A DNA stretch of 64,000 nucleotides from Treponema sp. (lineage in GTDB: Bacteria > Spirochaetota > Spirochaetia > Treponematales > Breznakiellaceae): contig WRLP01000004.1 in assembly GCA_009777535.1 (NCBI GenBank), positions 62,001 to 126,000 of the forward strand, read 5' to 3'. Of the stretch, positions 1-64,000 are shown piece after piece (position 1 is the stretch's first letter; each line of letters opens with the position of its first letter). The notes under the pieces were generated by a model, which searched no databases, had not been told where the DNA came from, and saw only the letters and a program-made list of their open reading frames with translations. Both the position numbers and the translations under genes were made by a program.

Positions 1-1116
1 CATGTTTTCCCATTTTAAGTTTTCAATCGCCGCTTCGTAGTCTTTTTTCGCACCGCCGACCCAGCCGGAAGATCCGATTCGCAGAACCTTTTTTCCGAAA
101 ATATGTTTGCGCCGGAAAATGTCCAGAACATAAGACATGGGCGGGAACATTGCGTATTCATAAGTAGGCATGGCAAGAACCATGGCGGAACTGCGGTAAG
201 CATCCATCAATACCCAGGAGATGTTGTCATCGGGAACCCTGCGTTTGGTATACAGTACTCCTTCCCGCTCGATCCCGCGGATAACCGCATTCACACCGGC
301 TTCGGTATTGCCGTACATGGAGCCCCATATAACAGCAACACTCTTATCAGCCGGACCCTTTGCCCACGAAGCGTATCGCAGGTAACGTTCGATAATTTTT
401 TCCGGATTCCGCCGCCATACAATTCCGTGGCTGGGAGCAATGCACTTGATCGGCAGATCGCGTAATTTCTGTGCCGCCTTTTCCACAAAAGACGAAAAGG
501 ATGATACGATATTGGCGTAATAACGCAGGGTTTCTTCTTCAAAGAAAACGTGTTCGGCGCTGTCGAACTCATCATCAAAAACACGATCCCCAAGCGCGCC
601 GAACGAACCGAAAGCATCGCATGTGAACATGGTTCCTGACACTGCATCCCAGGTTACCATTGTTTCAGGCCAGTGCAGGTTTGGAGCTTCGAAGAAACTT
701 AAAACTCTGCCGCCCAAATCCAGGGTATCCCCGTCTTTTACCGCGCGCATTGCGGCCGTTTCCTTGTAAAAACTCCTTGCGAGATTACAGCCCTTTTGTG
801 TGGCGATAATTTCAACTTTTGAATTCTGCTCCATAAATTCTTTTAGCCAACCAGTATGATCCGGCTCCAGATGGTTTAGAATCAGATAATCTATATCGGA
901 AAAAGACAGGCCGATGGAGGAAAGACAGTCCGCAAACTGCTGTGGGGCCCCTGTCCAGTCACGCACCAGATCGACAAGAGCGGTTTTATCACCCCTGACT
1001 ATATAGGCATTCAGAGAGACACCTTTCGGGATCGGCCAAATTCCTTCGAAGAGATCCGAGGTATGAATATCGGCGTGTATACAATACACCCCTTCATTTA
1101 TAAGCTGAGCTTTCAT
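1..1116 (-). CDS. Flavodiiron protein (FprA/A-type flavoprotein), 3' end cut by window edge
   Basis: Open from the ATG at 1116 to the window edge, 372 residues with no stop, so the C-terminus is missing; family members are about 400 aa. The N-terminal metallo-beta-lactamase-like domain has the di-iron ligand motif HLEPDH at residues 82-87, a further H148 and D167, and a late histidine in APSHG. A flavodoxin domain follows, with an FMN phosphate loop containing GSMYGNTE. Such proteins reduce O2 to water (or NO to N2O) in the cytoplasm and protect anaerobes. Whether this one prefers O2 or NO cannot be told. It lies 20 bp downstream of the CheY gene on the same strand and may be cotranscribed with it. 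Confidence 0.93.
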   Translation of the reverse strand, partial: MKAQLINEGVYCIHADIHTSDLFEGIWPIPKGVSLNAYIVRGDKTALVDLVRDWTGAPQQFADCLSSIGLSFSDIDYLILNHLEPDHTGWLKEFMEQNSKVEIIATQKGCNLARSFYKETAAMRAVKDGDTLDLGGRVLSFFEAPNLHWPETMVTWDAVSGTMFTCDAFGSFGALGDRVFDDEFDSAEHVFFEEETLRYYANIVSSFSSFVEKAAQKLRDLPIKCIAPSHGIVWRRNPEKIIERYLRYASWAKGPADKSVAVIWGSMYGNTEAGVNAVIRGIEREGVLYTKRRVPDDNISWVLMDAYRSSAMVLAMPTYEYAMFPPMSYVLDIFRRKHIFGKKVLRIGSSGWVGGAKKDYEAAIENLKWENM

Positions 1117-1136
1117 GACGCTGAATAAGGGGTTAG

Positions 1137-1577
1137 TTATTGCCGTTTAAGAACGGAAATTACCCTTTCGAGCACTTTTTTACGGTCGAGGGGCTTGACA
1201 ATGTAGCTCTTTGCTCCCATTAACAGGCATTTCTTGACTACATCTTCCTTTCCCAGGGCGCTGACCATAATAATATTGGCCTTTTTGTCAAATTCAAGAA
1301 TTTTTTCCAGTGCGGAAACGCCGTCCATTACCGGCATGGTTATGTCCAGGGTAACAAGATCAATTTTCGGATGCTGCGCCTTATATTTCTCTACACCCTG
1401 GGCTCCGTCCGCCGCAGTATCCGCAACCTCAAAACCCTCAGAAGTAAAAATCTGACCAAGCTGTTTTGCAATAAACATGGAGTCGTCAATAATCAGAACC
1501 CTGTACGGAATCCCTTCAGGTTTTATTCCCTCGGCTGTCTTTTCATTGATGGTGGTTATATCACCCTTAGCTATCAT
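1137..1577 (-). CDS. cheY: CheY-type response regulator
   Basis: 146 aa, a single receiver domain with a 25-residue N-terminal extension. The acidic pair D31-D32, phosphoacceptor D78 (in LDITMP), S106 and K128 (in VKPL) are all visible. There is no output domain, so it should act by binding a partner such as the flagellar switch, or in a phosphorelay. No chemotaxis genes are adjacent, so CheY proper is an inference from length and from the similarity of spirochaete CheY proteins. The ATG at 1577 is preceded by TAGGAG at good spacing and by a TATACT -10 at 1612-1617. Confidence 0.85.
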   Translation of the reverse strand: MIAKGDITTINEKTAEGIKPEGIPYRVLIIDDSMFIAKQLGQIFTSEGFEVADTAADGAQGVEKYKAQHPKIDLVTLDITMPVMDGVSALEKILEFDKKANIIMVSALGKEDVVKKCLLMGAKSYIVKPLDRKKVLERVISVLKRQ

Positions 1578-1611
1578 GCGGTACGCTCCTATTTATTAAA
1601 CTATATGGTAT

Positions 1612-1617
1612 AGTATA
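1612..1617 (-). promoter_or_regulatory. -10 element for cheY
   Basis: TATACT read on the minus strand, about 35 nt upstream of the cheY ATG. No convincing -35 is seen. It lies in the 85-bp gap shared with the divergent dihydrouridine synthase gene. Confidence 0.45.
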
Positions 1618-1662
1618 AAACTAGTCAAGGCTGAAAAGCTATTTCAGGTTATATGGAAGACA

Positions 1663-2631
1663 ATGGACGCTTTTTTACAACTTGCCCCAATGGCAGAGCT
1701 GAGTCACAGGGCGCTGCGTGAACTTATTCATGGTTTTGGGGGATGTGACGAGTATTTTACCGAAATGATCAGCGCCGCCGCCCTATTTGCCGGCGGCCCC
1801 TTTGAAAAATGGTATATCGACCCGGGGCCGTGCCCGGAAAAACTTATTTTTCAGCTTGTCGGCTCTGATGCCGTCCAAATAACCCGTGCCGCGGCTTTTT
1901 TGGACGGATTAGAATGTGCCGGAATTGATATAAACATGGGCTGCAGCGCCCCATTAATACGAAAAAGCGGAGCGGGCGCAGCCTGGATGGCTTCCATGGA
2001 GAAGGCGGGGCAGCTTATTGCCAAAGTAAGGCCGGCAGTGCGGCGAAGATTAAGCGTTAAACTGCGCATTGGCTTTCAGGACGATTTTGATTATTTGGCC
2101 GCTTTTTGCCGCCGGCTGGAGGCTGAGGGGACAGAGCTGATTATTTTGCACCCAAGGACGGTTTTTGAAAAATTCAAACGCCGTGCCCGCTGGGAATATG
2201 TGGCCGCCCTGAAACAGGAACTGGGCATTCCGGTAGCCGGAAACGGGGACATAGCCAGTGCGGCCGATCTGGCCGGCCGGGCAGCCGGCCCGTGCGACGC
2301 TGTTATGGCTGGCCGGGCGGCGGTAAGGCAGCCCTGGATTTTTGCCGCTGCGAGGAAAATTATCGAAGGAGCCGGCGCTGACGGATACTCTGTTAACCTG
2401 GAAGAAACAGGCTCAAGGTTTTTGGAGCTTTTGGCCGGCCACCAGCCGCCGGAATTTCACATTTCACGCGCCCGCCGTTTTTTCGCCTTTTTCTGCGATA
2501 ACTTAAAATGGGGGAATTATCTGAAAAATCTTATAAACCGGGAGCAGACACTCACCGGCGTCGAACAGCGCTGGCTGGAATACTTCAGCGAACATTGCGG
2601 GGAGCGATTTTTATCAATCCCCGGGAAATAA
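1663..2631 (+). CDS. tRNA-dihydrouridine synthase (Dus family)
   Basis: 322 aa FMN-dependent TIM-barrel enzyme that reduces uridine to dihydrouridine in tRNA D-loops. Seen: the APMAE start of the barrel, the GIDINMGCSAP segment with the catalytic C94, KLRIG near residue 133, HPRT with H163 for FMN and substrate contact, GNGD at 194-197, and MAGRAAVRQPW near 215-226. The length and the C-terminal helical domain fit the bacterial family; assignment to DusA, DusB or DusC is not possible by eye. The upstream ATG at 1653 is out of frame, so 1663 is used. Its 3' end overlaps the convergent membrane-protein gene by 47 bp. Confidence 0.9.
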   Translation: MDAFLQLAPMAELSHRALRELIHGFGGCDEYFTEMISAAALFAGGPFEKWYIDPGPCPEKLIFQLVGSDAVQITRAAAFLDGLECAGIDINMGCSAPLIRKSGAGAAWMASMEKAGQLIAKVRPAVRRRLSVKLRIGFQDDFDYLAAFCRRLEAEGTELIILHPRTVFEKFKRRARWEYVAALKQELGIPVAGNGDIASAADLAGRAAGPCDAVMAGRAAVRQPWIFAAARKIIEGAGADGYSVNLEETGSRFLELLAGHQPPEFHISRARRFFAFFCDNLKWGNYLKNLINREQTLTGVEQRWLEYFSEHCGERFLSIPGK

Positions 2632-3208
2632 AATACCCGCCGAAAATTACGATGAAGCGGTCGACAATGTTCACCTGAATCCGCGATAAAATATTCACGG
2701 CGAGAGCCGGCAGATTGCTCATCATAAGGCCAAGTTTAAAAGTATCTTCTACGCTGTAGTAGCGTAAATGCATTTCAAGAAAAACATCCGACACATAATT
2801 TATGATCCCGCCCAAAACGCTGATTGAAACAGCGCAGACGACATACAGTAATATGAGCTTTGCGGCAAGACCGGTGTAAGAGGCAATGATTTTTTCTTTT
2901 GGATCAAAACGGGAGATTTCCGGGGCGGCGGGTTTAAGGGCGCATATCAGCAATACTTCCGCTATACTGCAAAAGACATAAAAATTGAAATGATTATAGT
3001 AAAGGCATGGAATAAACCAGCCAAGAACAGCAACTGCAATACCTGGTATAAGACCGGCCGCAAAAGCGACCGCCGCGGTAAATACGGTATCGATGTAAAG
3101 CGGCAGTCCAAGATAATCCCTGAAAATAATGGTAGTAAAAATATTCATCAGGGCAGCCAAAATGCACAGGATAGTAAGTTTAATTACTTTTGACCGATCA
3201 AGTGCCAT
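2585..3208 (-). CDS. Small integral membrane protein, ECF-transporter S-component-like
   Basis: 207 aa, almost entirely hydrophobic with about five to six membrane segments, including one near residues 8-28 and glycine-rich helices around 40-65 (AGLIPGIAVAVLG). The pattern and length resemble substrate-capture (S) components of ECF vitamin transporters, but no substrate motif is visible and no energising genes are nearby, so the function is unassigned. A TGn-extended TATACT -10 sits at 3215-3220, six nucleotides before the ATG, and there is no ribosome binding site: a predicted leaderless gene. The last 47 bp overlap the dus gene tail to tail. Confidence 0.6.
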   Translation of the reverse strand: MALDRSKVIKLTILCILAALMNIFTTIIFRDYLGLPLYIDTVFTAAVAFAAGLIPGIAVAVLGWFIPCLYYNHFNFYVFCSIAEVLLICALKPAAPEISRFDPKEKIIASYTGLAAKLILLYVVCAVSISVLGGIINYVSDVFLEMHLRYYSVEDTFKLGLMMSNLPALAVNILSRIQVNIVDRFIVIFGGYFISRGLIKIAPRNVR

Positions 3209-3214
3209 ACGTGC

Positions 3215-3220
3215 AGTATA
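3215..3220 (-). promoter_or_regulatory. Extended -10 abutting the start codon (leaderless candidate)
   Basis: TATACT preceded by TGA (TGn extended -10), with six nucleotides between it and the ATG at 3208. Initiation about 7 nt after the hexamer would place +1 on the start codon. Confidence 0.55.
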
Positions 3221-3282
3221 TCAAAAACAGGTATTTTTGCATACAATGTATTTGCAAAACCTAACACAAAGGAAAGCGATTA

Positions 3283-4536
3283 TTGAGAAAACTACTGGTA
3301 TTTATTTTATTATTGCCCTTTTTATCCTGTGCTGCCCGCGATAAGAGCCCCGGCATACAGGACATAGTGAACCAATGGACTGTAATTGACCGGCTTTTTA
3401 CGGAAAACCTGGCCGGTGCAGATAATACCGTAACTTTAGACGAGGCATTAGCCGGCACTATCGATGTTTTTTATTTGTCGCTGGAGGAATTTCAAAAATC
3501 TGATTTGTACCGTACATACCGCGCCATTCCTTTTTCACCGCATACTGTGCGCAGCTTCGGTCCTTTGCTTCCCGCAGATATTCAGGAACTAAGCGTTGCT
3601 TCGGATTTGACATTGCTTCTTCGTGATTCCGTCGTTTCGGGGGACATTGAAAAGGCCCAGGCAGTATCCGCTGAAATTTCCGGAGTTCTTATCGGCCTGC
3701 TCATTATTGACGGGGATACGCAGCGCCATATAGGTTCTTCGTATTTTAAACTGCTTATTGCACTAATTGTCTTCATTCTGATTATCGCTATGCTTGTCCG
3801 GTTTTTGCATCAGTCCCTTGTCCATTCATTAAAACGGGAAGCCGATACAATGGTTTTTTCCCATGCCTACATGCTTGCCCAGGATGAGGAGCGCTCAAGA
3901 ATAAGCCGTGAATTACACGATACTGTTATTCAGGATATGCGTTACGTGCTGCTGGAAACGGAAAAAATGGGTAATACCGAAGAAAAAAGTGAAAGGGAAA
4001 AACTCAGTGCCAAAACAGTGCCCATAATGGCGGCTTTGATCAGAAAGACTCAGGGCTTATGCAGCGATCTGATACCCCCCGATTTTCGCTTCAGTGAACT
4101 GCCTGATGCTCTAAGGCAGCTTTGCCTTGATCTATGCGAAAAAACAGGGATTGACTGCCGCTCTGATATAGACGATACCATCAAGCTGGATTTTCTTACC
4201 ATGGAAAAAAGGCTGCAGGTTTTCCGCATTGTTCAGGAAGCCCTTGCGAATATCGAAAAACATTCCGATGCGAAAGAGGCCATCGTTACAATGTGTCTGG
4301 CGCAAAATGGAACTGTTTTTATCAGTATTAGTGATGATGGGAAAGGTTTTATATCCCCTTTGGATAATAACGGGCAGATTATATCCGGCATTGAAAAATC
4401 ACACATAGGCATTATCAGCATGAAGGAACGCGCTGCAATACTCGGCGGTGTTCTTAAAATAATCACTGAACCGGGGGAAGGCTCCCTGGTTTGCCTGGAA
4501 ATTCCTTCTCATTCACCCTCAGGAAAGGAACAGTAA
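3283..4536 (+). CDS. Sensor histidine kinase, NarL/DesK-type (HisKA_3)
   Basis: 417 aa. The start is TTG at 3283 with AAAGGAAAG 7-8 nt upstream. A signal-like N-terminus ends in LPFLSC (C16), so the kinase may be lipidated. Residues 17-155 would be extracytoplasmic, a single membrane helix spans about 156-178, and a dimerisation/phosphoacceptor helix follows with SRELHDTV (H212). The ATPase domain shows the N-box at N323 and DDGKGF at 351-356. The stop codon shares bases with the ATG of the response regulator (TAATG), so the two form a translationally coupled pair. The sensed signal is unknown; the sensor region matches no family I recognise. Confidence 0.9.
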   Translation: MRKLLVFILLLPFLSCAARDKSPGIQDIVNQWTVIDRLFTENLAGADNTVTLDEALAGTIDVFYLSLEEFQKSDLYRTYRAIPFSPHTVRSFGPLLPADIQELSVASDLTLLLRDSVVSGDIEKAQAVSAEISGVLIGLLIIDGDTQRHIGSSYFKLLIALIVFILIIAMLVRFLHQSLVHSLKREADTMVFSHAYMLAQDEERSRISRELHDTVIQDMRYVLLETEKMGNTEEKSEREKLSAKTVPIMAALIRKTQGLCSDLIPPDFRFSELPDALRQLCLDLCEKTGIDCRSDIDDTIKLDFLTMEKRLQVFRIVQEALANIEKHSDAKEAIVTMCLAQNGTVFISISDDGKGFISPLDNNGQIISGIEKSHIGIISMKERAAILGGVLKIITEPGEGSLVCLEIPSHSPSGKEQ

Positions 4537-5144
4537 TGGAAATAATGCTGATTGATGATCACCCGCTGTTAAATGCCGGCATAGCCTCAATTATCGAGAC
4601 AACGGGCATATTTACATCCTGCGTTCAGGCGGAATCGCTTGTACAGGCAATGAGCATTATCGAAAAATCCAAAACGCTGCCATCACTTATTATTCTTGAC
4701 CTCTTGTTAGGCGAAGAAAACGGGCTTGATTTTCTTCCCATGCTGGAAAAATATTGCCATGATAAAAAAGTCCCAAAGCCGCCTGTACTGGTTTGCTCCG
4801 CACTTGGAGATTCATTTAAAATACAGACCGCCATGAAACTGGGGGCCGCAGGCTTTTTATCAAAAACAGGCGGAAAGGCGGAATTGCTAAAAGCAATAGA
4901 TACAATACTTGACGGTAAAGTGTACATTTCAAACGAGCTAAATATCAAATTAAACGAGAATTTCCGCATTTACGCTAAGTTCTCAAAACGGGAAATCGAT
5001 GTGATCAATCTGCTTAAACAAAATAAAACAAATAAGCAAATTGCCGGTGCGCTGTGTATTAGCCACAGGACAGTAGAAAACTATGTAAGCAAAATTTATT
5101 TTAAAACCGGCTTTTCCAGCCGCGAAGAAGTACAAAAACTTTAA
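4536..5144 (+). CDS. LuxR/NarL-family response regulator
   Basis: 202 aa from the ATG at 4536, chosen over an earlier in-frame ATG at 4491 because AGGAAAGGA lies just upstream and the ATG overlaps the kinase stop. Receiver domain: D7-D8, phosphoacceptor D55 in IILDLL, S88, K110. A LuxR-type helix-turn-helix occupies about 148-202 (SKREIDVINLL, then NKQIAGALCISHRTVENYVSKI). It is the partner of the overlapping kinase and should bind DNA as a phosphorylated dimer. Its targets are unknown; the adjacent genes on this strand give no clue. Confidence 0.93.
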   Translation: MEIMLIDDHPLLNAGIASIIETTGIFTSCVQAESLVQAMSIIEKSKTLPSLIILDLLLGEENGLDFLPMLEKYCHDKKVPKPPVLVCSALGDSFKIQTAMKLGAAGFLSKTGGKAELLKAIDTILDGKVYISNELNIKLNENFRIYAKFSKREIDVINLLKQNKTNKQIAGALCISHRTVENYVSKIYFKTGFSSREEVQKL

Positions 5145-5186
5145 ACTGTCGCAGGGATATCTCGTTTTATACACCACGGCTTTTGC

Positions 5187-6395
5187 TTAAATTATACCAA
5201 ACTTCCATGCCGGAACAACCTCGATCTTCTTTCCTGCAGTTTGAATTATATCTTCGGTGTTAAATGTAATAATTTTTCCTATGCCAAGGTTAAAAAAGTC
5301 CATGGCAGCAATGGCGCCGTTAATTTCCCTGTCCTGGTTTTCCGCTGTTAATTCCCAGCATACCTGAATACATGACGGCTTATCGTGCGGGGAAACAATA
5401 AAATCGCACTCGCCGCCTTTCTTACCGGAAAAATAAAAAAGGTCTTTTGTTTTTAAACGCAGGGTGTTAAAAACAAAATTTTCCAGCAAAGCGCCCAGGT
5501 TACCGCTGAATGAAACAGAGCCGGTCTTAATCAGGCCGGTATCTAAAATATACGCTTTTTTGGGGCTAAGGCTTTGAGTTTTTAACGACCATGCAAAGCA
5601 TGGCAAAAGCTGAATAAGATACGTACTTTCCAAATACGAAATATATTCAAGTACCGTAGTGGGAGATTTAACACCGGCAATAGTTGTTAACTTGCTGGGT
5701 GAAAACATTTGTGCAGGATTGGAAACCAGATATACGAACAAGCGCCGTAAAGATGAAGTGTCTCGAATCCCGTATCTTACAGCTATATCGCGCAGCAAAA
5801 TATCTGACTGCAATTGTATAAGAATGTCATCATTGCCCGTTTTCAGGTATTCGGGAAACCCTCCCTTGTCCAGATAATCAGAGAGGGATTGCGGGCCCGC
5901 TTTTAACTTAAAAAAGGTTAGAAATTCTTTGTATGAAAAAGGGAACAATTCTTTGACTAGATGCCGGCCTGTCAGACGGGTTCCCAATTCCCGGCTTAAC
6001 AGGGAGGCATTTGAACCTGTAATGGCAAGCTGAAAACCCTCATCAAGTTTTTGCCTGACGTAGAGTTCCCATTGGTCCGCCGACTGTATTTCGTCAAAAA
6101 AGATCAATTTTGCACCGGAACCGGCAATTACATTGTCCAATAACCCGTAATCCACGGATGAAAAAGGTGCAAGGCGGACATCGTCAAAATTAAGGTAAAA
6201 ATACTGTTTTTTCTGCTTTTTGACAAATTGCCGCAATAATGTACTTTTTCCGCAGCGCCTGATCCCACTTACAACCAGGGCATGGCTTTTTATGCGGGGT
6301 AATAACGGTAAAAGCAGGCGTTCCATCCCCATTTCCAGTTTTTCAAGCGCAATTTTTTGACTGGCGCCAATTTCCTTTATTTCTGATAATCTCAT
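5187..6395 (-). CDS. AAA ATPase with DUF4143 C-terminal domain (locus 1)
   Basis: 402 aa from the ATG at 6395. Walker A G-x4-GKS at 44-51, Walker B IFFDE with D101-E102 followed by IQ, a sensor region TGSNASLLSREL, and a DUF4143 C-terminal half. In the C-terminal nuclease-like stretch CDFIVS is kept, but the usual ExK of the family reads QVCWEL, so a PD-(D/E)XK-type active site would be incomplete. The role of this family is not established. TATAAT at 6402-6407 lies six nucleotides before this ATG and no ribosome binding site exists for it or for an in-frame ATG at 6413, so a leaderless start at 6395 is preferred. Two 23-bp-spaced repeats lie upstream. Confidence 0.85.
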   Translation of the reverse strand: MRLSEIKEIGASQKIALEKLEMGMERLLLPLLPRIKSHALVVSGIRRCGKSTLLRQFVKKQKKQYFYLNFDDVRLAPFSSVDYGLLDNVIAGSGAKLIFFDEIQSADQWELYVRQKLDEGFQLAITGSNASLLSRELGTRLTGRHLVKELFPFSYKEFLTFFKLKAGPQSLSDYLDKGGFPEYLKTGNDDILIQLQSDILLRDIAVRYGIRDTSSLRRLFVYLVSNPAQMFSPSKLTTIAGVKSPTTVLEYISYLESTYLIQLLPCFAWSLKTQSLSPKKAYILDTGLIKTGSVSFSGNLGALLENFVFNTLRLKTKDLFYFSGKKGGECDFIVSPHDKPSCIQVCWELTAENQDREINGAIAAMDFFNLGIGKIITFNTEDIIQTAGKKIEVVPAWKFGII

Positions 6396-6401
6396 GGTTT
6401 G

Positions 6402-6407
6402 ATTATA
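6402..6407 (-). promoter_or_regulatory. -10 element of ATPase locus 1 (leaderless candidate)
   Basis: Perfect TATAAT on the minus strand, six nucleotides before the ATG at 6395. A 17-bp spacer would put the -35 at 6425-6430 (TGGAAT), inside the first repeat of the operator-like pair. Confidence 0.6.
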
Positions 6408-6424
6408 TACCATATATCAATAAT

Positions 6425-6467
6425 ATTCCAGTAGTAATGGAATAATTATTTCATTAGTAATGGAATA
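6425..6467. repeat. Two 20-bp operator-like direct repeats, 23-bp period
   Basis: Copies at 6425-6444 and 6448-6467 share GTAATGGAATA and most other positions. Each is also a partial inverted repeat (ATTCCA...TGGAAT in the first copy). They lie at and just upstream of the predicted -35 of ATPase locus 1, where a bound protein would block transcription. Confidence 0.7.
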
Positions 6468-6545
6468 TTATTAAAAATTGTGAGTTTTACACGGATATGC
6501 GGCATTTAATTGTGGTTTAACATGGAAGGGTAAAAGGAGTCATTT

Positions 6546-8468
6546 ATGAAGAACCTTGCAAAACTTGCCGGAAGCATCGCCCTTGCAGCGATGATCGGAT
6601 TCACTATAACAGCCTGTGATACCGGCTCCGGCGGCGGCAATGAGACGCAGCTTGTGTACACAGCGCTTGATACCGCTATTGCCAACGCCAATGCCGCAAA
6701 AGCCGCAGTGGAAGTCAGCGTCAGCGGAACCGGCAGCGAATTTGCCCCCGCGCAAAAGTGGGTTACACAGGCTGCCCTGGACGCCCTGAATGCCGCAATA
6801 ACAGAAGCTGAAACTGTAAGGTCCGCGGCAACAACACAGGAACAGGTTGATAACGCAGTAACTGCGCTTAATGCGGCGATAGCAGCATTTATCCCGCAAG
6901 ACGGCACAAAACCAGCGGACACAAGCGATCTGCAGGCGCTTATTGTCCAGGCCGAAACTCTTAAAGGCAGCGCAGTTGTCAGCACAGACGGCAGCGATGT
7001 AGCCCCAGAGAATTTTTGGGTAACACAGGCGGAAATGGCCGCACTAAACAATGCCATAACGGCAGCGGAAACCGCTGTTAACAGCGGCAGCAACATTGGC
7101 GAAGCCTATTCCGCACTTAATGCGGCAATGACCGCGTTTACAACAGCGAAAAAAGCGGGAACACAGGGCGGAAGTGGACCTGGTATCGTTGACAAAACTG
7201 CGCTTCAAAACAGGTACAACGAGCTAAAAGACACCACTCAAGGCAGCTACACTGATGCGACATGGACGGCGTTCCAGGCAAAACTGACCGCTGCCAAAAA
7301 TGTGCTTGATAATACGAATGCGACACAGGCGCAGGTAAACACCGCCCTTGCGGAACTGAATACCGCGTATGGGGCGCTTGAAGAACTCAACCTTGATCCT
7401 TACATAATAACCGGAAGCGGTACATCGTTCACCGCTGTCAAAAATGCCCAGACCATAGGAACGGCAAACAGTCCTATCCAAACCGTCATTAACTCAATAA
7501 GAGGCGACGCCGCAGGCAAGGACTGCGCCATACAGTTCGGCGATAATACAAGCGTATTGGATGTAGGTACAGAATATGTAAATTTTAACGGCGGAACAGG
7601 AGGAACCGCCTGGGGGAAGATAATGCTTTCCGGCAAAATCACTTCCAAAACCCCCTGGCCCTTCACTACGATTCATCTTGAAAACGGAGCATCCATAATC
7701 AGCACAGCAGATATTGAGCACACTAGTGGACAGAGTGCGATTCAAAATTCTTCTACCGGTTCGGTAATCATCTCGGGGGGCACGGTTTCTTCAAGCTACC
7801 GGACAATTTGGAACAATGTAAACGGCGCCGTAACCATAACAGGCGGCACGGTCGAGTCATCTGGGAACCAGGCTGCAATTTACAATTTTTCCACCGGTCC
7901 TGTAACTATATCAGGCGGTATAATAAGAGCAACGGGGGATAATGGCAGGGCAGTTCTCGATCAAAGCACCGGCACGGTTACAATATCCGGCGGCACGCTT
8001 TTAACAACAGCAGGTAATAGCTGGGCGGTAGTTTCCTTGGGAACGTTAAACATATCAGGCGGCACGATTAGAGCAACAGGAGACTGGAGTACAGCGGTTC
8101 CAAACATCGGAGGAGCGTTAACCATAACAGGCGGCACTATTGAAGTTACGGGATATGCGAGCACAGCGGTTTCAAATGCTGACGAATGCACGACAACAAT
8201 CACAGACGGCACGATTAGGGCAACGGGGGGTAACAACAGGGCAGTTCTTAATCAAGGCAACGGAGCAGTAACGATCACGGGCGGCACGATTGAAGCGGCA
8301 GGAGACGACGGCATTGCGATTCAAAACAATATGACAGGCTCGATAACAATCACAGACGGCACGATAAGGGCAACGGGGACGGGTGGCAGATCAGTTGTCA
8401 ATGCCGGAACCGGCAGTATTTCTGTTACATCACCGCCGGCGGTAATCGAGCCGCCGTATGTGCCGTAA
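6546..8468 (+). CDS. Lipoprotein with FIVAR-like modules and beta-helix repeats
   Basis: 640 aa. The signal peptide ends in a lipobox with C24, followed by a flexible DTGSGGG. Three alanine-rich helical FIVAR-like modules lie at about 35-115, 128-203 and 217-280; the third (YNELKD...TDATW) is closest to the canonical FIVAR of Gram-positive adhesins and glycosidases. From about 398 to 630 there are nine or ten 21-25-residue units of the form VTISGGTIRATG, predicted to wind as a right-handed beta-helix. Probably anchored at the cell surface, binding polysaccharide or host material; the ligand is unknown. AAAGGAG precedes the ATG. Signal peptide and first FIVAR module are nearly repeated in the next gene. 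Confidence 0.85.
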   Translation: MKNLAKLAGSIALAAMIGFTITACDTGSGGGNETQLVYTALDTAIANANAAKAAVEVSVSGTGSEFAPAQKWVTQAALDALNAAITEAETVRSAATTQEQVDNAVTALNAAIAAFIPQDGTKPADTSDLQALIVQAETLKGSAVVSTDGSDVAPENFWVTQAEMAALNNAITAAETAVNSGSNIGEAYSALNAAMTAFTTAKKAGTQGGSGPGIVDKTALQNRYNELKDTTQGSYTDATWTAFQAKLTAAKNVLDNTNATQAQVNTALAELNTAYGALEELNLDPYIITGSGTSFTAVKNAQTIGTANSPIQTVINSIRGDAAGKDCAIQFGDNTSVLDVGTEYVNFNGGTGGTAWGKIMLSGKITSKTPWPFTTIHLENGASIISTADIEHTSGQSAIQNSSTGSVIISGGTVSSSYRTIWNNVNGAVTITGGTVESSGNQAAIYNFSTGPVTISGGIIRATGDNGRAVLDQSTGTVTISGGTLLTTAGNSWAVVSLGTLNISGGTIRATGDWSTAVPNIGGALTITGGTIEVTGYASTAVSNADECTTTITDGTIRATGGNNRAVLNQGNGAVTITGGTIEAAGDDGIAIQNNMTGSITITDGTIRATGTGGRSVVNAGTGSISVTSPPAVIEPPYVP

Positions 8469-8483
8469 AGAAAGGAGAAATTG

Positions 8484-9608
8484 ATGAAGAACCTTGTAAA
8501 ACTTATCGTAAGCATCGCCCTTGCTGCGATGATCGGATTTACCATAACAGCCTGCGATACCGGCTCGGGCGGAGGCAAAAGTAAAACAGTAATATTCAGC
8601 CTTGATACGGTTGACGAAACTAGCTTTGTCATCACTTTACAGGGAGCTAATTGGGACAGCGACTTAGAAGACGATGATCTGGCACTTAGTCTAAGATTTA
8701 CCGGAAGATGTATTGACTCTTCTGAATATGAAAGTATCTTGCGCTATACCCATTTTGACATGGTAAAATCGAGCAATAAGGCATTAACTTTTACGCTTAT
8801 GGACGATTTAGCCATTTCGGAATCTGCAACCATAAGTTTTACGCCTTCCGGAGAAAATGGCTCTCTAGTACAATATGGCTGGTATGTTACTGATGGAGGT
8901 ACTTCTGTAGAATCTTATGGAGATACCACGTATCAGTTAAATTCCAATAAAAGCAGTATAACCTTACCTGTCGGCAAAGAGTCCCCACTTATCTACACAG
9001 CGCTTGATACCGCTATAGCTAACGCCAAGGCTGCAAAAGCCGGAGTGGAAGTCAGCGGCGCTGGAGATGGCAGCGAGTTCAGCCCTTTAATACAGTGGGT
9101 AACACAGGCCGCCTTGGACACTCTGAATGCCGCCATTACAGAAGCTGAAACTGTAAGGTCTGCGGCAACAACACAGGAACAGATTGATAATGCGGTAACT
9201 GCGCTTAATGCGGCAATGGCTGCGTTTACAACAGCGAAAAAAGCGGGAACACAGGACGGCGGAGGGGGCAGCAGCCTTATTGGAACATGGATTGGGGTTA
9301 CTGTTGATGAGATTTTGACATTTGATATTGATGGTAATTATGAATCGATAATGGACGGCAAGAAGGATACCAAAGGGATTTATAGCGCCAGTGGTCAAAC
9401 ACTCAATTTAACGATCACCTCTATGGGAGGGGGGAAGCTTGGATCTGGATATGACATAGAAAAATGGTACACAGTACCTGAAATTGATCCCTTTCTTCTT
9501 TTGTTTGTGGGGGATTACTTTACTACTTTCCAAGGGACTTATTCAATATCCGGCGATACGCTTACAATTGTTTTTTTGGGCAATACGGACGTTTACAACA
9601 GAAAATAG
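8484..9608 (+). CDS. Lipoprotein: N-terminal beta domain, FIVAR module, lipocalin-like C-terminus
   Basis: 374 aa from ATG 8484 (AAAGGAGA upstream; a TTG three bases earlier is less likely). The first 30 residues nearly copy the preceding lipoprotein, with C24 as lipid site. Residues about 31-165 form a beta-rich domain I do not recognise, about 166-255 a FIVAR module very close at DNA level to the first and second modules of the previous gene, and about 265-374 a lipocalin-like barrel beginning LIGTWIG and ending in an NRK tail typical of such Treponema proteins. It follows the first lipoprotein by 15 bp, so the two form an operon. Likely surface-exposed; function unknown. Confidence 0.82.
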   Translation: MKNLVKLIVSIALAAMIGFTITACDTGSGGGKSKTVIFSLDTVDETSFVITLQGANWDSDLEDDDLALSLRFTGRCIDSSEYESILRYTHFDMVKSSNKALTFTLMDDLAISESATISFTPSGENGSLVQYGWYVTDGGTSVESYGDTTYQLNSNKSSITLPVGKESPLIYTALDTAIANAKAAKAGVEVSGAGDGSEFSPLIQWVTQAALDTLNAAITEAETVRSAATTQEQIDNAVTALNAAMAAFTTAKKAGTQDGGGGSSLIGTWIGVTVDEILTFDIDGNYESIMDGKKDTKGIYSASGQTLNLTITSMGGGKLGSGYDIEKWYTVPEIDPFLLLFVGDYFTTFQGTYSISGDTLTIVFLGNTDVYNRK

Positions 9609-9660
9609 AGTTATCCATAAACTTATGAACAGCAGAAAACTACTTAAGCGAAAGCAGCAT

Positions 9661-9992
9661 TCACTCAAGCCATAAGGCCGCTGTCGGGACAGCAAGGAGG
9701 TTTTCTGCGAACCGAATCGTTCTGTCGCCGGAATATAAAATAATTCCGGTATAGGGTTTTTTAGTTTTTAAGATGTTTTCTGCAAACCATTCCTGCGGCC
9801 TAAGATCACTTTTGGAAACGCTGTGCCCGGCCTTTACTTCAACGCCAAGCAGAGAACCGTCGTCGTTTTCTACAATAAAATCTATCTCTCTGTTTTGCCT
9901 GCCTGCCTTGCGCCGGAAATCACTACAACACGGCGTAGCTTCAGAGCCCCTCCAACACCCTCTACCTGCCATCGTTTTAATTCTTTTGCCAT
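9661..9992 (-). pseudogene. Deletion remnant of an AAA/DUF4143 ATPase (locus 2)
   Basis: On the minus strand an ATG at 9992 with a perfect AAAGGAG 6-7 nt upstream opens a frame reading MAKELKRWQVEG..., reaching a Walker A (SGARQAGKT) and stopping two codons later. In another frame the same DNA continues as GRQNREIDFIVE...LLGVEVKAG, the C-terminal signature of DUF4143 ATPases, and runs to a stop at 9661. The simplest reading is an internal deletion of roughly 300 codons that joined the P-loop to the C-terminal nuclease-like segment out of frame. The 23-bp repeat array at 10012-10149 is its former promoter region. Confidence 0.8.
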
Positions 9993-10011
9993 AAAAGCTC
10001 CTTTTTCGCCT

Positions 10012-10149
10012 CTGCGAAAAGCATACTATAGTCCCTGCGAAAAGTATAGTATAAGCCATGCGAAATGCATAGTAGAACTTATGCGAAAAGTATAGTATAA
10101 GCTATGCAAAAAGCATGCTTTAACCCATGCGAAAAGGGTATCGCCATTC
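10012..10149. repeat. 23-bp tandem repeat array, six units
   Basis: Units start at 10012, 10035, 10058, 10081, 10104 and 10127, exactly 23 bp apart; the last is degenerate. The consensus reads (A/C)TGCGAAAAGTATAGTATA on the plus strand. On the minus strand each unit carries TATACTATAC followed by TTTTCGCA, so every copy holds a -10-like hexamer. The array ends about 20 bp upstream of the start of the broken ATPase gene at 9992 and reads into it. Confidence 0.9.
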
Positions 10150-10197
10150 GAAGGGTAGAGGCCAGGATTCCCGAACTTTGGGCGTAATAATATCATC

Positions 10198-10296
10198 TTG
10201 CCCTTATATTTTTTCATTATTTGGTTATTTTTGCCTTTATATTTAAGCAAAATCAGTTTAAGTTTGCCCTTATATTTTTTAATTTATACTTGTTTT
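10198..10296. repeat. Three direct repeats at exact 33-bp spacing
   Basis: TTGCCCTTATATTTTTT at 10198, TTGCCTTTATATTTAAG at 10231 and TTGCCCTTATATTTTTT at 10264. The first 14 bases are conserved with one change and the rest of each 33-bp unit is variable. The third copy reaches the predicted -35 (TTGTTT, 10290-10295) of the ATPase gene at 10337. The spacing, about three helical turns, puts all copies on the same face of the DNA. Confidence 0.85.
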
Positions 10297-10318
10297 AGCC
10301 ATAATATTGATTTATACT
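10290..10318 (+). promoter_or_regulatory. Promoter of ATPase locus 3
   Basis: TTGTTT at 10290-10295, 17-bp spacer, TATACT at 10313-10318. Initiation about 7 nt later leaves a leader of some 12 nt that just includes the AAAAGAGG ribosome binding site. Confidence 0.6.
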
Positions 10319-10336
10319 GGTTAAAAGAGGGCATCT

Positions 10337-11650
10337 ATGGCTTATAGGTATATGAAACGCAATATAGACGATGTTTTTTTAACATGGAAAAATGAGAAAA
10401 ATCGCAAAGTTTTGCTGCTTCGTGGTGCGAGGCAGGTTGGTAAATCCAGTTCTGTAAGGAATTTGGCTAAGCACTTTGATCATTTTTTAGAAGTAAATTT
10501 TGAAAAAGACATAAAAATTCATACTTTGTTTAATGGTGATTTAAACGTAAAAAATATTTGCGAAAATTTGTCTGTTTTGCTAAAAGTTCCAATAATTCCG
10601 GGGAAGACACTCGTTTTTTTCGATGAAATTCAAAGCTGCCCGAATGCCATAAGTTCTCTAAGGTTTTTTTATGAAGATTATCCTGAACTACACTTAGTAG
10701 CGGCCGGCTCGCTTTTAGAGTTAGCATTGGAAACATTGCCTTCTTTTGGAGTGGGTAGAATTCGATCTGTTTTTATTTACCCGCTTTCATATATGGAGTA
10801 TCTGTATGCATGCGGAGAAAGCGCTCTTTGGGACAAGGTAAGGGAAGCTTCACCCGAAAAACCTTTGTTTGAACCGTTTCACTTAAAATGCCTGGAATTC
10901 TTAAGAAAATTTCTGATAACAGGGGGAATGCCCGCCGTTGTAGCAGATTATGCTGAAAACAGGCAACTATACGATTCCCAAATAATACTTGATGATTTAG
11001 TAAATACATTTAAGACAGATTTTTCGAAGTATAAAAAACGAGTTCCCGATTTAAGAATTTCAAACGCATTTGATGCAGTAGTAAGCCAAAGCGGAACCAG
11101 GTTTAATTATTCAAAAGTAGAACCACTGAATAACAAACAGGTTAAGGAAAGCATAGAATTACTGCAAAAAGCCGGACTTGTGATACCGGTTATTCATTCA
11201 GCATCAAACGCCTTGCCGCTTGGAGGAGAAATCAATTCAAAGAAACAAAAGTTTATTTTACTGGACACAGGAATCTTTCAGCGTTTACAGGGTCTGGAAT
11301 TATCAGATATTTTACTTGGCGACAATATATCATTTGTTAACAAAGGCGCCATAGCCGAGCAGTTTGCCGGGCTGGAATTATTAAAATCGTCATCCTGTTA
11401 TTCCCGGGCAAGCCTTTATTTTTGGTCAAGAGAAAAACCCCAAAGTAATGCAGAGATAGACTATATTGTCCAAAGAAGCTCTAATATTATCCCAATCGAG
11501 GTAAAGTCGGGAAGCTCCGGAAAAATGCAAAGTATGTATACTTTTCTTACAGAAAAAAAGTTGGAATACGGCATACGCACCTCGCTGGAAAATTTTTCTG
11601 TGTATGACAAAATAAAAGTATACCCGCTTTACGCCATAGGGACTTTGTAA
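10337..11650 (+). CDS. AAA ATPase with DUF4143 C-terminal domain (locus 3)
   Basis: 437 aa. Walker A GARQVGKS at 30-37, Walker B VFFDE with D96-E97 then IQ, sensor AAGSLLELAL, and PLSYMEYL, which marks the family. The C-terminal domain keeps a full EIDYIV...IPIEVKSG stretch, an intact D-(x)n-ExK pattern of the PD-(D/E)XK nuclease type, unlike locus 1. Members are widespread and often multi-copy in gut bacteria, with no agreed function. AAAAGAGG precedes the ATG by about 7 nt. The phased 33-bp repeats and promoter lie directly upstream; the gene ends 6 bp from a convergent gene of unknown function. Confidence 0.88.
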   Translation: MAYRYMKRNIDDVFLTWKNEKNRKVLLLRGARQVGKSSSVRNLAKHFDHFLEVNFEKDIKIHTLFNGDLNVKNICENLSVLLKVPIIPGKTLVFFDEIQSCPNAISSLRFFYEDYPELHLVAAGSLLELALETLPSFGVGRIRSVFIYPLSYMEYLYACGESALWDKVREASPEKPLFEPFHLKCLEFLRKFLITGGMPAVVADYAENRQLYDSQIILDDLVNTFKTDFSKYKKRVPDLRISNAFDAVVSQSGTRFNYSKVEPLNNKQVKESIELLQKAGLVIPVIHSASNALPLGGEINSKKQKFILLDTGIFQRLQGLELSDILLGDNISFVNKGAIAEQFAGLELLKSSSCYSRASLYFWSREKPQSNAEIDYIVQRSSNIIPIEVKSGSSGKMQSMYTFLTEKKLEYGIRTSLENFSVYDKIKVYPLYAIGTL

Positions 11651-11656
11651 GCCCCT

Positions 11657-12640
11657 CTATTTAACGCCGGATAGATATCTCTTAATCGCAAGGTAATCGC
11701 TGAAGAATTTCGGGAAGCTCATGTTAAGCTCGCCGGCTATTGCGGCGAATCTGTAGCGGGTAAAAATTTCCTGGTACATTTCACAATCCCTGTTTGCCTG
11801 CTCCACTATTGCCCAGCCCCTGTCCAGCGGGCCGCGTATCAGGAAACTGCCGTCTCGTGAACATGTCATGTGATAGATTTTTCTGCCCGCCTTTGACTTA
11901 AGGTAAATTTGCGCGCCATACCATGGTTCGGCAACAGCTTCCCCTGTTTTTGCAGCAGCCTGCTCTTCGTATAACATATCTTCATTATAATCAAAAGTAT
12001 TAACAACCGGCGCAGCATTGTTTCCCGTGAAAAACTGATACAGATCGCCCCAGTAACAGCAGAAAATATTTTCATTTTGGGATTTATACATTTCATGATA
12101 CGCCGGTTTTACATTGCCCAACGCAGCAAAATAATCCCTGAACTCATTGTTTGAAATTTTTTGGGGCAATACAGCGATAAAATAATATTCTTGTGAGCCT
12201 TTTATCAATTGGCATGATTTTTTTATTGATTTATTGCCGGATATATCATTCCCAAGGTTAACATTGTTCTGCAGTTCATTCATTAAATGCAAACGGCCGA
12301 AAATATTACCGGAAACAATTTCTTTACCAGCCTTTTTTTTATTAAGCTCGTTTTTAAGCCGGAAAAAATGCTGTTTTATTGAATAGCTTCCATCTTCCGT
12401 TTTTACGCTTCCATCAATGAAAAACACTGTTGTCTTACCATCGGATTCTCCGGTCATAAGAAGATCGCAGCTTCCATTACTGCCAAAAGCCTGGTCTACA
12501 AGATATGTAAAATTAGTATAGTTTTTACCGGTATGAATACCGAGTTTTTCCAGAAAAGCACCTGTCAAGCCGGGGTTTTGCTCAAGATAATACGCAATAC
12601 TGTTAAAAATACCGCGTTCAGAATAACCGAATATCGACAT
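11657..12640 (-). CDS. Protein of unknown function, 327 aa
   Basis: I do not recognise the family. No signal peptide or membrane helix is seen, so it is probably cytoplasmic. The N-terminal third contains CDLLMTG followed by TTVFFIDGSVK, an acidic-strand-strand-lysine arrangement that could be a divergent PD-(D/E)XK-like core, but this is weak. The middle is lysine- and asparagine-rich; the C-terminal third has aromatic and charged helices. TATAAT and GTGAGG lie upstream of the ATG. It converges with the DUF4143 ATPase of locus 3 with 6 bp between the stops and is the last gene of the accessory region. Confidence 0.65.
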   Translation of the reverse strand: MSIFGYSERGIFNSIAYYLEQNPGLTGAFLEKLGIHTGKNYTNFTYLVDQAFGSNGSCDLLMTGESDGKTTVFFIDGSVKTEDGSYSIKQHFFRLKNELNKKKAGKEIVSGNIFGRLHLMNELQNNVNLGNDISGNKSIKKSCQLIKGSQEYYFIAVLPQKISNNEFRDYFAALGNVKPAYHEMYKSQNENIFCCYWGDLYQFFTGNNAAPVVNTFDYNEDMLYEEQAAAKTGEAVAEPWYGAQIYLKSKAGRKIYHMTCSRDGSFLIRGPLDRGWAIVEQANRDCEMYQEIFTRYRFAAIAGELNMSFPKFFSDYLAIKRYLSGVK

Positions 12641-12671
12641 AAAGCCTCACTGTTAATATTATACACAATAT

Positions 12672-14942
12672 TTATACTGCGCGCAGGATTTCTCTTGGCT
12701 TGCTGCCCTGGGCCGGACCGACCACCCCCCGGTGTTCCATTTCTTCCACAAGCCGCGCAGAACGGTTGTACCCGATCTTCAAGCGGCGCTGAATGTAACT
12801 GGCGCTGGCCTTGCCCTGCTGAAGAACAATCTCCAGGGCTTTTTCATACAGGGGATCATCACCGTCAGAAAAAAGAGAAGGGCCAAGCTCTTCGGCTTCA
12901 TCTTCATAAAAGATTTCATCATCTATATATTCAGGTTTACCGTATGTTTTAACATGTTCAACAACGGCCTCAACTTCTTCCTCTGAAACAAAAGCTCCCT
13001 GCATTCTGATTGGGAAGGGATCAACAACACCGGCATAGAGCATATCGCCCTTACCCAGCAGTTTCTCTGCACCAACCATATCAATTATTATCCGGCTGTC
13101 CATTTTACTCGCGACCATAAAGGCGATACGGCTGGGAATATTTGCCTTGATAAGACCCGTAATAACATCAATCGACGGGCGCTGGGTCGCCAGCACAAGG
13201 TGGATTCCAACCGCACGGCTCATGGCAGCAAGGCGGGCTACAGTGGACTCAAGTTCCTTGCCTGTTGTTGCCATTAAATCCGCAAATTCGTCGATGATTA
13301 TCACTATGTACGGCAGATGTTCCTGGGCTATATTTTTTTCTTTTACACGCTTGTTGTAACTTCGAATGTCGCGTACGCCCATTGAATCCAGACATGAATA
13401 ACGCCTCTCCATTTCATAAATGCAGTATTGCAGGGCCTGGAATGCCTTCTTGGGCTCGGTAATTACAGGCGTTAAAAGATGGGGAATGTCGTTATATAGT
13501 TTGAGCTCAACTATTTTAGGATCGATTAAAATCAGGCGGCACTCAGCCGGATTAAGCTGATAAAGGATCGACAGGATCATTGAATTAACACAGACAGATT
13601 TACCGGATCCGGTTGCGCCGGCGATAAGCAAATGGGGCATCTGCACAAGATCGATGGTCTGGGCTTCGCCTGAAATATCTTTTCCCATAACAACCGGAAT
13701 TTCATGCCGTTTGCCGCTGCCGCGCAGTTCCCCTTCGATAATTTCCTTAAAGGAGACAATGTTTCGCCTGACATTGGGAACCTCGATACCCACCGCGTGT
13801 TTTCCGGGAATGGGGGCAACAATCCGCACCGAGGACGCTGCCAGGCGCAGGGCGATATTGTCCTGCAAGCCGACAATGCGGGAAAGTTTTACACCGGGCG
13901 CGGGAAGAATCTCGAACATTGTGATTACGGGGCCTTTTCGTATTCCCGTAACTTCGGCCTGTATCCTGAATTCTTCGAGCGTTTCCTTTAAGGCAACCGC
14001 AGCATCCCTTGTAGCCTGATCAATAATCCAGTATTCTCCGTCAGGATATTCATTAAGGATATCAACCGGAATTTTATATTTTTTTGAAGACGTTTTCCCC
14101 GAATGTACGGCTGCCTTTTTGCGAATCTGTTCGCTGTGTGCCGCCGCAGCAGCTTCCGCTTCCTCAATGGCGCGTTCGACTCCGTCAAGCGCCATGATGT
14201 CAGCATCAGGCTCCCCTATGGGTTCTTCAATCTCTTCCAACTCTTCCTGCGACTGAAATTTATTAAACGGGATAACGACAGCAGGCTCGTCTCTCTCATA
14301 ATCAGGTCTTGGCGGCGGCAGCAGGAAAACCTGATTGCGGCGGCGGGTCCGGTTGTATCCGCCGGCCGCGGCTTTCTCTCCCACAGGAAAAAGAAGATTT
14401 TTCAAAATCTTCAGGGTAAGCACTTCCAATATGGTAACAAGCACAATTACAAAGCTGAAACCTGTTTTACCTGCAAAATCCAAAAATGCAAGTTGTGATG
14501 CCCTGTACTGAAAATCCCGGATAAAGGTGAAACCCACAGCAAGCGTAAAAAAGGGAAAAATACTCGCGCTGAGTATGAAAATCCGGTCAGGGCGCCAGGC
14601 GGGATCAGCCAGAATAAAAGCGGCATAGCCCAAATAAACGGGAATCAAGAGAGAGAGAATCCCGAAAGAGCGTGCAAAAAAACCGCCCGGCGCGGCGGGA
14701 AATACTTTAATTCCAAAAAGAGCGTTTAACAGGGAGAGGGATAACAACAAACCGCAAAGCCCCAGAAAAGCCGTTCCCGCGATGGCAATGGCACGGAATT
14801 TGAAAGCCTGGTCATTGTCAAATTTATACTTTAGTTCAGGGAATGAGGGAATCTTAAACCGGCGGTTAAGTCCGGTTCTGACCCTTTTTTTTATGTTTAC
14901 ATACGAAAAACGGGAAAATTGTTTATTTTGCAAGGCGCGCAT
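12672..14942 (-). CDS. ftsK: DNA translocase FtsK/SpoIIIE
   Basis: 756 aa. Four hydrophobic segments lie between about 48 and 180, followed by an acidic linker (about 220-280), the alpha/beta motor with Walker A AGATGSGKS at 441-449 and Walker B IIIDEFADL near 545, and a C-terminal winged-helix gamma domain (about 690-756, ASYIQRRLKIGYNRSARLVEEME) that reads KOPS-type guide sequences. It pumps chromosome ends through the septum and activates XerCD. GGAGGG directly abuts the ATG at 14942, which is poor spacing; an in-frame TTG at 14933 would sit 9 nt from it and may be the true start. Confidence 0.96.
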   Translation of the reverse strand: MRALQNKQFSRFSYVNIKKRVRTGLNRRFKIPSFPELKYKFDNDQAFKFRAIAIAGTAFLGLCGLLLSLSLLNALFGIKVFPAAPGGFFARSFGILSLLIPVYLGYAAFILADPAWRPDRIFILSASIFPFFTLAVGFTFIRDFQYRASQLAFLDFAGKTGFSFVIVLVTILEVLTLKILKNLLFPVGEKAAAGGYNRTRRRNQVFLLPPPRPDYERDEPAVVIPFNKFQSQEELEEIEEPIGEPDADIMALDGVERAIEEAEAAAAAHSEQIRKKAAVHSGKTSSKKYKIPVDILNEYPDGEYWIIDQATRDAAVALKETLEEFRIQAEVTGIRKGPVITMFEILPAPGVKLSRIVGLQDNIALRLAASSVRIVAPIPGKHAVGIEVPNVRRNIVSFKEIIEGELRGSGKRHEIPVVMGKDISGEAQTIDLVQMPHLLIAGATGSGKSVCVNSMILSILYQLNPAECRLILIDPKIVELKLYNDIPHLLTPVITEPKKAFQALQYCIYEMERRYSCLDSMGVRDIRSYNKRVKEKNIAQEHLPYIVIIIDEFADLMATTGKELESTVARLAAMSRAVGIHLVLATQRPSIDVITGLIKANIPSRIAFMVASKMDSRIIIDMVGAEKLLGKGDMLYAGVVDPFPIRMQGAFVSEEEVEAVVEHVKTYGKPEYIDDEIFYEDEAEELGPSLFSDGDDPLYEKALEIVLQQGKASASYIQRRLKIGYNRSARLVEEMEHRGVVGPAQGSKPREILRAV

Positions 14943-15010
14943 CCCTCCGCTTCATTATCGGCGGGTTTTGGGCCCAAATTTATGCTTTTCCACGACTATG
15001 GCGACTGCAG

Positions 15011-15026
15011 AAATGCATGTGCATTT
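15011..15026. promoter_or_regulatory. Inverted repeat upstream of the glgC promoter
   Basis: AAATGCA-TG-TGCATTT, a perfect 7+2+7 inverted repeat ending 5 bp before the predicted -35. The size and position suit a dimeric regulator of glgC; no regulator can be named. Confidence 0.4.
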
Positions 15027-15031
15027 TGGCA

Positions 15032-15060
15032 TTGCGACAGTTGTGAGAAAGCCTTATACT
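15032..15060 (+). promoter_or_regulatory. glgC promoter
   Basis: TTGCGA at 15032-15037, 17-bp spacer, TATACT at 15055-15060. The expected leader is about 70 nt, ending in the strong AAAGGAGG before glgC. Confidence 0.65.
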
Positions 15061-15135
15061 GATAAAATAGCGCTGTTGGGTATTAGTCCAACCGGGGGTT
15101 CCTGATTCTTCTATCGATAACAAAGGAGGTGCTGT

Positions 15136-16407
15136 ATGTCTGATATTTTATCCATTGTGCTTGGCGGCGGTAAGGGCACCCGCCTGTTTCCACTGACCCA
15201 GTCCCGGGCAAAACCGGCTGTCCCTTTCGGGGGGAAGTACCGTCTTGTAGACATTCCCATTTCAAACTGTATCAATTCAAACCTGCGCCAGATTTATATT
15301 GTAACCCAGTTCAACTCAGCCTCTCTCCACCTGCATGTCGGGCAGACATATATGTTCGACATCTTTTCGAACGGATTTGTTGAAATTCTGGCGGCAGAAC
15401 AGACCTTTGAACATTCGGGGTGGTACGAGGGAACGGCTGACGCGGTGCGCAAGAATTTCCCCCATTTCAGGACACAGAACCCTTCCTACTACATTATTTT
15501 ATCGGGCGACCAGCTTTACCGCATGGATCTGCGCGACCTCCTTAAAAACCATGTTAGTTCCGGTGCCGCGATAACCATTGCCTGTACAGGCGTCAGCAGG
15601 GAAGAGGCAAGCGCCCTTGGCATTCTGAAAGTTGATAAAAATTACCGGATTACCGAGTTTATGGAAAAACCCGGACCTGTCAAGGACATATCAAATTTCC
15701 GTACTCCGCGTGAGATATGGAATGATGAAAACAAAGACGACTGCTATCTGGGTTCCATGGGCATCTATGTTTTTAACGCGAAAGCGATGGAAGAATGTCT
15801 TGATAATGATCTGACCGATTTTGGCAAGGAAGTTATACCGGCGGCAATCCAAAAACTAAAAGTAAACGGATATATTTTCGACGGATACTGGGAAGATATC
15901 GGAACAATCAAAAATTTTTATGATACCAATCTGGAGTTAACTTCACTTACACCGCGTTTCGATTTTTACGATGAAAATATGCCTATTTACACCCACATGC
16001 GCAATCTTCCCCCTTCAAAAATGAATTTCAGCAACCTAACCCAGTCTATTGCTTCAGAGGGCTGCATCATAACAAACGCGAATATTTCCAACTCGATCGT
16101 TGGAATCCGCACCATCATCGAACCCGGTTCAAGCCTTAACGGAGTTGTATGCATGGGCGCAGACTCCTACGAGAGTGAAACCCAGAAAGCGCAGAATGCC
16201 GAGGCAAGAGTCCCAAACATGGGAATTGGCCGCGGAGTAATAATAAAAGGCGCGATTCTGGACAAAAATGTCCGCATAGGCGAAGGCTGCCGTATAGGGG
16301 TCGACGACATTGCACGCACCGATGGCAATTACGGCCATTACTATATCGTGGACGGGATAATTGTTATCCCAAAGAATACTATTCTTTATCCCGGAACAGT
16401 TATATAA
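15136..16407 (+). CDS. glgC: Glucose-1-phosphate adenylyltransferase
   Basis: 423 aa, the standard bacterial length. It makes ADP-glucose from ATP and glucose-1-phosphate for glycogen synthesis. Seen: the nucleotide-binding GGGKGTRLFPLT at the N-terminus, the AKPAVPFGGKYRLVD substrate segment, the SGDQLYRMD strand, GIYVFN, YWEDIGTI and a C-terminal left-handed beta-helix with repeated G-x-R-I-G-E-G. AAAGGAGG at perfect spacing. The next gene starts 6 bp after the stop. Glycogen synthase is encoded 30 kb away (45741-47282). Confidence 0.97.
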   Translation: MSDILSIVLGGGKGTRLFPLTQSRAKPAVPFGGKYRLVDIPISNCINSNLRQIYIVTQFNSASLHLHVGQTYMFDIFSNGFVEILAAEQTFEHSGWYEGTADAVRKNFPHFRTQNPSYYIILSGDQLYRMDLRDLLKNHVSSGAAITIACTGVSREEASALGILKVDKNYRITEFMEKPGPVKDISNFRTPREIWNDENKDDCYLGSMGIYVFNAKAMEECLDNDLTDFGKEVIPAAIQKLKVNGYIFDGYWEDIGTIKNFYDTNLELTSLTPRFDFYDENMPIYTHMRNLPPSKMNFSNLTQSIASEGCIITNANISNSIVGIRTIIEPGSSLNGVVCMGADSYESETQKAQNAEARVPNMGIGRGVIIKGAILDKNVRIGEGCRIGVDDIARTDGNYGHYYIVDGIIVIPKNTILYPGTVI

Positions 16408-16413
16408 TTACCA

Positions 16414-17256
16414 ATGCGTTTTTATTTAGTATCCATATTTTTTCTTTTGCTGATCTTGCTTCTGTCCTGCTCCAGGAAAGAAGCGGTTAAATATATTCCG
16501 GATAATTCCGAAGATATTCCACGCATCAGTGCGGATCTATCCGCAAATGAACCATTCATCAGTATTCTCCCGGCAATTTTCCAGGCAGCGGAAATTCCCG
16601 CCAATCTGTCCCGTGCAATACAGGAAGATCTGTCGGTAAATCCGGGCTTCATTCTCGATCTGCTGGGCATTCTAAGGGGCGATCCGTATTTACGGCTGCT
16701 TGTAGACAAGCGCCATTCCCTTCCGCAAAACTATGCGCCAGGTGACCTAGTTGAGCTGAGAGACGGCTCCTACAGAATATCCAGGGCGTCGCTGATGCTG
16801 CGCAGGGAAGCGGCAGCGGCATTAGACGAAATGGCGGCGGCAGCGAGAACCGCCGGACACACCCTTGTCGCCTCATCGTCGTATCGATCTTATAATTACC
16901 AATCAGAAGTTTATGACCGTAATGTCAGGGAAATGGGGCAGCAAGCTGCTGACATGGAGTCCGCCCGCCCTGGTACCAGCCAGCATCAGCTTGGGCTGGC
17001 ACTGGATTTCGGCTCAATTGACGACTCCTTCGCGCAGACCGGCGAAAGCCGTTGGCTTGCAGCTAACGCATCGCGGTTCGGGTGGTCTCTTTCTTACCCT
17101 TCAGGCTATGAAGAGGTAACAGGCTACCGCTGGGAAAGCTGGCACTACCGCTATGTTGGCAGGGACCTTGCCGTCTTTATAGAAAATTATTTCGGCGGTA
17201 TTCAGCAATATGCCCTTAGGTTCATTTATGAATGGGAAAGACAGACCGATAGTTGA
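16414..17256 (+). CDS. D-alanyl-D-alanine carboxypeptidase (M15B/VanY family) lipoprotein
   Basis: 280 aa with a lipobox ending at C19 (LLSC). The catalytic domain covers about 125-255: SSYRSYNYQ, then H191 and D198 in QHQLGLALDFG, E241 and H244 in ESWHYRYVG, the zinc ligands and base of the M15 fold. It would trim the terminal D-Ala from peptidoglycan stem peptides in the periplasm. It sits 6 bp behind glgC and 42 bp before ptsI on the same strand, probably in one transcript, though no functional link is apparent. No good ribosome binding site is visible, which suggests coupling to glgC. Confidence 0.9.
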   Translation: MRFYLVSIFFLLLILLLSCSRKEAVKYIPDNSEDIPRISADLSANEPFISILPAIFQAAEIPANLSRAIQEDLSVNPGFILDLLGILRGDPYLRLLVDKRHSLPQNYAPGDLVELRDGSYRISRASLMLRREAAAALDEMAAAARTAGHTLVASSSYRSYNYQSEVYDRNVREMGQQAADMESARPGTSQHQLGLALDFGSIDDSFAQTGESRWLAANASRFGWSLSYPSGYEEVTGYRWESWHYRYVGRDLAVFIENYFGGIQQYALRFIYEWERQTDS

Positions 17257-17298
17257 AGTATTTCGGCGGCTTGGGCGGCGGCTAAAGGACAGACAAGC

Positions 17299-19032
17299 AT
17301 GGTATTAAAAGGAAATCCGGTATCCCCGGGGGCCGCCCTGGGTCATGTCCATGTATACCGCAGTTTTTCGCCGGAAGCGTCTGAAAGTTTTATAGAAAAA
17401 AACGCGGCAGGCAGCGAAAAAAAACGTTACGAGGAAACAAGGGAAAAAGCCGCCGCGGAAATACAGGATATCTGCAATTCATTAAAAAACGATGATCCAA
17501 AAAAAACAAATATTTTCAGCGCCCATCTTGATATTCTGAATGACCCGGCGGCTTACGAAGAAATAACCGAACGCATAGAAACAGGATTATGCGCCGGCGA
17601 TTGGGCGATCTGGAATATATACACAAAATATATAAACATGCTCCTTAAAACAGAAGATGCGGTGATCCGGGAAAGATATGTAGATTTTGAAGATGTGCGC
17701 AACCGAATTTTGCGAATATGGCATGGATTTCCGGAAAGCAACCTTTCCTCACTGACAGCCCCTGTAATTGTAGCTGCAAAAGACCTTCTGCCGTCGGATA
17801 CTGCAACCATTGACCGGCGTAATGTCCTTGCCATCATTACCGAAACCGGAGGAAGCACCTCTCATTCAGCGATCATCGCCAGAAGTTACGGGATACCCGC
17901 CATTCTTGGCATTCCCAATCTGCTGGATAAAATCAAACATGGCGCCTTTGCCGCAGTAGATGCTTTTACCGGAGAGGTTTTTACAGAACCGGATAATGAA
18001 ACAATTACGCTACTCTCGGCAAAGAGGGAGCGCAGCCTGAAGGAAGCGGCGGAAACAAAGACCTTCCAAAAAATAGAGCCAATTACCGCTGACGGGTATC
18101 GTATGGAAATCGGCCTTAACATTGGAAGCGCAAATGATGAGGAATTGGCCGGCGCCGAATATACCGATTTTGCCGGTCTATTCCGTACAGAATTTCTTTT
18201 CATGGGAAGGAGTACGCTTCCCTGCGAAGAAGAACAATTTGCCGCCTACCGGAAGGTACTGGAAATATTCGGAAAAAAACCGGTTTACCTGCGCACCCTG
18301 GACATCGGGGGTGATAAAACACTTAGCTGCCTGGAACTGCCGAAAGAAGATAATCCGTTTCTGGGCAAGCGCGCGCTGAGGCTTTGCTTCGGCAATCCGG
18401 GCATCTTTAAGACCCAGCTCAGGGCTGCGTTACGCGCATCTGTTTTCGGGAACCTTCACCTGATGCTGCCGATGGTGGGCTCGATAGACGACATAAGACA
18501 TGCAAAAGCCATTATAGAAGAAGCCAGGGCAGAACTTGAAGCTGAAGGCGCCAGAAATAATTGGGAATACAAGCTGGGCATCATGATCGAAGTCCCCTCG
18601 ATTGCCCTTATTGCCGACATTGCTGCCGCCGAGATAGATTTCGCGTCTATTGGTACCAATGATCTTTGCCAATATCTGTGCGCGGCCGACCGCATGAATC
18701 CGGAAGTAAGCGGGTACTACCAGAGCTTTCATCCGGCGATGTTCCGGCTTATTGGTGAAACGGCCGCCCATTTTAACAGGGCGGGCAAGCCGTTAAGCGT
18801 ATGCGGGGAAATGGGCGGGAACCCCCTTGCTGCGGCGGTACTTACCGGGCTGGGCATACGCAAACTGAGCATGGGCCCTGCCTCGATAGCGCCTGTTAAG
18901 CGTATGCTTTCGCATTTGTCCGTTAAAAACGCCGAAGAAATCGCGGATAAAGTGAAAGGTTTTTGTACCGCAGCAGAGGTTGAAAATTATTTAGAGAGGG
19001 AGCCGCTTCTAAAGCTGCCCGAAATTCATTAA
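17299..19032 (+). CDS. ptsI: Phosphoenolpyruvate-protein phosphotransferase (enzyme I)
   Basis: 577 aa, full length. It transfers phosphate from PEP to HPr in the cytoplasm. The phosphorylated H189 is in GGSTSHSAI. The PEP-binding barrel shows TEFLFMGR, LRTLDIGGDK, the MLPMV strand, GIMIEVPS, FASIGTNDL and the catalytic cysteine in SVCGEMGG near residue 500. AAAGGA precedes the ATG. Neither HPr nor sugar-specific EII genes lie in the window; treponemes often have an incomplete, regulatory-only PTS, so the role here may be regulatory. The last 24 bp overlap the convergent glycosyltransferase gene. Confidence 0.95.
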   Translation: MVLKGNPVSPGAALGHVHVYRSFSPEASESFIEKNAAGSEKKRYEETREKAAAEIQDICNSLKNDDPKKTNIFSAHLDILNDPAAYEEITERIETGLCAGDWAIWNIYTKYINMLLKTEDAVIRERYVDFEDVRNRILRIWHGFPESNLSSLTAPVIVAAKDLLPSDTATIDRRNVLAIITETGGSTSHSAIIARSYGIPAILGIPNLLDKIKHGAFAAVDAFTGEVFTEPDNETITLLSAKRERSLKEAAETKTFQKIEPITADGYRMEIGLNIGSANDEELAGAEYTDFAGLFRTEFLFMGRSTLPCEEEQFAAYRKVLEIFGKKPVYLRTLDIGGDKTLSCLELPKEDNPFLGKRALRLCFGNPGIFKTQLRAALRASVFGNLHLMLPMVGSIDDIRHAKAIIEEARAELEAEGARNNWEYKLGIMIEVPSIALIADIAAAEIDFASIGTNDLCQYLCAADRMNPEVSGYYQSFHPAMFRLIGETAAHFNRAGKPLSVCGEMGGNPLAAAVLTGLGIRKLSMGPASIAPVKRMLSHLSVKNAEEIADKVKGFCTAAEVENYLEREPLLKLPEIH

Positions 19033-20286
19033 GGCCTGCCGCAGCCTCTGTTCCAAAAGTGTGTAAGAGAAAAATTTACGCGCAATCTCAAAATTTCTTT
19101 CGGCAAGTAAATTCGAGGCAACCGGATTGTTAAGCAGAACACGGACGGCATTAACGGCATCGTTGGTGATGTAGTTTTCCATAATAACAACATCGAAGGC
19201 GAGCGGCTCTATATCCTGCTGAAATATCGAGTAACGGTTAACCAACACCGGCTTCTTGAACCACAGCGCTTCCAGAAAGGCATTGCCGAAACCTTCGTAT
19301 GTCGAAGGATAGGTAACAAAATCCGCGTTCAGATAACAGTCGTTAAGGCTGTATTTTTTATGCCCCGTCTCTGTAAGGCCGCGTTCCGCTCCAATAATAT
19401 CCGAATGGATAATTACCTCAACCCCCAAAAGGGCGGCATATTCCATTGTCCGGCTGTAATAATCAGAACCTTCATCGCGTTCCTGATGGCTTATAAGAAG
19501 TTTTGCCTTTTTATCTTTTAGCCTGCTTGCCAGCTCTATTGCATGCTCTATGCCTTTTCTGGCGACAATGCGGGTTGGCTGCAGCAACAGAGTCTCATCA
19601 TCACCTACACCCAAATCCTTTCTCATCGTCCGCGCATAATCATCAATTTCCGGAGGAGATGTGTCAAAGTCCAGTACATTCGGGATAACTATCGAAGAAA
19701 GTCCACAGCGGAATGAAAGCTGCTGGCGGGCCTCCGAATTTATAACTACATGGTTTATGCTGTGCAGCTTGGGCGGGAAAGCCACGGAAAGATAGTCTGA
19801 TACACAGTTAACTGAAAAACGCTGTCTTTCCCAGGAAAAATCATGGTGGTGGGCAATTGTGGGGATTCCTGTTTCGGCGATAAGCTCCGTTAAAGCGAGA
19901 CCGAGTGGAATATTCATGGGGATTGTCAGGGCGTTTTCCGGTATTAAAAGATCGATTTTGAACTGCTTAACAAAATCATAAAGGGCTGTTTTAAGCTTAA
20001 AACGTATAGATTGAATAGCGCCCGAAAGTTTTTCATTGCGAACGGTCGAGCCAAAGGATTTATCCTGAATTTCCTGAATCACAGGGTGGGCGAAAAAGGC
20101 CTCTTCGACAACCATTGATCTGTCTGCGTCCCAATCGGAAAGGCCTGAAAAAAAGAAACATTCATAGCCCATTCGTTCAAGAACCGTCCGCCATTTGGCA
20201 GTCTCAAGCGAAACACCGTCGTTTCCCTTAAATCTGGTTGAGACAAAGCCTATATTGCGAATAACACTTGATTTGGAAAGATACAT
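19009..20286 (-). CDS. Glycosyltransferase, GT4-like
   Basis: 425 aa. The GT-B fold is suggested by the N-terminal GFVSTRF strand, HHHDFSWERQRF in the middle, NVLDFD at the domain joint, LLQPTRIVARKGIEHAIELA (the donor-domain start), and TYPSTYEGFGNAFLEALWFKKPVLVNRYSIF with the family's E-x7-E region. Sugar donor and acceptor are unknown. The ATG at 20286 follows the clpC stop by one base; an in-frame TTG at 20304 would overlap clpC. It appears cotranscribed with clpC and converges on ptsI with a 24-bp overlap. Confidence 0.85.
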   Translation of the reverse strand: MYLSKSSVIRNIGFVSTRFKGNDGVSLETAKWRTVLERMGYECFFFSGLSDWDADRSMVVEEAFFAHPVIQEIQDKSFGSTVRNEKLSGAIQSIRFKLKTALYDFVKQFKIDLLIPENALTIPMNIPLGLALTELIAETGIPTIAHHHDFSWERQRFSVNCVSDYLSVAFPPKLHSINHVVINSEARQQLSFRCGLSSIVIPNVLDFDTSPPEIDDYARTMRKDLGVGDDETLLLQPTRIVARKGIEHAIELASRLKDKKAKLLISHQERDEGSDYYSRTMEYAALLGVEVIIHSDIIGAERGLTETGHKKYSLNDCYLNADFVTYPSTYEGFGNAFLEALWFKKPVLVNRYSIFQQDIEPLAFDVVIMENYITNDAVNAVRVLLNNPVASNLLAERNFEIARKFFSYTLLEQRLRQALMNFGQL

Positions 20287-20287
20287 A

Positions 20288-22876
20288 TTAACTGACGCTT
20301 CCAACCAGGTTGTTTACATTGTGCAAAGCTTCATTTTCCCCAGCCGGCTTTTTAATACCGGATATTCTTATTTTCCCTTTTCTGCCGTCGGCGGTAAAAA
20401 CCGCTCCCACCGTCCAGTTGCCTTCAAGTATCATCTGCGACAGGGGATCTTCAAGCTCCTTTTGGATTGTTCTGCGCAGCGGCCTGCCGCCGAATTTGGG
20501 ATCCCAGCCCTTTTCTATCAGAATGCGCCTTGCGGCGCCCAGGATATTCATGGAAAAACCCTGCTCTGCAAGACGGCCGGAAAGCACTTCCAGCTCGATG
20601 TCCAAAATCGCGTTTATCTGTTTCTTGTCAAGCGGGTGGAAGACAACAATATCGTCCAGGCGGTTCAAAAACTCGGGGTTAAACAGGCGGCGTAATTCCG
20701 CCATTGCGTGCGATTCTATTTCGCTCATGCTCATAAGCCCCGACTCTACGGAAAAACCAAGGCGGGAATCTTTGGAAATTTCACGAACACCGGCGTTACT
20801 TGTCATGATAATGATGGTGTTTCTGAAACTGACCGTGTGCCCAAGATTATCCTTCAGTTCTCCTTCTTCCATTATCTGCAATAGAATGTTGAAAGTATCC
20901 CCGTGGGCTTTTTCAATTTCGTCAAAAAGGATTACACGATAAGGATTGCGCCTTATCTTCTCCGTCAGCATCCCGCCTTCTTCATAACCGATATATCCCG
21001 GGGGAGCTCCCACAAGGCGGGAAGTGTTGTGTTTTTCCATATAGTCGGACATATCGATCCTGACAAGGGATTCTTCGCTGCCGAACAGGTATTTTGAAAG
21101 TTTTTTGGCAAGCAGGGTTTTTCCGACCCCGGTAGGCCCCAGAAAAATGAACGATCCCATGGGCCTTGAGGGAGAAGAAATGCCGGTGCGGGATCTTCTG
21201 ATTGCAGAAGAAATGCGCCTAACAGCATCGTCCTGGCCGATTACGGTTTTGTGCAGTTCATCTTCCATCAAAAGCAGACGGCGGGATTCCTGATCTTCAA
21301 GATGCATTACCGGAATGCCTGTTGCTTCCGCGACCACCCTGCGTATATCTTCTTCCGTTACTTTAACCCTCTCCTTTTTGAACACTCTTTCCCAGGCAAT
21401 GCGGGCGGTTTCCAGCCTGGCTTTCAATGCCCTAACCTTATCCCTCACTTCGGCAGCCCTCTCATAATCCTGGGAACTTACAAGCGCGCTTTTTTCTTCG
21501 CTGAGTTTCTCGATCTCGGCTTCTATGCCGGAAATCTCCGGAGGTTCATCACGGTTCTCCAGTTTCCTCATCGCTCCGGCCTCGTCGAGAATATCAATAG
21601 CCTTGTCCGGCATGTAGCGGCCTGTAATATAGCGCTGAGCCAGCTTTGCGGCAAGTTCAACTGCGCTATCAGAATATTTTACATGATGGTGGTCTTCATA
21701 TTTTTTTTGTATGCCCTTAAGAATTTCCTGAGTGTCCTGTAAACTTGGCTCATCAACAAGAATAACCTGAAACCTTCGCTCCAGAGCAGCGTCTTTTTCA
21801 AAATGCTTGCGGTATTCAGCCAAAGTTGTAGCTCCGATGCAGCGAATCTCTCCACGAGAAAGGCCGGGCTTCAACATATTGGAAGCATCGATAGTTCCCT
21901 CAGCGCCGCCCGCTCCGATAATGGTATGTATTTCATCGATAAAAAGAATTATATTGCCCGCCTGGATTATTTCCCTCATTATTTTTTTTAGCCGGTCTTC
22001 AAACTCACCGCGGTACTTGGTTCCCGCAACAATAGAACCCAAATCCAGCGAAAGAATACGTTTGCCTGCCAGGGCTTCGGGAGGCGCATCGGAAACCAGC
22101 AACTGTGCAAGGCCCTCCACAATCGCCGTTTTTCCAACCCCCGGCTCGCCGACCAATATGGGGTTATTTTTCGTTCTTCGCGCGATAATTCGCACCGCTC
22201 TGTTAATTGCCGCCTTTCTGCCGACAACCGGGTCTATTTTTCCCATCTTCGCAAGAGCGGTTAAATCTCTGGAAAAATTATCCAGGGTGGGAGTGAGTAC
22301 CGGATAAACAGCGGGTTTAACCCTTGGGCTGTGGCGTTCTGTATCCAGACCGCTTCGATTATGCGCATGACGTTCCTTGTGAATAAAATAAGGCTGATAA
22401 CCGCCGGCCGGAATACGTTCATCTCCCTTCGTATTCGGCTGAGTGAATGTTGTCTGCACTATAACCCGCATCATGTCAGCGTCTACAGCACGTTGGTTAA
22501 GATATACCTGCACGCTGGAATCATGCTCTCTCATGGCGGCAAACAAAATATGCTCCGTACCCAGATAGGCACTTCCCATTGACCTGGCTTCTTCTGTTGC
22601 AGATTCCAGCATATTTTTGGTACGTTTTGAGGGAGGAACATCGCTGTGTATTAAAAGACCGGGAATTCGGGGAATTACACCCTCTAAATTCTGCATAAAC
22701 TCGGCAATATCAATGCGTAAAAACCGCAGAGCCTTACAGGCAGTCCCCTCGCCTTCCCTGAGCAGCGCGATAATAATATGCTCCGGCAGTAATTGATCCG
22801 AATTAAACCGCCGAGCCTCTTCCTGGGCATCGCCGGAAAGGAGCCTCTGAACACGTTGAGTTAAGCCCTTAAACAC
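20288..22876 (-). CDS. clpC: ClpC-type AAA+ unfoldase
   Basis: 862 aa: an N-terminal double Clp-N domain (about 1-150), AAA-1 with GEPGVGKT and the IHTIIGAGGAEG pore loop, a UVR-like coiled segment (EIEKLSEEKSALVSSQDYER) between the two ATPase domains, which marks ClpC rather than ClpA or ClpB, and AAA-2 with GPTGVGKT, YIGYEEGG and the D2-small domain. It unfolds substrates for ClpP, or works as a chaperone. GTG start at 22876 with GGGAGTG upstream and a strong promoter at 22895-22923. Confidence 0.93.
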   Translation of the reverse strand: MFKGLTQRVQRLLSGDAQEEARRFNSDQLLPEHIIIALLREGEGTACKALRFLRIDIAEFMQNLEGVIPRIPGLLIHSDVPPSKRTKNMLESATEEARSMGSAYLGTEHILFAAMREHDSSVQVYLNQRAVDADMMRVIVQTTFTQPNTKGDERIPAGGYQPYFIHKERHAHNRSGLDTERHSPRVKPAVYPVLTPTLDNFSRDLTALAKMGKIDPVVGRKAAINRAVRIIARRTKNNPILVGEPGVGKTAIVEGLAQLLVSDAPPEALAGKRILSLDLGSIVAGTKYRGEFEDRLKKIMREIIQAGNIILFIDEIHTIIGAGGAEGTIDASNMLKPGLSRGEIRCIGATTLAEYRKHFEKDAALERRFQVILVDEPSLQDTQEILKGIQKKYEDHHHVKYSDSAVELAAKLAQRYITGRYMPDKAIDILDEAGAMRKLENRDEPPEISGIEAEIEKLSEEKSALVSSQDYERAAEVRDKVRALKARLETARIAWERVFKKERVKVTEEDIRRVVAEATGIPVMHLEDQESRRLLLMEDELHKTVIGQDDAVRRISSAIRRSRTGISSPSRPMGSFIFLGPTGVGKTLLAKKLSKYLFGSEESLVRIDMSDYMEKHNTSRLVGAPPGYIGYEEGGMLTEKIRRNPYRVILFDEIEKAHGDTFNILLQIMEEGELKDNLGHTVSFRNTIIIMTSNAGVREISKDSRLGFSVESGLMSMSEIESHAMAELRRLFNPEFLNRLDDIVVFHPLDKKQINAILDIELEVLSGRLAEQGFSMNILGAARRILIEKGWDPKFGGRPLRRTIQKELEDPLSQMILEGNWTVGAVFTADGRKGKIRISGIKKPAGENEALHNVNNLVGSVS

Positions 22877-22894
22877 AAATACACTCCCTTTTTA

Positions 22895-22923
22895 ATAATA
22901 TAGCCATTACATGCTGTTTTCAA
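22895..22923 (-). promoter_or_regulatory. clpC promoter
   Basis: On the minus strand TTGAAA (22918-22923), 17-bp spacer, TATTAT (22895-22900); both hexamers match consensus at 5 of 6. The expected leader is about 12 nt and carries the ribosome binding site. Confidence 0.65.
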
Positions 22924-22955
22924 TACGCATGTCGATTACTTTTGGCAAAAGATCC

Positions 22956-23420
22956 CTATTTATCAAAAACAATAAAATCTCCCGCCGTTACTCCTGCCCG
23001 TTCAAACCACCCCTGCGGTACTTCCAACGCATAACGGACAGAACGGCTTGATCTAACCGAGTTAAGGTCGTTCGGCCTTAACTCCTTAATTTCAACAATT
23101 CTGCCGTCCCAGGCAATAAAGGCAATGGAAAGGGGGATAATTGTATTTTTCATCCAGAACGAAAGAACTTGATCGCTTTCAAAGATAAACAGCATTCCTT
23201 CCCCGTCTTTTATCGATTTCCGGTACATCAACCCGCGGTTTCGCTCCTCATTGGTCCGGGCCATTTCCGCCATAATTGCTGCCCGTACTTCGCCGTTCCG
23301 TTCAATGACAATTTCCTGCACCACAAGCTTATTCGGTGAACAGTTAATGAAACCGGGGACAAAAAGAAACAGGAAAAGGAAAACTCCCGGGAGGGAATAT
23401 CTTCTTATGCTAAAATTCAT
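22956..23420 (-). CDS. DUF192 family lipoprotein
   Basis: 154 aa from the ATG at 23420, which overlaps the end of the upstream gene by 11 bp; an earlier in-frame start at 23459 would lie deep inside that gene. A hydrophobic leader ends in FINC, a loose spirochaetal lipobox. The DUF192 core is clear: NRGLMYRKSI, GEGMLFIFE, FWMKNTIIPLSIAFI, then RYALEVPQGWFERAGV. DUF192 proteins are small beta-barrels, usually exported; their function is unknown. Translationally coupled to the 23410-24003 gene. Confidence 0.88.
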   Translation of the reverse strand: MNFSIRRYSLPGVFLFLFLFVPGFINCSPNKLVVQEIVIERNGEVRAAIMAEMARTNEERNRGLMYRKSIKDGEGMLFIFESDQVLSFWMKNTIIPLSIAFIAWDGRIVEIKELRPNDLNSVRSSRSVRYALEVPQGWFERAGVTAGDFIVFDK

Positions 23421-24003
23421 CGAGGAATTCCTGACGCAGGCGCACCTGCCTGGATTCAATCAGATTGGATTCGTCTATAATGTCGTCAAAAACTCTTTTA
23501 TCAATATATTTAACAGTTAATGGCCGTTCAACGGCTATTCTGGTGTCTTCTGTTTCCCATACCGACTCGCGGGGATCAAGCCATGACGGCTGTCCGTATT
23601 TTTCCGTAAACTGTGTAAAAACCGAGTAATGATCAATAATCGCCGTGTTAAGGGAAAATGCCATTATAAAGACTTCTCCGTCCCTTAACTGAAAAAAGGC
23701 ACGCCTTATAAATGACGATCCGGTGGTTTCTACCAGGCTCTGATCCCTGGCCGGAAGAAATGACACATCTCTGTCTCCCCTGAAATTGAAGAGCCCGTCG
23801 GCCATAAGGCTGTCTTTTAGTTCATCAAGGCTCATGCCAAGAGTAAGCTGACGGAACTGCCTTGGCAGGCCCGCCTCTTCATCCGTATAAAACTGGATAT
23901 CCTGTTCCGGCTCTTCAGTCTGGGAATACAGCCCTGCCGGTGTCAATATCAGCAGGCTGAAACAAAGCACTGTTAACCGGAAAAAAATGGTTCTTTGCCG
24001 CAT
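23410..24003 (-). CDS. Conserved exported protein of unknown function
   Basis: 197 aa with a typical signal peptide (charged start, hydrophobic core, cleavage near LYSQ). The mature part has TLGMSLDELKDSLMADGLFNF, a pattern like that of small periplasmic proteins with a glycine-methionine helix start, then beta strands around RAFFQLRDGEVF and a charged C-terminus. I do not recognise a named family. GATAAT lies 7 nt before the ATG without a ribosome binding site, so this could be leaderless, but the -35 is not convincing. It forms an operon with the DUF192 gene. Confidence 0.65.
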   Translation of the reverse strand: MRQRTIFFRLTVLCFSLLILTPAGLYSQTEEPEQDIQFYTDEEAGLPRQFRQLTLGMSLDELKDSLMADGLFNFRGDRDVSFLPARDQSLVETTGSSFIRRAFFQLRDGEVFIMAFSLNTAIIDHYSVFTQFTEKYGQPSWLDPRESVWETEDTRIAVERPLTVKYIDKRVFDDIIDESNLIESRQVRLRQEFLDEF

Positions 24004-24048
24004 CGTTTATATTATCGGAAGGCTTATTCAAAACTATAACAACGGCAT

Positions 24049-24163
24049 AAATGTGTGCCTGAAATATTAACTTGGGGTCCCGTCAGGGGGTAAAAGTGTC
24101 ATGCGAGCATGCCACCTTTTACCCCCTGACACCCCCGTGTTACCATTTTCCGGCACACATTTT
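24049..24163. repeat. Long palindromic element, copy 1 (115 bp)
   Basis: Outer arms AAATGTGTGCC and its complement at the ends, then GAAA and GGGG blocks that also pair, then an inner hairpin at 24082-24130 whose GTCAGGGGGTAAAAG pairs perfectly with CTTTTACCCCCTGAC around a CATG stem-loop. The whole unit is one imperfect palindrome. The same architecture recurs at 42326-42444 with changed but still complementary bases. It encodes no protein and resembles a non-autonomous mobile or REP-like element. Confidence 0.8.
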
Positions 24164-24170
24164 TGAATAG

Positions 24171-24300
24171 GCTATAGTTATGTAACGCTTACGAAGGGGG
24201 CATCTTTCTACAATTGCTATAATAGTGAAACGCTTACGAAGGGGGCATCTTTCCGTAGTTGCTATAGCAGTGAAACGCTTACGAAGGGGGGCTTAAAAGT
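24171..24300. repeat. 45-bp tandem repeats, three copies
   Basis: Units begin at 24171, 24216 and 24261, exactly 45 bp apart, with a shared core AACGCTTACGAAGGGGG followed by CATCTTT in the first two. Each starts GCTATA, and the second contains TATAAT. The third runs into the last codons of the cyclic-nucleotide-binding gene ending at 24293. Units follow each other without spacers. Confidence 0.85.
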
Positions 24301-25552
24301 AGTTTAGCGAGGCTGTTTTTTCCTTGCGGGATTTTTCCAGTTGCTGCATCTTGTGGAAATAGGCCGCCTGCCGTGTTATTTCCCTAACTTCCATTACATA
24401 AATCTTATCGTTAAGAATTTTAAATAATCTGTTTTCCATCATTTTTTTAATTACAAGTTTACCGTCGCCCGGGGTAAGGCCGACCATATTGATCAGTTCC
24501 TTTGTCCCGAAATCGAATGTAAACGAACGCTTTTCATTTAGATCGACACGTTTCTTTTCGAGCTGAATTTGCAGCGCGTCGTACATCCGCCCCAAGGGAT
24601 CGGCAATTTGTGTATTTGCAAGCTGCTTGTAAATGAGCCATATTCTTTCAGCTAACAGGGTAGTCAACCTTGCAATTAACTGCGGCTGGGTTTTGATCAT
24701 CTGCCCGAAGTTAACGCGGTTTACCGCCATTAGCTGACAATTTTCATAGGCCACTGCATTGGCGGCCCTGGGCTTGGATTCCAGCAGGGCCATCTCGCCG
24801 AAAATGTCCCCTGTTTTAAGAACTGCCAAAAGTACTTCGTTGTTTTCAACTACCTTGACTATTTTTACCGAGCCTTTCTGTATTATGAAAAGTTCTTCCC
24901 CCGGTTCGCCTTCACAAAAAATCATCGCGTCTTTGTTATACGTTCGTATAACCTCATCGCGTTTAAAATCCAGTTTCACCGAATTGGCATACGGTGATAT
25001 TTTCATCATTTTTTCACGGGCTTCCCGTACAAAGAAACCCTGCGGACAATGTTTTACATATTGATGATAAGAATAATACGCCTGATTATACTGGCTCTGT
25101 TTTACATAATACTCGGCTACATCAAACAGATGACTTGGGTCATTTTCCGCTGTTTTTTTTAGGGTCAGCCTTGTAAGGGCCTCATCAAGGTAGCGCACTC
25201 TTTTGGAAAATTGAAGGATTATCTTCATAGCGACAGGAGCGTTGCTTTGTATAAGCTGGCTGAATTGTTCCCTGTGTACTGATATAAGCGTAACATCTGT
25301 AAGGGCCTGAGCCGTTTCTATATGGCTGTGGCTTGACATTGTTGAAACAACGCCAAAAAAATCCCCGGGCCCGAGAACATCTCCCTGCTCTTCCGCTACA
25401 ACCTGCACTTCCTTGGAGAGCCGCACCTTTCCTTCGCGGATAATAAAAAACCTGTCCGCATTCCGTTTACCTTCTACGATAATGTATGCGTCCTTGAGAA
25501 AACTGACAAAAGCAAGCTGAAGATTACCGGCCATTACCATCCTTTTAGACAT
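24293..25552 (-). CDS. Crp-like protein with two cyclic-nucleotide-binding domains
   Basis: 419 aa. Two cNMP-binding folds lie at about 10-125 and 190-310, joined by a helical, TPR-like linker (DVAEYYVKQSQYNQAYYSYHQYV). The second has a good phosphate-binding cassette, GEMALLESKPRAANA, with its arginine; in the first the equivalent reads GVVSTMSSHSHIETA and lacks it, so probably only the second binds a nucleotide. The C-terminal 100 residues look like a winged helix (TKELINMVGLTPGDGKLVIKK), so it may bind DNA. The cyclase partner is unknown. The ATG at 25552 has AAGG and a TATACT upstream. Confidence 0.8.
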   Translation of the reverse strand: MSKRMVMAGNLQLAFVSFLKDAYIIVEGKRNADRFFIIREGKVRLSKEVQVVAEEQGDVLGPGDFFGVVSTMSSHSHIETAQALTDVTLISVHREQFSQLIQSNAPVAMKIILQFSKRVRYLDEALTRLTLKKTAENDPSHLFDVAEYYVKQSQYNQAYYSYHQYVKHCPQGFFVREAREKMMKISPYANSVKLDFKRDEVIRTYNKDAMIFCEGEPGEELFIIQKGSVKIVKVVENNEVLLAVLKTGDIFGEMALLESKPRAANAVAYENCQLMAVNRVNFGQMIKTQPQLIARLTTLLAERIWLIYKQLANTQIADPLGRMYDALQIQLEKKRVDLNEKRSFTFDFGTKELINMVGLTPGDGKLVIKKMMENRLFKILNDKIYVMEVREITRQAAYFHKMQQLEKSRKEKTASLNYF

Positions 25553-25628
25553 TCAAGCCTTACATCAGTATAAAAACCATAAGGCTGCAATGTCAACAGT
25601 TCACAAGCGGCTTTTGTAAAACCGCTCA

Positions 25629-26600
25629 TCAGGGTTCCCAGTCCCCGACAAAGAGAATTTCCGGCTCAAGGATTATACCGGCTGCTTCTTTTACTTTCGC
25701 TGCCACTTCATCTGTAAGACGGCGAATATCCGCAGCCGATGCCCCTCCCCTGTTGATAATAATATTGCCATGAAAAGACGCCACCTGCGCATCCCCGATT
25801 TTCATGTTCCTAAGACCAAGCTCGTCAATTATCCTGCCGACGGGTTTGCCAAAATCCTCGTTGTTCTTAAAAACCGAGCCCGCGCACGGATAACTGTAAT
25901 GTCCCTTAAGCCGTCGATCCGATCTATTTATTTCCATTTCGCTCAGGATTTTTTTTTCATTTTCGGCCTTTAATCCGAAACGGGCGGTAAGTATTACACA
26001 ACTCTTCCCCTGAAAAGGACTGATCTTGTAGCCAAAATCGGCCCTTATCATTTTAACCCGTTTTTGCCGCGTTCGGCCGTTTGTTAATTTTTCATTAAAC
26101 CCGATAATTTCCGTTTCGATTAGCACATCAGCGATTTCCCTTCCGAAACAACGGGCGTTCATCAATACTGCTCCACCTATGCTGCCGGGCATTCCCGCAA
26201 GGAACTCAAGGCCGCTTAATCCGGCCGCAGCAGCACACTCGGCAGCTTCATCCAGGGTTGTGCCGGAACGGAAGACAAGCTCATTATCCGCACTATGGGA
26301 AGCCTGCCCCTTCCAGGCCGATGTATCAAGGACGATGCCTCGTATTCCACGGTCAGAGACAACAATATTGGCTCCGCCGCCCAGAACAAATACCGGAACG
26401 CCCTCCCATCGGGCTTTTTCCAACAAGCAGGCGGAAAAGACAGGGAATCCCTCTCCCTTCGGACGCAGCCAGCAGTCGGCATTGCCGCCGACCCTGAAAG
26501 TAGTATGTTCCGACATTGGTTCGTTATAACGTACTTCAACAGGGCACGGGGTTTCTTTTTTGCAGAAGCTGATAATTTTTTTTATTATCTGTGTATTCAA
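25629..26600 (-). CDS. murB: UDP-N-acetylenolpyruvoylglucosamine reductase
   Basis: 323 aa. It reduces UDP-GlcNAc-enolpyruvate to UDP-MurNAc with FAD and NADPH in peptidoglycan synthesis. FAD-binding features: EHTTFRVGGNADCWLRP, GGGANIVVSDRGIRG, LAGMPGSIGGA. The C-terminal domain has YSYPCAGSVFKN, with the catalytic serine, and ends in EPEILFVG. The short form (no Tyr loop) suggests type II. It is the last gene of the long minus-strand block, 22 bp after the HEAT-repeat gene. A weak hairpin (AGCGG...CCGCT) at about 25608-25628 follows the stop but has no T-run. Confidence 0.95.
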   Translation of the reverse strand: MNTQIIKKIISFCKKETPCPVEVRYNEPMSEHTTFRVGGNADCWLRPKGEGFPVFSACLLEKARWEGVPVFVLGGGANIVVSDRGIRGIVLDTSAWKGQASHSADNELVFRSGTTLDEAAECAAAAGLSGLEFLAGMPGSIGGAVLMNARCFGREIADVLIETEIIGFNEKLTNGRTRQKRVKMIRADFGYKISPFQGKSCVILTARFGLKAENEKKILSEMEINRSDRRLKGHYSYPCAGSVFKNNEDFGKPVGRIIDELGLRNMKIGDAQVASFHGNIIINRGGASAADIRRLTDEVAAKVKEAAGIILEPEILFVGDWEP

Positions 26601-26622
26601 AAACCGGATTCCTGTATTTTTT

Positions 26623-27990
26623 TTATAGCTCTATCCCAAGTCTTTCAGCGGTTCTTTGGGCTCTTCTGGCAAGGCTTTCGTTTCTTTCTTTCGTAAGGGT
26701 TATAATCTCTTCCGCCAGCTCTTTCAGGTCATTGTTGGCAGCCATATCGAGTCCGTAAAGTTTTTCCATTATTCCGCCGGTCTGTAAAAAACGGCGGGTA
26801 ACATTCAACATAATAGACGATGCCTGTTCTTCCCTGCCCGCAATAATTGTTTCTCCGGCTATCTTTAAGAAACCATTGTACAACGCCGTTTGGTTTCTCT
26901 GCCTTGCATCATCCAGTTCGGCGGCAAGACGGGGAAAGTATACTCCCCCGCTGTTTTTCATCAGCATTTCCGCGGAAACAAGCCGTACACGATCCGAGTT
27001 CCGCCGCTGTGTAAAAAACACGTCAATGGCGGCTAACGCCTCTTCGTTGGCGATTGCGCCAAGGGCGCGGATCGCCTCGTCTTTAACATTGGGAACATCA
27101 TCGCGTTCCGCCCGGAATTGAAGATATGGAACCGCAATCGCCAGCCTGCGATCGCGGCTGGCATGGCAGGCCGCTATGCGGGTGCGGTAATAAGAATCCC
27201 TGAACGCGTCCAGTATGGCATTGTCCACATCTTCGCCGGAAAAGGGGCCCAGCGCACCGACAGCGGCGGAACGCACATTCGGATCGTTTGAATTAATACA
27301 GCCAAGAATTGCCTCAAGACCATCCGGATCGCCGATTTTTGAAAGAGCGTCAAGCGCGGCAATACGCAGAGGAATACGTTCATCGTTATCGGAAACCAGT
27401 TCGACAAGAAGCGAAACACCCCTGGAAGAACCTGTTGCGCCGATGGAGGTAATTACTTCCCTTCGATTATCATCGCCCGGGTCGCGGTAGCTGTAATAAT
27501 CTATGAGGTATTCGGCAACATCATCGGCCGTTTCCGCATCGGCGATTCCAACGCGGCCAAGAGCGCGAAATGCGCCGTTCATAAAGCGCCGTTCTCCCGA
27601 ATCAAGCAATTCCATCAGGGCGCCCACGGCATCAGATGCTTTTACTTTTCCGATATAATCTATGGCGGAATGTACCGTTTCGTTCGCTTCATCGTCTCGT
27701 TCTTCAATAACCCTTATCGCCCTTTCTTCCAGACCGCTTTTTTCCCTGTCTCCAAAGAAGGAAAAAACCCCGCTTAGTATTCTCTGGTTTCGCGTAGTAT
27801 CAACAAGTGTGATAAGCTCATCATCAAGATAATCGGCTCCTTCGGTTCTAAGCGACTGTACAAGGGCGGCAATTTCGGTTTCGGTACCGTACAGAATTGT
27901 CGCAAGACGGGATTGTTCTACATCCTGCGCTTGTAAAAAAACCGGAGATAATAATCCAAAAATAATCACACAAAACATTTTATTTATCAT
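26623..27990 (-). CDS. Exported HEAT-repeat protein
   Basis: 455 aa from the ATG at 27990, which overlaps the tgt stop by 11 bp and has GGGAG upstream; an ATG at 28011 is less likely. The signal peptide ends at LQAQ. The rest is a stack of about ten HEAT/PBS-lyase-like helical repeats, each with a D-x-A-x-x-A-L-G pattern (VGALMELLDSGERRFMNGAF, IRALGAIANEEALAA). Such solenoids bind proteins; in spirochaetes they are common in the periplasm. The partner is unknown. It is translationally coupled to tgt. Confidence 0.85.
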   Translation of the reverse strand: MINKMFCVIIFGLLSPVFLQAQDVEQSRLATILYGTETEIAALVQSLRTEGADYLDDELITLVDTTRNQRILSGVFSFFGDREKSGLEERAIRVIEERDDEANETVHSAIDYIGKVKASDAVGALMELLDSGERRFMNGAFRALGRVGIADAETADDVAEYLIDYYSYRDPGDDNRREVITSIGATGSSRGVSLLVELVSDNDERIPLRIAALDALSKIGDPDGLEAILGCINSNDPNVRSAAVGALGPFSGEDVDNAILDAFRDSYYRTRIAACHASRDRRLAIAVPYLQFRAERDDVPNVKDEAIRALGAIANEEALAAIDVFFTQRRNSDRVRLVSAEMLMKNSGGVYFPRLAAELDDARQRNQTALYNGFLKIAGETIIAGREEQASSIMLNVTRRFLQTGGIMEKLYGLDMAANNDLKELAEEIITLTKERNESLARRAQRTAERLGIEL

Positions 27991-29116
27991 TATCCGGCTC
28001 CCTGTATCCACAAAGAAATTCTTTTTTGAATTCCATGAACCGGCCTTCTTCTATGGCGATACGGGCGCTTTGAACGAGCTCGTTCAAAAAGTATAAATTG
28101 TGGTAACTGGCCAGCATGGAACAGAGAATCTCCCCGGTTTTGAATAAATGGCGCAGGTATGCCCGGCTGTACCCCCGGCAGACCATGCAGCCGCACGCTT
28201 TATCTATCGGCATAAAATCAAGGCTGTTTTCGCTCTTTTTCAGGGCAAAAGGACCCTTTCTGGTATACACCCTGCCGTTTCTTCCCTCTCTGGTCGGAAG
28301 CACGCAGTCAAACATATCAATTCCGTGTTCTATGGCATTAAGGATATATTCAGGCGTTCCTATGCCCATTACATAACGGGGCTTTTCTTCAGGCAGCAGA
28401 GCGGCTGTCAGCGCCAATGTATCGACAAATACTTCCTTTGGCTCTCCGACCGACAAGCCGCCGATCGCAATACCCGGAGTATCGGCGGCTATACAGGCTT
28501 CAGCGCTTCTTTTACGAAGGTCGGGGAAAAAATTGCCCTGAACAATGCTGAACAGGCTGCCATTATAGGCTGAATTTGCGGATTTTTCTTCCCAGGTTTT
28601 TTTTGCACGTACAAGCCATTCGCTGGTTATGTTAAGGGCATTTTCGGCTTCTTTTCGGGACGTTCCCCAGGAAGAACAGTAATCGAGCTGCATCTGTATA
28701 TCGCTGTTAAGGACACATTGAATTTCCACGGCTTTTTCCGGGTTAAGGAAATGCCTGGAGCCGTCTACATGGGACTGAAACCATACGCCCTCACAGGTAA
28801 TTTTACGCAGGCCGGAAAGCGAAAAAACCTGAAAGCCCCCCGAGTCGGTCAGAATGTTTCTGTCCCAGTTAATAAACTTGTGAAGGCCGCCGGCTTTGTC
28901 TACAACATTCTGCCCCGGCCTAAGGTAAAGGTGATATGTATTCGATAAAATAATTTCAAAGCCGATTTTTTTTAAGTCGTCGACGGTAACGGCTTTTACT
29001 GTTCCGTTAGTTCCAACCGGCATAAAGACAGGAGTGGAAACCCTTCCGTGGGGCAAGCACAGGATTCCGGTTCTGGCGGCGCATTTTCCGTCCCGCTGTC
29101 CAAGAGTAAATTTCAC
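27980..29116 (-). CDS. tgt: tRNA-guanine transglycosylase
   Basis: 378 aa. It swaps guanine-34 for preQ1 in tRNAs with GUN anticodons, the entry to queuosine. Seen: SNTYHLYLRPG, DSGGFQVFSL with the active-site aspartate, GGLSVGEPKE, FDCVLPTREGRNG with the nucleophile, and the zinc site CGCMVCRGYSRAYLRHL with a later histidine (SYHNLYF). Length is standard. It is flanked by lptG (1 bp gap) and the HEAT gene (overlap). Where queuosine precursors are made or imported is not shown here. Confidence 0.97.
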   Translation of the reverse strand: MKFTLGQRDGKCAARTGILCLPHGRVSTPVFMPVGTNGTVKAVTVDDLKKIGFEIILSNTYHLYLRPGQNVVDKAGGLHKFINWDRNILTDSGGFQVFSLSGLRKITCEGVWFQSHVDGSRHFLNPEKAVEIQCVLNSDIQMQLDYCSSWGTSRKEAENALNITSEWLVRAKKTWEEKSANSAYNGSLFSIVQGNFFPDLRKRSAEACIAADTPGIAIGGLSVGEPKEVFVDTLALTAALLPEEKPRYVMGIGTPEYILNAIEHGIDMFDCVLPTREGRNGRVYTRKGPFALKKSENSLDFMPIDKACGCMVCRGYSRAYLRHLFKTGEILCSMLASYHNLYFLNELVQSARIAIEEGRFMEFKKEFLCGYREPDNDK

Positions 29117-29117
29117 T

Positions 29118-30182
29118 TTATGTTTTTGCGCCCTGCAGCATGAATAACCCTATTACAATAAAACTGATTATTGGAAACCACGCGCCGATAAAAGGGTGAA
29201 TGTATCCAAGCCCTGCCATTGTCATGCTGATCATTTCCATAATGTAAAAAACAACCGCCACAGAAAGGCTTGCGAAAAGGCTCATCAATAGTATGTTTTT
29301 TCTGAATCTGCCCCCCATGGAAATGGAAAGAACCATTACAATAAACGGAGCAACCGCAAAGGAAAAGCGGTGATAATAATTTGCCAGCGCTTCCACAGTA
29401 GGCAGACCGGCAGCCTTTAGATCACTGACCAAAAGCCCTGCGTCTCTTGCCGAAAGCTCTTCGACATTTACCGCGTTTCTTCTGAATATATCGGGGTGTT
29501 CCCGGTAGGAAGTACTTTCGGTATAGGGGCGTATTCTGAGCATTTCGTTTTCATACTGATAAATAACCGCGTTGCGCAGTTCCCAGTATGTTTCATTCCA
29601 TGCCGCCGATTGAGCGCGTATATGGGAAATCAGTTCCCCATTCGGGTCTACCTCAATAATACTTACACCATTAAGAATCAGGTTTACATGATCATAATAA
29701 TCGACTGAATATATAAGCTGGCCGTTTCTTGCCTTGATAACAACATCGGAATTATTTTCTGGGCGCAGCTGATGCAGGACACGCCTTGAAAGATTATTTT
29801 TAATTTTAAGAGTGGGGATAACAACCAAATCATCAAAATAAAATGATAATACCGAAGACAAAAGGCCTATCAGCACCAGGGACATACTGAAACGCCAGAA
29901 GGGAATCCCGGAAGAAAAAATAATTGTAAGCTCATTTTTTGCATACAAATCGCCAAGGGTATAGGCAGCGGCAAAAAGTAAAGAAATCGGAAGGGCGTAG
30001 GAAAAACTTTTTGGCAGATAAAAAAAACAAATCTGCATAATGGTTTTAACGGGAACTTCATAATTCAGATAACGGGCAAGATTGGCAAAAAGATCAATAA
30101 GTGACAAAACAAAGGCGAACATGGAAATAGCGACCGCAAAAATGGGAAGAAATTGGCGTGTTAGATATCTGTCCAGTATCAT
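29118..30182 (-). CDS. lptG: LptF/LptG-family permease (second of pair)
   Basis: 354 aa with three N-terminal and three C-terminal membrane helices around a periplasmic beta-jellyroll (about 120-255), the YjgP/YjgQ plan. In Gram-negatives these subunits, with the LptB ATPase, extract lipopolysaccharide. Treponemes of this type generally lack typical LPS, so the cargo may be another glycolipid. It starts inside the end of the upstream partner (4-bp overlap), so the two are made together. LptF versus LptG is assigned by order only. Confidence 0.85.
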   Translation of the reverse strand: MILDRYLTRQFLPIFAVAISMFAFVLSLIDLFANLARYLNYEVPVKTIMQICFFYLPKSFSYALPISLLFAAAYTLGDLYAKNELTIIFSSGIPFWRFSMSLVLIGLLSSVLSFYFDDLVVIPTLKIKNNLSRRVLHQLRPENNSDVVIKARNGQLIYSVDYYDHVNLILNGVSIIEVDPNGELISHIRAQSAAWNETYWELRNAVIYQYENEMLRIRPYTESTSYREHPDIFRRNAVNVEELSARDAGLLVSDLKAAGLPTVEALANYYHRFSFAVAPFIVMVLSISMGGRFRKNILLMSLFASLSVAVVFYIMEMISMTMAGLGYIHPFIGAWFPIISFIVIGLFMLQGAKT

Positions 30183-31510
30183 TTACTTACCTTAATGACA
30201 GCCAGGACAAGACCTATTGAAAGCGCCAGAATATTGGGCAGCCAGATTGACCAAAAGGGGGGTGTACTTAACCGCATGCCAAATGTCTGCCCCCCTATGA
30301 GCATGGCCCAGTAAATAACTGCTATTATCTGACCAAAAATAAACCCCACGGTTTGGCCGCTTTTTTTTGCCATCATTCCCAGGGAAACAGCCAAAAATAC
30401 AAAGGAGAAAGCGCCAAACGGGATAGAAAACTTTTTATAATATTCAAGCCAGTGCAGAAGCAGGCTTCGATCCCTTCCGATGTCTTCGATCGCATTCGCC
30501 TCCCGCTGGAAGCCGGCGATACTGGAGCTTTTCCTGTTCCATGATTCGGCATAATATCCCGCCCTAAGCACGTCTTCCAGAGCATACCCCTGAACAACCG
30601 CCCTTTTTCGCCTTTCGTTAAGCCTTCTGTTAACTTCTACCCTTCTTTTTACGATTTCTGAACGGACGTCCCTGGAACTCATTTCGCGGGGGCTTATGGC
30701 GCCGACAGCCTGCATTAAATCTTCCTGAGGCACCCAGTAACGCAAAAAAGAAGACGTCGCATAATCATAGTCTTCCCTGACGTTTTCTTTCGACGATTGG
30801 ACAAAAGCCCTCTGCAGATCGATACTCAGGCCCGCCCGCCCCGAATCCTTCAGTTCCGCGTTATTCGCCATGATATAACGCCGCTCACCGTCGCTGGTTG
30901 TATCCAGTATAATCAGATTGTCTATTGTGTTGCCATTGACATTTCCGGTAACAATTACCGTATCCTTGAATTTTTTTACCGAATTGGCTTCCAGCTCCAG
31001 CGCCGGAACCGATACCAATATCCGCCGCCATAGCTTGGTAAACTGAATTGTACCGGCCGGCAGCAAAACATCATTCGCGAAAAATGATATAACGGAAATA
31101 ACTATCCCAACCGTTATGGCAGGGAGAAAAATATTCCTGTATGAAAGGCCGGACGTGAGCATTACAAGAATTTCGTTATCGGAAGTAAGGCGCCCCACGG
31201 TCATAAGTGTGCCAACAAGTGAAGCGAATGGAGCGGACATGGCGATAACGCCCGGCAGGGAAAAAAACACCAGTAACGCAACCTGATTAAAGGGCACATG
31301 CTTGGTGAGTATTTCCTTGGTCATAAGCAGTATTTGGTTTACAAAAAAGATAAAAAAGAAGAAAAGAAACGAAATGAAAAAAGAAAAAAACGCTTCGGTA
31401 AGTACATACTTAAAAATTGTATTAGATATGGAACGGCTGCTTTCCAGGCTCTTTTCGCCCCCAACGATTCGGCCGGCCCTGAATCTTTTCCGCAAAGCTG
31501 TCAGATACAC
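30179..31510 (-). CDS. lptF: LptF/LptG-family permease (first of pair)
   Basis: 443 aa, same plan as its neighbour but with a longer N-terminal tail (about 30 basic residues) and a longer arginine-rich insert in the periplasmic domain (VEVNRRLNERRKRA). The first helix region is extremely phenylalanine-rich (SFFISFLFFFFIFF). GTG start at 31510 with GCGAGG upstream; the dut stop lies 11 bp before it. With lptG it should form the membrane half of a lipid-extracting ABC transporter; the ATPase gene is not in the window. Confidence 0.82.
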   Translation of the reverse strand: MYLTALRKRFRAGRIVGGEKSLESSRSISNTIFKYVLTEAFFSFFISFLFFFFIFFVNQILLMTKEILTKHVPFNQVALLVFFSLPGVIAMSAPFASLVGTLMTVGRLTSDNEILVMLTSGLSYRNIFLPAITVGIVISVISFFANDVLLPAGTIQFTKLWRRILVSVPALELEANSVKKFKDTVIVTGNVNGNTIDNLIILDTTSDGERRYIMANNAELKDSGRAGLSIDLQRAFVQSSKENVREDYDYATSSFLRYWVPQEDLMQAVGAISPREMSSRDVRSEIVKRRVEVNRRLNERRKRAVVQGYALEDVLRAGYYAESWNRKSSSIAGFQREANAIEDIGRDRSLLLHWLEYYKKFSIPFGAFSFVFLAVSLGMMAKKSGQTVGFIFGQIIAVIYWAMLIGGQTFGMRLSTPPFWSIWLPNILALSIGLVLAVIKVSK

Positions 31511-31521
31511 TTATACCTCGC

Positions 31522-31965
31522 TTAAATCCCTGTAGAACCAAAGCCGGCGCTCCCCCGCCGGGTACAGGAAAGAGCCTGCGCTTCTTCGACCATCGTCCGG
31601 CAGACCGGAGCAATTACAAGCTGTGCGATTCGGTCGCCGTCTTTTATGGTAACACGCTCACCGCCCAAATTAATCAGTATTATTTCCAAATCGCCGCGGT
31701 AATCCGAATCGATTGTACCCGGCGAATTAAGCACGGTAAGTCCCGCATTTATCGCCAGGCCGGAACGGGGGCGCACCTGCGCCTCATAGCCCGCCGGAAT
31801 TTCAATCCTAAGCCCTGTCGGTACCTTTACCCTGCCAAGCGGCTCGATATTCAAATCCGAGTCCAAAAATGCCCGCAGATCCATACCGGCGGCGCCATCA
31901 CTTTCATAACAGGGAATTGGAACGCGCTTACTGGCCCTAAGTATTTTAAGAAGCGGCGCCCGCAT
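31522..31965 (-). CDS. dut: Deoxyuridine 5'-triphosphate nucleotidohydrolase
   Basis: 147 aa from the ATG at 31965 (AGGGG upstream, 10 bp after the pnp stop). Longer in-frame openings would overlap pnp. The five trimeric-dUTPase motifs are visible: AGMDLRA, PRSGLA, GTIDSDYRGD, GDRIAQLVI, and the C-terminal RRGSAGFGSTG that closes over the active site. It hydrolyses dUTP to dUMP, keeping uracil out of DNA and feeding thymidylate synthesis. Confidence 0.96.
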   Translation of the reverse strand: MRAPLLKILRASKRVPIPCYESDGAAGMDLRAFLDSDLNIEPLGRVKVPTGLRIEIPAGYEAQVRPRSGLAINAGLTVLNSPGTIDSDYRGDLEIILINLGGERVTIKDGDRIAQLVIAPVCRTMVEEAQALSCTRRGSAGFGSTGI

Positions 31966-31975
31966 TTCTATTCCC

Positions 31976-34171
31976 CTATTTACGAAAATCCCCTGTTCTG
32001 CCGCGGCGGCGTGAAAAATCCCCGCCATGACCGCTTCCGCGGTGCTCATCCCTTCTCTCACCCGCTCCGCTCTCCTGGGAGCCGTCGGGATCAATGGCGT
32101 CTATATACGAGAGGTTGAGCCTGCCCAACTTGTCGATCTCCAGCAGCTTAACCTGAATCTGCTGCCCCTCTTTCAGCACATCGGTTACCTGTGATATTCG
32201 CTGCCGCGAGAGTTTGCTGATATGCACCAGCCCTTCTTTACCGGGCAGTATCTCAACAAAGGCGCCGAAATCCATTATCCGCTTTACAACGCCGTCATAA
32301 ACCCTGTCTATTTCCGGATCGGAGGCAATGCCCATAACAGCCGCTTTGGCGTCTTCGGAATCCTTGGTATTCTTGCCGAATATGGTAACGGTTCCATCAT
32401 CTTCTGTGTTAATCTTGACCGAATACTGCTCACAGATAGCTTTGATGTTTTTCCCGCCCGGGCCGATGAGCGCGCCGATTTTATCAATGTCGATTCGCAT
32501 TGTTAGAATTTTCGGAGCATACTCGCTGATTTCATCAACCGGTTTGCTGATACACTGATTCATTACCGAAAGAATATGCAGCCTTCCCCTCTTTGCCTGC
32601 TCCAGGGCCTTTTGCATAATTTCGGAGCTTACTCCCGCGATTTTAATGTCCATCTGAAAGCCGGTAATTCCGTCCTGGGTTCCGGCAACCTTGAAGTCCA
32701 TGTCTCCAAGATGATCTTCCTCGCCGAGAATGTCAGATAACACGGCAAAACGCCCGCCGTTTTCTTCGGTAATAAGGCCCATTGCGATACCAGCAACGGG
32801 CTTTTTCATGGGAACGCCGGCGTGCAGCATGGAAAGTGTTCCCCCGCAAACCGAAGCCATTGAAGATGAGCCGTTGGATTCCATAATTTCGGAAACCACC
32901 CGCACGGTATAGGGGAAATCTTCTTTCGACGGAACCATGGCCTCCAGTGAACGGCGGGCGAGGTTTCCGTGGCCGATTTCGCGGCGGCCGGTGGAAAGCC
33001 TTCCGGTTTCACCTACCGAATATGGCGGGAAATTGTAGTGCAGCATGAAGTTTTCACGCTTGTCACCCTCGATGTCATCATAGACCTGCTCATCAAAAAC
33101 AGTGCCAAGTGTGGTAACGCACAGAGCCTGGGTTTCGCCGCGGGTAAAAAGCGCCGAACCATGCGTCCGCTGCAGTATACCTACATCGCAGGCTATATCA
33201 CGAATATCTTCCAGGCCCCGTCCATCTACTCTTAAACCCTTATCCAAAATTGATGAGCGTAAAATATCATACTGCATATCTTCGAAAAGGGCGTTAAAGA
33301 GTTTCTTCTGAATTTCGTCTTCAAGCTGGCCTGAATATTTTTCTTTCAACTCGGATTTAACAGCTGCTATGCCATCATGCCGTTCCTGTTTGGTTTTAAG
33401 GAAGCATGCTTTTTCCAGCTTGGGATATGTTTCGTTTTTAATGGCATCTGCGTTTTCCAGCGAATGAGAAAGTTCTACCAGGGGGAGTTTTGGTTTTCCT
33501 GCAAGCTCCCGCAATTTTTCCTGAAGATCGCAGAATTCAATAATCATGTTATGCGCCTTATTAAGCGCCTCAATCATCACCTCTTCGCTTACTTCTTTTG
33601 CGCCGCCTTCGACCATGGTAATGCCGCCCCTTGTTCCGGCAACAACAATTTCCATGGTGGATTTTTCAATCTGCTCGTAAGTTGGGTTTACAATTAGCTC
33701 CCCATCTACCTGGCAGACTCTTATCCCCGCTACAGGGCCGTTAAATGGAATATCCGAGATGTGAACAGCGGCGGAAGATGCAATAATCGCCAACATATCG
33801 GGAGGATTGATCTGATCTGTTGAGAGGGTTGTAGGTACAAGCTGAATTTCCCGCCCGAAACTTTTCTCAAAAAGAGGGCGCATCGGCCTGTCTATAAGGC
33901 GGGAGACAAGAATCTCCTTGTCCTTGGGACGGCTTTCGCGCTTGATAAACCCGCCGGGAATTTTCCCAGCAGCATAATATTTTTCGTTGTATTCAACGGT
34001 AAGGGGCACATAATCAAGGCCCTCCACCGATTCCGATGATGAACAAACAGTGGCGATTACCGCCGAGCCGGCATATTGCGCGAAGACGGATCCATTTGCC
34101 TGTTTGGCGATTCTGCCGGTTTCCAGAATTAAATCTTTTCCGGCGATTTGAAGTGTTACTTTTTGAACCAT
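31976..34171 (-). CDS. pnp: Polyribonucleotide nucleotidyltransferase (PNPase)
   Basis: 731 aa. Two RNase PH-like domains (about 1-225 and 310-540), the second containing FPPYSVGE, GRREIGHG and the active-site stretch AGVPMKKPVAGIAMGL...LGDMDFKVAGT; then a KH domain (IGPGGKNIKAICEQY) and an S1 domain (YDGVVKRIMDFGAFVEILPGKEGLVHIS). The tail is rich in Arg, Gly and Asp. It degrades RNA 3' to 5' with phosphate. Start and rpsO stop share a base. The rpsO-pnp arrangement is conserved across bacteria, and an autoregulated leader is usual. Confidence 0.97.
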   Translation of the reverse strand: MVQKVTLQIAGKDLILETGRIAKQANGSVFAQYAGSAVIATVCSSSESVEGLDYVPLTVEYNEKYYAAGKIPGGFIKRESRPKDKEILVSRLIDRPMRPLFEKSFGREIQLVPTTLSTDQINPPDMLAIIASSAAVHISDIPFNGPVAGIRVCQVDGELIVNPTYEQIEKSTMEIVVAGTRGGITMVEGGAKEVSEEVMIEALNKAHNMIIEFCDLQEKLRELAGKPKLPLVELSHSLENADAIKNETYPKLEKACFLKTKQERHDGIAAVKSELKEKYSGQLEDEIQKKLFNALFEDMQYDILRSSILDKGLRVDGRGLEDIRDIACDVGILQRTHGSALFTRGETQALCVTTLGTVFDEQVYDDIEGDKRENFMLHYNFPPYSVGETGRLSTGRREIGHGNLARRSLEAMVPSKEDFPYTVRVVSEIMESNGSSSMASVCGGTLSMLHAGVPMKKPVAGIAMGLITEENGGRFAVLSDILGEEDHLGDMDFKVAGTQDGITGFQMDIKIAGVSSEIMQKALEQAKRGRLHILSVMNQCISKPVDEISEYAPKILTMRIDIDKIGALIGPGGKNIKAICEQYSVKINTEDDGTVTIFGKNTKDSEDAKAAVMGIASDPEIDRVYDGVVKRIMDFGAFVEILPGKEGLVHISKLSRQRISQVTDVLKEGQQIQVKLLEIDKLGRLNLSYIDAIDPDGSQESGAGERRDEHRGSGHGGDFSRRRGRTGDFRK

Positions 34172-34440
34172 TATTTACGCAGCCCCAGCTCCTTTATGAG
34201 CTTGCGGTACCTTTCCAGGTTTGTACGCTGAATATATTTCAGCATACGTCTGCGTTTTCCTACCAGGATCAAAAGTCCCCGTTGACCGGATTTGTCTTTT
34301 TTGAACTGTTTACAGTGCCCGGTAAGCTGGTTGATACGTTCAGTAAGCAGAGCAATCTGAACTTCCACTGCGCCAGTATCCTTCTCGCTTTTTCCGAATT
34401 TTGAAACGATGGATGTAACGCTTTCCTTGTTTAAAGCCAT
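34171..34440 (-). CDS. rpsO: 30S ribosomal protein S15
   Basis: 89 aa, exact family length. The S15 signature is clear: TGAVEVQIALLTERINQLTGH and KRRRMLKYIQRTNLERYRKLIKELGLRK. It binds the central domain of 16S rRNA. AGGAGAAAATAA precedes the ATG. About 118 bp separate it from truB; that gap shows no clear terminator, so rpsO-pnp may also have its own promoter, which I cannot identify. Confidence 0.98.
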   Translation of the reverse strand: MALNKESVTSIVSKFGKSEKDTGAVEVQIALLTERINQLTGHCKQFKKDKSGQRGLLILVGKRRRMLKYIQRTNLERYRKLIKELGLRK

Positions 34441-34558
34441 TTATTTTCTCCTAATTGGGTACTCAAAAAAGGGCACCATTAATAAAAACGGTCCCGGAAT
34501 CTGTCATTGAAAAGAGGGCAGACTATTTTCCCTATATTTGCTGAAATCCGCTGAAAAG

Positions 34559-35500
34559 TCAAGATATAAGGCCGCCGTATTTCCATTTGCTGCCGGTTTT
34601 TTCCACCATGGCGACAAGATTATCACCGGAAAAGACAGCCGCAGAAAAAGAGGCGGCCGATTCATCCAAAGATGCATTACCCGCGGCAGCAAGCTGTTTA
34701 TCGTCCAGTATGGGCTCCAGCGGTCTTCCATGCCTGATTTTCTCGGCATCATCCGGCGAAATCTCAAACCACGGAAGCCCCAATGTGCTGATAATAGTTT
34801 TATTAATGGGACGCAGCGGGAGAAAATTTTTCCCCGAGTCCAAGTCCCCGGTCCCCAGTTCCCAGTCCCCAGTCCCCATAAAAGCATCTTCAAGTAAAAA
34901 ACCGGCCACCTTAGTCCGTACAAGGGCGTAAAGATGGGCGCGGCTTCCGGCGGCAAGAGCAATATCTCTTGCAAGAGAACGAATATATGCGCCGCTTGAA
35001 CAATGTACGAAAATCTGCGCGAAGGGAGGATCCCAAAGGCGCAGTTCCAGTTTATGGATATGTACAGGCCGCTTTTGCATAGCCGGCATCTGCCCCGAAC
35101 GGGCAAGAACAGAAGCTCTTTTACCATCAATGTGGATTGCCGAATATGCCGGCGGCGCCTGCATAATCGCTCCGGTAAATTGGGCAAGGACATTCTCGAC
35201 GGCCTCACGGGAAGGCAGGGGAGCGCAGGCCACTGTCTTTCCTTCCGGATCAAGAGTGTCGGTTTCAAGGCCAAAATGTATCGTACCCGTGTATTGTTTA
35301 TCGCAGCCGGAAAACCATTTGCTTAGTTTAAGCGCCCTGCCGCATAATACAACGAGAAGCCCTTCGGCAAATTTGTCCAGGGTACCGGTGTGGCCGACCT
35401 TGCCTGTTCCAAGCGTCATTTTAATTGTTCCCAGCGCTTCAAAAGAAGTGAGGCCCGTTTTTTTATGGAGTAATATTAATCCCGAAGGAGCTGGGATCAA
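34559..35500 (-). CDS. truB: tRNA pseudouridine-55 synthase, with low-complexity insert
   Basis: 313 aa. It makes pseudouridine-55 in the T-loop of all tRNAs. Catalytic D42 is in GHTGTLDKFAEG; KxYxxTxxFG reads KQYTGTIHFGLETDTLD; CSSGAYIRSLARDI is the conserved RNA-contacting helix. At about residues 208-224 an insert reads MGTGDWELGTGDLDSG, encoded by a repeat of AGTCCCC-type units (about 34838-34878). The start overlaps the rbfA stop by 4 bp (ATGA). The C-terminal PUA-like part is short. Confidence 0.93.
   Translation of the reverse strand: MIPAPSGLILLHKKTGLTSFEALGTIKMTLGTGKVGHTGTLDKFAEGLLVVLCGRALKLSKWFSGCDKQYTGTIHFGLETDTLDPEGKTVACAPLPSREAVENVLAQFTGAIMQAPPAYSAIHIDGKRASVLARSGQMPAMQKRPVHIHKLELRLWDPPFAQIFVHCSSGAYIRSLARDIALAAGSRAHLYALVRTKVAGFLLEDAFMGTGDWELGTGDLDSGKNFLPLRPINKTIISTLGLPWFEISPDDAEKIRHGRPLEPILDDKQLAAAGNASLDESAASFSAAVFSGDNLVAMVEKTGSKWKYGGLIS
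34838..34878. repeat. GGGGACT-type low-complexity repeat inside truB
   Basis: About five imperfect 7-8 bp units (AGTCCCC / GGTCCCC / AGTTCCC on the plus strand) within the truB reading frame. It contributes about 14 residues with no frameshift. Confidence 0.8.
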
Positions 35501-35874
35501 GGGGAATTCTCCGCTTCAGCTTTCGCGGAATCGACAAGGTCTTCGATTTTTTTAATCAGGTCAAAGCCCCTGCCTATACTTTTATCGCCGTGGAAGCGCA
35601 GACGCGGAATTTTTCGAACACGCATGGCCTTCCCAAGCTGGGATTGTATAAAACCGGCGGCGCTCTGCAGGCCGGCTGCACCGCGTTCTATTCCGTCCGC
35701 CCAGCGTACGTCAGAAACATAGACATCGGCAAAGGAGAGATCGCTTGATACATCAACACCTGTTATCGAAAGAAATGAATTTACCCTTTTATCCTTTATT
35801 TTACCTTCAAGAATAAGAGAACTGATTATTTCTTTTATTAATTGCCCCAAACGTTCCGGGCGGTATCCAGCCAT
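35497..35874 (-). CDS. rbfA: Ribosome-binding factor A
   Basis: 125 aa, KH-like fold. The start YRPERLGQLIKEIISSLI, the middle SLSFADVYVS and the C-terminal RKIPRLRFHGDKSIGRGFDLIKKIEDL are typical. It assists late 30S maturation and cold adaptation. It sits between infB (21-bp gap) and truB (4-bp overlap), the usual order in the nusA operon. Confidence 0.96.
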   Translation of the reverse strand: MAGYRPERLGQLIKEIISSLILEGKIKDKRVNSFLSITGVDVSSDLSFADVYVSDVRWADGIERGAAGLQSAAGFIQSQLGKAMRVRKIPRLRFHGDKSIGRGFDLIKKIEDLVDSAKAEAENSP

Positions 35875-35895
35875 AGGTATATTCTCTTGTTTCCA

Positions 35896-38412
35896 TTACT
35901 TCGAGCCCAATTTCCGGGCAATTTGTACAACTTCTATTACTTCAAACTGATCGCCGGCCTGGACATCATCAAACCCTTCCAGGCCGATACCGCACTCATA
36001 TCCTGAGGAAACTTCCCTAACATCGTCCTTGAAACGTTTAAGGGAAGAAATATTGCCGCTGTGTATTACAATCTGGTTTCTAAGGACATTTACGCTAGCT
36101 GTACGCTTTATTGTTCCGCTATTCACATAACAACCTGCTATTGTACCAATTTTCGGCACCTTGAAAGTTTCCCTTACTTCAACCGTTGCAATTACTTCTT
36201 CTTTGGTATCCGGCCTTAGCATTCCTTCCATAGCCAGCTGAATTTCTTCTACAGCCTTGTAAATAACATTATACTTTCTTATGTCAATTTTTTCCTGCTC
36301 GGCCAGAGTCTTCGCCTTTGGAAGCGGTCTTACATTAAAGCCGATAATAATTGCGTTAGACGCAACCGCAAGATCCACATCTCCCTCGCTGATCGGCCCG
36401 GGAAGCGCCTGTATAACATTCAGGCGTACTTCACCGGTGGAAAGTTTTTCAAGGCTCGAACGCAGGGCTTCTGCCGAACCCTGGACGTCTGCTTTAATAA
36501 TAACCTTCAACTCCTGAATTGCGCCGTCGCTGATCATATCATGCAGGTTGTCCATTGTAATTTTTCTGATATGCTTGGCGTCTTCAAAGCGTTTCAGTTC
36601 CTGCCGCTTGGAAGAAAATTCACGCGCAACCTTTTCATCTGCAACCACCTGCAGGGGATCCCCGGCATTTGGAATGCCTTCAAAACCCAGCACTTCAACC
36701 GGCATTGACGGCATCGCCTTTGTGAGTTTTTCACCCTTATCATTAAAAATCGCACGTACCTTGCCGGGCCAAATACCGGCTACAAAGGAATTACCGATAG
36801 CCAGTGTTCCTTTTTCGATCATTACAGTCGCTACAATGCCGCGCCCATGATCAATTCTTGATTCAAGAATTTTTCCTTCCGCGCTTCGCTGATAATTTGC
36901 CTTAACGTCCAAAAGCTCGGCTTCCAGCAGAATTACCTCGATAAGTTTGTCAATGCCGGTTTTTTGAAGCGCCGACAACTCTACAAACATTGTCTGTCCG
37001 CCCCAGCTTTCAGGCATAAGGCCCAGATCAGAAAGTTGACTCTTTACTTTATCGGGGTTGGCCTCGGGCTTATCAATTTTGTTAACCGCAACAATTATCG
37101 GTACATCCGCTTCCTTGGCATGGTTAATGGCCTCGACTGTCTGTGGCATAACGCCGTCATCGGCGGCAACAACCAGTACGACGATGTCAGTAACCTGGGC
37201 GCCTCTTGCCCTCATTCTGGTAAAGGCTTCATGGCCGGGAGTATCCAAAAAGGTTATTCTTCCCAGCGGTGTTTCGACCATGTAGGCGCCGATATGCTGG
37301 GTAATGCCGCCGAATTCGCCGGAGACCACATCGGCCATACGAATCGCGTCCAGAAGTTTTGTCTTTCCGTGATCAACATGTCCCATAACGGTTACCACAG
37401 GCGGTCTTGGCATCATTATCGCATCATCATCGGAGGCCGTTTCAATTACCGTCTCGTCGTAGAGGCTGACAATTTTTACATCAGCCCCGAATTCGGCGGC
37501 GAGGATTGTGGCCGTATCCGCATCGATCTGCTGATTGATCGTGACCATCTGTCCCATGCTCATCAGCTTTTGGATAAGATCGGATGCTTTAAGGTTCATC
37601 TTTCGCGCAAGTTCCGAAACAGAAATTACTTCCATAATGTCGATAGATTTCGGCACCGGATTTGCTATATGGGTGATTTTTTTCTTGGTTTGGAGGAGTT
37701 TTTCCTCCATTTCCAGTTCTTTTTCCTTGCGGTTGTACGCCGGCTTTTTTGCCTTAAACGTTCTTTTAACGCCCTTTCCCTCGGGCAGGGGACCCGGCGT
37801 ACCGGTGCCGCTGCGGCCTGGAAACCCTGTACGGGCGCCGCTGCCGCCAGAATCGTTCCTGGCGCCGGGCGTTCTGTTTACAAATCCCGGCCTTCCGGCT
37901 CCTGCAGGTCTCTGTCCAAAACCGGAGCCCCTTGGACGCGGTGCATCGGTATCATGCCTGCCTCCGGTTCTGCCGGTTGATTCAGTATATCTGGAAGATG
38001 TATTTTCACTGTGTCTTTCATTGTGTCTCTGTCCGACCAGTCGGCCGCCCACCCTGCCTGCCGCGGCAGCCGGCCTCTGGGCAAACGGGAATGAACTTAC
38101 CTGGTTCTCGCCTTTATCATCAGCTTTTCGTATAAACGGTTTATCACCCTTCCTGGGCGCTTCCCTGGCGCTATCGGTTTTTTTTCCATGAGCCACTTTA
38201 CCGGGAGCGGTAACCTGACGACCGGTAACTACAACTTTTGGATGCGGTTTCCCCGCCGGGGCAGGGGCAGAAGGTTTTTTCATGACGACTTTAACCTTGC
38301 GGCGTTCGCCATGCTCTACCGGGTTTTTTCCCTCGGAGCTTTCATGCTCGCCTGGAGAATGTTTAATAAGCGGCGCTTTCGGCTTTTTCGTGTTACCAGT
38401 TTCCTCTGCCAT
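35896..38412 (-). CDS. infB: Translation initiation factor IF-2
   Basis: 838 aa. The N-terminal 220 residues are basic and low-complexity (many Gly, Arg, Pro, including a [11 protein letters not shown] stretch), followed by an IF2_N helix bundle (about 255-310), the G domain with [20 protein letters not shown] and NKID, then the two beta-barrels and the C-terminal fMet-tRNA-binding domain ending in [11 protein letters not shown]. It brings initiator tRNA to the 30S subunit and hydrolyses GTP at subunit joining. It lies 15 bp downstream of nusA. Confidence 0.98.
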
Positions 38413-38427
38413 AAATTTCCTTTGGAT

Positions 38428-39906
38428 TTATTCCTCTTCCTCATACTCAAAGCTAAGACCTATGCCGCAGCTTGGACAGGTATGCATGTCCACAGTAATC
38501 TTCGAACCGCATTCCGGACATTCATATTCCTCCGCCTCATCATCCTGCTCGTCATCTTCCGTTACTCCATCATCGTCCTGTCCGGCTTCTACTGACTCAC
38601 CGGTTTCTTCTTCTTCCTCAATAATCTCAACATATTCGTCGATCAGCTTACGCAGCCCATCGAGCTGTTCCACGGTTATTCCCTTGTCCTCAAGTTCCTT
38701 TTGGCTTAAGGCAAGGAAATCCTCGATGAATTCGATGCCATTGTCGAGAAGGATTTGCGTAAGCTGTGCGTCAACACCAGGCAGCTCGCTGATACGGGAA
38801 AATTCATCTGTATAGGAATCCGAATCGCCGAACAGCTCGGAAACAGCCCGCCGCGATTCGGCGGCGATGTCCATTTCGGCGAACTGGGTATCGGTTTTTA
38901 CATCAATATTCCAGTCCACAAGCCTGTTCGCCAGGCGGACATTAAGGCCCTGTTTACCGATTGCCAGTGATAAAAGATTATCCGCGACCACCGCGAGAGC
39001 CTGGTGCTTGCCCTCGTCCAGGATAATAACTTCCCGAACTTCGGCCGGCGAAAGGGCGTTCTTGATGAAACGCTTTGGCTCGGGATCGTATTTCAATATA
39101 TCGATTTTTTCCCCTTCGAGTTCTTTTATCACCGCCTGAATCCGCACACCTTTCAGCCCAACGCAGGCCCCAACCGGATCAACATCTTCCCTGTTTGAGT
39201 ACACGGCAAGTTTTGTACGGAATCCGGGCTCACGGACAATTTTATGGATTTCCACCGTTTTGTCATAAATCTCGGGAACCTCCAGCTCAAAAATAGCCCG
39301 CACAAATTCGGTATGCGTCCTGGAAAGCACTACCTGAAGGCCGGCCGGAGTTTTATTCACCTCGGCAATCAACGCCTTTATTCTGTCATTTACATGATAG
39401 GTTTCTCTTGGAGACTGATATTTACGCGGAAGTATGCCTTCCATTTTTCCAAGATCTACATAAATGGTTCCATTGCGTTCACGCTGATAGTAGCCGATAA
39501 TTATTTCGCCTACCTTGTCCTTGAATTCAGAATAAAGACTGTCTTTCTGAATTTCCCTGATGGTCTGATGTGCGGTCTGCTTCGCGCTCTGAACGGCAAT
39601 TCGGTCAAATTCACGCGGATCGAGCTCTACGAGTATCTCGTCTCCCACATCGGCATCGGGATTCAATTCCCGCGCTTCTTCCAGATCTATTTCAGTAACA
39701 GGATCATAAACACCGTCCGGTTCCACAATTTTTTTCTGCGCGTAGATTGAAACTTCTCTATTTTCATCGTCGAACCGGACCACCGCGTTATCAGCATTGC
39801 CAAAACGGTGCCTGTACGCGGCAATAAGCGTATCTTCTATCGTCCGCAATATAAGTTCCTCGGATATCCCCCTATCCTGACTAAGCTGACGGATTGCCTG
39901 TGTCAT
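38428..39906 (-). CDS. nusA: Transcription termination/antitermination factor NusA with C-terminal zinc ribbon
   Basis: 492 aa from the ATG at 39906, whose ATGA overlaps the rimP stop. An N-terminal RNA-polymerase-binding domain (about 1-130) is followed by S1 (about 135-200), KH1 and KH2 (GACVGLKGVRIQAVIKELEGEKIDI, then GKQGLNVRLANRLVDW), and a helix-hairpin-helix region near 380-430 (SELPGVDAQLTQILLDNGIEFIEDF). After an acidic linker the last 32 residues form a CxxC-x10-CxxC zinc ribbon (ECPECG...TCPSCG), which most NusA proteins lack. It modulates pausing and termination. Confidence 0.96.
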   Translation of the reverse strand: MTQAIRQLSQDRGISEELILRTIEDTLIAAYRHRFGNADNAVVRFDDENREVSIYAQKKIVEPDGVYDPVTEIDLEEARELNPDADVGDEILVELDPREFDRIAVQSAKQTAHQTIREIQKDSLYSEFKDKVGEIIIGYYQRERNGTIYVDLGKMEGILPRKYQSPRETYHVNDRIKALIAEVNKTPAGLQVVLSRTHTEFVRAIFELEVPEIYDKTVEIHKIVREPGFRTKLAVYSNREDVDPVGACVGLKGVRIQAVIKELEGEKIDILKYDPEPKRFIKNALSPAEVREVIILDEGKHQALAVVADNLLSLAIGKQGLNVRLANRLVDWNIDVKTDTQFAEMDIAAESRRAVSELFGDSDSYTDEFSRISELPGVDAQLTQILLDNGIEFIEDFLALSQKELEDKGITVEQLDGLRKLIDEYVEIIEEEEETGESVEAGQDDDGVTEDDEQDDEAEEYECPECGSKITVDMHTCPSCGIGLSFEYEEEE

Positions 39907-40403
39907 ATCTGTTCCCAATTTATACCTCCTGTCGAATCAAGTTTTGCCTTGGCGATAATTTCATATTCCAGCCGCATCGATCCTTCTTTTCCTTTTAACA
40001 AAATCCCTTTTTCATCGGCAACTTCCAAAATCCCCGCCGACCAGTCCGAAATGTCGGTACGGTAACAGCGCACTCCCCTGCCCAAATAATGGGCAAATTC
40101 CACACCGTCTCTTATAAGACGGTCTATTCCGGGCGAGGATACCTCAAGATAAATATCCTGCTCCGGAAAAGCCAGTTCCAGTCTGGGCATAATGGCGCGG
40201 TGAGCCCTGGAACAATCATCTGTTCCTACAGACATTCCATTGTATACCACTGCCCGAACCTGTACGCTTCCCCTGTGCCTGGAAACAGTCAGCTGAATCA
40301 GCTTAAGCCCAAGTCCTTTAAGGATCGTTTCCAGGGTTTCCTGCAGGGCAGCCCACTGGTTTCCTGTTGTGGAAACATCGGCTTCATTGGCGGAATACCG
40401 CAT
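39903..40403 (-). CDS. rimP: Ribosome maturation factor RimP
   Basis: 166 aa from the ATG at 40403, chosen for the AAGGTGA directly upstream; an in-frame TTG at 40421 lies inside the T-run of the leader hairpin. Features: the N-terminal alpha-beta domain with GLKLIQLTVSRHRGSVQVRAVVY, the conserved DCSRAHRAI helix, and YLEVSSPGIDRLI before the C-terminal SH3-like barrel. It helps 30S assembly. First gene of the nusA-infB block. Confidence 0.95.
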   Translation of the reverse strand: MRYSANEADVSTTGNQWAALQETLETILKGLGLKLIQLTVSRHRGSVQVRAVVYNGMSVGTDDCSRAHRAIMPRLELAFPEQDIYLEVSSPGIDRLIRDGVEFAHYLGRGVRCYRTDISDWSAGILEVADEKGILLKGKEGSMRLEYEIIAKAKLDSTGGINWEQI

Positions 40404-40419
40404 TTTATCACCTTGAAAC

Positions 40420-40451
40420 AAAAAAAAGGGCTCCGCGAAGCCCCTTTTTTT
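40420..40451 (-). terminator. Leader hairpin with U-run before rimP (attenuator candidate)
   Basis: Read on the minus strand: a GC stem (GGGCT...AGCCC) with a six-base loop, flanked by A-run and eight Ts, ending about 17 nt before the rimP ATG. It lies within the transcript that starts at about 40469, so it can act only as a leader terminator for the rimP-nusA block. The flanking A and T runs extend the stem and make it symmetric, but no plus-strand gene ends here. Confidence 0.65.
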
Positions 40452-40475
40452 AAATGAAAAACTATGCTGATTAAA

Positions 40476-40504
40476 AAAATATCAATTTATCAAAAAATTG
40501 TCAA
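40476..40504 (-). promoter_or_regulatory. Promoter of the rimP-nusA-infB block
   Basis: Perfect TTGACA (40499-40504, minus strand), 17-bp spacer, TATTTT (40476-40481). Predicted start about 40469, giving a 66-nt leader that contains the terminator-like hairpin. Confidence 0.65.
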
Positions 40505-40523
40505 TAGGGCGTTTTATTATTTG

Positions 40524-40552
40524 TTGATCTTATGCCTTTTTATATCTATAAT
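40524..40552 (+). promoter_or_regulatory. Promoter of the H-NOX gene
   Basis: TTGATC at 40524-40529, 17-bp spacer, perfect TATAAT at 40547-40552. The leader is about 20 nt with AAGGGGG as ribosome binding site. Confidence 0.7.
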
Positions 40553-40578
40553 TGTGAGCTAAACAAGGGGGTTGTTTA

Positions 40579-41115
40579 ATGAAAATGCAGATTATCGCGT
40601 GTTTGTCTGAACTGGTAAAAGAGAAATTCGGTGCAGAAAAATGGAAAGAGATAGTAAAACGATCCGGTTTGGACAGCTTCAAAAACTATAACCTTTATAT
40701 TCGCGGAATGGATATTGTCGACGAGAAAGTTTTTGAAATAATAAATAATACCTGCGACGTTTTGAAGATAAGCAAGGAGCAGGCCGCCGATGCCTTTGGA
40801 GAATACTGGGTTTGTGTTTACGCTCCCAAGCACTACAAAAACTACTTTAGCAGGTTTTCCACCGCCAGGGAATTTATTATGGGCATGGACTCTGTCCACG
40901 AAGAAGTAACCAGGAATATCGCAAATGCCCGCCCCCCGCGGTTCGATATAGAAAAACTGGATGAAACGCGGATTAAGGTGCGTTACAAATCCGAACGCAA
41001 AATGATTGATTTCTACGTTAGTTTGGCAAAAGGTATCGGCAAGTATTTCAAAACACCGCTGGAAGTAAAAAAACTTTCTGAAGAGTATGTAGAAATAAAC
41101 TTTGCCCCGAAATAA
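40579..41115 (+). CDS. H-NOX (heme nitric oxide/oxygen-binding) protein
   Basis: 178 aa, stand-alone H-NOX domain. The proximal heme ligand H107 (MDSVHEEV), P120 (the heme-distorting proline) and Y136-x-S138-x-R140 (YKSER), which hold the heme propionates, keep the same spacing as H102/P115/Y131-S133-R135 of the Thermoanaerobacter protein. The distal tyrosine that stabilises O2 there (Y140) aligns with F145 here, so NO or CO sensing is more likely than O2. Bacterial H-NOX usually controls an adjacent kinase, cyclase or chemoreceptor; none is next to this gene. Strong promoter and ribosome binding site; monocistronic. Confidence 0.92.
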   Translation: MKMQIIACLSELVKEKFGAEKWKEIVKRSGLDSFKNYNLYIRGMDIVDEKVFEIINNTCDVLKISKEQAADAFGEYWVCVYAPKHYKNYFSRFSTAREFIMGMDSVHEEVTRNIANARPPRFDIEKLDETRIKVRYKSERKMIDFYVSLAKGIGKYFKTPLEVKKLSEEYVEINFAPK

Positions 41116-41136
41116 AGCCCGGAGCGTTTTCTGTTT

Positions 41137-42258
41137 CTATGATTTTTCCAGCAGGAACAGGTATTCCCTTACATGAATTTCACGGTTAGAAAGATTTCTG
41201 CTGCCCCTGAAAGAATTATACTTTACCTGTGATATTTCCAGGTCGCCGTATTTTGCCAGAGCCTTGTCCATCTGCCTTAAACTAATGAAGCCGTCGGAAT
41301 TAAAGGAAATTATCACATATTTTGATTTGATATTTTCGACAAGGCTCATCAATGTCCTTAAAGCCTCGTTCTTTTTATTGTACTCGGAACGGTTCCAGTT
41401 CACCGGGATACCGGATACTTCACTCATTTTCTCCGGACGTTTATAATCGAGGATTAAATTCAGCATAAAGTAATTGGAGCCGTACGGATGCTGATTATAC
41501 GGCGGATCAAGATACGCCGCATCCACCTCGTCTGCTGTTTTTATTATTTCGTTTGAATCTCCCTGGTAAATTTTAGTTTGGCAGTTAAAATTGCTGAATA
41601 CCGGAAACGGCAGCCTTATTTCTCCCCTAATTCTTGATAAGGCGTCCTGTTTTTTACCGCCGAACTGCCCTACCCCTGTTTCCCTGTTTTTATAAAAGCC
41701 TTTGAAAACTCCGGAAGTATTTGCGTGTACAGATGCCTGAGCCAACAGCGGCGCCAAAAAATATTTCCGGCAGCTTTCCGGTATTTTATCGATCAATTGC
41801 CTGGCGGTATCAACATACATCGCGTTTCTTACAGTGTAAAAGGCGCGCTCGCCGCTTTTAATGTTATTATCGTCCATGGGCGCATAACATTCGGCTATAA
41901 TCCCTTTTACAAGATTATCGTTTAACTGCCCGACAAGTTCCCTGTAATATTTTTCCAGCAGCTCTTTATCACGATCTTCCCTATTCGACAAATAACACTC
42001 ATTTATCACCCTGGAATAATTTTCAAGATCGTTTGTCAAAAGCAGTTCTGAAAACTGTTTGAAATACCTTGCAACAATGCCCGAACCACTGAAAACATCG
42101 AACATTTTTAATTTATTTTTTCCAAGACGTTTTTGTACTTTTTTTATCCCCTCTCCGATAAAGCCCAACAAAGCCCTCTTGTTTCCCAGGTAAGTGATTA
42201 GCTGCTGCGAGAGGTATTCTTCTTTTTCAACGTTGAAAAAATCCGCCTGAGTACTCAT
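41137..42258 (-). CDS. D12-class DNA adenine-N6 methyltransferase
   Basis: 373 aa. The SAM-binding motif I is DVFSGSG at 54-60, preceded by YLGNKRALLGFI, and the catalytic motif IV DPPY is at 251-254 with YNQHPYGSNYF following. This order (SAM motif first) is the alpha-type plan of Dam-like enzymes. No restriction or specificity gene is adjacent, so it seems an orphan that could mark DNA for regulation or protect against incoming nucleases; the target site is unknown. TGn-extended TACAAT lies six nucleotides before the ATG with no ribosome binding site: probably leaderless. Confidence 0.87.
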   Translation of the reverse strand: MSTQADFFNVEKEEYLSQQLITYLGNKRALLGFIGEGIKKVQKRLGKNKLKMFDVFSGSGIVARYFKQFSELLLTNDLENYSRVINECYLSNREDRDKELLEKYYRELVGQLNDNLVKGIIAECYAPMDDNNIKSGERAFYTVRNAMYVDTARQLIDKIPESCRKYFLAPLLAQASVHANTSGVFKGFYKNRETGVGQFGGKKQDALSRIRGEIRLPFPVFSNFNCQTKIYQGDSNEIIKTADEVDAAYLDPPYNQHPYGSNYFMLNLILDYKRPEKMSEVSGIPVNWNRSEYNKKNEALRTLMSLVENIKSKYVIISFNSDGFISLRQMDKALAKYGDLEISQVKYNSFRGSRNLSNREIHVREYLFLLEKS

Positions 42259-42264
42259 GGGAAT

Positions 42265-42270
42265 ATTGTA
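42265..42270 (-). promoter_or_regulatory. Extended -10 of the methyltransferase gene (leaderless candidate)
   Basis: TACAAT with TGT before it (TGn), six nucleotides upstream of the ATG at 42258 on the minus strand. Confidence 0.55.
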
Positions 42271-42325
42271 ACATAAATAGAGTCTCCTTATCTCTCCAAT
42301 GTCGCATTCTTTTTACTGAGTATTT

Positions 42326-42444
42326 TAAGAAATGTGCGCCCGGAATTGGCAATAAGGGGTGTCAGAGGTAAAAGTGCAGTGCCTGCACTGTGCTTTTGAC
42401 CTCTGACAGGCCCCCCATTGCCTGTGTCAAGCGCACATTTCTTA
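42326..42444. repeat. Long palindromic element, copy 2 (119 bp)
   Basis: Outer arms TAAGAAATGTGCGC at both ends, inner hairpin at 42361-42407 in which GTCAGAGGT pairs with ACCTCTGAC, AAAAG with CTTTT, and CAGTG with CACTG at the tip. The layout matches the element at 24049-24163, but the paired bases differ on both arms. It lies between two divergent genes, so it is not a terminator. Confidence 0.8.
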
Positions 42445-42472
42445 GGAGCTATTCACAAAACAAAAAGCATGC

Positions 42473-42478
42473 TACAAA
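42473..42478 (+). promoter_or_regulatory. Extended -10 of metA (leaderless candidate)
   Basis: TACAAA with TGC before it, six nucleotides upstream of the metA ATG at 42485. There is no ribosome binding site. Confidence 0.45.
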
Positions 42479-42484
42479 TTAACC

Positions 42485-43402
42485 ATGCCAATTAAAATCC
42501 CCAGAGCCTTACCCGCATTTGACGCTTTAAGCAGGGAACGTGTTTTTGTAATGACCGAGGACAGGGCCGAACATCAGGACATAAGACCCCTGCGTGTCGG
42601 TATCCTGAACCTGATGCCCACCACAGTGGACACCGAGATACAGCTTCTGCGCCTTTTGGGTAACAGCCCTTTACAGATTGATATTACCTTTCTGCACATG
42701 GGCAGCCATGAATCCAAAAACGCTCCGCCGGGCCACCTTGAAAAATTTTACATCAGCGTCCAGGAAATTGTCTCGATGAAAATAAGGTTCGACGGACTGA
42801 TCATCACCGGCGCGCCCGTTGAAACCCTGCCCTTTGAGGAAGTCGACTACTGGAATGAATTTGCCGAAGTTATCGACTATTCGACTAAAAACGTTTATTC
42901 GATCATGCATATATGCTGGGGGGCACAGGCCGGCCTGTACCGCCGTTATGGGATACCAAAAAGGCCGCTGGAAAAAAAACTCTTCGGCGTTTTCCCCCAC
43001 GCCGTAAACGAGTACTACCATGCCCTGTTCCGGGGTTTTGACGATGAATTTCTTGCCCCCCAGTCAAGGCATACAACCTGCGACCGTTCTGCCATCGCGG
43101 CGGAGCCGAGGCTGACAATCCAGTCCGAAACAGACGAAACCGGTGTTTTTATTGTAACTGCCCGCGAAGGCCGAGAGGTCTATGTTACCGGCCATCTGGA
43201 GTACGAGCCGCTGACACTGGACGGTGAATACCGAAGAGATGTTTCAAAAGGGCTGCCCATCGAAATCCCGAAAAACTATTACCCTGATGATGATCCATCG
43301 AAGACTCCGGTTGTACGCTGGCGCGCCCACGCCAATTTGTTTTTTTACAACTGGCTCAATTTTGTATATCAGGAAACCCCGTACGATCTGAAGGATCTGT
43401 GA
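42485..43402 (+). CDS. metA: Homoserine O-acyltransferase (MetA family), probably acetyl-CoA-using
   Basis: 305 aa. It acylates homoserine in methionine synthesis. The catalytic cysteine C144 is in HICWGAQAG; the partner histidine is in VTGHLEYEP; RPLRVGILNLMP and RHTTCDR are family blocks. In the segment that sets acyl choice it reads GAPVETLPFEEV, like the Bacillus-type enzyme with glutamate (acetyl-CoA), rather than the GAPLGLVEF of E. coli (succinyl-CoA). Acetyl use is therefore inferred. No other methionine gene is near. The stop overlaps the convergent EutT-like gene by 47 bp. No ribosome binding site is visible; the -10 lies six bases before the ATG. Confidence 0.93.
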   Translation: MPIKIPRALPAFDALSRERVFVMTEDRAEHQDIRPLRVGILNLMPTTVDTEIQLLRLLGNSPLQIDITFLHMGSHESKNAPPGHLEKFYISVQEIVSMKIRFDGLIITGAPVETLPFEEVDYWNEFAEVIDYSTKNVYSIMHICWGAQAGLYRRYGIPKRPLEKKLFGVFPHAVNEYYHALFRGFDDEFLAPQSRHTTCDRSAIAAEPRLTIQSETDETGVFIVTAREGREVYVTGHLEYEPLTLDGEYRRDVSKGLPIEIPKNYYPDDDPSKTPVVRWRAHANLFFYNWLNFVYQETPYDLKDL

Positions 43403-43889
43403 TAGGCGGGACCAAGCTGCGGCAGAACAGCCAGTAAACAGCGCTTGAAAGTCTGTTCATGGCATGGACAATATCCTCCCTGTTCTGTTCCGGCCCTGAA
43501 GAAAAAGCCTTAACCGCGTTTATTTCAGTTTCCCTGACCCTGGTTCTCAGGGTATTCAGCCGCAGGGGTAAGGCGCCCATGGTATGAGATGGAACAGGGT
43601 GGTGGAAGCCAAAGAAATCCTTTACCCTGTGGCTTTGCTCATGCAGTTGCTCCAGCGTCAGGCCAAAGAGGCTGTCTACGGTAAAGGCGCGCCCATTTAC
43701 TTCCGCAGACATTATATCACGCACAAAGGATAAAACTTCTTCCAGGGCGTTACGGAAAAATTCTTCCCCCTGTTCAGCAGCCAGCAGCTGCGCTTCCAAA
43801 ATATCAGCTTCCAGAGAATCCAGAGCCCCCCGGAAGATAATGCGCGGGTGATTTTTTGATACAAAAACATTTGGCCTTAATTCAGTCAT
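43356..43889 (-). CDS. EutT-like cobalamin adenosyltransferase
   Basis: 177 aa. It matches the C-terminal catalytic half of EutT: HEQSHRVKDFFGFHHPVPSH, LNTLRTRVRETEINAVKAF and REDIVHAMNRLSSAVYWL. EutT adenosylates cob(I)alamin to coenzyme B12. The N-terminal region of enterobacterial EutT, which includes the metal-binding cysteine segment, is absent, so this is a short form. No ethanolamine or propanediol genes are nearby; it may serve another B12 enzyme. GAAAG precedes the ATG. Tail overlap of 47 bp with metA. Confidence 0.85.
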   Translation of the reverse strand: MTELRPNVFVSKNHPRIIFRGALDSLEADILEAQLLAAEQGEEFFRNALEEVLSFVRDIMSAEVNGRAFTVDSLFGLTLEQLHEQSHRVKDFFGFHHPVPSHTMGALPLRLNTLRTRVRETEINAVKAFSSGPEQNREDIVHAMNRLSSAVYWLFCRSLVPPITDPSDRTGFPDIQN

Positions 43890-43932
43890 ACTTTCAGTTT
43901 CTTTCCCATATTATTACTGATTATTGAACTGT

Positions 43933-43961
43933 TTGCCATACGCAAATTTTTAAGATATAAT
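43933..43961 (+). promoter_or_regulatory. paaK promoter
   Basis: TTGCCA at 43933-43938, 17-bp spacer, perfect TATAAT at 43956-43961. The leader is about 32 nt with AAGGAC as ribosome binding site. Confidence 0.7.
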
Positions 43962-43999
43962 GTACTTATCATGTTTATCATAATTACAAGGACATCATC

Positions 44000-45301
44000 A
44001 TGATTTACAACCCCGAATTGGAGTGCATGGATCCGTCGGCACGGAAAAAACTTCAGCTTGCACACCTGAAAAATCTGGTGGAGATGGTTTATGCCAGAGT
44101 GCCGTTTTACCGCAGCAGCATGAATGCCATGGGCATTGTTCCAAGAGACATTCGCTGTATCGAAGATATCGAAAAACTCCCCTTCACGACAAAAGACGAT
44201 CTTAGGGAAAACTATCCACACGGACTGCGCGCATGCCCGCAGGAACGCATCGTAGAGGTACACATGAGTTCCGGCACAACGGGCAAACCTGTGGTAGATG
44301 AATATACCATGAAGGACATTGATATCTGGAGGGAGGCAATGTCGCGTACATTGGCGGGCGCCGGCTGCACCAGGGACGATATCGTTCAGAACTGCTATGG
44401 CTACGGCCTGTTTACAGGCGGAGCGGGCGTACACTACGGCGCTCTGAAAATTGGGGCGGAAGTGCTGCCAATGTCCAGCGGAAATACTTCAAGACAGCTA
44501 ATGGTAATGGAGGACTTCAATTCTACAATGCTTACCTGTACCCCTTCCTACGCTCTCTGCATGGCGGAAGAAGCCGTAGAAGCCGGCATGGATCTATCGA
44601 AAATACCGCTTAACAAGGGCTGCTTCGGAGCAGAACCCTGGAGCGAAAACATGCGCAAGGAGATCGAAAAACGCTACAGTATGAAGGCCTACGACATATA
44701 CGGCCTTACAGAAATAATCGGCCCCGGCGTCTCGTTCGAGTGTGAAGCCCAGGACGGGCTGCATGTAAACGAGGATCTATTCTATCCCGAGGTAATTGAC
44801 CCTGTAACCGGAAAAGTTCTGGGCGACGGCGAAAGGGGCGAGCTGGTTTTTACAACCCTCACCAAGGAAGGAACTCCCCTGCTGCGCTACAGAACACGGG
44901 ACATAACCTTTTTGATCCGCAAACCCTGCTCCTGCGGCAGAACCACGGTCAGAATGCACAGGCTTTTTGGACGTACAGACGATATGCTGATAATCCGCGG
45001 AGTTAATGTTTTCCCAAGCCAGATTGAAGAAGCCCTTATCGAAATAGAGGGAACCGAGCCTCAGTACCTTATAGTAGTGAGCCGAGGTGAAAACCACCTT
45101 GACGAGGTGGAATTGCAGGTAGAGGTAAAAAAGGAACTGTTTACTGATATAACCCGCGGCCTTGAAGCGCTGCGCAACAGAATTGAAAATGTGATGAAAT
45201 CCAAACTGCAGATCCAGTTGAAGGTAAGGCTTGTTGAGCCAAAGACCATTGAACGCTCTATTGGCAAGGCCAACAGAGTTATCGACAACAGGAAAATATG
45301 A
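44000..45301 (+). CDS. paaK: Phenylacetate-CoA ligase family protein
   Basis: 433 aa adenylate-forming enzyme. P-loop-like SSGTTGKPV at 90-98, YDIYGLTE (A5), GERGELVFTTL, and YRTRDI (A7), followed by a C-terminal PaaK-type domain ending in IGKANRVIDNR. It activates an aromatic or related carboxylic acid to its CoA thioester using ATP. In anaerobes such genes are often followed by a small ACT protein, as here (45325), sometimes with indolepyruvate oxidoreductase genes, which are absent. Substrate not determined. Confidence 0.93.
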   Translation: MIYNPELECMDPSARKKLQLAHLKNLVEMVYARVPFYRSSMNAMGIVPRDIRCIEDIEKLPFTTKDDLRENYPHGLRACPQERIVEVHMSSGTTGKPVVDEYTMKDIDIWREAMSRTLAGAGCTRDDIVQNCYGYGLFTGGAGVHYGALKIGAEVLPMSSGNTSRQLMVMEDFNSTMLTCTPSYALCMAEEAVEAGMDLSKIPLNKGCFGAEPWSENMRKEIEKRYSMKAYDIYGLTEIIGPGVSFECEAQDGLHVNEDLFYPEVIDPVTGKVLGDGERGELVFTTLTKEGTPLLRYRTRDITFLIRKPCSCGRTTVRMHRLFGRTDDMLIIRGVNVFPSQIEEALIEIEGTEPQYLIVVSRGENHLDEVELQVEVKKELFTDITRGLEALRNRIENVMKSKLQIQLKVRLVEPKTIERSIGKANRVIDNRKI

Positions 45302-45324
45302 GTTATAATTAAGAGGAGGTTTTT

Positions 45325-45741
45325 ATGGAAATTAAGCAAATATCGGTTTTTCTGGAAAATACCCCGGGCAGGCTGGGCGAGGTAACAAAAACCCTCGCGC
45401 AAGCCGGAATTAATCTAAGGGCCATAAGCATTGCCGACACTGATTATTTTGGCATACTCAGGCTAATTGTTGACAAGACAGAAGAAGCTGTAGAAACCCT
45501 GACTACTGCGGGTTTTACCACCCGGTTGACCAGTGTGGCCGCTGTTGAAATCGAGGATATACCGGGGAGTCTCGCGAAATTGATGGAGCTTTTCCAGCAA
45601 AATCAAATCAACATTGAATATCTGTATGCGTCACTTGAAGGCAAAGCCGGAAAAGCGGTTGTAATATTCAAGCTGGAAGATCACAACAGGGGTTTACAAA
45701 TCATTAAAGATAAAGGCTTTACCATAGCGGAAATATTTTAA
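45325..45741 (+). CDS. Tandem ACT-domain protein
   Basis: 138 aa made of two ACT domains (about 1-68 and 70-138). The first begins ISVFLENTPGRLGEVTKTLAQAGINLRAI, the second VEIEDIPGSLAKLMELFQQNQINIEYLY. ACT pairs bind amino acids and regulate a partner. Strong AAGAGGAGG upstream. It sits between paaK (23 bp before) and glgA, whose ATG shares the final base of its stop, so the three are cotranscribed. The pairing with paaK is recurrent in anaerobes; the link to glycogen synthase is probably only positional. Confidence 0.92.
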   Translation: MEIKQISVFLENTPGRLGEVTKTLAQAGINLRAISIADTDYFGILRLIVDKTEEAVETLTTAGFTTRLTSVAAVEIEDIPGSLAKLMELFQQNQINIEYLYASLEGKAGKAVVIFKLEDHNRGLQIIKDKGFTIAEIF

Positions 45742-47282
45742 TGAAAATACTGATGGTTTCCAGCGAAGCAATACCGTTCGCGAAAACCGGAGGACTGTCG
45801 GATATGGTTACAGCCTTATCCCTCAGTCTTGCCAAGCTTGGCCATGAAGTAAAAATCGTTCTTCCCCGCTATTATTCCATTGACCGCGGCACGCAGCAGC
45901 TTGTTCCGGGAGCCATGGGGGTTCCGATGGGCGGCGGCGAGGAATGGAGCGCTGTTTACACCGCGCCGCTTCCCGGCTCGAAAGAAAAAAATCCGGTGCA
46001 GGTTTACTTTATCGATCACGAGATTTATTTCGGCAGGGACGGCATTTACGGCGTTCCTTCCGAGCCGGACTTTATTGACAACCCCAGGCGGTTTTCTTTT
46101 TTCTGCCGCGCCGTATTTCAGCTCTGCCGGAAAATCAGCTGGTTTCCCGATGTGCTTCACGCTCATGACTGGCCGGCTGCAATGGCCCCCGTTTACCTTA
46201 AATTCGCCGAACGTGTTTCCGGCAGCCTGGGCGGCTTTGAAAAAACGGCCTCTGTTTTTACGATCCACAATCTGGGCTACCAGGGCATTTACAGCAAAGA
46301 TAATTTCGATTACACGGGGCTTGGATGGGATGTTTTTTACAATGCCGGTTTTGAAGACGCAGGCATGCTGAATTTATTGAAAGCCGGACTCTACAGCGCC
46401 GATAAACTAAACACAGTTTCACCTAACTATGCGGAAGAAACAAAAACCCAGGCACACGGGTTCAGGCTCGACGGTGTTTTGCGCTATAGAAGCGCCGATT
46501 ACACGGGGATACTCAACGGCATTGATACCGGCATTTGGAACCCAATGAAGGATAAATACATAAGCGCGCATTTTTCAGCCAAAAACATGGCAGGTAAGGC
46601 AAAGGTGAAGGAAGAATTGCAGAAGGAATTCGGCCTGCCCCAGGATTCTTCGGCGCCTCTGGTTGGAATGGTTACAAGGCTGACAGGGCAAAAAGGCGTG
46701 GGAGAACTTTTTGGCCCAACCTACGGCAGCGCCTGGGCAATATGCCGTGAAATGAATCTACAGATGGTTCTTCTGGGCTCCGGAGAAGCATGGTGCGAAA
46801 ATGAGGTTTTAAGCCTCGCCTCCAGGCTTTCAAACTTCAAGGCCGTAATCGGATTCGACGAGAAATTAAGCCACCTTATAGAAGCGGGCAGCGACTTTTT
46901 CCTTATGCCAAGCCGTTATGAGCCATGCGGCCTTAACCAGATGTATTCCCTTGCATACGGAACCCTTCCCATTGTCCGCAGGACAGGCGGATTCGTTGAT
47001 ACGATTGAAAACTACAATGAGGCGACCGGCGGCGGAACAGGCTTTATGTTCGATAACCTTAGCCCTGTATCAATTTACAATACCGTGGGCTGGGCGGTGT
47101 GGGCATGGTACAACTGCCGCGAGCATATAGAGGCCATGCGTACACGGGCGATGAAGCTTGATTTTTCCTGGGAAAAATCCGCCGCGAAGTATGTAGAATT
47201 ATATGATGATGCCCGCACTGCTGTCTTTGGAAAAACAGGCAATTCCGGCTCCGGTACGGCAGCTTCAGATATTTTTTCTTAA
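45741..47282 (+). CDS. glgA: Glycogen synthase (ADP-glucose)
   Basis: 513 aa GT5 enzyme. The ADP-glucose-binding KTGGL motif is at 15-19; HAHDW, TIHNLGYQG and NTVSPNYAEE lie in the N-terminal domain; GMVTRLTGQKG opens the second; MPSRYEPCGLNQMYSLAYGT carries the conserved glutamates. It extends alpha-1,4-glucan chains from ADP-glucose made by GlgC. Length is slightly above the 480-aa norm owing to a loop near 295-320 and a Ser/Gly-rich tail. The start overlaps the ACT gene by 1 bp; the end overlaps the convergent DUF362 gene by 18 bp. Confidence 0.96.
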   Translation: MKILMVSSEAIPFAKTGGLSDMVTALSLSLAKLGHEVKIVLPRYYSIDRGTQQLVPGAMGVPMGGGEEWSAVYTAPLPGSKEKNPVQVYFIDHEIYFGRDGIYGVPSEPDFIDNPRRFSFFCRAVFQLCRKISWFPDVLHAHDWPAAMAPVYLKFAERVSGSLGGFEKTASVFTIHNLGYQGIYSKDNFDYTGLGWDVFYNAGFEDAGMLNLLKAGLYSADKLNTVSPNYAEETKTQAHGFRLDGVLRYRSADYTGILNGIDTGIWNPMKDKYISAHFSAKNMAGKAKVKEELQKEFGLPQDSSAPLVGMVTRLTGQKGVGELFGPTYGSAWAICREMNLQMVLLGSGEAWCENEVLSLASRLSNFKAVIGFDEKLSHLIEAGSDFFLMPSRYEPCGLNQMYSLAYGTLPIVRRTGGFVDTIENYNEATGGGTGFMFDNLSPVSIYNTVGWAVWAWYNCREHIEAMRTRAMKLDFSWEKSAAKYVELYDDARTAVFGKTGNSGSGTAASDIFS

Positions 47283-48368
47283 AAACGCCAGAACATCGGC
47301 GCCCGACGGCGGACAGCCCGGACAAAAAGCCTTAAATTCTATGGTACACGTTCCAATTCCAAGATTGCCCTTTTTTCCCTTAAACCCCTGACCCACGCAG
47401 ATTTTATCCCATAACGCCCCAAGTTCAGTTCTGTTCAAACGGGAAAGGGCAAAAATAAGTGAAGCATAACAGGCGCTGCATGCCTTGTTTTCGTTGACAC
47501 ATGCCGCTAGCTGGCGAACCTTGCCGGACGGAGAGGCGGCGACCCTTGCCTGAGAACTTACCTTATTTAATTCGCGCACCTTTGCATTTGCTATATCGGC
47601 GCTTCCAACACCAAGTTTTTCGGCAAGGCCGATATACGGAATTTCAGAAATTTCATACCCCATCTGGGCGGCTACCCAGGCGTCGCAAAGAACAGGGTCC
47701 CTTGCCGCGAACATACGGCCTGAATGCACAGGGTTTCCGCCTTCTTCAAAATCAAGATCGCCGCAGACAGCGTCCACAACAATAAAATCGCTGCGTACTG
47801 CGGTATTCAGATGGGCTATTGGCTTGGTAAGCCCCAATGTGTGAAAGCGGCGTTTTTCCCAGTCGGGAATAACACCCTTGTTGTTTTTAAGAGCGCAGGT
47901 GATCAGAGTCTGACAATGCCCCTTCATTACCGGCAAGTTGATCATAAAGTCCACGGCAAGGGCGCTTTGGCATATTTCTATTTCCATACCGCGGCAGTCG
48001 CAGGGCTTTGTTTTATCCTGTTTGGTGTCAATTAGCTGGACACCCCATTCATCTGCTACTTTCCCAAAGCCGCATATTTTGAAAGCATCAGTTGTCGATG
48101 CTCCTGCCCACGCTCCTTCGAGAATCACAATATTATTAAAGCCATTTTCTTTCAGATAACTGATAAGGCCCCAGGCAATCTCCGGATGGGTTGTCGCCCC
48201 GCCGGACGCCGGACGCGCAACCACAAGGTTTGGTTTTATGCCGATCCACTTGCGGCGATCCCCTATGAGTCCGGCCAAATTTGCTTCATTGGCCAGGCGA
48301 ATTGCCATTGCGCTGATATCATCACCATATACGACCAGAATTTCATTTTTATCCATAATTTGTTTCAC
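47265..48368 (-). CDS. DUF362 protein with cysteine-rich tail
   Basis: 367 aa. The DUF362 core covers about 35-260: IGIKPNLVVARPASGGATTHPEI, ILEGAWAG, NLPVMKGHCQTLITCALKNNKG. The tail has CVNENKACSACYAS and later CTIEFKAFCPGCPPSG, spacing that could hold an iron-sulfur cluster though not a standard 2[4Fe-4S] ferredoxin pattern. DUF362 proteins are found mainly in anaerobes; the reaction is unknown. The start overlaps the CNNM gene stop by 4 bp, so the two are coupled. The 3' end overlaps glgA by 18 bp. Confidence 0.85.
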   Translation of the reverse strand: MKQIMDKNEILVVYGDDISAMAIRLANEANLAGLIGDRRKWIGIKPNLVVARPASGGATTHPEIAWGLISYLKENGFNNIVILEGAWAGASTTDAFKICGFGKVADEWGVQLIDTKQDKTKPCDCRGMEIEICQSALAVDFMINLPVMKGHCQTLITCALKNNKGVIPDWEKRRFHTLGLTKPIAHLNTAVRSDFIVVDAVCGDLDFEEGGNPVHSGRMFAARDPVLCDAWVAAQMGYEISEIPYIGLAEKLGVGSADIANAKVRELNKVSSQARVAASPSGKVRQLAACVNENKACSACYASLIFALSRLNRTELGALWDKICVGQGFKGKKGNLGIGTCTIEFKAFCPGCPPSGADVLAFLRKNI

Positions 48369-49615
48369 GCCTTAAAACTTACAATTACTTCCATAACCCT
48401 GTTTTGCAGAATTTTTGAAACCCGAATAATAATATCATGGAATAAATATTCTTCTCCGGTTTGGGGCAATCTGCCGGACTTTTCCATAATCCAGTTCCCT
48501 ATAGTTGTATCGGGAATATCTTCGGTACTGTTTTTAATGCCTAAAAAATCGTACATATCAATAAAGTTTACGTTTCCCATAACGAAAAAACTGCCGTCTT
48601 TCGCGGCTTTAATGGATTCAACAACCTCATCATGTTCGTCCCAAATTTCGCCAACAAGCTCTTCCACAATGTCCTCTAAGGTTATAATTCCCAGGGTACC
48701 GCCGAATTCGTCGACAACCACCGCAAGATGCGCGTGTTTTTGCTGCAGGGTTCGCAGGAGTTTTGTTATTTTCATTGTTTTGGTAACAAGAGCCGCCGGT
48801 TTTACAATTTCCAGCGGAGTTTTAACGCCCTTGCTGACCAGGTGATAAAAATCTTTTAATAAAATTACACCCGTTATATTGTCTATGCTGTCGCGAAAAA
48901 CCGGCAGCCTGGAAAACCCTGTTTCAGTGAATTTGCGGTCAATTTCTTCGGCGGTATCGTTTTCGGATACAGCGGCTACATCGATTCGCGGTGTAAAAAT
49001 ATCTCCGGCGGTTATATCATCAAACTCGATTGCCTGCCGTATCATTTCTTCTTCCTGCTTATTAATTCCGCCTTCCTGCGCAACCTCTTCCACAAAGGTT
49101 AGAAGTTCATTTTCGGTGATTGAACGATCCATCTTTGCCGGAAATATTTTCATGATGATTTTTTTCCAGAAGGCGGTAAAATAATTAAGCGGAGTAAAAA
49201 TAATCAGTAAAAAACTTAAAAGCGGAGCTGTTCTTATGGCCGTCATTTCCGGGGATTCCTTAGCCAGCGCTTTGGGCGAGATATCACAAAACAGCAGCAC
49301 TACAAGGGATAAAACAACGGCGGCAATGCTTACCCCCTTGGCTCCGAACAGGCTGACAAAAAGCACTGTCGCAAGCGCTGATGCGACGATGTTGACGATA
49401 TTGTTCCCTATCAAAACCGAAGAAAGAACCTTGTCATACATATCAAGCATTTTTAGCGCAAGCCTTGCCCTTCCGCTTTTTAATGCCATGTTTTTCAGCT
49501 TGATCCTGTTTAGAGCGGAAAAGGCCATCTCGCAAAACGAAAAAAAAGCGGAAAAACAAAGCAACGCAACCAGGGAAATGATAAGCGCTAAATTATTGGA
49601 ACCGGGGTTTTCCAT
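48365..49615 (-). CDS. CNNM/HlyC-type membrane protein with CBS pair
   Basis: 416 aa. Four membrane segments of the CNNM (DUF21) domain lie in the first 140 residues (SLVALLCFSAFFSFCEMAFSALNRIK starts the first), followed by an acidic helix, a CBS pair at about 195-315 (DIFTPRIDVAAVSE, GVILLKDFY, VVDEFGGTLGIITLEDIVEELVGEIWDE) and a CorC-type C-terminal domain. Members transport or regulate Mg2+ or Co2+ efflux, with the CBS pair sensing adenine nucleotide. Its gene is 6 bp downstream of tRNA-Cys on the same strand. Confidence 0.9.
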   Translation of the reverse strand: MENPGSNNLALIISLVALLCFSAFFSFCEMAFSALNRIKLKNMALKSGRARLALKMLDMYDKVLSSVLIGNNIVNIVASALATVLFVSLFGAKGVSIAAVVLSLVVLLFCDISPKALAKESPEMTAIRTAPLLSFLLIIFTPLNYFTAFWKKIIMKIFPAKMDRSITENELLTFVEEVAQEGGINKQEEEMIRQAIEFDDITAGDIFTPRIDVAAVSENDTAEEIDRKFTETGFSRLPVFRDSIDNITGVILLKDFYHLVSKGVKTPLEIVKPAALVTKTMKITKLLRTLQQKHAHLAVVVDEFGGTLGIITLEDIVEELVGEIWDEHDEVVESIKAAKDGSFFVMGNVNFIDMYDFLGIKNSTEDIPDTTIGNWIMEKSGRLPQTGEEYLFHDIIIRVSKILQNRVMEVIVSFKA

Positions 49616-49621
49616 TATATA

Positions 49622-49693
49622 AGGCGCCGATCAGAATTGAACTGATGCATAATGGTTTTGCAGACCACTCCCTTACCGCTTGGGTACGGCGCC
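49622..49693 (-). tRNA. tRNA-Cys (GCA)
   Basis: Read on the minus strand: acceptor GGCGCCG pairs with CGGCGCC, discriminator U as expected for cysteine, D-arm CCC...GGG, anticodon stem GUGGU/ACCAU with loop CUGCAAA (anticodon GCA), T-arm AUCAG-UUCAAUU-CUGAU. 72 nt. The 3' CCA is not encoded and must be added post-transcriptionally; a CCA-adding-type gene starts at 63721. Confidence 0.95.
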
Positions 49694-49736
49694 GTAAGTA
49701 TCATTATATTAAAGCTATAACTTATGAGAAAAAAGA

Positions 49737-51122
49737 TCAAGTGAGGGGGATCCTCTCCCTTTTCAAAAACTTTCCTCTTCCATGGCTGCCCAGGAATTTT
49801 CCGCCACGGACAATTACCTCGCCGCGGGAGATTGTACAAACCGGCCAGCCATGGACATCGAATCCCTCATAGGCGGTATAGTCGCAGGCGCCACGAATTA
49901 TTTTTTTGCTGATGGCAGCTTTTTTATCCGGATCGATAATTGCCAGATCGGCGTCTGATCCAACTGCTATTACTCCCTTTTTTGGATACAGGCCGAAAAT
50001 CCTGGCCGGTGAAGTGCAGCAAAGATCGACAAAGCGGCGCAGGCTTATTCTTTTTTTAGCGACGCCTTCGCTGAACATAAGAGGGATGCGCTCCTGAACG
50101 CCGCCGATACCAGAGGGGCACTTTGTAAAGTCATCCCTGCCTGCCATTTTTTGTGTCTCGAACAAAAAGGGGCAGTGATCTGTTGCGACGGTATCAATAT
50201 CATTTTCCAGAGCATTCAAAAGCGCGTTCCTGTCGGCGGCGCTGCGCAGCGGCGGACACATTATATACTTTAAGCCCTCATGCCCGCCTTGCGCATAACG
50301 TTCTTCACCAAGGAACAGGTACTGCGGGCAGGTTTCCGCGAAAATATTTTTCTGCCCCCTGTTTCTGGCAGCGTTGATAAACTCCAGCCCCGGGGCATTG
50401 CTCAAGTGCACGATATAAAGCGGTGCGTCGCCGGCAAGGCGGGCAAAAAGCAGCATGCGGTTGATTGCCTCGGCCTCGCACTCGGCAGGCCGCGACAGCG
50501 GGTGAAAAACGGGCGCTGTCTTTCCGGCTGTGGTAAATTCCTGGCGCAGCAGGTTTATCACCCCGTCATTTTCCGGGTGAACAGCAACAAGCAGCGCCCT
50601 CTCCCCTGCCCGCCTTAAAACCCTGAATGCATCAGCATCGGAAATCTTAAAGCCGTAGGTAAGGTACAGTTTGAAGCTCGTTACCCCCTCGTCTGCCAGG
50701 CTGTCCATCATGGTTAAAACTTTTTCATCTACATGCTGAATTACCCCATGAAAGCCGTAGTCGATCACGGCCCTGCCGGCGGCCAATCCGTGATATTTTT
50801 TTATCTGATGATCCAAATCGCAGCCGGCAGGCCCGAAGCCGGGATGATCTATTATAGTGGTAGTTCCGCCGCAGGCGGCTGCAACAGTACCGGAATAGAA
50901 ATCATCGCATGATGCTGCCTTCCCTGTATCAAGATTCATATGGGTATGTACGTCAACGCCGCCGGGGATTACGATTTTACCCGAAGCATCAATAATTTCT
51001 GCACCTGTGCAGTCCAAATCCTTTTCTATTCTGGAAATTTTTCCTTCTTCGCAGATTATATCGCAGACTGTTTCTGCATCATCTGTAATTACCAGACCGT
51101 TTTTTATCAAAAGGTTTTTCAC
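49737..51122 (-). CDS. hydA: Dihydropyrimidinase / D-hydantoinase
   Basis: 461 aa amidohydrolase. Binuclear metal site: H59 and H61 in DVHTH, carboxylated lysine K151 in GVTSFKLYLTYGF, histidines in VAVHPEND and YIVHLSNA, and aspartate in VATDHCPF. CPQYLFL and GIGGVQERIP fit the hydantoinase/dihydropyrimidinase branch better than dihydroorotase or allantoinase. It opens cyclic ureides such as dihydrouracil. No other pyrimidine-degradation gene is near. GTG start at 51122 in the gap shared with the divergent ettA. Confidence 0.88.
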   Translation of the reverse strand: MKNLLIKNGLVITDDAETVCDIICEEGKISRIEKDLDCTGAEIIDASGKIVIPGGVDVHTHMNLDTGKAASCDDFYSGTVAAACGGTTTIIDHPGFGPAGCDLDHQIKKYHGLAAGRAVIDYGFHGVIQHVDEKVLTMMDSLADEGVTSFKLYLTYGFKISDADAFRVLRRAGERALLVAVHPENDGVINLLRQEFTTAGKTAPVFHPLSRPAECEAEAINRMLLFARLAGDAPLYIVHLSNAPGLEFINAARNRGQKNIFAETCPQYLFLGEERYAQGGHEGLKYIMCPPLRSAADRNALLNALENDIDTVATDHCPFLFETQKMAGRDDFTKCPSGIGGVQERIPLMFSEGVAKKRISLRRFVDLCCTSPARIFGLYPKKGVIAVGSDADLAIIDPDKKAAISKKIIRGACDYTAYEGFDVHGWPVCTISRGEVIVRGGKFLGSHGRGKFLKRERIPLT

Positions 51123-51162
51123 GCGCTTCTCACTTCTACTTTCTTATGATACATTCATTATC

Positions 51163-52863
51163 ATGTCAACAGTAGACGATAAAAAGATTATTTATTCCAT
51201 GTACCGGGTTTCCAAAAAGCACGGTACAAAGCAGGTTCTTAAAGATATCAACCTGTCGTACTTTTACGGTGCCAAAATCGGCGTATTGGGCCTTAATGGT
51301 TCGGGAAAATCAAGCCTGCTAAAAATACTGGCTGGTGTCGATACCGAGTTTTCCGGCGAAACCACCGTTAGCCCCGGCTATACAATCGGCTTTCTCGAAC
51401 AGGAGCCCTACCTGGAGCCCGGAAAAACCGTCAAGGAAATTGTGTCCGAGGGGGCGAGTGAACTGATGCAGTTGCTTGCTGAATTTGATAAGGTAAGCGA
51501 GGCTTTCGGTGAGCCTAATGCTGACTACGACAAGCTGGGTGTTAAGCAGGCTGAATTGCAGGAAAAGATAGAGGCGGCCGACGGCTGGAATCTGGACAGC
51601 CGCCTGGAACTGGCAATGGAAGCCCTGCGCTGTCCGCCCGGCGATGAAGCGGTGGATCATCTTTCCGGCGGGGAACGGCGGCGGGTTGCCCTGTGCCGGC
51701 TGCTTTTACAAAAGCCGGATATCCTTCTTTTGGATGAGCCAACCAATCATCTTGATGCGGAAACTGTTGCATGGCTGGAGCGCCATCTGCGCGATTATGC
51801 GGGAACGATCATTGCCGTTACGCACGACCGCTACTTTTTGGATAATGTAGCCGGCTGGATTCTTGAACTTGATCGCGGCGAGGGGATTCCCTGGAAGGGA
51901 AACTATTCAAGCTGGCTGGAGCAGAAAGAACAGCGCCTTGCCCTGGAAGAAAAGGGAGAAAGCGATCGACGTAAAACCCTGCAAAGGGAGCTTGAATGGA
52001 TACGCATGAGCCCCAAAGGCCGCCATGCAAAAAGCAAGGCACGTATTACCCATTACGAGAAACTTTTTCAGGATGATGAAAGGGAGCGCTCACGAGGAGC
52101 AGTTGCGAATAATAAAATCACCATTCCTGCCGGTCCGCACCTGGGCAAACTTGTTATAGAAGCTGCCGGGCTTTCCAAATCTTTCGGAGAGCGTGTGTTA
52201 TTCGAAAACATGGAATTTAACGTGCCGCCGGGAGCCTGCGTTGGAATCATCGGCCCCAACGGCGCCGGAAAAACGACGCTTTTCAAAATTATCACCGACA
52301 CGGAAATGCCCGACAAGGGCGAACTGCGCCTTGGGGAAAGCGTCAAACTGGGCTACGCCGATCAATTGCGCGCCAGCCTGGACGCTGACAAAAGCGTTTG
52401 GGAGCAGCTTTCAGACGGCCTGGATCTTATTAAACTGGGCTCCGGTCAGGGCGCGCGTGAGGTTAATTCGCGCGCATACTGCGCATGGTACAATTTTTCC
52501 GGCGCAGATCAGCAGAAAAAGACCGGTGTGCTCTCCGGCGGTGAAAGAAACCGCCTTAACCTTGCGATGATGCTGAAGGAAGGGGCAAACGTCCTTCTGC
52601 TGGATGAGCCGACAAATGACCTTGATGTAAATACACTGCGCGCACTGGAGGAGGCGCTGGATAACTTCGCCGGTGTTAGCCTTGTAATCAGCCACGACCG
52701 CTGGTTCCTGGACAGGATAGCGACCCATATCCTGGCCTTCGAGGACGGCGAAGTTATCTGGTACGACGGCAACTGGACGGAGTATGCCCAGTGGCGCCGT
52801 GAAAAACTGGGCGCCGGCGCAGACAGCCCGCACCGCTATGTGTACCGCAAACTGGAACGGTAA
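51163..52863 (+). CDS. ettA: Energy-dependent translational throttle protein EttA (ABC-F)
   Basis: 566 aa from the ATG at 51163; an upstream in-frame opening at 51007 runs through the hydantoinase gene. Two ABC cassettes: Walker A LGLNGSGKSS and GPNGAGKTT, signatures LSGGERRRVALCRLLLQKPD and LSGGERNRLNLAMML, Walker B LLLDEPTNHLD and LLLDEPTNDLD. The linker ELEWIRMSPKGRHAKSKARI and the arm sequence are EttA-like. It binds the ribosomal E site and gates elongation according to ATP/ADP. No clear ribosome binding site; TACATT lies 7 nt before the ATG, a weak leaderless candidate. Confidence 0.93.
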   Translation: MSTVDDKKIIYSMYRVSKKHGTKQVLKDINLSYFYGAKIGVLGLNGSGKSSLLKILAGVDTEFSGETTVSPGYTIGFLEQEPYLEPGKTVKEIVSEGASELMQLLAEFDKVSEAFGEPNADYDKLGVKQAELQEKIEAADGWNLDSRLELAMEALRCPPGDEAVDHLSGGERRRVALCRLLLQKPDILLLDEPTNHLDAETVAWLERHLRDYAGTIIAVTHDRYFLDNVAGWILELDRGEGIPWKGNYSSWLEQKEQRLALEEKGESDRRKTLQRELEWIRMSPKGRHAKSKARITHYEKLFQDDERERSRGAVANNKITIPAGPHLGKLVIEAAGLSKSFGERVLFENMEFNVPPGACVGIIGPNGAGKTTLFKIITDTEMPDKGELRLGESVKLGYADQLRASLDADKSVWEQLSDGLDLIKLGSGQGAREVNSRAYCAWYNFSGADQQKKTGVLSGGERNRLNLAMMLKEGANVLLLDEPTNDLDVNTLRALEEALDNFAGVSLVISHDRWFLDRIATHILAFEDGEVIWYDGNWTEYAQWRREKLGAGADSPHRYVYRKLER

Positions 52864-52867
52864 GTAG

Positions 52868-54025
52868 TTAACTTATTGCCTTATTCTTACCCTTGTTATG
52901 CGCTTTTCTGCGGCGCCTTTTCGGCTCGCCGCCGGTGTGTGATTCGCCTGTTTCCTGCGTCCGGGGCTTCGGCCCTTCAATAAAATGAGACCTTTTAATG
53001 TTAATGCCATGAGACACGAAAAAACGCTTTACTGCGTGTTCCATCTCGAAGCGGGGGGGATTCATGGGTAATACAAAACGGCGCGCTTCGGTAAAAACCG
53101 TCTTGTAGTTTTCCGAAGCCCCCAGATTCCAGTCGACGCTTTCTTCCAGGTAATCATTTATTAGCGCCCCCAGCGCCTGACCGGGAATGTCCTTAAAGCC
53201 ATTTTGATTCAGTGCGGCAAGGCTGGTCAGGTAGCGCCGGCGGAAATTGGGATTATCGTGCATAATAGCGGCGGCCCTTGGCTGCAGATAACGGTACAGG
53301 CCGTATCTGTCCAGGGCATCCACAATGAGAGCTGCCTGGGAAGAATGAATTATCTTTAAAATTTCTTCCGTTAATCGCGAAGACGAAACGGAAGACAGAA
53401 GCGGGGACTGTTTCCTTATTTTCCATATCAGGCGCAGAGGCAGGGCAAAGCCGGATATTGCGGAGTATTTAACCGCACGAATCATCCGCACAGGATCGTC
53501 GGTGAAAATTTCCGCAAGAGAAATGACCGGTCTTACAAGCTTGCGCCTGATGTCCTTCATACCTCCGACATAATCAACTACAATCTGCTGCTGCGGATCG
53601 TAGAACAGGGAGTTCATTGTAAAATCCCTGCGCAGGACATCTTCGTCAATGGCGCCGAAGGTATTGCTGGAGGTCCCGTCCCGAAGCGAGCGGAATGTTG
53701 AAACCTCGAAGATTCTCTGTCCGAAATAAACATGCACCAGGCGGAAACGCCTGCCGATAATTCTGGAGTTACGGAAAACTTTTTTTATCTTTAGGGGACT
53801 GGCTTCGCTGGCAATATCAAAATCTTTTGGTTTTTTTCCCAGAATCAAATCACGGACAGCGCCGCCCACTATGTAAGTTTCAAAGCCTGCTTCTTTCAGT
53901 TTTCTTACAATGAGCAGGGCTTCGGTGTCTACATCATCAAAATTGATCTTGTGCTCGTCGCGGGTATAAACGAGAGCCTTCTTTATCAGTTTACCGTTTT
54001 TACCGGTTGAATATCTAATCCTCAT
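52868..54025 (-). CDS. pcnB: Poly(A) polymerase / CCA-type nucleotidyltransferase (PcnB-like)
   Basis: 385 aa. The nucleotidyltransferase head has VGGAVRDLILGKKPKDFDIASEA with the catalytic aspartates, GRRFRLVHV, and RRDFTMNSLFYDP; then DPVRMIRAVKYSA and a helical body. A very basic tail (RRRKAHNKGKNK) resembles that of E. coli poly(A) polymerase I. A second, shorter-headed enzyme starts at 63721, so this copy probably adds poly(A) and the other CCA; the split is inferred. The start overlaps the upstream hydrolase stop by 11 bp. It converges on ettA with 4 bp between stops. Confidence 0.85.
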   Translation of the reverse strand: MRIRYSTGKNGKLIKKALVYTRDEHKINFDDVDTEALLIVRKLKEAGFETYIVGGAVRDLILGKKPKDFDIASEASPLKIKKVFRNSRIIGRRFRLVHVYFGQRIFEVSTFRSLRDGTSSNTFGAIDEDVLRRDFTMNSLFYDPQQQIVVDYVGGMKDIRRKLVRPVISLAEIFTDDPVRMIRAVKYSAISGFALPLRLIWKIRKQSPLLSSVSSSRLTEEILKIIHSSQAALIVDALDRYGLYRYLQPRAAAIMHDNPNFRRRYLTSLAALNQNGFKDIPGQALGALINDYLEESVDWNLGASENYKTVFTEARRFVLPMNPPRFEMEHAVKRFFVSHGINIKRSHFIEGPKPRTQETGESHTGGEPKRRRRKAHNKGKNKAIS

Positions 54026-54986
54026 TAAAATTACCGCAGCGTTTAAGAATCCAGGAAAGCAGATTATCAGTTACTTCTTCCCGGTTGATTTCATTGAATG
54101 GTTCATGCCTGGCGCCAGGGTAAAGCACGAATTCCAAATCACAGAGCCCAAGCGAACGGTAGGCATTTACAAGGGCGGTCGGACTTGCCCCCATATCTCC
54201 GACAGGATCGGCGTTACCGGAAAAAATATACACCGGCAGATTTGGATTTATCCCCGCCAGTGCGCGCGGCTGATGAATACGAAATAATCCCCTGGCAAGG
54301 TCCCTGTAAAATCCGGAGGAACAGAGAAATCCGCATAAGGGATCCCGCACATAGGCGTCCACTTCTTTTTCATCCCTTGAAAGCCAGTCAAACTCCGTTC
54401 GGTTGGGCTTAAAGGAATTGTTGTAGGAGCCATCCGCCATGGCTTTGGCTATTTTAGAGCCTTTACGCTGTCCGCAAAAGAAGGCCAATGCAGTCATAGC
54501 GGGAACCCCTGCCCTGACCTTAAAGCCGTCTGGCCCCCTCGTCCCAGAAAGGATACAGCCCGCAAGGCCGGATGAGTGTTCTTCAATATAGCTCTGCGCA
54601 ATAAAGGAGCCCCAGGAATGTCCCAACAGAAAAACAGGAACGCCGGGCCTTAACCTTATAATTTCTGAATTGATGATATGAATATCCCGGGTAACGCGCA
54701 GAAAACCGTCATTATCGGCGCAATGACCCAAAAGCCCTCCCCTGCCAGGCTTGTTGATATCGGGATTGGCCGTCTTACCATGCCCGCGCTGATCCGCTGC
54801 CCATGTTTCAATCCCCACCTGGGCAAATTTCGCAGCCAAACGCTCGTATCTTTGGGCATGCTCGGCCATGCCGTGAATAATATGAAGAATTGCCGCCGGT
54901 TTTCCCTCCGGATCGGAAGGGCTCCAGCGAATTAAAGATAGCCTGGTTCCGTCATCACTCTCAAGCCAGGTGTCATTGCGAACCAT
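54015..54986 (-). CDS. Lysophospholipase/monoacylglycerol lipase-like alpha/beta hydrolase
   Basis: 323 aa, Hydrolase_4 family: HIIHGMAEHAQRYERLA, DQRGHGKT, nucleophile S124 in LGHSWGS, an aspartate in IFSGNADPVGD and the histidine in YPGARHEPFNE. No signal peptide, so it acts in the cytoplasm on a lipid ester. TTGCCA-17-TAAAAT places the start of transcription on the ATG (six nucleotides after the -10) and there is no usable ribosome binding site: leaderless candidate. The stop overlaps the pcnB start. Confidence 0.9.
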   Translation of the reverse strand: MVRNDTWLESDDGTRLSLIRWSPSDPEGKPAAILHIIHGMAEHAQRYERLAAKFAQVGIETWAADQRGHGKTANPDINKPGRGGLLGHCADNDGFLRVTRDIHIINSEIIRLRPGVPVFLLGHSWGSFIAQSYIEEHSSGLAGCILSGTRGPDGFKVRAGVPAMTALAFFCGQRKGSKIAKAMADGSYNNSFKPNRTEFDWLSRDEKEVDAYVRDPLCGFLCSSGFYRDLARGLFRIHQPRALAGINPNLPVYIFSGNADPVGDMGASPTALVNAYRSLGLCDLEFVLYPGARHEPFNEINREEVTDNLLSWILKRCGNFNED

Positions 54987-54992
54987 GGGGTA

Positions 54993-55021
54993 ATTTTATC
55001 CTTTTAGGGCTATCATGGCAA
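54993..55021 (-). promoter_or_regulatory. Promoter of the hydrolase gene (leaderless)
   Basis: Minus strand TTGCCA (55016-55021), 17-bp spacer, TAAAAT (54993-54998), then six nucleotides to the ATG at 54986. Both hexamers match consensus at 5 of 6. Confidence 0.7.
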
Positions 55022-55037
55022 TGCGGGTACTGGCGGT

Positions 55038-55066
55038 CTGACAATTTGAAATATAGAGGGTATAAT
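55038..55066 (+). promoter_or_regulatory. Promoter of the beta-propeller gene (leaderless)
   Basis: CTGACA at 55038-55043, 17-bp spacer, perfect TATAAT at 55061-55066, then seven nucleotides to the GTG at 55074. Divergent from the hydrolase promoter, with 16 bp between the two -35 elements. Confidence 0.7.
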
Positions 55067-55073
55067 ATCTCTT

Positions 55074-56801
55074 GTGATAACCGGGTGTAAAAAGATATTG
55101 ATATTTCTCCTGGCAGCTCCCGTTTTTGCCCAGAATCCCGTGCAGGACAGAAATCAGGGGCTGGTAACCAGCGAACCGGTGTGGAGGCAGGCTCTGGGCG
55201 GGGCTGTAACCGCCCTGCCATCGGTGCAGGCGCAGTCGGCGGTTGTAACCCTGGACGGCGGTAATATAAGAGCATACTCTACTTCCGGCAGACCCCTGTG
55301 GAGTTATTTTTCCGGCGGAAGGCTGAGCCCCTATGTAAGCCGTTCCAGGGAAGGCACTTCGTATATTTCCCGGACAAACGGCACACTCATCGCGATCAAC
55401 CGTTCGGGCAGGGAACTGTGGAGGGTAAATCCCGGAGGGCAGCTTTCAGGGCATGTCATCGCCGGATGGGACGGCAGGCTCTTTGTCCCCACGGGCAGCA
55501 GGCTTTCCTGTTATACGTCATCGGGAAATCTGCTGTGGGTTAACAACTTTGAAAATCCTATCAGTATAAGTCCGCAGCTCGACCAGGGCGGCGGCATAAT
55601 TCTGGCGCTGGAAAATAATGAAGTTTTGCATATCGATCCCTTTGGAAGAATGCACTCGTGGGGCTTATCAGCGAAGCCGTTGATAATACTTTCACTTATT
55701 CCGACAACGGGCGAAGCCGGTGAAAAATTTCCAAGGATAATGGCGCTCTTTCAGGACGGCACCATAGAGATTCTGAGTGAAGCCGGTGAATGGTTTATAC
55801 CGGCCCAGGCCGGCGCAAGCTCACGGCCAATGCCAAGGCTTCCCGCAAGACCGGCTGCCGCAGGCAGCTGGGGAAACAATGCAGCTGTTGCATTAACGGA
55901 TGGCAGAACCCTTTTATTTTCAGCTGACAGAATGGAAACACTATGGACAGGGGACAGCCATATCAGGCTGACCAACAGCGGCGGAAACGAAACGGAAGTG
56001 GTCTATGATGAGCGGGGAGTTTATGTACTGAGCAGGAACGGCGCCACCTGTTTTACCGCCGAAGGCAGGCGGCTCTGGTACACGCTTTTAACAAATGCCG
56101 CGGCAATTCCCGCTTTCGGCGATGACGGCGTACTTTATTCCGGAAGTCAGGACTGGATACTTAATGCGTACAAGCTGGAGGATCGAATTCTGCCGGTAAA
56201 ACTGGCGCTGTACGGCCCAGCCCCCGAAGGCACTTATGGAACAGGAAACCCTCCGCGCTCGCCGTGGGCAGAATTCCCCATGCTTTTCAGCGAGAACCAA
56301 ATAATGGACAGGCTTAACTCCATGGGCAGCGACATCAGGGCCGGCAGGGTTGGTACAAACGAGCTTGCCTGGACAGCCTGGCTCATGGAAACCTCCGGCC
56401 TTTCCCGCTCTGCCCAGGAGATACGCAGCCGCATCACTGCCCTTGGCCTGTTAGGCCACATCGGCTCGCGGGAAACAATCCCATGGCTTACCAATTTGTT
56501 TAACAGGGAAACTGATGCGGCTGTAAAAGCTGCGGCGGCATCAGCCATCGGAGCAATCGGCGTCGATCCGGAGGGAATTGCAATCCGCGCCTTCCTCGAT
56601 ACAGTCTCTTATTCGTCAAGCCCGCAGGACGAGCAGTTTCTGGCATCGGTTGCCGCGGCAACCGGAGCGCTATGCCGCTTTTCCGGCCCGCCGCTCAGCG
56701 ATGCCGGCGTAAGGATACTGACAATGCTTTCCGCTGACACACGCTCCCCGGCAGTTAGACGTCAGGCCCGCACCGAGCTGGCGTCCCTCGGCCTTAGGTA
56801 A
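55074..56801 (+). CDS. Exported PQQ-type beta-propeller protein with HEAT-like tail
   Basis: 575 aa. The signal peptide ends at VFAQ. Residues about 35-390 contain repeated PQQ/WD-like blades (VVTLDGGNIRAYSTSGRPLWSY, LIAINRSGRELWRVNPGG, LSCYTSSGNLLWVNNF, GATCFTAEGRRLWYTL), and the last 150 residues are helical with a HEAT pattern (ETIPWLTNLFNRETDAAVKAAAASAIGAIG). The combination suggests a periplasmic scaffold; no cofactor ligands point to an enzyme. GTG at 55074 is chosen because the TATAAT promoter sits 7 nt upstream and no later start would keep the signal peptide intact. Confidence 0.8.
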   Translation: MITGCKKILIFLLAAPVFAQNPVQDRNQGLVTSEPVWRQALGGAVTALPSVQAQSAVVTLDGGNIRAYSTSGRPLWSYFSGGRLSPYVSRSREGTSYISRTNGTLIAINRSGRELWRVNPGGQLSGHVIAGWDGRLFVPTGSRLSCYTSSGNLLWVNNFENPISISPQLDQGGGIILALENNEVLHIDPFGRMHSWGLSAKPLIILSLIPTTGEAGEKFPRIMALFQDGTIEILSEAGEWFIPAQAGASSRPMPRLPARPAAAGSWGNNAAVALTDGRTLLFSADRMETLWTGDSHIRLTNSGGNETEVVYDERGVYVLSRNGATCFTAEGRRLWYTLLTNAAAIPAFGDDGVLYSGSQDWILNAYKLEDRILPVKLALYGPAPEGTYGTGNPPRSPWAEFPMLFSENQIMDRLNSMGSDIRAGRVGTNELAWTAWLMETSGLSRSAQEIRSRITALGLLGHIGSRETIPWLTNLFNRETDAAVKAAAASAIGAIGVDPEGIAIRAFLDTVSYSSSPQDEQFLASVAAATGALCRFSGPPLSDAGVRILTMLSADTRSPAVRRQARTELASLGLR

Positions 56802-56872
56802 GGTAAAAGAGCGAAAATTTTAACCACGAACAGCACGAACTTGTTGTTTAGGCAAAATTTCTGCCTCAGAGT

Positions 56873-56901
56873 TTGACAAACACACGGGCCGCCCTTAAAA
56901 T
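56873..56901 (+). promoter_or_regulatory. Promoter of the MBL-fold lipoprotein gene
   Basis: Perfect TTGACA at 56873-56878, 17-bp spacer, TAAAAT at 56896-56901; leader about 25 nt with AGGGCTGG. Confidence 0.75.
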
Positions 56902-56931
56902 TTAAACATATTTAAAAACAGGGCTGGTCTT

Positions 56932-58005
56932 ATGAAAAAGGGAATTATCGCTATTTTGTTTCTTTTGATTTTTTTGGTTTTAACTGTTGGATGTGCAAGT
57001 CCGGCAGATGGAGAACAAAGGGTTTTCGGGAGCGGGGATCTGAACATTCATTTCCTGGAACTTGGCAACAAATACACCGGGGACTCCGTTTATATCAATT
57101 ATGGTGATATTGATATCATTATTGATGCGGGATCGAAACAAAGTTCTGCGGCGACCATTCGCGCCTACATAGACAACCATATACAGGACGGTAAAATAGA
57201 GTATGTTATCGCCACCCATGCGCATGAGGATCATATTGCCGGTTTTTACACCACAACGACAACCGCCGGAATTTTTGACTCTTACGAAATCGACATAATA
57301 ATTGATTTCCCCATGACAAACAGCACTACGGCTACATATAACAATTATAAAAGGGATCGCGACAGAGCTGTGGCAAGAGGCGCCGCGCATTACACTGCCC
57401 TTGAATGTTATAACAATGAAGGTGCAGCGCAGCGTGTCTGGAATCTTGGCGGCGGCGTTGAGCTTGAAATTCTGTACAACTACTACTACGAAAACTACAC
57501 AAGCATCGAAAACAATTATTCAGTAGCAGTAAGAATAAATCAGGACGGCAGGCAGTATCTTTTTACAGGCGATTTGGAAAGGGACGGCGAAGAAAGACTG
57601 GTAGATTTTTATGCTGATAACTTCGGCGGGCTGGGGCGTTGTACGCTTTACAAGGGCGGACATCATGGCTCAAGAACATCCAGCAATGTAAAACTGATGG
57701 AGGCAATCAGGCCGGAATATGTGTGCGTCTGTTCATGCACCGGCTCGTCCGAATACAACGCCAACCCCCAGAATGTATTTCCTTCCCAGGATTTTATAAA
57801 TCGTGTTGCACCTTACACAGACAGGGTTTATGTTACAACGCTTGTAACGGATTATGCGGGCAATCAATTCGAGCCGCTTAACGGAAATATTATTTTTTCG
57901 GTTTCGCAGGGCAATATATCCGTAGCAGGCAGCAATAACAGCCTAAAGCTGAAAGATACCCCGTGGTTCATGGAAAACAGGAACATGCCCGCAGATTGGA
58001 GGTAA
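56932..58005 (+). CDS. MBL-fold metallohydrolase lipoprotein (ComEC C-terminal-like)
   Basis: 357 aa. Lipobox ends at C21 (TVGC). The metal-binding THAHEDH motif has H96, H98, D100, H101; IDAGSK comes before and FTGDLERDGEE and KGGHHGSRTS after, the pattern shared with the hydrolase domain at the C-terminus of the DNA-uptake protein ComEC. Here it stands alone, anchored to a membrane outside the cytoplasm. Substrate unknown; a nuclease or phosphodiesterase role is possible. Confidence 0.87.
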   Translation: MKKGIIAILFLLIFLVLTVGCASPADGEQRVFGSGDLNIHFLELGNKYTGDSVYINYGDIDIIIDAGSKQSSAATIRAYIDNHIQDGKIEYVIATHAHEDHIAGFYTTTTTAGIFDSYEIDIIIDFPMTNSTTATYNNYKRDRDRAVARGAAHYTALECYNNEGAAQRVWNLGGGVELEILYNYYYENYTSIENNYSVAVRINQDGRQYLFTGDLERDGEERLVDFYADNFGGLGRCTLYKGGHHGSRTSSNVKLMEAIRPEYVCVCSCTGSSEYNANPQNVFPSQDFINRVAPYTDRVYVTTLVTDYAGNQFEPLNGNIIFSVSQGNISVAGSNNSLKLKDTPWFMENRNMPADWR

Positions 58006-58028
58006 TCGTGACAGTCTCCATGTACATT

Positions 58029-58200
58029 AACTAAGTAACAATAATCCACTGATTTACACGGATTTTCACGGATTATTTTATCATTGTTTCCACAGTTTTA
58101 ATTAAATTTTAATCCGTGTTAATCCACTTAATCCGTGGTAATCCGTGGTAACCCTTTTAATTCGTGTTAATCCGTGTTAATCCGTGCTAATCCGTGGTTA
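58029..58200. repeat. AATCCGTG-type 10-bp tandem repeats with inverted copies
   Basis: Eight or so copies of TAATCCGTG(G/T) at about 10-bp steps from 58111 to 58197 (starts 58111, 58121 variant, 58130, 58140, 58159 variant, 58169, 58179, 58189), preceded at 58050-58077 by the complement CACGGATT twice. The two groups could pair. No coding potential. This is most of the 260-bp gap between the MBL gene and the next gene. Confidence 0.8.
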
Positions 58201-58253
58201 CCCGCCTTATACATCTTCGCAAAATTCCCTCTGCTTTTTTTTTATACCTGTGA

Positions 58254-58259
58254 TATAAT
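58254..58259 (+). promoter_or_regulatory. Extended -10 (leaderless candidate)
   Basis: TATAAT preceded by TGA (TGn), six nucleotides before the ATG at 58266; no ribosome binding site. Confidence 0.6.
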
Positions 58260-58265
58260 GTTCGT

Positions 58266-58775
58266 ATGAATATTCGCGGATTTTGCTTGAAACTGATTTT
58301 TTCGGCTTTATGCCTGATTTTGTCCGCCTTGCCGGTTTTTGCCCAGGAAACAGCTCCGAGGGGCGAGGATTTATGGGTATGCCCCATTGCAGAAACCGCA
58401 ATGTACAGCCCGAACGACATCGCATTCGGCGGTGGGCTTGCCCTGGGTTACGGCAATGGCATTGCATTCGGCGTCAGGGTGCTGTTCGCATTCGATGCCG
58501 ACAACCACGGCCTTGTGGAATCGCTTTTATTTCTTCGCCTGTATCTGACCGGCAAATCGGTCAATTTCGGCCCCTTTGTCCAGTTTTATGGAGGCCCGGT
58601 TGTATTTACTTACCAGGGCCTTGAAACCGCTGACAGGGGAATCGGCACAATCTCGATAGGAGCAAGCGCTGGCTGGCGTTTCCGGCTGGGCAACTTATGG
58701 TTCATCGAACCGGCTGTCCGCTTTGGGTATCCCCATATTGCCGGCGGCGGCATTTCGGCAGGGCTTAGAAGGTAA
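58266..58775 (+). CDS. Small outer-membrane beta-barrel-like protein
   Basis: 169 aa. Signal peptide cleaved near VFAQ. The mature part alternates aromatic and small residues in beta-strands with glycine-rich turns (FGGGLALGYGNGIAFGVRVLFAF, GGPVVFTY, ISIGASAGWRFRLGNLWFIEPAVRFGYP), as in small eight-stranded barrels. The family is common in treponemes but unnamed to me. Predicted leaderless from the extended -10 six bases before the ATG. Confidence 0.65.
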   Translation: MNIRGFCLKLIFSALCLILSALPVFAQETAPRGEDLWVCPIAETAMYSPNDIAFGGGLALGYGNGIAFGVRVLFAFDADNHGLVESLLFLRLYLTGKSVNFGPFVQFYGGPVVFTYQGLETADRGIGTISIGASAGWRFRLGNLWFIEPAVRFGYPHIAGGGISAGLRR

Positions 58776-58834
58776 AAGTTAGAAGGGAAAAGGTAAAAAA
58801 AACGCTGTATTTGATATTTGTTATTTGATATTTA

Positions 58835-59797
58835 TCACCGCAGCGGGAACGATTCAAAGCCAGCCGTACGTAATTGCGCGATGCCCTGATTTGCATCGGC
58901 GGCAGGAACGATAACGGCCCAGCGCTCGCCGCCGTCAACAATGCGCCTTTCCATGACAGGGGAAAAACCCGCTCTTGTTAATTGATCCATCTGTGCGTTT
59001 GCATTTGCCTGCTGGCTGAAAACGCCCGTTTGCAGCCTTGCCGTTCCTGGCTGTGCAGGAGCAGGGCTTTGAACCGGCGCGGCGGGAACTGCTTCAGGAC
59101 GGGCGGGCACGGCGGGGCCGGATGCAACCGCCGCGGTTTGCGCAACTGCCCCATCCCACCCGGGAAAAAGCAGCCACAGGGGGTTTGGCTTTGCGCTGAC
59201 GACAGGTGCGGCGGCGGATGCGGATGCGGCGATGAGGGCCTCGGGGCTTTGGGGGAATTCGGCAAGCAGTCTCTGTTTCCACGCTTCGGCCGATGTGCTG
59301 TCGAGGGCAGTTTTCCAAAGAGTATAATAAATCTCACTTCTCAGTTGAATGTAAAGAGGACTGCCCGCCAGCGCGCCAAGAGCCGAAAGATCACCCCTCC
59401 ATGCTTTTATGCTTGCATCCAGAAAGTGTGCACGCTGCGAGACAGGCGAAGTATTTGAGTTCAGCAGGGGTCTTATTGCCGCAGTAGCCCTGTCCCACTC
59501 GCCCATTGCCGCCAGACAATAGGCGCATGAGAGCAGTGCGCTGTCGTCCACCATTGGATTGGCGGCGGCAGCCTCCAGCCAGTTTTTGGCGGCGTTTTCC
59601 AGGTCGCCTGAAAGCTGGCGTATCTGTGCAAGACGGGTTAAAGCCTGCCGCCGCTCGGCTCCTGAGACACCGGGGCGGTTCAGAGTGTTTTCGATATTTT
59701 GAATTTCAGAGGCAAGGCTAGAAGGCTCCCCCGACTGGGCAAAAAGAGGGGCGGCAATCAGAAAAAACACATAGAGGGACAGAGCTGTTTTTGTCAA
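58835..59797 (-). CDS. Exported TPR protein with SPOR domain
   Basis: 320 aa. Signal peptide ends at LFAQ. Residues 30-190 are TPR-like helices (LTRLAQIRQLSGDLENAAKNWLEAA), 195-245 an Ala/Pro-rich linker, and 248-320 a SPOR domain (ARLQTGVFSQQANANAQMDQLTRAGFSP...WAVIVPA). SPOR domains bind denuded glycan strands at the septum. It may help cell division or wall turnover. The start overlaps the upstream LapA-like gene by 4 bp. Confidence 0.87.
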   Translation of the reverse strand: MTKTALSLYVFFLIAAPLFAQSGEPSSLASEIQNIENTLNRPGVSGAERRQALTRLAQIRQLSGDLENAAKNWLEAAAANPMVDDSALLSCAYCLAAMGEWDRATAAIRPLLNSNTSPVSQRAHFLDASIKAWRGDLSALGALAGSPLYIQLRSEIYYTLWKTALDSTSAEAWKQRLLAEFPQSPEALIAASASAAAPVVSAKPNPLWLLFPGWDGAVAQTAAVASGPAVPARPEAVPAAPVQSPAPAQPGTARLQTGVFSQQANANAQMDQLTRAGFSPVMERRIVDGGERWAVIVPAADANQGIAQLRTAGFESFPLR

Positions 59798-60126
59798 AAT
59801 CCTTTTCCGCTATAAGAATCATCTACAGGGTATAGAGGGGCAGGCTCATCTTCGGAAGCCTTATCCTTCTTTTTACCCCATTTCCTCAATGGTTTTACAA
59901 CATCATTCTTTATCAGCTTTTCCCTGCGTTTTCTTTCAGCGCTGATAACAACGGGTATGGCGCAGAACATTCCGAAGAAGAACGAGGCAAAGGCAGTTAA
60001 AAAAACTGGTACCTCATTAAAGGTGATAAAACCAAAACTGATATCACATTTATTGCCCAGGTTAAAGGTAATAAAAGCCAGAAATATCGCGAAAACAATG
60101 ACTAATCCAATCAATCGCCAGGGCAT
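59794..60126 (-). CDS. LapA-like small membrane protein
   Basis: 110 aa with two membrane helices (about 5-25 and 40-62) and a basic-then-acidic cytoplasmic tail. The pattern (helix, FNLGN, FGFITFNEVPVFLTAFASFFFGM, charged helix) fits the LapA/DUF1049 family linked to envelope assembly. Translationally linked on both sides: 16-bp overlap with miaB and 4-bp with the SPOR gene. Confidence 0.75.
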   Translation of the reverse strand: MPWRLIGLVIVFAIFLAFITFNLGNKCDISFGFITFNEVPVFLTAFASFFFGMFCAIPVVISAERKRREKLIKNDVVKPLRKWGKKKDKASEDEPAPLYPVDDSYSGKGF

Positions 60127-61640
60127 AAATTTAACTCCTTTGCGCGAAATGTATTTCCCCGCAGGCCGCTCAGGGTAAGCTCTGCGAAAGAACCGATCAT
60201 GGCAGGGCGGCCGGGGACAACGACCATTTCATCTCTTTCAGTGCGTGTTATTAATTCATCGGCATTTTTTCGGGAAATTCCTTCTACCAAAACCTTCTCG
60301 CGGCTGCCAATTCTGCCTTTTAAAAGCTGCTGGGTATGTTTTTTTTGCAGTGAAATTACCCTGGAAAGCCTCTGCCTTTTTATATCTTCGCTTATTCTGC
60401 CGGGTAAATCAAAGGCTGCCGTCCCTTCCCTGGGATTAAAGTGGTACATATAGGCATAAAGAAATTTTACTTCTTCCATCAGTTCAAGAGTTTCTTTCAG
60501 ATCATCATCAGTTTCGCCGGGAAAACCTACAAGAATGTCCGTGGAAAGACTGATTTCCGGCATAAAGAAACGTATTTCCGTGACCAGCGACAGAAATTGC
60601 TCCCGTGTGTATTTACGGTTCATAGATTCGAGCACCCTGTTCGAGCCGTGCTGAACTGGCAGGTGCAGATGGCGGCAAAAAATTGAATTCTGCGCCATTA
60701 CATTTATGGTTTGGGAAGAAAAATTTCCCGGATTGGCGGATAGAAAGCGAATCCATTTTATCCCGCTTTTTTCAGCCTCGCCGGCGATGAATGTCAAAAG
60801 ACCGGCAAAATCAACCAACCCCGCCGCAGAGCGGACGGGGTATGGTTGTTTAGGTAAGGTATTTGCCTCAGGGTTCATACCTTTTATATCGCCCCAGAGG
60901 GGCGGGGTAACCTCAACCGAGCCGCAAGAGCGGCGAAGGTTCCCCTCTTGATGAACCCTTCGCATACAATCCAGTTTATTTTCGCCATCTTTCCATGCAT
61001 AACTGTTGACATTCTGCCCAAGCAGGGTAATCTCTTTTACCCCCTGCAGGCCGGCAAGATTGATCTCTTGCGCTATGGAAGCGGGATCGCGGCTTATTTC
61101 CCTGCCGCGGACGTATGGGACAATGCAGTATGAACAGAAATTGTTACAGCCGTGCATGATGGGGAGGAAGCTGCGCACCGCCGGCGAAGACTGCCCATGT
61201 TCAAAATGCAGGGGTGAAAAAGAAAAAACCGGCGTTTCCGTAAAAACAAACTCCGCCCTGCCGGTTTTTTCCGCAGACTGTTTTTCCGCCGCTTCCAAAA
61301 TCATCGGAAACATCGCGCGGCTGGAAGTACCCATCACATAATCTACTGTGGGGTATTTTACCTTGATTTCTGTGCCAAGGCGCTCTGCCATGCAGCCCGC
61401 TATAACAAGGGTCATGCGCCGGTGAAAGGGGAGTTTCTTTTTAATGCTGTGATAATGGGCGATGCGGCCAAGAACCCGCTTTTCCGCAGTAAGCCGGACA
61501 GAACAGGTGTTGATAAGAACCAGATCGGCGCCCTCGCCGTCGTCCGCCTCCGCCCAGCCGCGCTCTTTGCAGGCTAGGGTCAGAGCTGAAGACTCGGCGC
61601 AGTTCATCTGGCAGCCGTAAGTTTCAAAGTGGTAGGTCAT
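60111..61640 (-). CDS. miaB: tRNA-2-methylthio-N6-dimethylallyladenosine synthase, with 50-residue insertion
   Basis: 509 aa; relatives are about 440-460. N-terminal cluster cysteines C10, C46 and C83; radical-SAM triad C165-x3-C169-x2-C172 (HGCNNFCSYCIVPY); a TRAM domain at the C-terminus. It adds a methylthio group to i6A-37 of tRNAs reading UNN codons. About residues 225-274 are an extra block with no counterpart in family members, encoded by a multi-hairpin DNA element at 60813-60968. The frame is open across it, so the enzyme may tolerate it as a surface loop of the radical-SAM barrel. The stop overlaps the LapA-like gene by 16 bp. Confidence 0.95.
   Translation of the reverse strand: MTYHFETYGCQMNCAESSALTLACKERGWAEADDGEGADLVLINTCSVRLTAEKRVLGRIAHYHSIKKKLPFHRRMTLVIAGCMAERLGTEIKVKYPTVDYVMGTSSRAMFPMILEAAEKQSAEKTGRAEFVFTETPVFSFSPLHFEHGQSSPAVRSFLPIMHGCNNFCSYCIVPYVRGREISRDPASIAQEINLAGLQGVKEITLLGQNVNSYAWKDGENKLDCMRRVHQEGNLRRSCGSVEVTPPLWGDIKGMNPEANTLPKQPYPVRSAAGLVDFAGLLTFIAGEAEKSGIKWIRFLSANPGNFSSQTINVMAQNSIFCRHLHLPVQHGSNRVLESMNRKYTREQFLSLVTEIRFFMPEISLSTDILVGFPGETDDDLKETLELMEEVKFLYAYMYHFNPREGTAAFDLPGRISEDIKRQRLSRVISLQKKHTQQLLKGRIGSREKVLVEGISRKNADELITRTERDEMVVVPGRPAMIGSFAELTLSGLRGNTFRAKELNLCPGD
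60813..60968. repeat. Multi-hairpin palindromic element inserted in miaB
   Basis: Three GC-rich hairpins with AGA-type loops: 60819-60840, 60890-60904 (perfect 6-bp stem) and 60921-60934 (GCCGC-AAGA-GCGGC). GGGTTCAT at 60871-60878 pairs with ATGAACCC at 60951-60958 and encloses the latter two. It is GC-richer than the surrounding gene and adds about 50 codons without a stop. Confidence 0.75.
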
Positions 61641-61650
61641 TGGGCGAAAA

Positions 61651-62040
61651 TTACGATCTTTTCTTTAAGCCGAGAAAAAATTTAATGCCGTTCAGGACGC
61701 CCATGGCCAACATTCCGACGGCACCGATACTCATAAGGGTGCCGGCGATCGCTCTTATGAATGGAATGCTGGTTTTAGAAAGTATGGTTAATACGCCGGC
61801 TGCGGTAATTATCGCGCCGGGCTTTGTATCAGCCGGATCTTTTGACTTCAGCGAAGCAATGCCCAGTACGCAGATAATGGCGCCGATAATCAAACCCAAT
61901 ACCCTGAAGCGCGCGACAAATTGTAGTATAAAAAGAAAAATTCCGCCGGCGCTGTAAACAATGGCGGTGATTCCGTGCTTGGCCAAATTAGATGTGGTAG
62001 GATATTCGCCTCTCTTTTCAATTTCGTTCATATTAACCAT
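61651..62040 (-). CDS. Small membrane protein of unknown function
   Basis: 129 aa from the ATG at 62040, which overlaps the folD stop by 8 bp; the ATG at 62031 is an alternative. Three or four hydrophobic segments (IVYSAGGIFLFILQFVA, VLGLIIGAIICVLGIASL, GAIITAAGVLTIL, LMSIGAVGMLAMGVL) with a basic tail KKRS. I recognise no family. It lies between folD and miaB on the same strand. Confidence 0.6.
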   Translation of the reverse strand: MVNMNEIEKRGEYPTTSNLAKHGITAIVYSAGGIFLFILQFVARFRVLGLIIGAIICVLGIASLKSKDPADTKPGAIITAAGVLTILSKTSIPFIRAIAGTLMSIGAVGMLAMGVLNGIKFFLGLKKRS

Positions 62041-62908
62041 TATATCTATTTTCGGCGGCTTCGACCACATTTTGCAGCAGCATGGCAATGGTCATCGGCC
62101 CAACCCCGCCGGGAACCGGCGTAATATAGCCGGCTTTCTGCGACACCGCCGGGTCTACATCCCCGCACAGCCTGTAACCATTTTTCGCTGAAGGATCGCC
62201 GACGCGGTTTACCCCAACATCAATAACAGCCGCGCCCTCTTTTACCATTTCCGGCCTGATAAGAGAGGGCTTTCCGGCGGCAGCGATCAGTATATCCGCT
62301 TCCAGTGTGTGATGCGAAAGATCCTTAGTGCTGGTATGGCAGATTGTTACTGTAGCGTTCGCATCCTGGCGGATTAAAAGATTCGCAAGGGGTTTACCCA
62401 CGATATTTGATCGCCCCACAATTACAGTATGGGAGCCGGAAACCGCAATCCTGTACTCGCGCAGCAGCGTTATTACCCCCATCGGCGTGCAGGGCAGAAA
62501 GCCGCTCCTGCCGAGAACCATGCTGCCAACAGAAACAGGGTGAAAACCGTCAACATCCTTTGTAGGAACAACTGCGCAGATTATCTTTTGCTGATCAATA
62601 TGTTTCGGCAGAGGAAGCTGCACAAGGATGCCGTGGACTCTTTCATGATTGTTTAATTCATCAATCAGGGAAAGGAGAGCCGCCTCTGTTGTATCTTTCG
62701 GCAGCCTGTAGTCGCGGCTTTCCATACCAGCAAGGGAAAGCGCCCTTTCCTTGGCGGTAACATAGGAAAGGCTTGCAGGGTCGTCTCCAACCAGAATTAC
62801 TGCCAGGCATGGAACAATTCCCTTTTCGCCAAGAGCCGAAACCCTTACTTTTAATTTTTCGCGGATTGATTCTGATACTGCCTTTCCGTCAATTATTACC
62901 GCCGCCAT
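62033..62908 (-). CDS. folD: Bifunctional methylenetetrahydrofolate dehydrogenase/cyclohydrolase
   Basis: 291 aa. It interconverts 5,10-methylene-, methenyl- and 10-formyl-THF. Seen: the SLSYVTAKERAL region with Y49 and K53-type catalytic residues, VQLPLPKHID, KDVDGFHP, PCTPMGVI, and the NADP-binding VIVGRSNIVGKPLANLL; ends with the conserved TPVPGGVGPMTIAML. In acetogenic termite treponemes it would belong to the C1 branch, but no other C1 gene is here. It overlaps the thiN stop by 20 bp. Confidence 0.97.
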   Translation of the reverse strand: MAAVIIDGKAVSESIREKLKVRVSALGEKGIVPCLAVILVGDDPASLSYVTAKERALSLAGMESRDYRLPKDTTEAALLSLIDELNNHERVHGILVQLPLPKHIDQQKIICAVVPTKDVDGFHPVSVGSMVLGRSGFLPCTPMGVITLLREYRIAVSGSHTVIVGRSNIVGKPLANLLIRQDANATVTICHTSTKDLSHHTLEADILIAAAGKPSLIRPEMVKEGAAVIDVGVNRVGDPSAKNGYRLCGDVDPAVSQKAGYITPVPGGVGPMTIAMLLQNVVEAAENRYNG

Positions 62909-63554
62909 AGCTCCTCCCTTCCAATGGGACTATTACCATAAACCGCCCTGCCTCCGCCCTAATCGAAAATTGTCCGTTAGGTGCTACATTGCTCAAGCCG
63001 AAGAATCCCCTGCTCCAGCGCAGGTCATCAAGCGGCCACTTCAGTCCGCCGCTTTTTGCTTTCCAGGGGCCAATGCCGAGGGGAAAAACGGAAACTATGC
63101 TGCCAGTATCGACATTCATCGAAATCTCTTTTTTCCCAGAGGCGGCGTCGATGCAGTGGATATCTTCAAAGCCGGTAATCCAGCGGCGCGGGAAAATGTC
63201 CATCTCGAACAGAGAGCGAATCCCGAAAAGGTGATCGATTCTGCCGCCGCCCCCGCCAATTATCCAGACCTCATCGCAGCCCTTTTCCAAAACAAGGGAA
63301 AAAGCCAGCTCCGTATCGGTTGCATCCTTGTCAGCCTTATGGCGTATAACGTTTTGCGGCGGATAAACCGCAAGCCGCGCAGTGTCGTCCAGGGAGTCCA
63401 TGTCGCCGACAATCAGATCAGGGCTTATTCCGGCGCTTTCGGCCTTTTGCAGCCCTGAATCGGCGGCAACAATGAACGCATCTCTGTCTTTCAGCGCCCC
63501 TTGTATTACCGCCGCCGCCGGCCCTTCCCCGCCTGTAAAAACAACACCCAGCAC
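62889..63554 (-). CDS. thiN: Thiamine pyrophosphokinase
   Basis: 221 aa. It phosphorylates thiamine to TPP with ATP. Motifs: VVFTGGEGP, VAADSGLQKAESAGISPDLIVGDMDSL, the HKADKDATDTELAF segment with its acidic metal ligands, GGGGGRIDHLFG, and a C-terminal beta-sandwich with SVFPLG and GLKWPLDD. It overlaps folD by 20 bp and is read first. Confidence 0.92.
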   Translation of the reverse strand: MLGVVFTGGEGPAAAVIQGALKDRDAFIVAADSGLQKAESAGISPDLIVGDMDSLDDTARLAVYPPQNVIRHKADKDATDTELAFSLVLEKGCDEVWIIGGGGGRIDHLFGIRSLFEMDIFPRRWITGFEDIHCIDAASGKKEISMNVDTGSIVSVFPLGIGPWKAKSGGLKWPLDDLRWSRGFFGLSNVAPNGQFSIRAEAGRFMVIVPLEGRSYGGGNN

Positions 63555-63576
63555 GCTATTTCCCCATTAAAATTTA

Positions 63577-63660
63577 TAAAATTTAACCACTAACCACACG
63601 AACCAAACGAACAAGCTGAAATTTGAAATTCGTGTCGTTAGTGTGGTTCGTGGTAAAAAT
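63577..63660. repeat. Imperfect palindrome of ACCACGAAC-type repeats
   Basis: Left arm with ACCAC, AACCACACGAACC and AACGAAC; right arm GTGTCGTTAGTGTGGTTCGTGGT is its approximate complement. A shorter, unpaired piece of the same kind (AACCACGAACAGCACGAAC) is at 56822-56840. Together with some flanking sequence it fills the gap between thiN and the following gene. Confidence 0.7.
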
Positions 63661-63720
63661 AATTACTTATTATCTATCCAGTAGTTTTTATAGTATACTT
63701 TGACGGGGAAGGAAATTCAA

Positions 63721-64000
63721 TTGAAAAAAACAATCGAAGCGGCGCTGAAAGAAATTGCCTCTGTTATAAATGGCGGCGGAAAGCAGGCATACCTTGTCGG
63801 CGGCGCTGTACGTGATATGCTGATGGGGAAAAAAATCCACGACTGGGACATCGCTACCGATGCCTTACCCGAAGAAGTAACCGCCCTTTTCAGGAAGGCA
63901 GGCGGCAAGGTGATTCCCACCGGCATCAAACATGGAACCGTAACAGTCCTCTACCGCAAAAACAGCGTCGAAGTAACGACGTTCAGGACCGAGGCCGGCT
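63721..64000 (+). CDS. cca: CCA-adding-type tRNA nucleotidyltransferase, 3' end cut by window edge
   Basis: 93 residues from a TTG at 63721 with GGAAGGAAA upstream and TATACT at 63694-63699. The head motif [30 protein letters not shown] carries the catalytic DxD, and [11 protein letters not shown] plus [10 protein letters not shown] follow, as in CCA-adding and related enzymes of the class II polymerase-beta superfamily. The rest is outside the window, so CCA versus A-adding activity cannot be judged; tRNA-Cys here lacks an encoded CCA, which fits. Confidence 0.85.

What the first reader, a model, noticed from the sequence alone, without database searches (positions are those of the whole stretch)
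5187..11650. Three AAA/DUF4143 ATPase loci, each with its own array of phased direct repeats
Seen: the intact ATPase at 5187-6395 has two 20-bp repeats at 23-bp spacing at its promoter, the broken one at 9661-9992 has a six-unit 23-bp array, and the intact one at 10337-11650 has three repeats at exactly 33 bp. The three repeat sequences are unrelated, although all are AT-rich and lie 0-200 bp upstream of the start. Inference: each locus may carry private operators, read either by its own ATPase (autoregulation) or by a matched regulator, which would let many paralogues coexist without cross-talk. The function of this ATPase family is unresolved, so a regulatory signature tied to it would be a real lead.
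Basis: partly seen in the sequence, partly recalled or inferred. Interest (0 to 1): 0.75.

Follow-up and report, generated by a model that had tools for sequence, protein, structure and literature searches.

The report
ATPases that read private promoter repeats
A very common but uncharacterised bacterial ATPase, listed as an untested phage-defence candidate, carries at almost every gene copy its own set of evenly spaced DNA repeats at the promoter, and the letters of those repeats change together with four amino acids of the ATPase, which strongly suggests that each ATPase recognises and controls its own gene.

Summary
In the window's genome, 24 of 25 DUF4143/AAA_14 ATPase genes have significant direct or inverted repeats in the 150 bp before the start, against 15 of 161 control genes. 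The pattern holds in relatives and other phyla. Repeat spacing is fixed by ATPase clade (33 bp, 23 bp, about 40 bp, or single dyads) while repeat sequence drifts; this geometry was confirmed in independent genomes.

In the subfamily of the intact ATPase at 10337-11650, operator bases covary with four protein positions: 267 (start of the winged-helix recognition helix) and 368, 369, 398 (C-terminal PD-(D/E)XK-like domain). The top three pairs exceed all 200 simulations along the tree; in 24 held-out loci each of the four residues ranks first of 437 protein columns for its base. So the ATPase itself very probably binds its own promoter array (inferred from sequence, not assayed).

Autorepression is the likeliest use: arrays sit at the promoter and no other copies were found in the genome. 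Nuclease activity and phage defence remain untested. PADLOC lists the family as PDC-S01, reported as the fourth most common defence-type family in prokaryotes, unvalidated.

The parts
5187..6395 (-). Intact AAA_14-DUF4143 ATPase (L018); start at 6395 by homology; catalytic K of the PD-(D/E)XK motif replaced (QVC)
6424..6444 (.). Operator unit 1 of L018, dyad TATTCCAGTAGTAATGGAATA
   Evidence: same operator in L116, L118, L370
6447..6467 (.). Operator unit 2 of L018, 23 bp from unit 1
9661..10059 (-). Remnant of a c23-type ATPase; only the end of DUF4143 is recognisable
10013..10136 (-). 23-bp operator array of the remnant (TATACTTTTCGCA type on the minus strand)
   Evidence: matches arrays of intact L072 and L090
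10196..10221 (+). Operator unit 3 (distal) of L017, 26-bp motif frame
10229..10254 (+). Operator unit 2 of L017
10262..10287 (+). Operator unit 1 (proximal) of L017; spacing exactly 33 bp
10337..11650 (+). Intact AAA_14-DUF4143 ATPase (L017), 437 aa, PADLOC PDC-S01
11048..11260 (+). Winged-helix part (residues 238-308); residue 267 (codon 11135-11137) covaries with operator position 19
11438..11443 (+). Codons of residues 368-369 (loop of the PD-(D/E)XK-like domain), covarying with operator positions 9 and 10
11528..11530 (+). Codon of residue 398, covarying with operator position 4 (Q with G, K/R/P with A)

Best explanation
Each ATPase gene of this family (AAA_14-DUF4143, PADLOC PDC-S01) is a self-contained single-gene unit whose product binds a private array of operators at its own promoter. 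In the L017 subfamily the operator is read in two parts: the winged helix reads the 3' AT-rich part (around positions 16-20) and the C-terminal PD-(D/E)XK-like domain reads the G+C-bearing core (positions 4-11). Units are phased at a distance set by the clade (33, 23 or about 40 bp, or a dyad), so several protomers or dimers sit in fixed register on the DNA. Occupancy most likely represses the promoter (autorepression), with ATP state as the probable switch. SHOWN BY COMPUTATION: the arrays, their enrichment, clade-fixed geometry, residue-base coupling in one subfamily, no detectable trans sites in the genome. INFERRED: physical binding, binding in the other clades, repression, ATP control, and what the protein does when released (DNA cleavage or defence).
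For: Enrichment: 24/25 vs 15/161 in the own genome, one of the 15 being itself an ATPase (Fisher 6e-19); 58/82 vs 9/137 in relatives (5.5e-24); 56/86 vs 28/172 across phyla (7e-15). Geometry: all 54 significant direct repeats in 86 L017 homologues have period 33 or its double, within 1 bp; autocorrelation peaks at 33/66, 23/46/69 and 40 by clade, not in controls; in independent genomes 20/20 significant periods of clade c33 are 32/33/64/66 and 6/6 of c23 are 23. Covariation: z 11.1 (369-pos10), 9.1 (368-pos9), 8.8 (398-pos4), 6.6 (267-pos19); null maximum over 200 tree simulations 8.91, and 7.7 for ranks 2 and 3. Held-out: each of the 4 residues ranks 1st of 437 columns for its base; base 10 from residue 369 at 0.85 vs 0.62 majority and 0.68 nearest relative. 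Code in 101 loci: Q398-G4 79/79 resolved, K/R/P398-A4 12/13, K/R368-G9 36/36, R267-C19 25/25, G/K369-A10 37/37. Residue 267 begins helix 266-278 of a winged helix; 368/369 lie in a loop of the C-terminal domain. No operator copies found elsewhere in the genome. No recurrent neighbour other than sister ATPases. In Bacteroidota, GC-type units coincide with the -7 box (29/60 vs 8/46 for other units, p 0.001).
Against: No binding, repression or cleavage experiment exists. Covariation was shown only in the L017 subfamily; the attempt in the other 33-bp clade was inconclusive. The 267-pos19 coupling alone (z 6.6) does not exceed the simulated maximum, and 368-pos9 is not significant in the branch co-change count, although both pass the held-out test. 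For positions 4 and 19 the nearest relative predicts the base as well as the residue does. The promoter scan at the window loci is no better than chance. 24 of 82 relatives and 30 of 86 homologues show no significant repeat by the simple score, though many of the latter still peak at 33.
Confidence: 0.8

Rival explanations
1. Homoimmunity or exclusion nuclease: the ATPase recognises its operator in order to cut or silence incoming DNA (phage, plasmid or element) that carries the same ATPase-operator unit; its own promoter copy is tolerated or only repressed.
For: PD-(D/E)XK motif intact in L017 and most clades; PADLOC phage-defence candidate; relatives occur on plasmids and in viral contigs with arrays, e.g. 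L215, L216.
Against: The clades of L018 (all) and c40 (most) have lost the ExK motif but keep operators; no cleavage data; nothing explains how the own copy would be spared.
Confidence: 0.18
2. The array is read by a separate regulator encoded elsewhere, and the ATPase is only the regulated gene.
For: Sequence repeats alone do not say who reads them.
Against: Residue-base coupling with the ATPase itself, held out; spacing follows the ATPase clade across phyla; no recurrent neighbouring regulator.
Confidence: 0.06
3. Iteron-like origin or mobility end: the repeats are binding sites used for replication or transposition of the unit, as in Orc1/Cdc6 or plasmid initiators.
For: AAA+ plus winged-helix fold close to archaeal Orc1/Cdc6; direct repeats at helical phasing; patchy distribution.
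Against: 25 solitary chromosomal copies in one genome; array only on the promoter side; no recurrent element neighbours. Excision or movement was not tested.
Confidence: 0.05
4. Type III toxin-antitoxin-like RNA: the tandem array is transcribed as an antitoxin RNA that inhibits the ATPase.
For: Tandem repeats upstream of a potentially toxic gene.
Against: Many members have only a dyad or two units, the units coincide with promoter elements, no Rfam match, and two separate DNA-reading regions of the protein covary with the unit, one of them a winged helix.
Confidence: 0.02
5. Chance or slippage repeats in AT-rich DNA, inherited with the gene.
For: The regions are AT-rich (mean GC 0.35).
Against: Dinucleotide shuffles and same-genome controls, exact clade-specific periods across phyla, held-out coupling.
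Confidence: 0.01

Closest known systems
PADLOC PDC-S01 (AAA_14-DUF4143 ATPases)
   Same: All tested proteins match PDC-S01 models (E down to 1e-133); ATPase fused to PD-(D/E)XK, single gene, very abundant (PMC12988326).
   Different: In the literature found here the family is an unvalidated defence candidate; I found no paper that describes upstream operators, DNA recognition or a specificity code.
Autoregulated DNA-binding repressors with private operators (phage repressors, toxin-antitoxin autorepressors; from general knowledge)
   Same: Cognate sites at the own promoter; specificity drifts together with the protein.
Archaeal Orc1/Cdc6 and iteron initiators
   Same: AAA+ plus winged-helix fold (Foldseek 2qby, 2v1u, E about 3e-6); repeated binding boxes.
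   Different: Additional PD-(D/E)XK-like domain; many chromosomal paralogues; no sign of origin function.
Archaeal ATPases PABY2304 (2qen) and SSO1545 (2fna)
   Same: Best structural matches (Z 16.7, rmsd 4.5, 271 aligned; Z 15.0, rmsd 4.6, 274 aligned).
   Different: The match spans residues 1-319; the C-terminal domain lies outside it; about 15% identity.

Membership tests
AAA_14-DUF4143 ATPases (Pfam PF13173 + PF13635) | Both domains over the curated cut-off | tested here: met
   Met for L017 and L018; the remnant 9661-10059 is below the cut-off.
PDC-S01 (PADLOC) | Match to PDC-S01 profiles | tested here: met
PDC-S01 (PADLOC) | Anti-phage activity | not testable with these tools
   Reported as unvalidated (PMC12988326).
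PD-(D/E)XK nucleases, window ATPase L017 | Catalytic D ... (D/E)xK motif | tested here: met
   D375, E388, K390 in L017, conserved in 81 homologues; also in most of c33, c23, cIR, cBR.
PD-(D/E)XK nucleases, window ATPase L018 | Catalytic D ... (D/E)xK motif | tested here: not met
   QVC replaces ExK in L018; none of 11 members of its clade has ExK.
PD-(D/E)XK nucleases | Fold of the C-terminal domain matches solved members | tested here: inconclusive
   Structure-search rows span mostly residues 1-360; the domain was not searched alone.
Autoregulated operator-binding proteins | Specific repeats at the own promoter | tested here: met
Autoregulated operator-binding proteins | The own product reads the repeats | tested here: met
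   By covariation and held-out prediction, in the L017 subfamily only; binding not assayed.
Autoregulated operator-binding proteins | Repression of the own promoter | not testable with these tools
   Only coincidence with a promoter element was seen.
Iteron / Orc1-Cdc6 initiators | AAA+ plus winged helix | tested here: met
Iteron / Orc1-Cdc6 initiators | Array serves as replication origin | not testable with these tools
   25 solitary chromosomal copies argue against it.
Type III toxin-antitoxin | Known antitoxin RNA repeat family | tested here: inconclusive
   No Rfam match in 4500-12000.

The most novel reading that the evidence does not exclude
PDC-S01 proteins use a PD-(D/E)XK-like domain as a programmable base reader: a loop (368-369) and residue 398, together with the winged helix, form a decipherable recognition code. 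The same protein that recognises its private operator would cut or silence other DNA bearing that operator, giving a one-gene homoimmunity or exclusion system of which some twenty or more mutually independent versions coexist in one genome.
Probability: 0.18. Interest if true: 0.95.

Novelty: new variant of a known kind. Interest (0 to 1): 0.86.

Why it matters
PDC-S01 is reported as the fourth most common defence-type family of prokaryotes and has no validated function (PMC12988326). This work gives a testable molecular handle: for each gene one can read off its likely DNA target, predict specificity changes from four residues, and design assays without a phage. It also suggests that a nuclease-like PD-(D/E)XK domain helps to read base sequence, and offers a natural set of many distinct protein-operator pairs with fixed geometry.

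Tried and rejected
(2) Covariation in the other 33-bp clade (46 loci): registration of divergent motifs was ambiguous and the maximum z of 5.5 is not above noise. (3) Insulation test: operators of coexisting paralogues are not more different than those of paralogues in other genomes at equal protein identity (39 vs 5011 pairs), so selection against cross-talk is not supported. (4) Trans sites: a blastn search with 25 concatenated operators and a pattern search found own loci plus chance-level matches. (5) The window promoters do not stand out in a sigma-70 scan. (6) No Rfam match; no NCBIfam or PHROG match; no PDB sequence relative. (7) L018 operator in phage records: only partial, weak matches. 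(8) L018-type relatives in viral contigs: none. (9) The strong direct repeat before L025 (AGCAGGGAGCA) is a microsatellite-like repeat present elsewhere in the genome, not an operator; its dyad TATAGACCAAA...TTTGGTCTATA is the candidate. (10) Literature: one paper in the library names DUF4143 and none found describes upstream operators; the library lacks most subscription journals and bioRxiv. (11) A first related-loci run with a too divergent alignment failed.
Full report
OBSERVATION. The window is part of a 2.77-Mb, 47-contig genome, probably a gut spirochaete close to Treponema, judging by near homologues in Treponema MAGs. Pfam confirms AAA_14 and DUF4143 in both intact genes, and only the last 25 positions of DUF4143 in the remnant.

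HOW GENERAL. The genome has 25 intact DUF4143 genes plus the remnant. In the 150 bp before the start, 24 of 25 have a direct or inverted repeat at p <= 0.01 against dinucleotide shuffles, versus 15 of 161 control genes with an upstream gap of at least 60 bp (one of these 15 is itself an ATPase) and 2 of 139 genes with a shorter gap; Fisher 6e-19. In related genomes it is 58 of 82 versus 9 of 137. In 86 homologues of the ATPase at 10337 from Bacteroidota, Fibrobacterota/Chitinispirillia, Spirochaetota, Calditrichota, Victivallales and viral contigs it is 56 versus 28 of 172 controls from the same flanks.

GEOMETRY FOLLOWS THE PROTEIN. On a tree of 107 ATPases, spacing goes with the clade. Mean autocorrelation of upstream regions peaks at 33 and 66 in the L017 family (11 sd above base) and in the related clade c33 (9 sd), at 23, 46 and 69 in c23 (11.6 sd), and at 40 in the RRCGK clade c40 (5 sd). 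Controls show only weak peaks (4 sd at most), mostly at multiples of three, as coding sequence would give. All 54 significant direct repeats in the L017 homologues have period 33 or its double within 1 bp. As an independent test, 90 new ATPases, most of them from 15 other genomes, were assigned to clades by profile before their repeats were scored: 20 of 20 significant periods in c33 were 32/33/64/66, 6 of 6 in c23 were 23, 7 of 7 in clade cBR were 32/33, and cIR has mostly dyads. Repeat sequence, in contrast, drifts within clades. Where proteins are close the operator is kept: the window's TATTCCATTACTAATGGAATA recurs in sister genomes (L116, L118) and, as TTTCCATTACTAGTGAAA at 23 bp, in Parabacteroides gordonii (L370). 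The array of the broken window gene matches the arrays of the intact relatives L072 and L090 in other genomes.

THE ATPASE READS IT. An expectation-maximisation fit of a 33-periodic motif to the L017 family gave TTTTGCCTTGAATTTTTTAAAAAAAT, with two or more copies in 77 of 88 loci. Mutual information with average-product correction between operator positions and protein columns (77 loci after adding a few new homologues) gave as strongest pairs 369-pos10 (z 11.1), 368-pos9 (9.1), 398-pos4 (8.8), with 267-pos19 joint fourth (6.6). Simulating operator positions along the protein tree 200 times gave a largest z of 8.91, and 7.7 for the second and third ranks, so the top three pairs are beyond phylogenetic noise; 267-pos19 alone is not. 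New family members were then fetched from other genomes and their operators located with the fixed training motif. In the 24 with at least two copies, each of the four residues was the best of 437 protein columns for its base. Base 10 was predicted from residue 369 with accuracy 0.85, against 0.62 for the commonest base and 0.68 for the nearest relative; base 9 from residue 368 with 0.78 against 0.63 and 0.52; for positions 4 and 19 the nearest relative does as well. Over 101 loci (training and held-out together): Q398 with G4 79 of 79 resolved, K/R/P398 with A4 12 of 13; K/R368 with G9 36 of 36, L/A368 with T9 11 of 11; G/K369 with A10 37 of 37, Q369 with A 16 of 17, N369 with G 12 of 15, S369 with T 10 of 13; R267 with C19 25 of 25. 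Residue and base change on the same tree branches more often than expected for 398/4 as classes (4 vs 0.33, p 2e-4), 369/10 (9 vs 3.75, p 0.003) and 267/19 (12 vs 7.3, p 0.02), not for 368/9 (8 vs 6.9). In the window's own genome, L017 (Q398, operator GCC) and L019 (K398, operator ACC) show the switch.

STRUCTURE. AlphaFold2 with 81 homologues gave pLDDT 90.9 and pTM 0.91: AAA+ core, then a unit of winged-helix type (238-308), then a domain with the D375 / E388-V-K390 pattern of PD-(D/E)XK proteins. The domain names are my reading of the secondary structure and motifs. Residue 267 is at the start of helix 266-278, as expected of a recognition helix; 368/369 are in the loop before the strand with D375; 398 starts a helix. 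The best solved matches are archaeal ATPases 2qen and 2fna (Z 16.7 and 15.0), then NLR/AP-ATPases; Foldseek also ranks archaeal Orc1/Cdc6 on DNA high. The ExK motif is intact in L017 and most of clades c33, c23, cIR and cBR, but absent from the clade of L018 and from most of c40, while operators remain there; so the operator function does not seem to need catalysis.

CONTEXT. The only widely recurrent neighbour of 86 loci is another ATPase of the same superfamily, so the unit is one gene plus its array. No further copies of the 25 operators were found in the genome. In Bacteroidota the units of GC type coincide with a TAnnTTTG box, the known -7 element, more often than other units (29 of 60 vs 8 of 46), which puts the operator on the promoter. 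That the bound protein represses is inference; that ATP controls it is inference.

KNOWN AND NEW. PADLOC names the family PDC-S01. A 2026 survey reports it as the fourth most common defence-type family (29,494 bacterial and 9,986 archaeal cases), ATPase fused to PD-(D/E)XK, without experimental validation (PMC12988326); it is also the most frequent single locus in rumen genomes (PMC13356809). No paper found in the library describes upstream operators for it. The way of working resembles known autoregulation by private operators; the new parts are the protein type, the two-domain reading, the clade-fixed phasing and the residue-base code. What was not supported: that operators are kept apart by selection against cross-talk, and covariation in the second 33-bp clade.

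Noticed in passing
window 58107-58203: Array of about nine TTAATCCGTG decamers (TRF periods 10, 29, 49).
   Followed up: no
window 24184-24290: 45-bp tandem repeat, 2.4 copies, 90% matches.
   Followed up: no
window 6546-8468 and 8484-9608: Two secreted, lipoprotein-like genes with near-identical signal regions and shared FIVAR-like segments lie between the ATPases; the first has many repeats of the type TITGGT.
   Followed up: no
L025 upstream (G000:C17 about 3480-3530): AGCAGGGAGCAA microsatellite-like repeat that recurs in C15, C36 and C8 of the same genome.
   Followed up: partly
window 9661-10136: The 23-bp array persists although its ATPase gene is reduced to a tail that still holds EIDFIVENDDGSLLGVEVK.
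   Followed up: partly
clades of window 5187-6395 (c18) and c40: PD-(D/E)XK catalytic lysine lost (QVC/QVA/QVT in many) while operators are kept.
   Followed up: partly
L017-family loci in Bacteroidota: Within one array, units overlapping the -7 box tend to carry GCC at positions 4-6, others more often GGT, GAT or GGG.
   Followed up: partly
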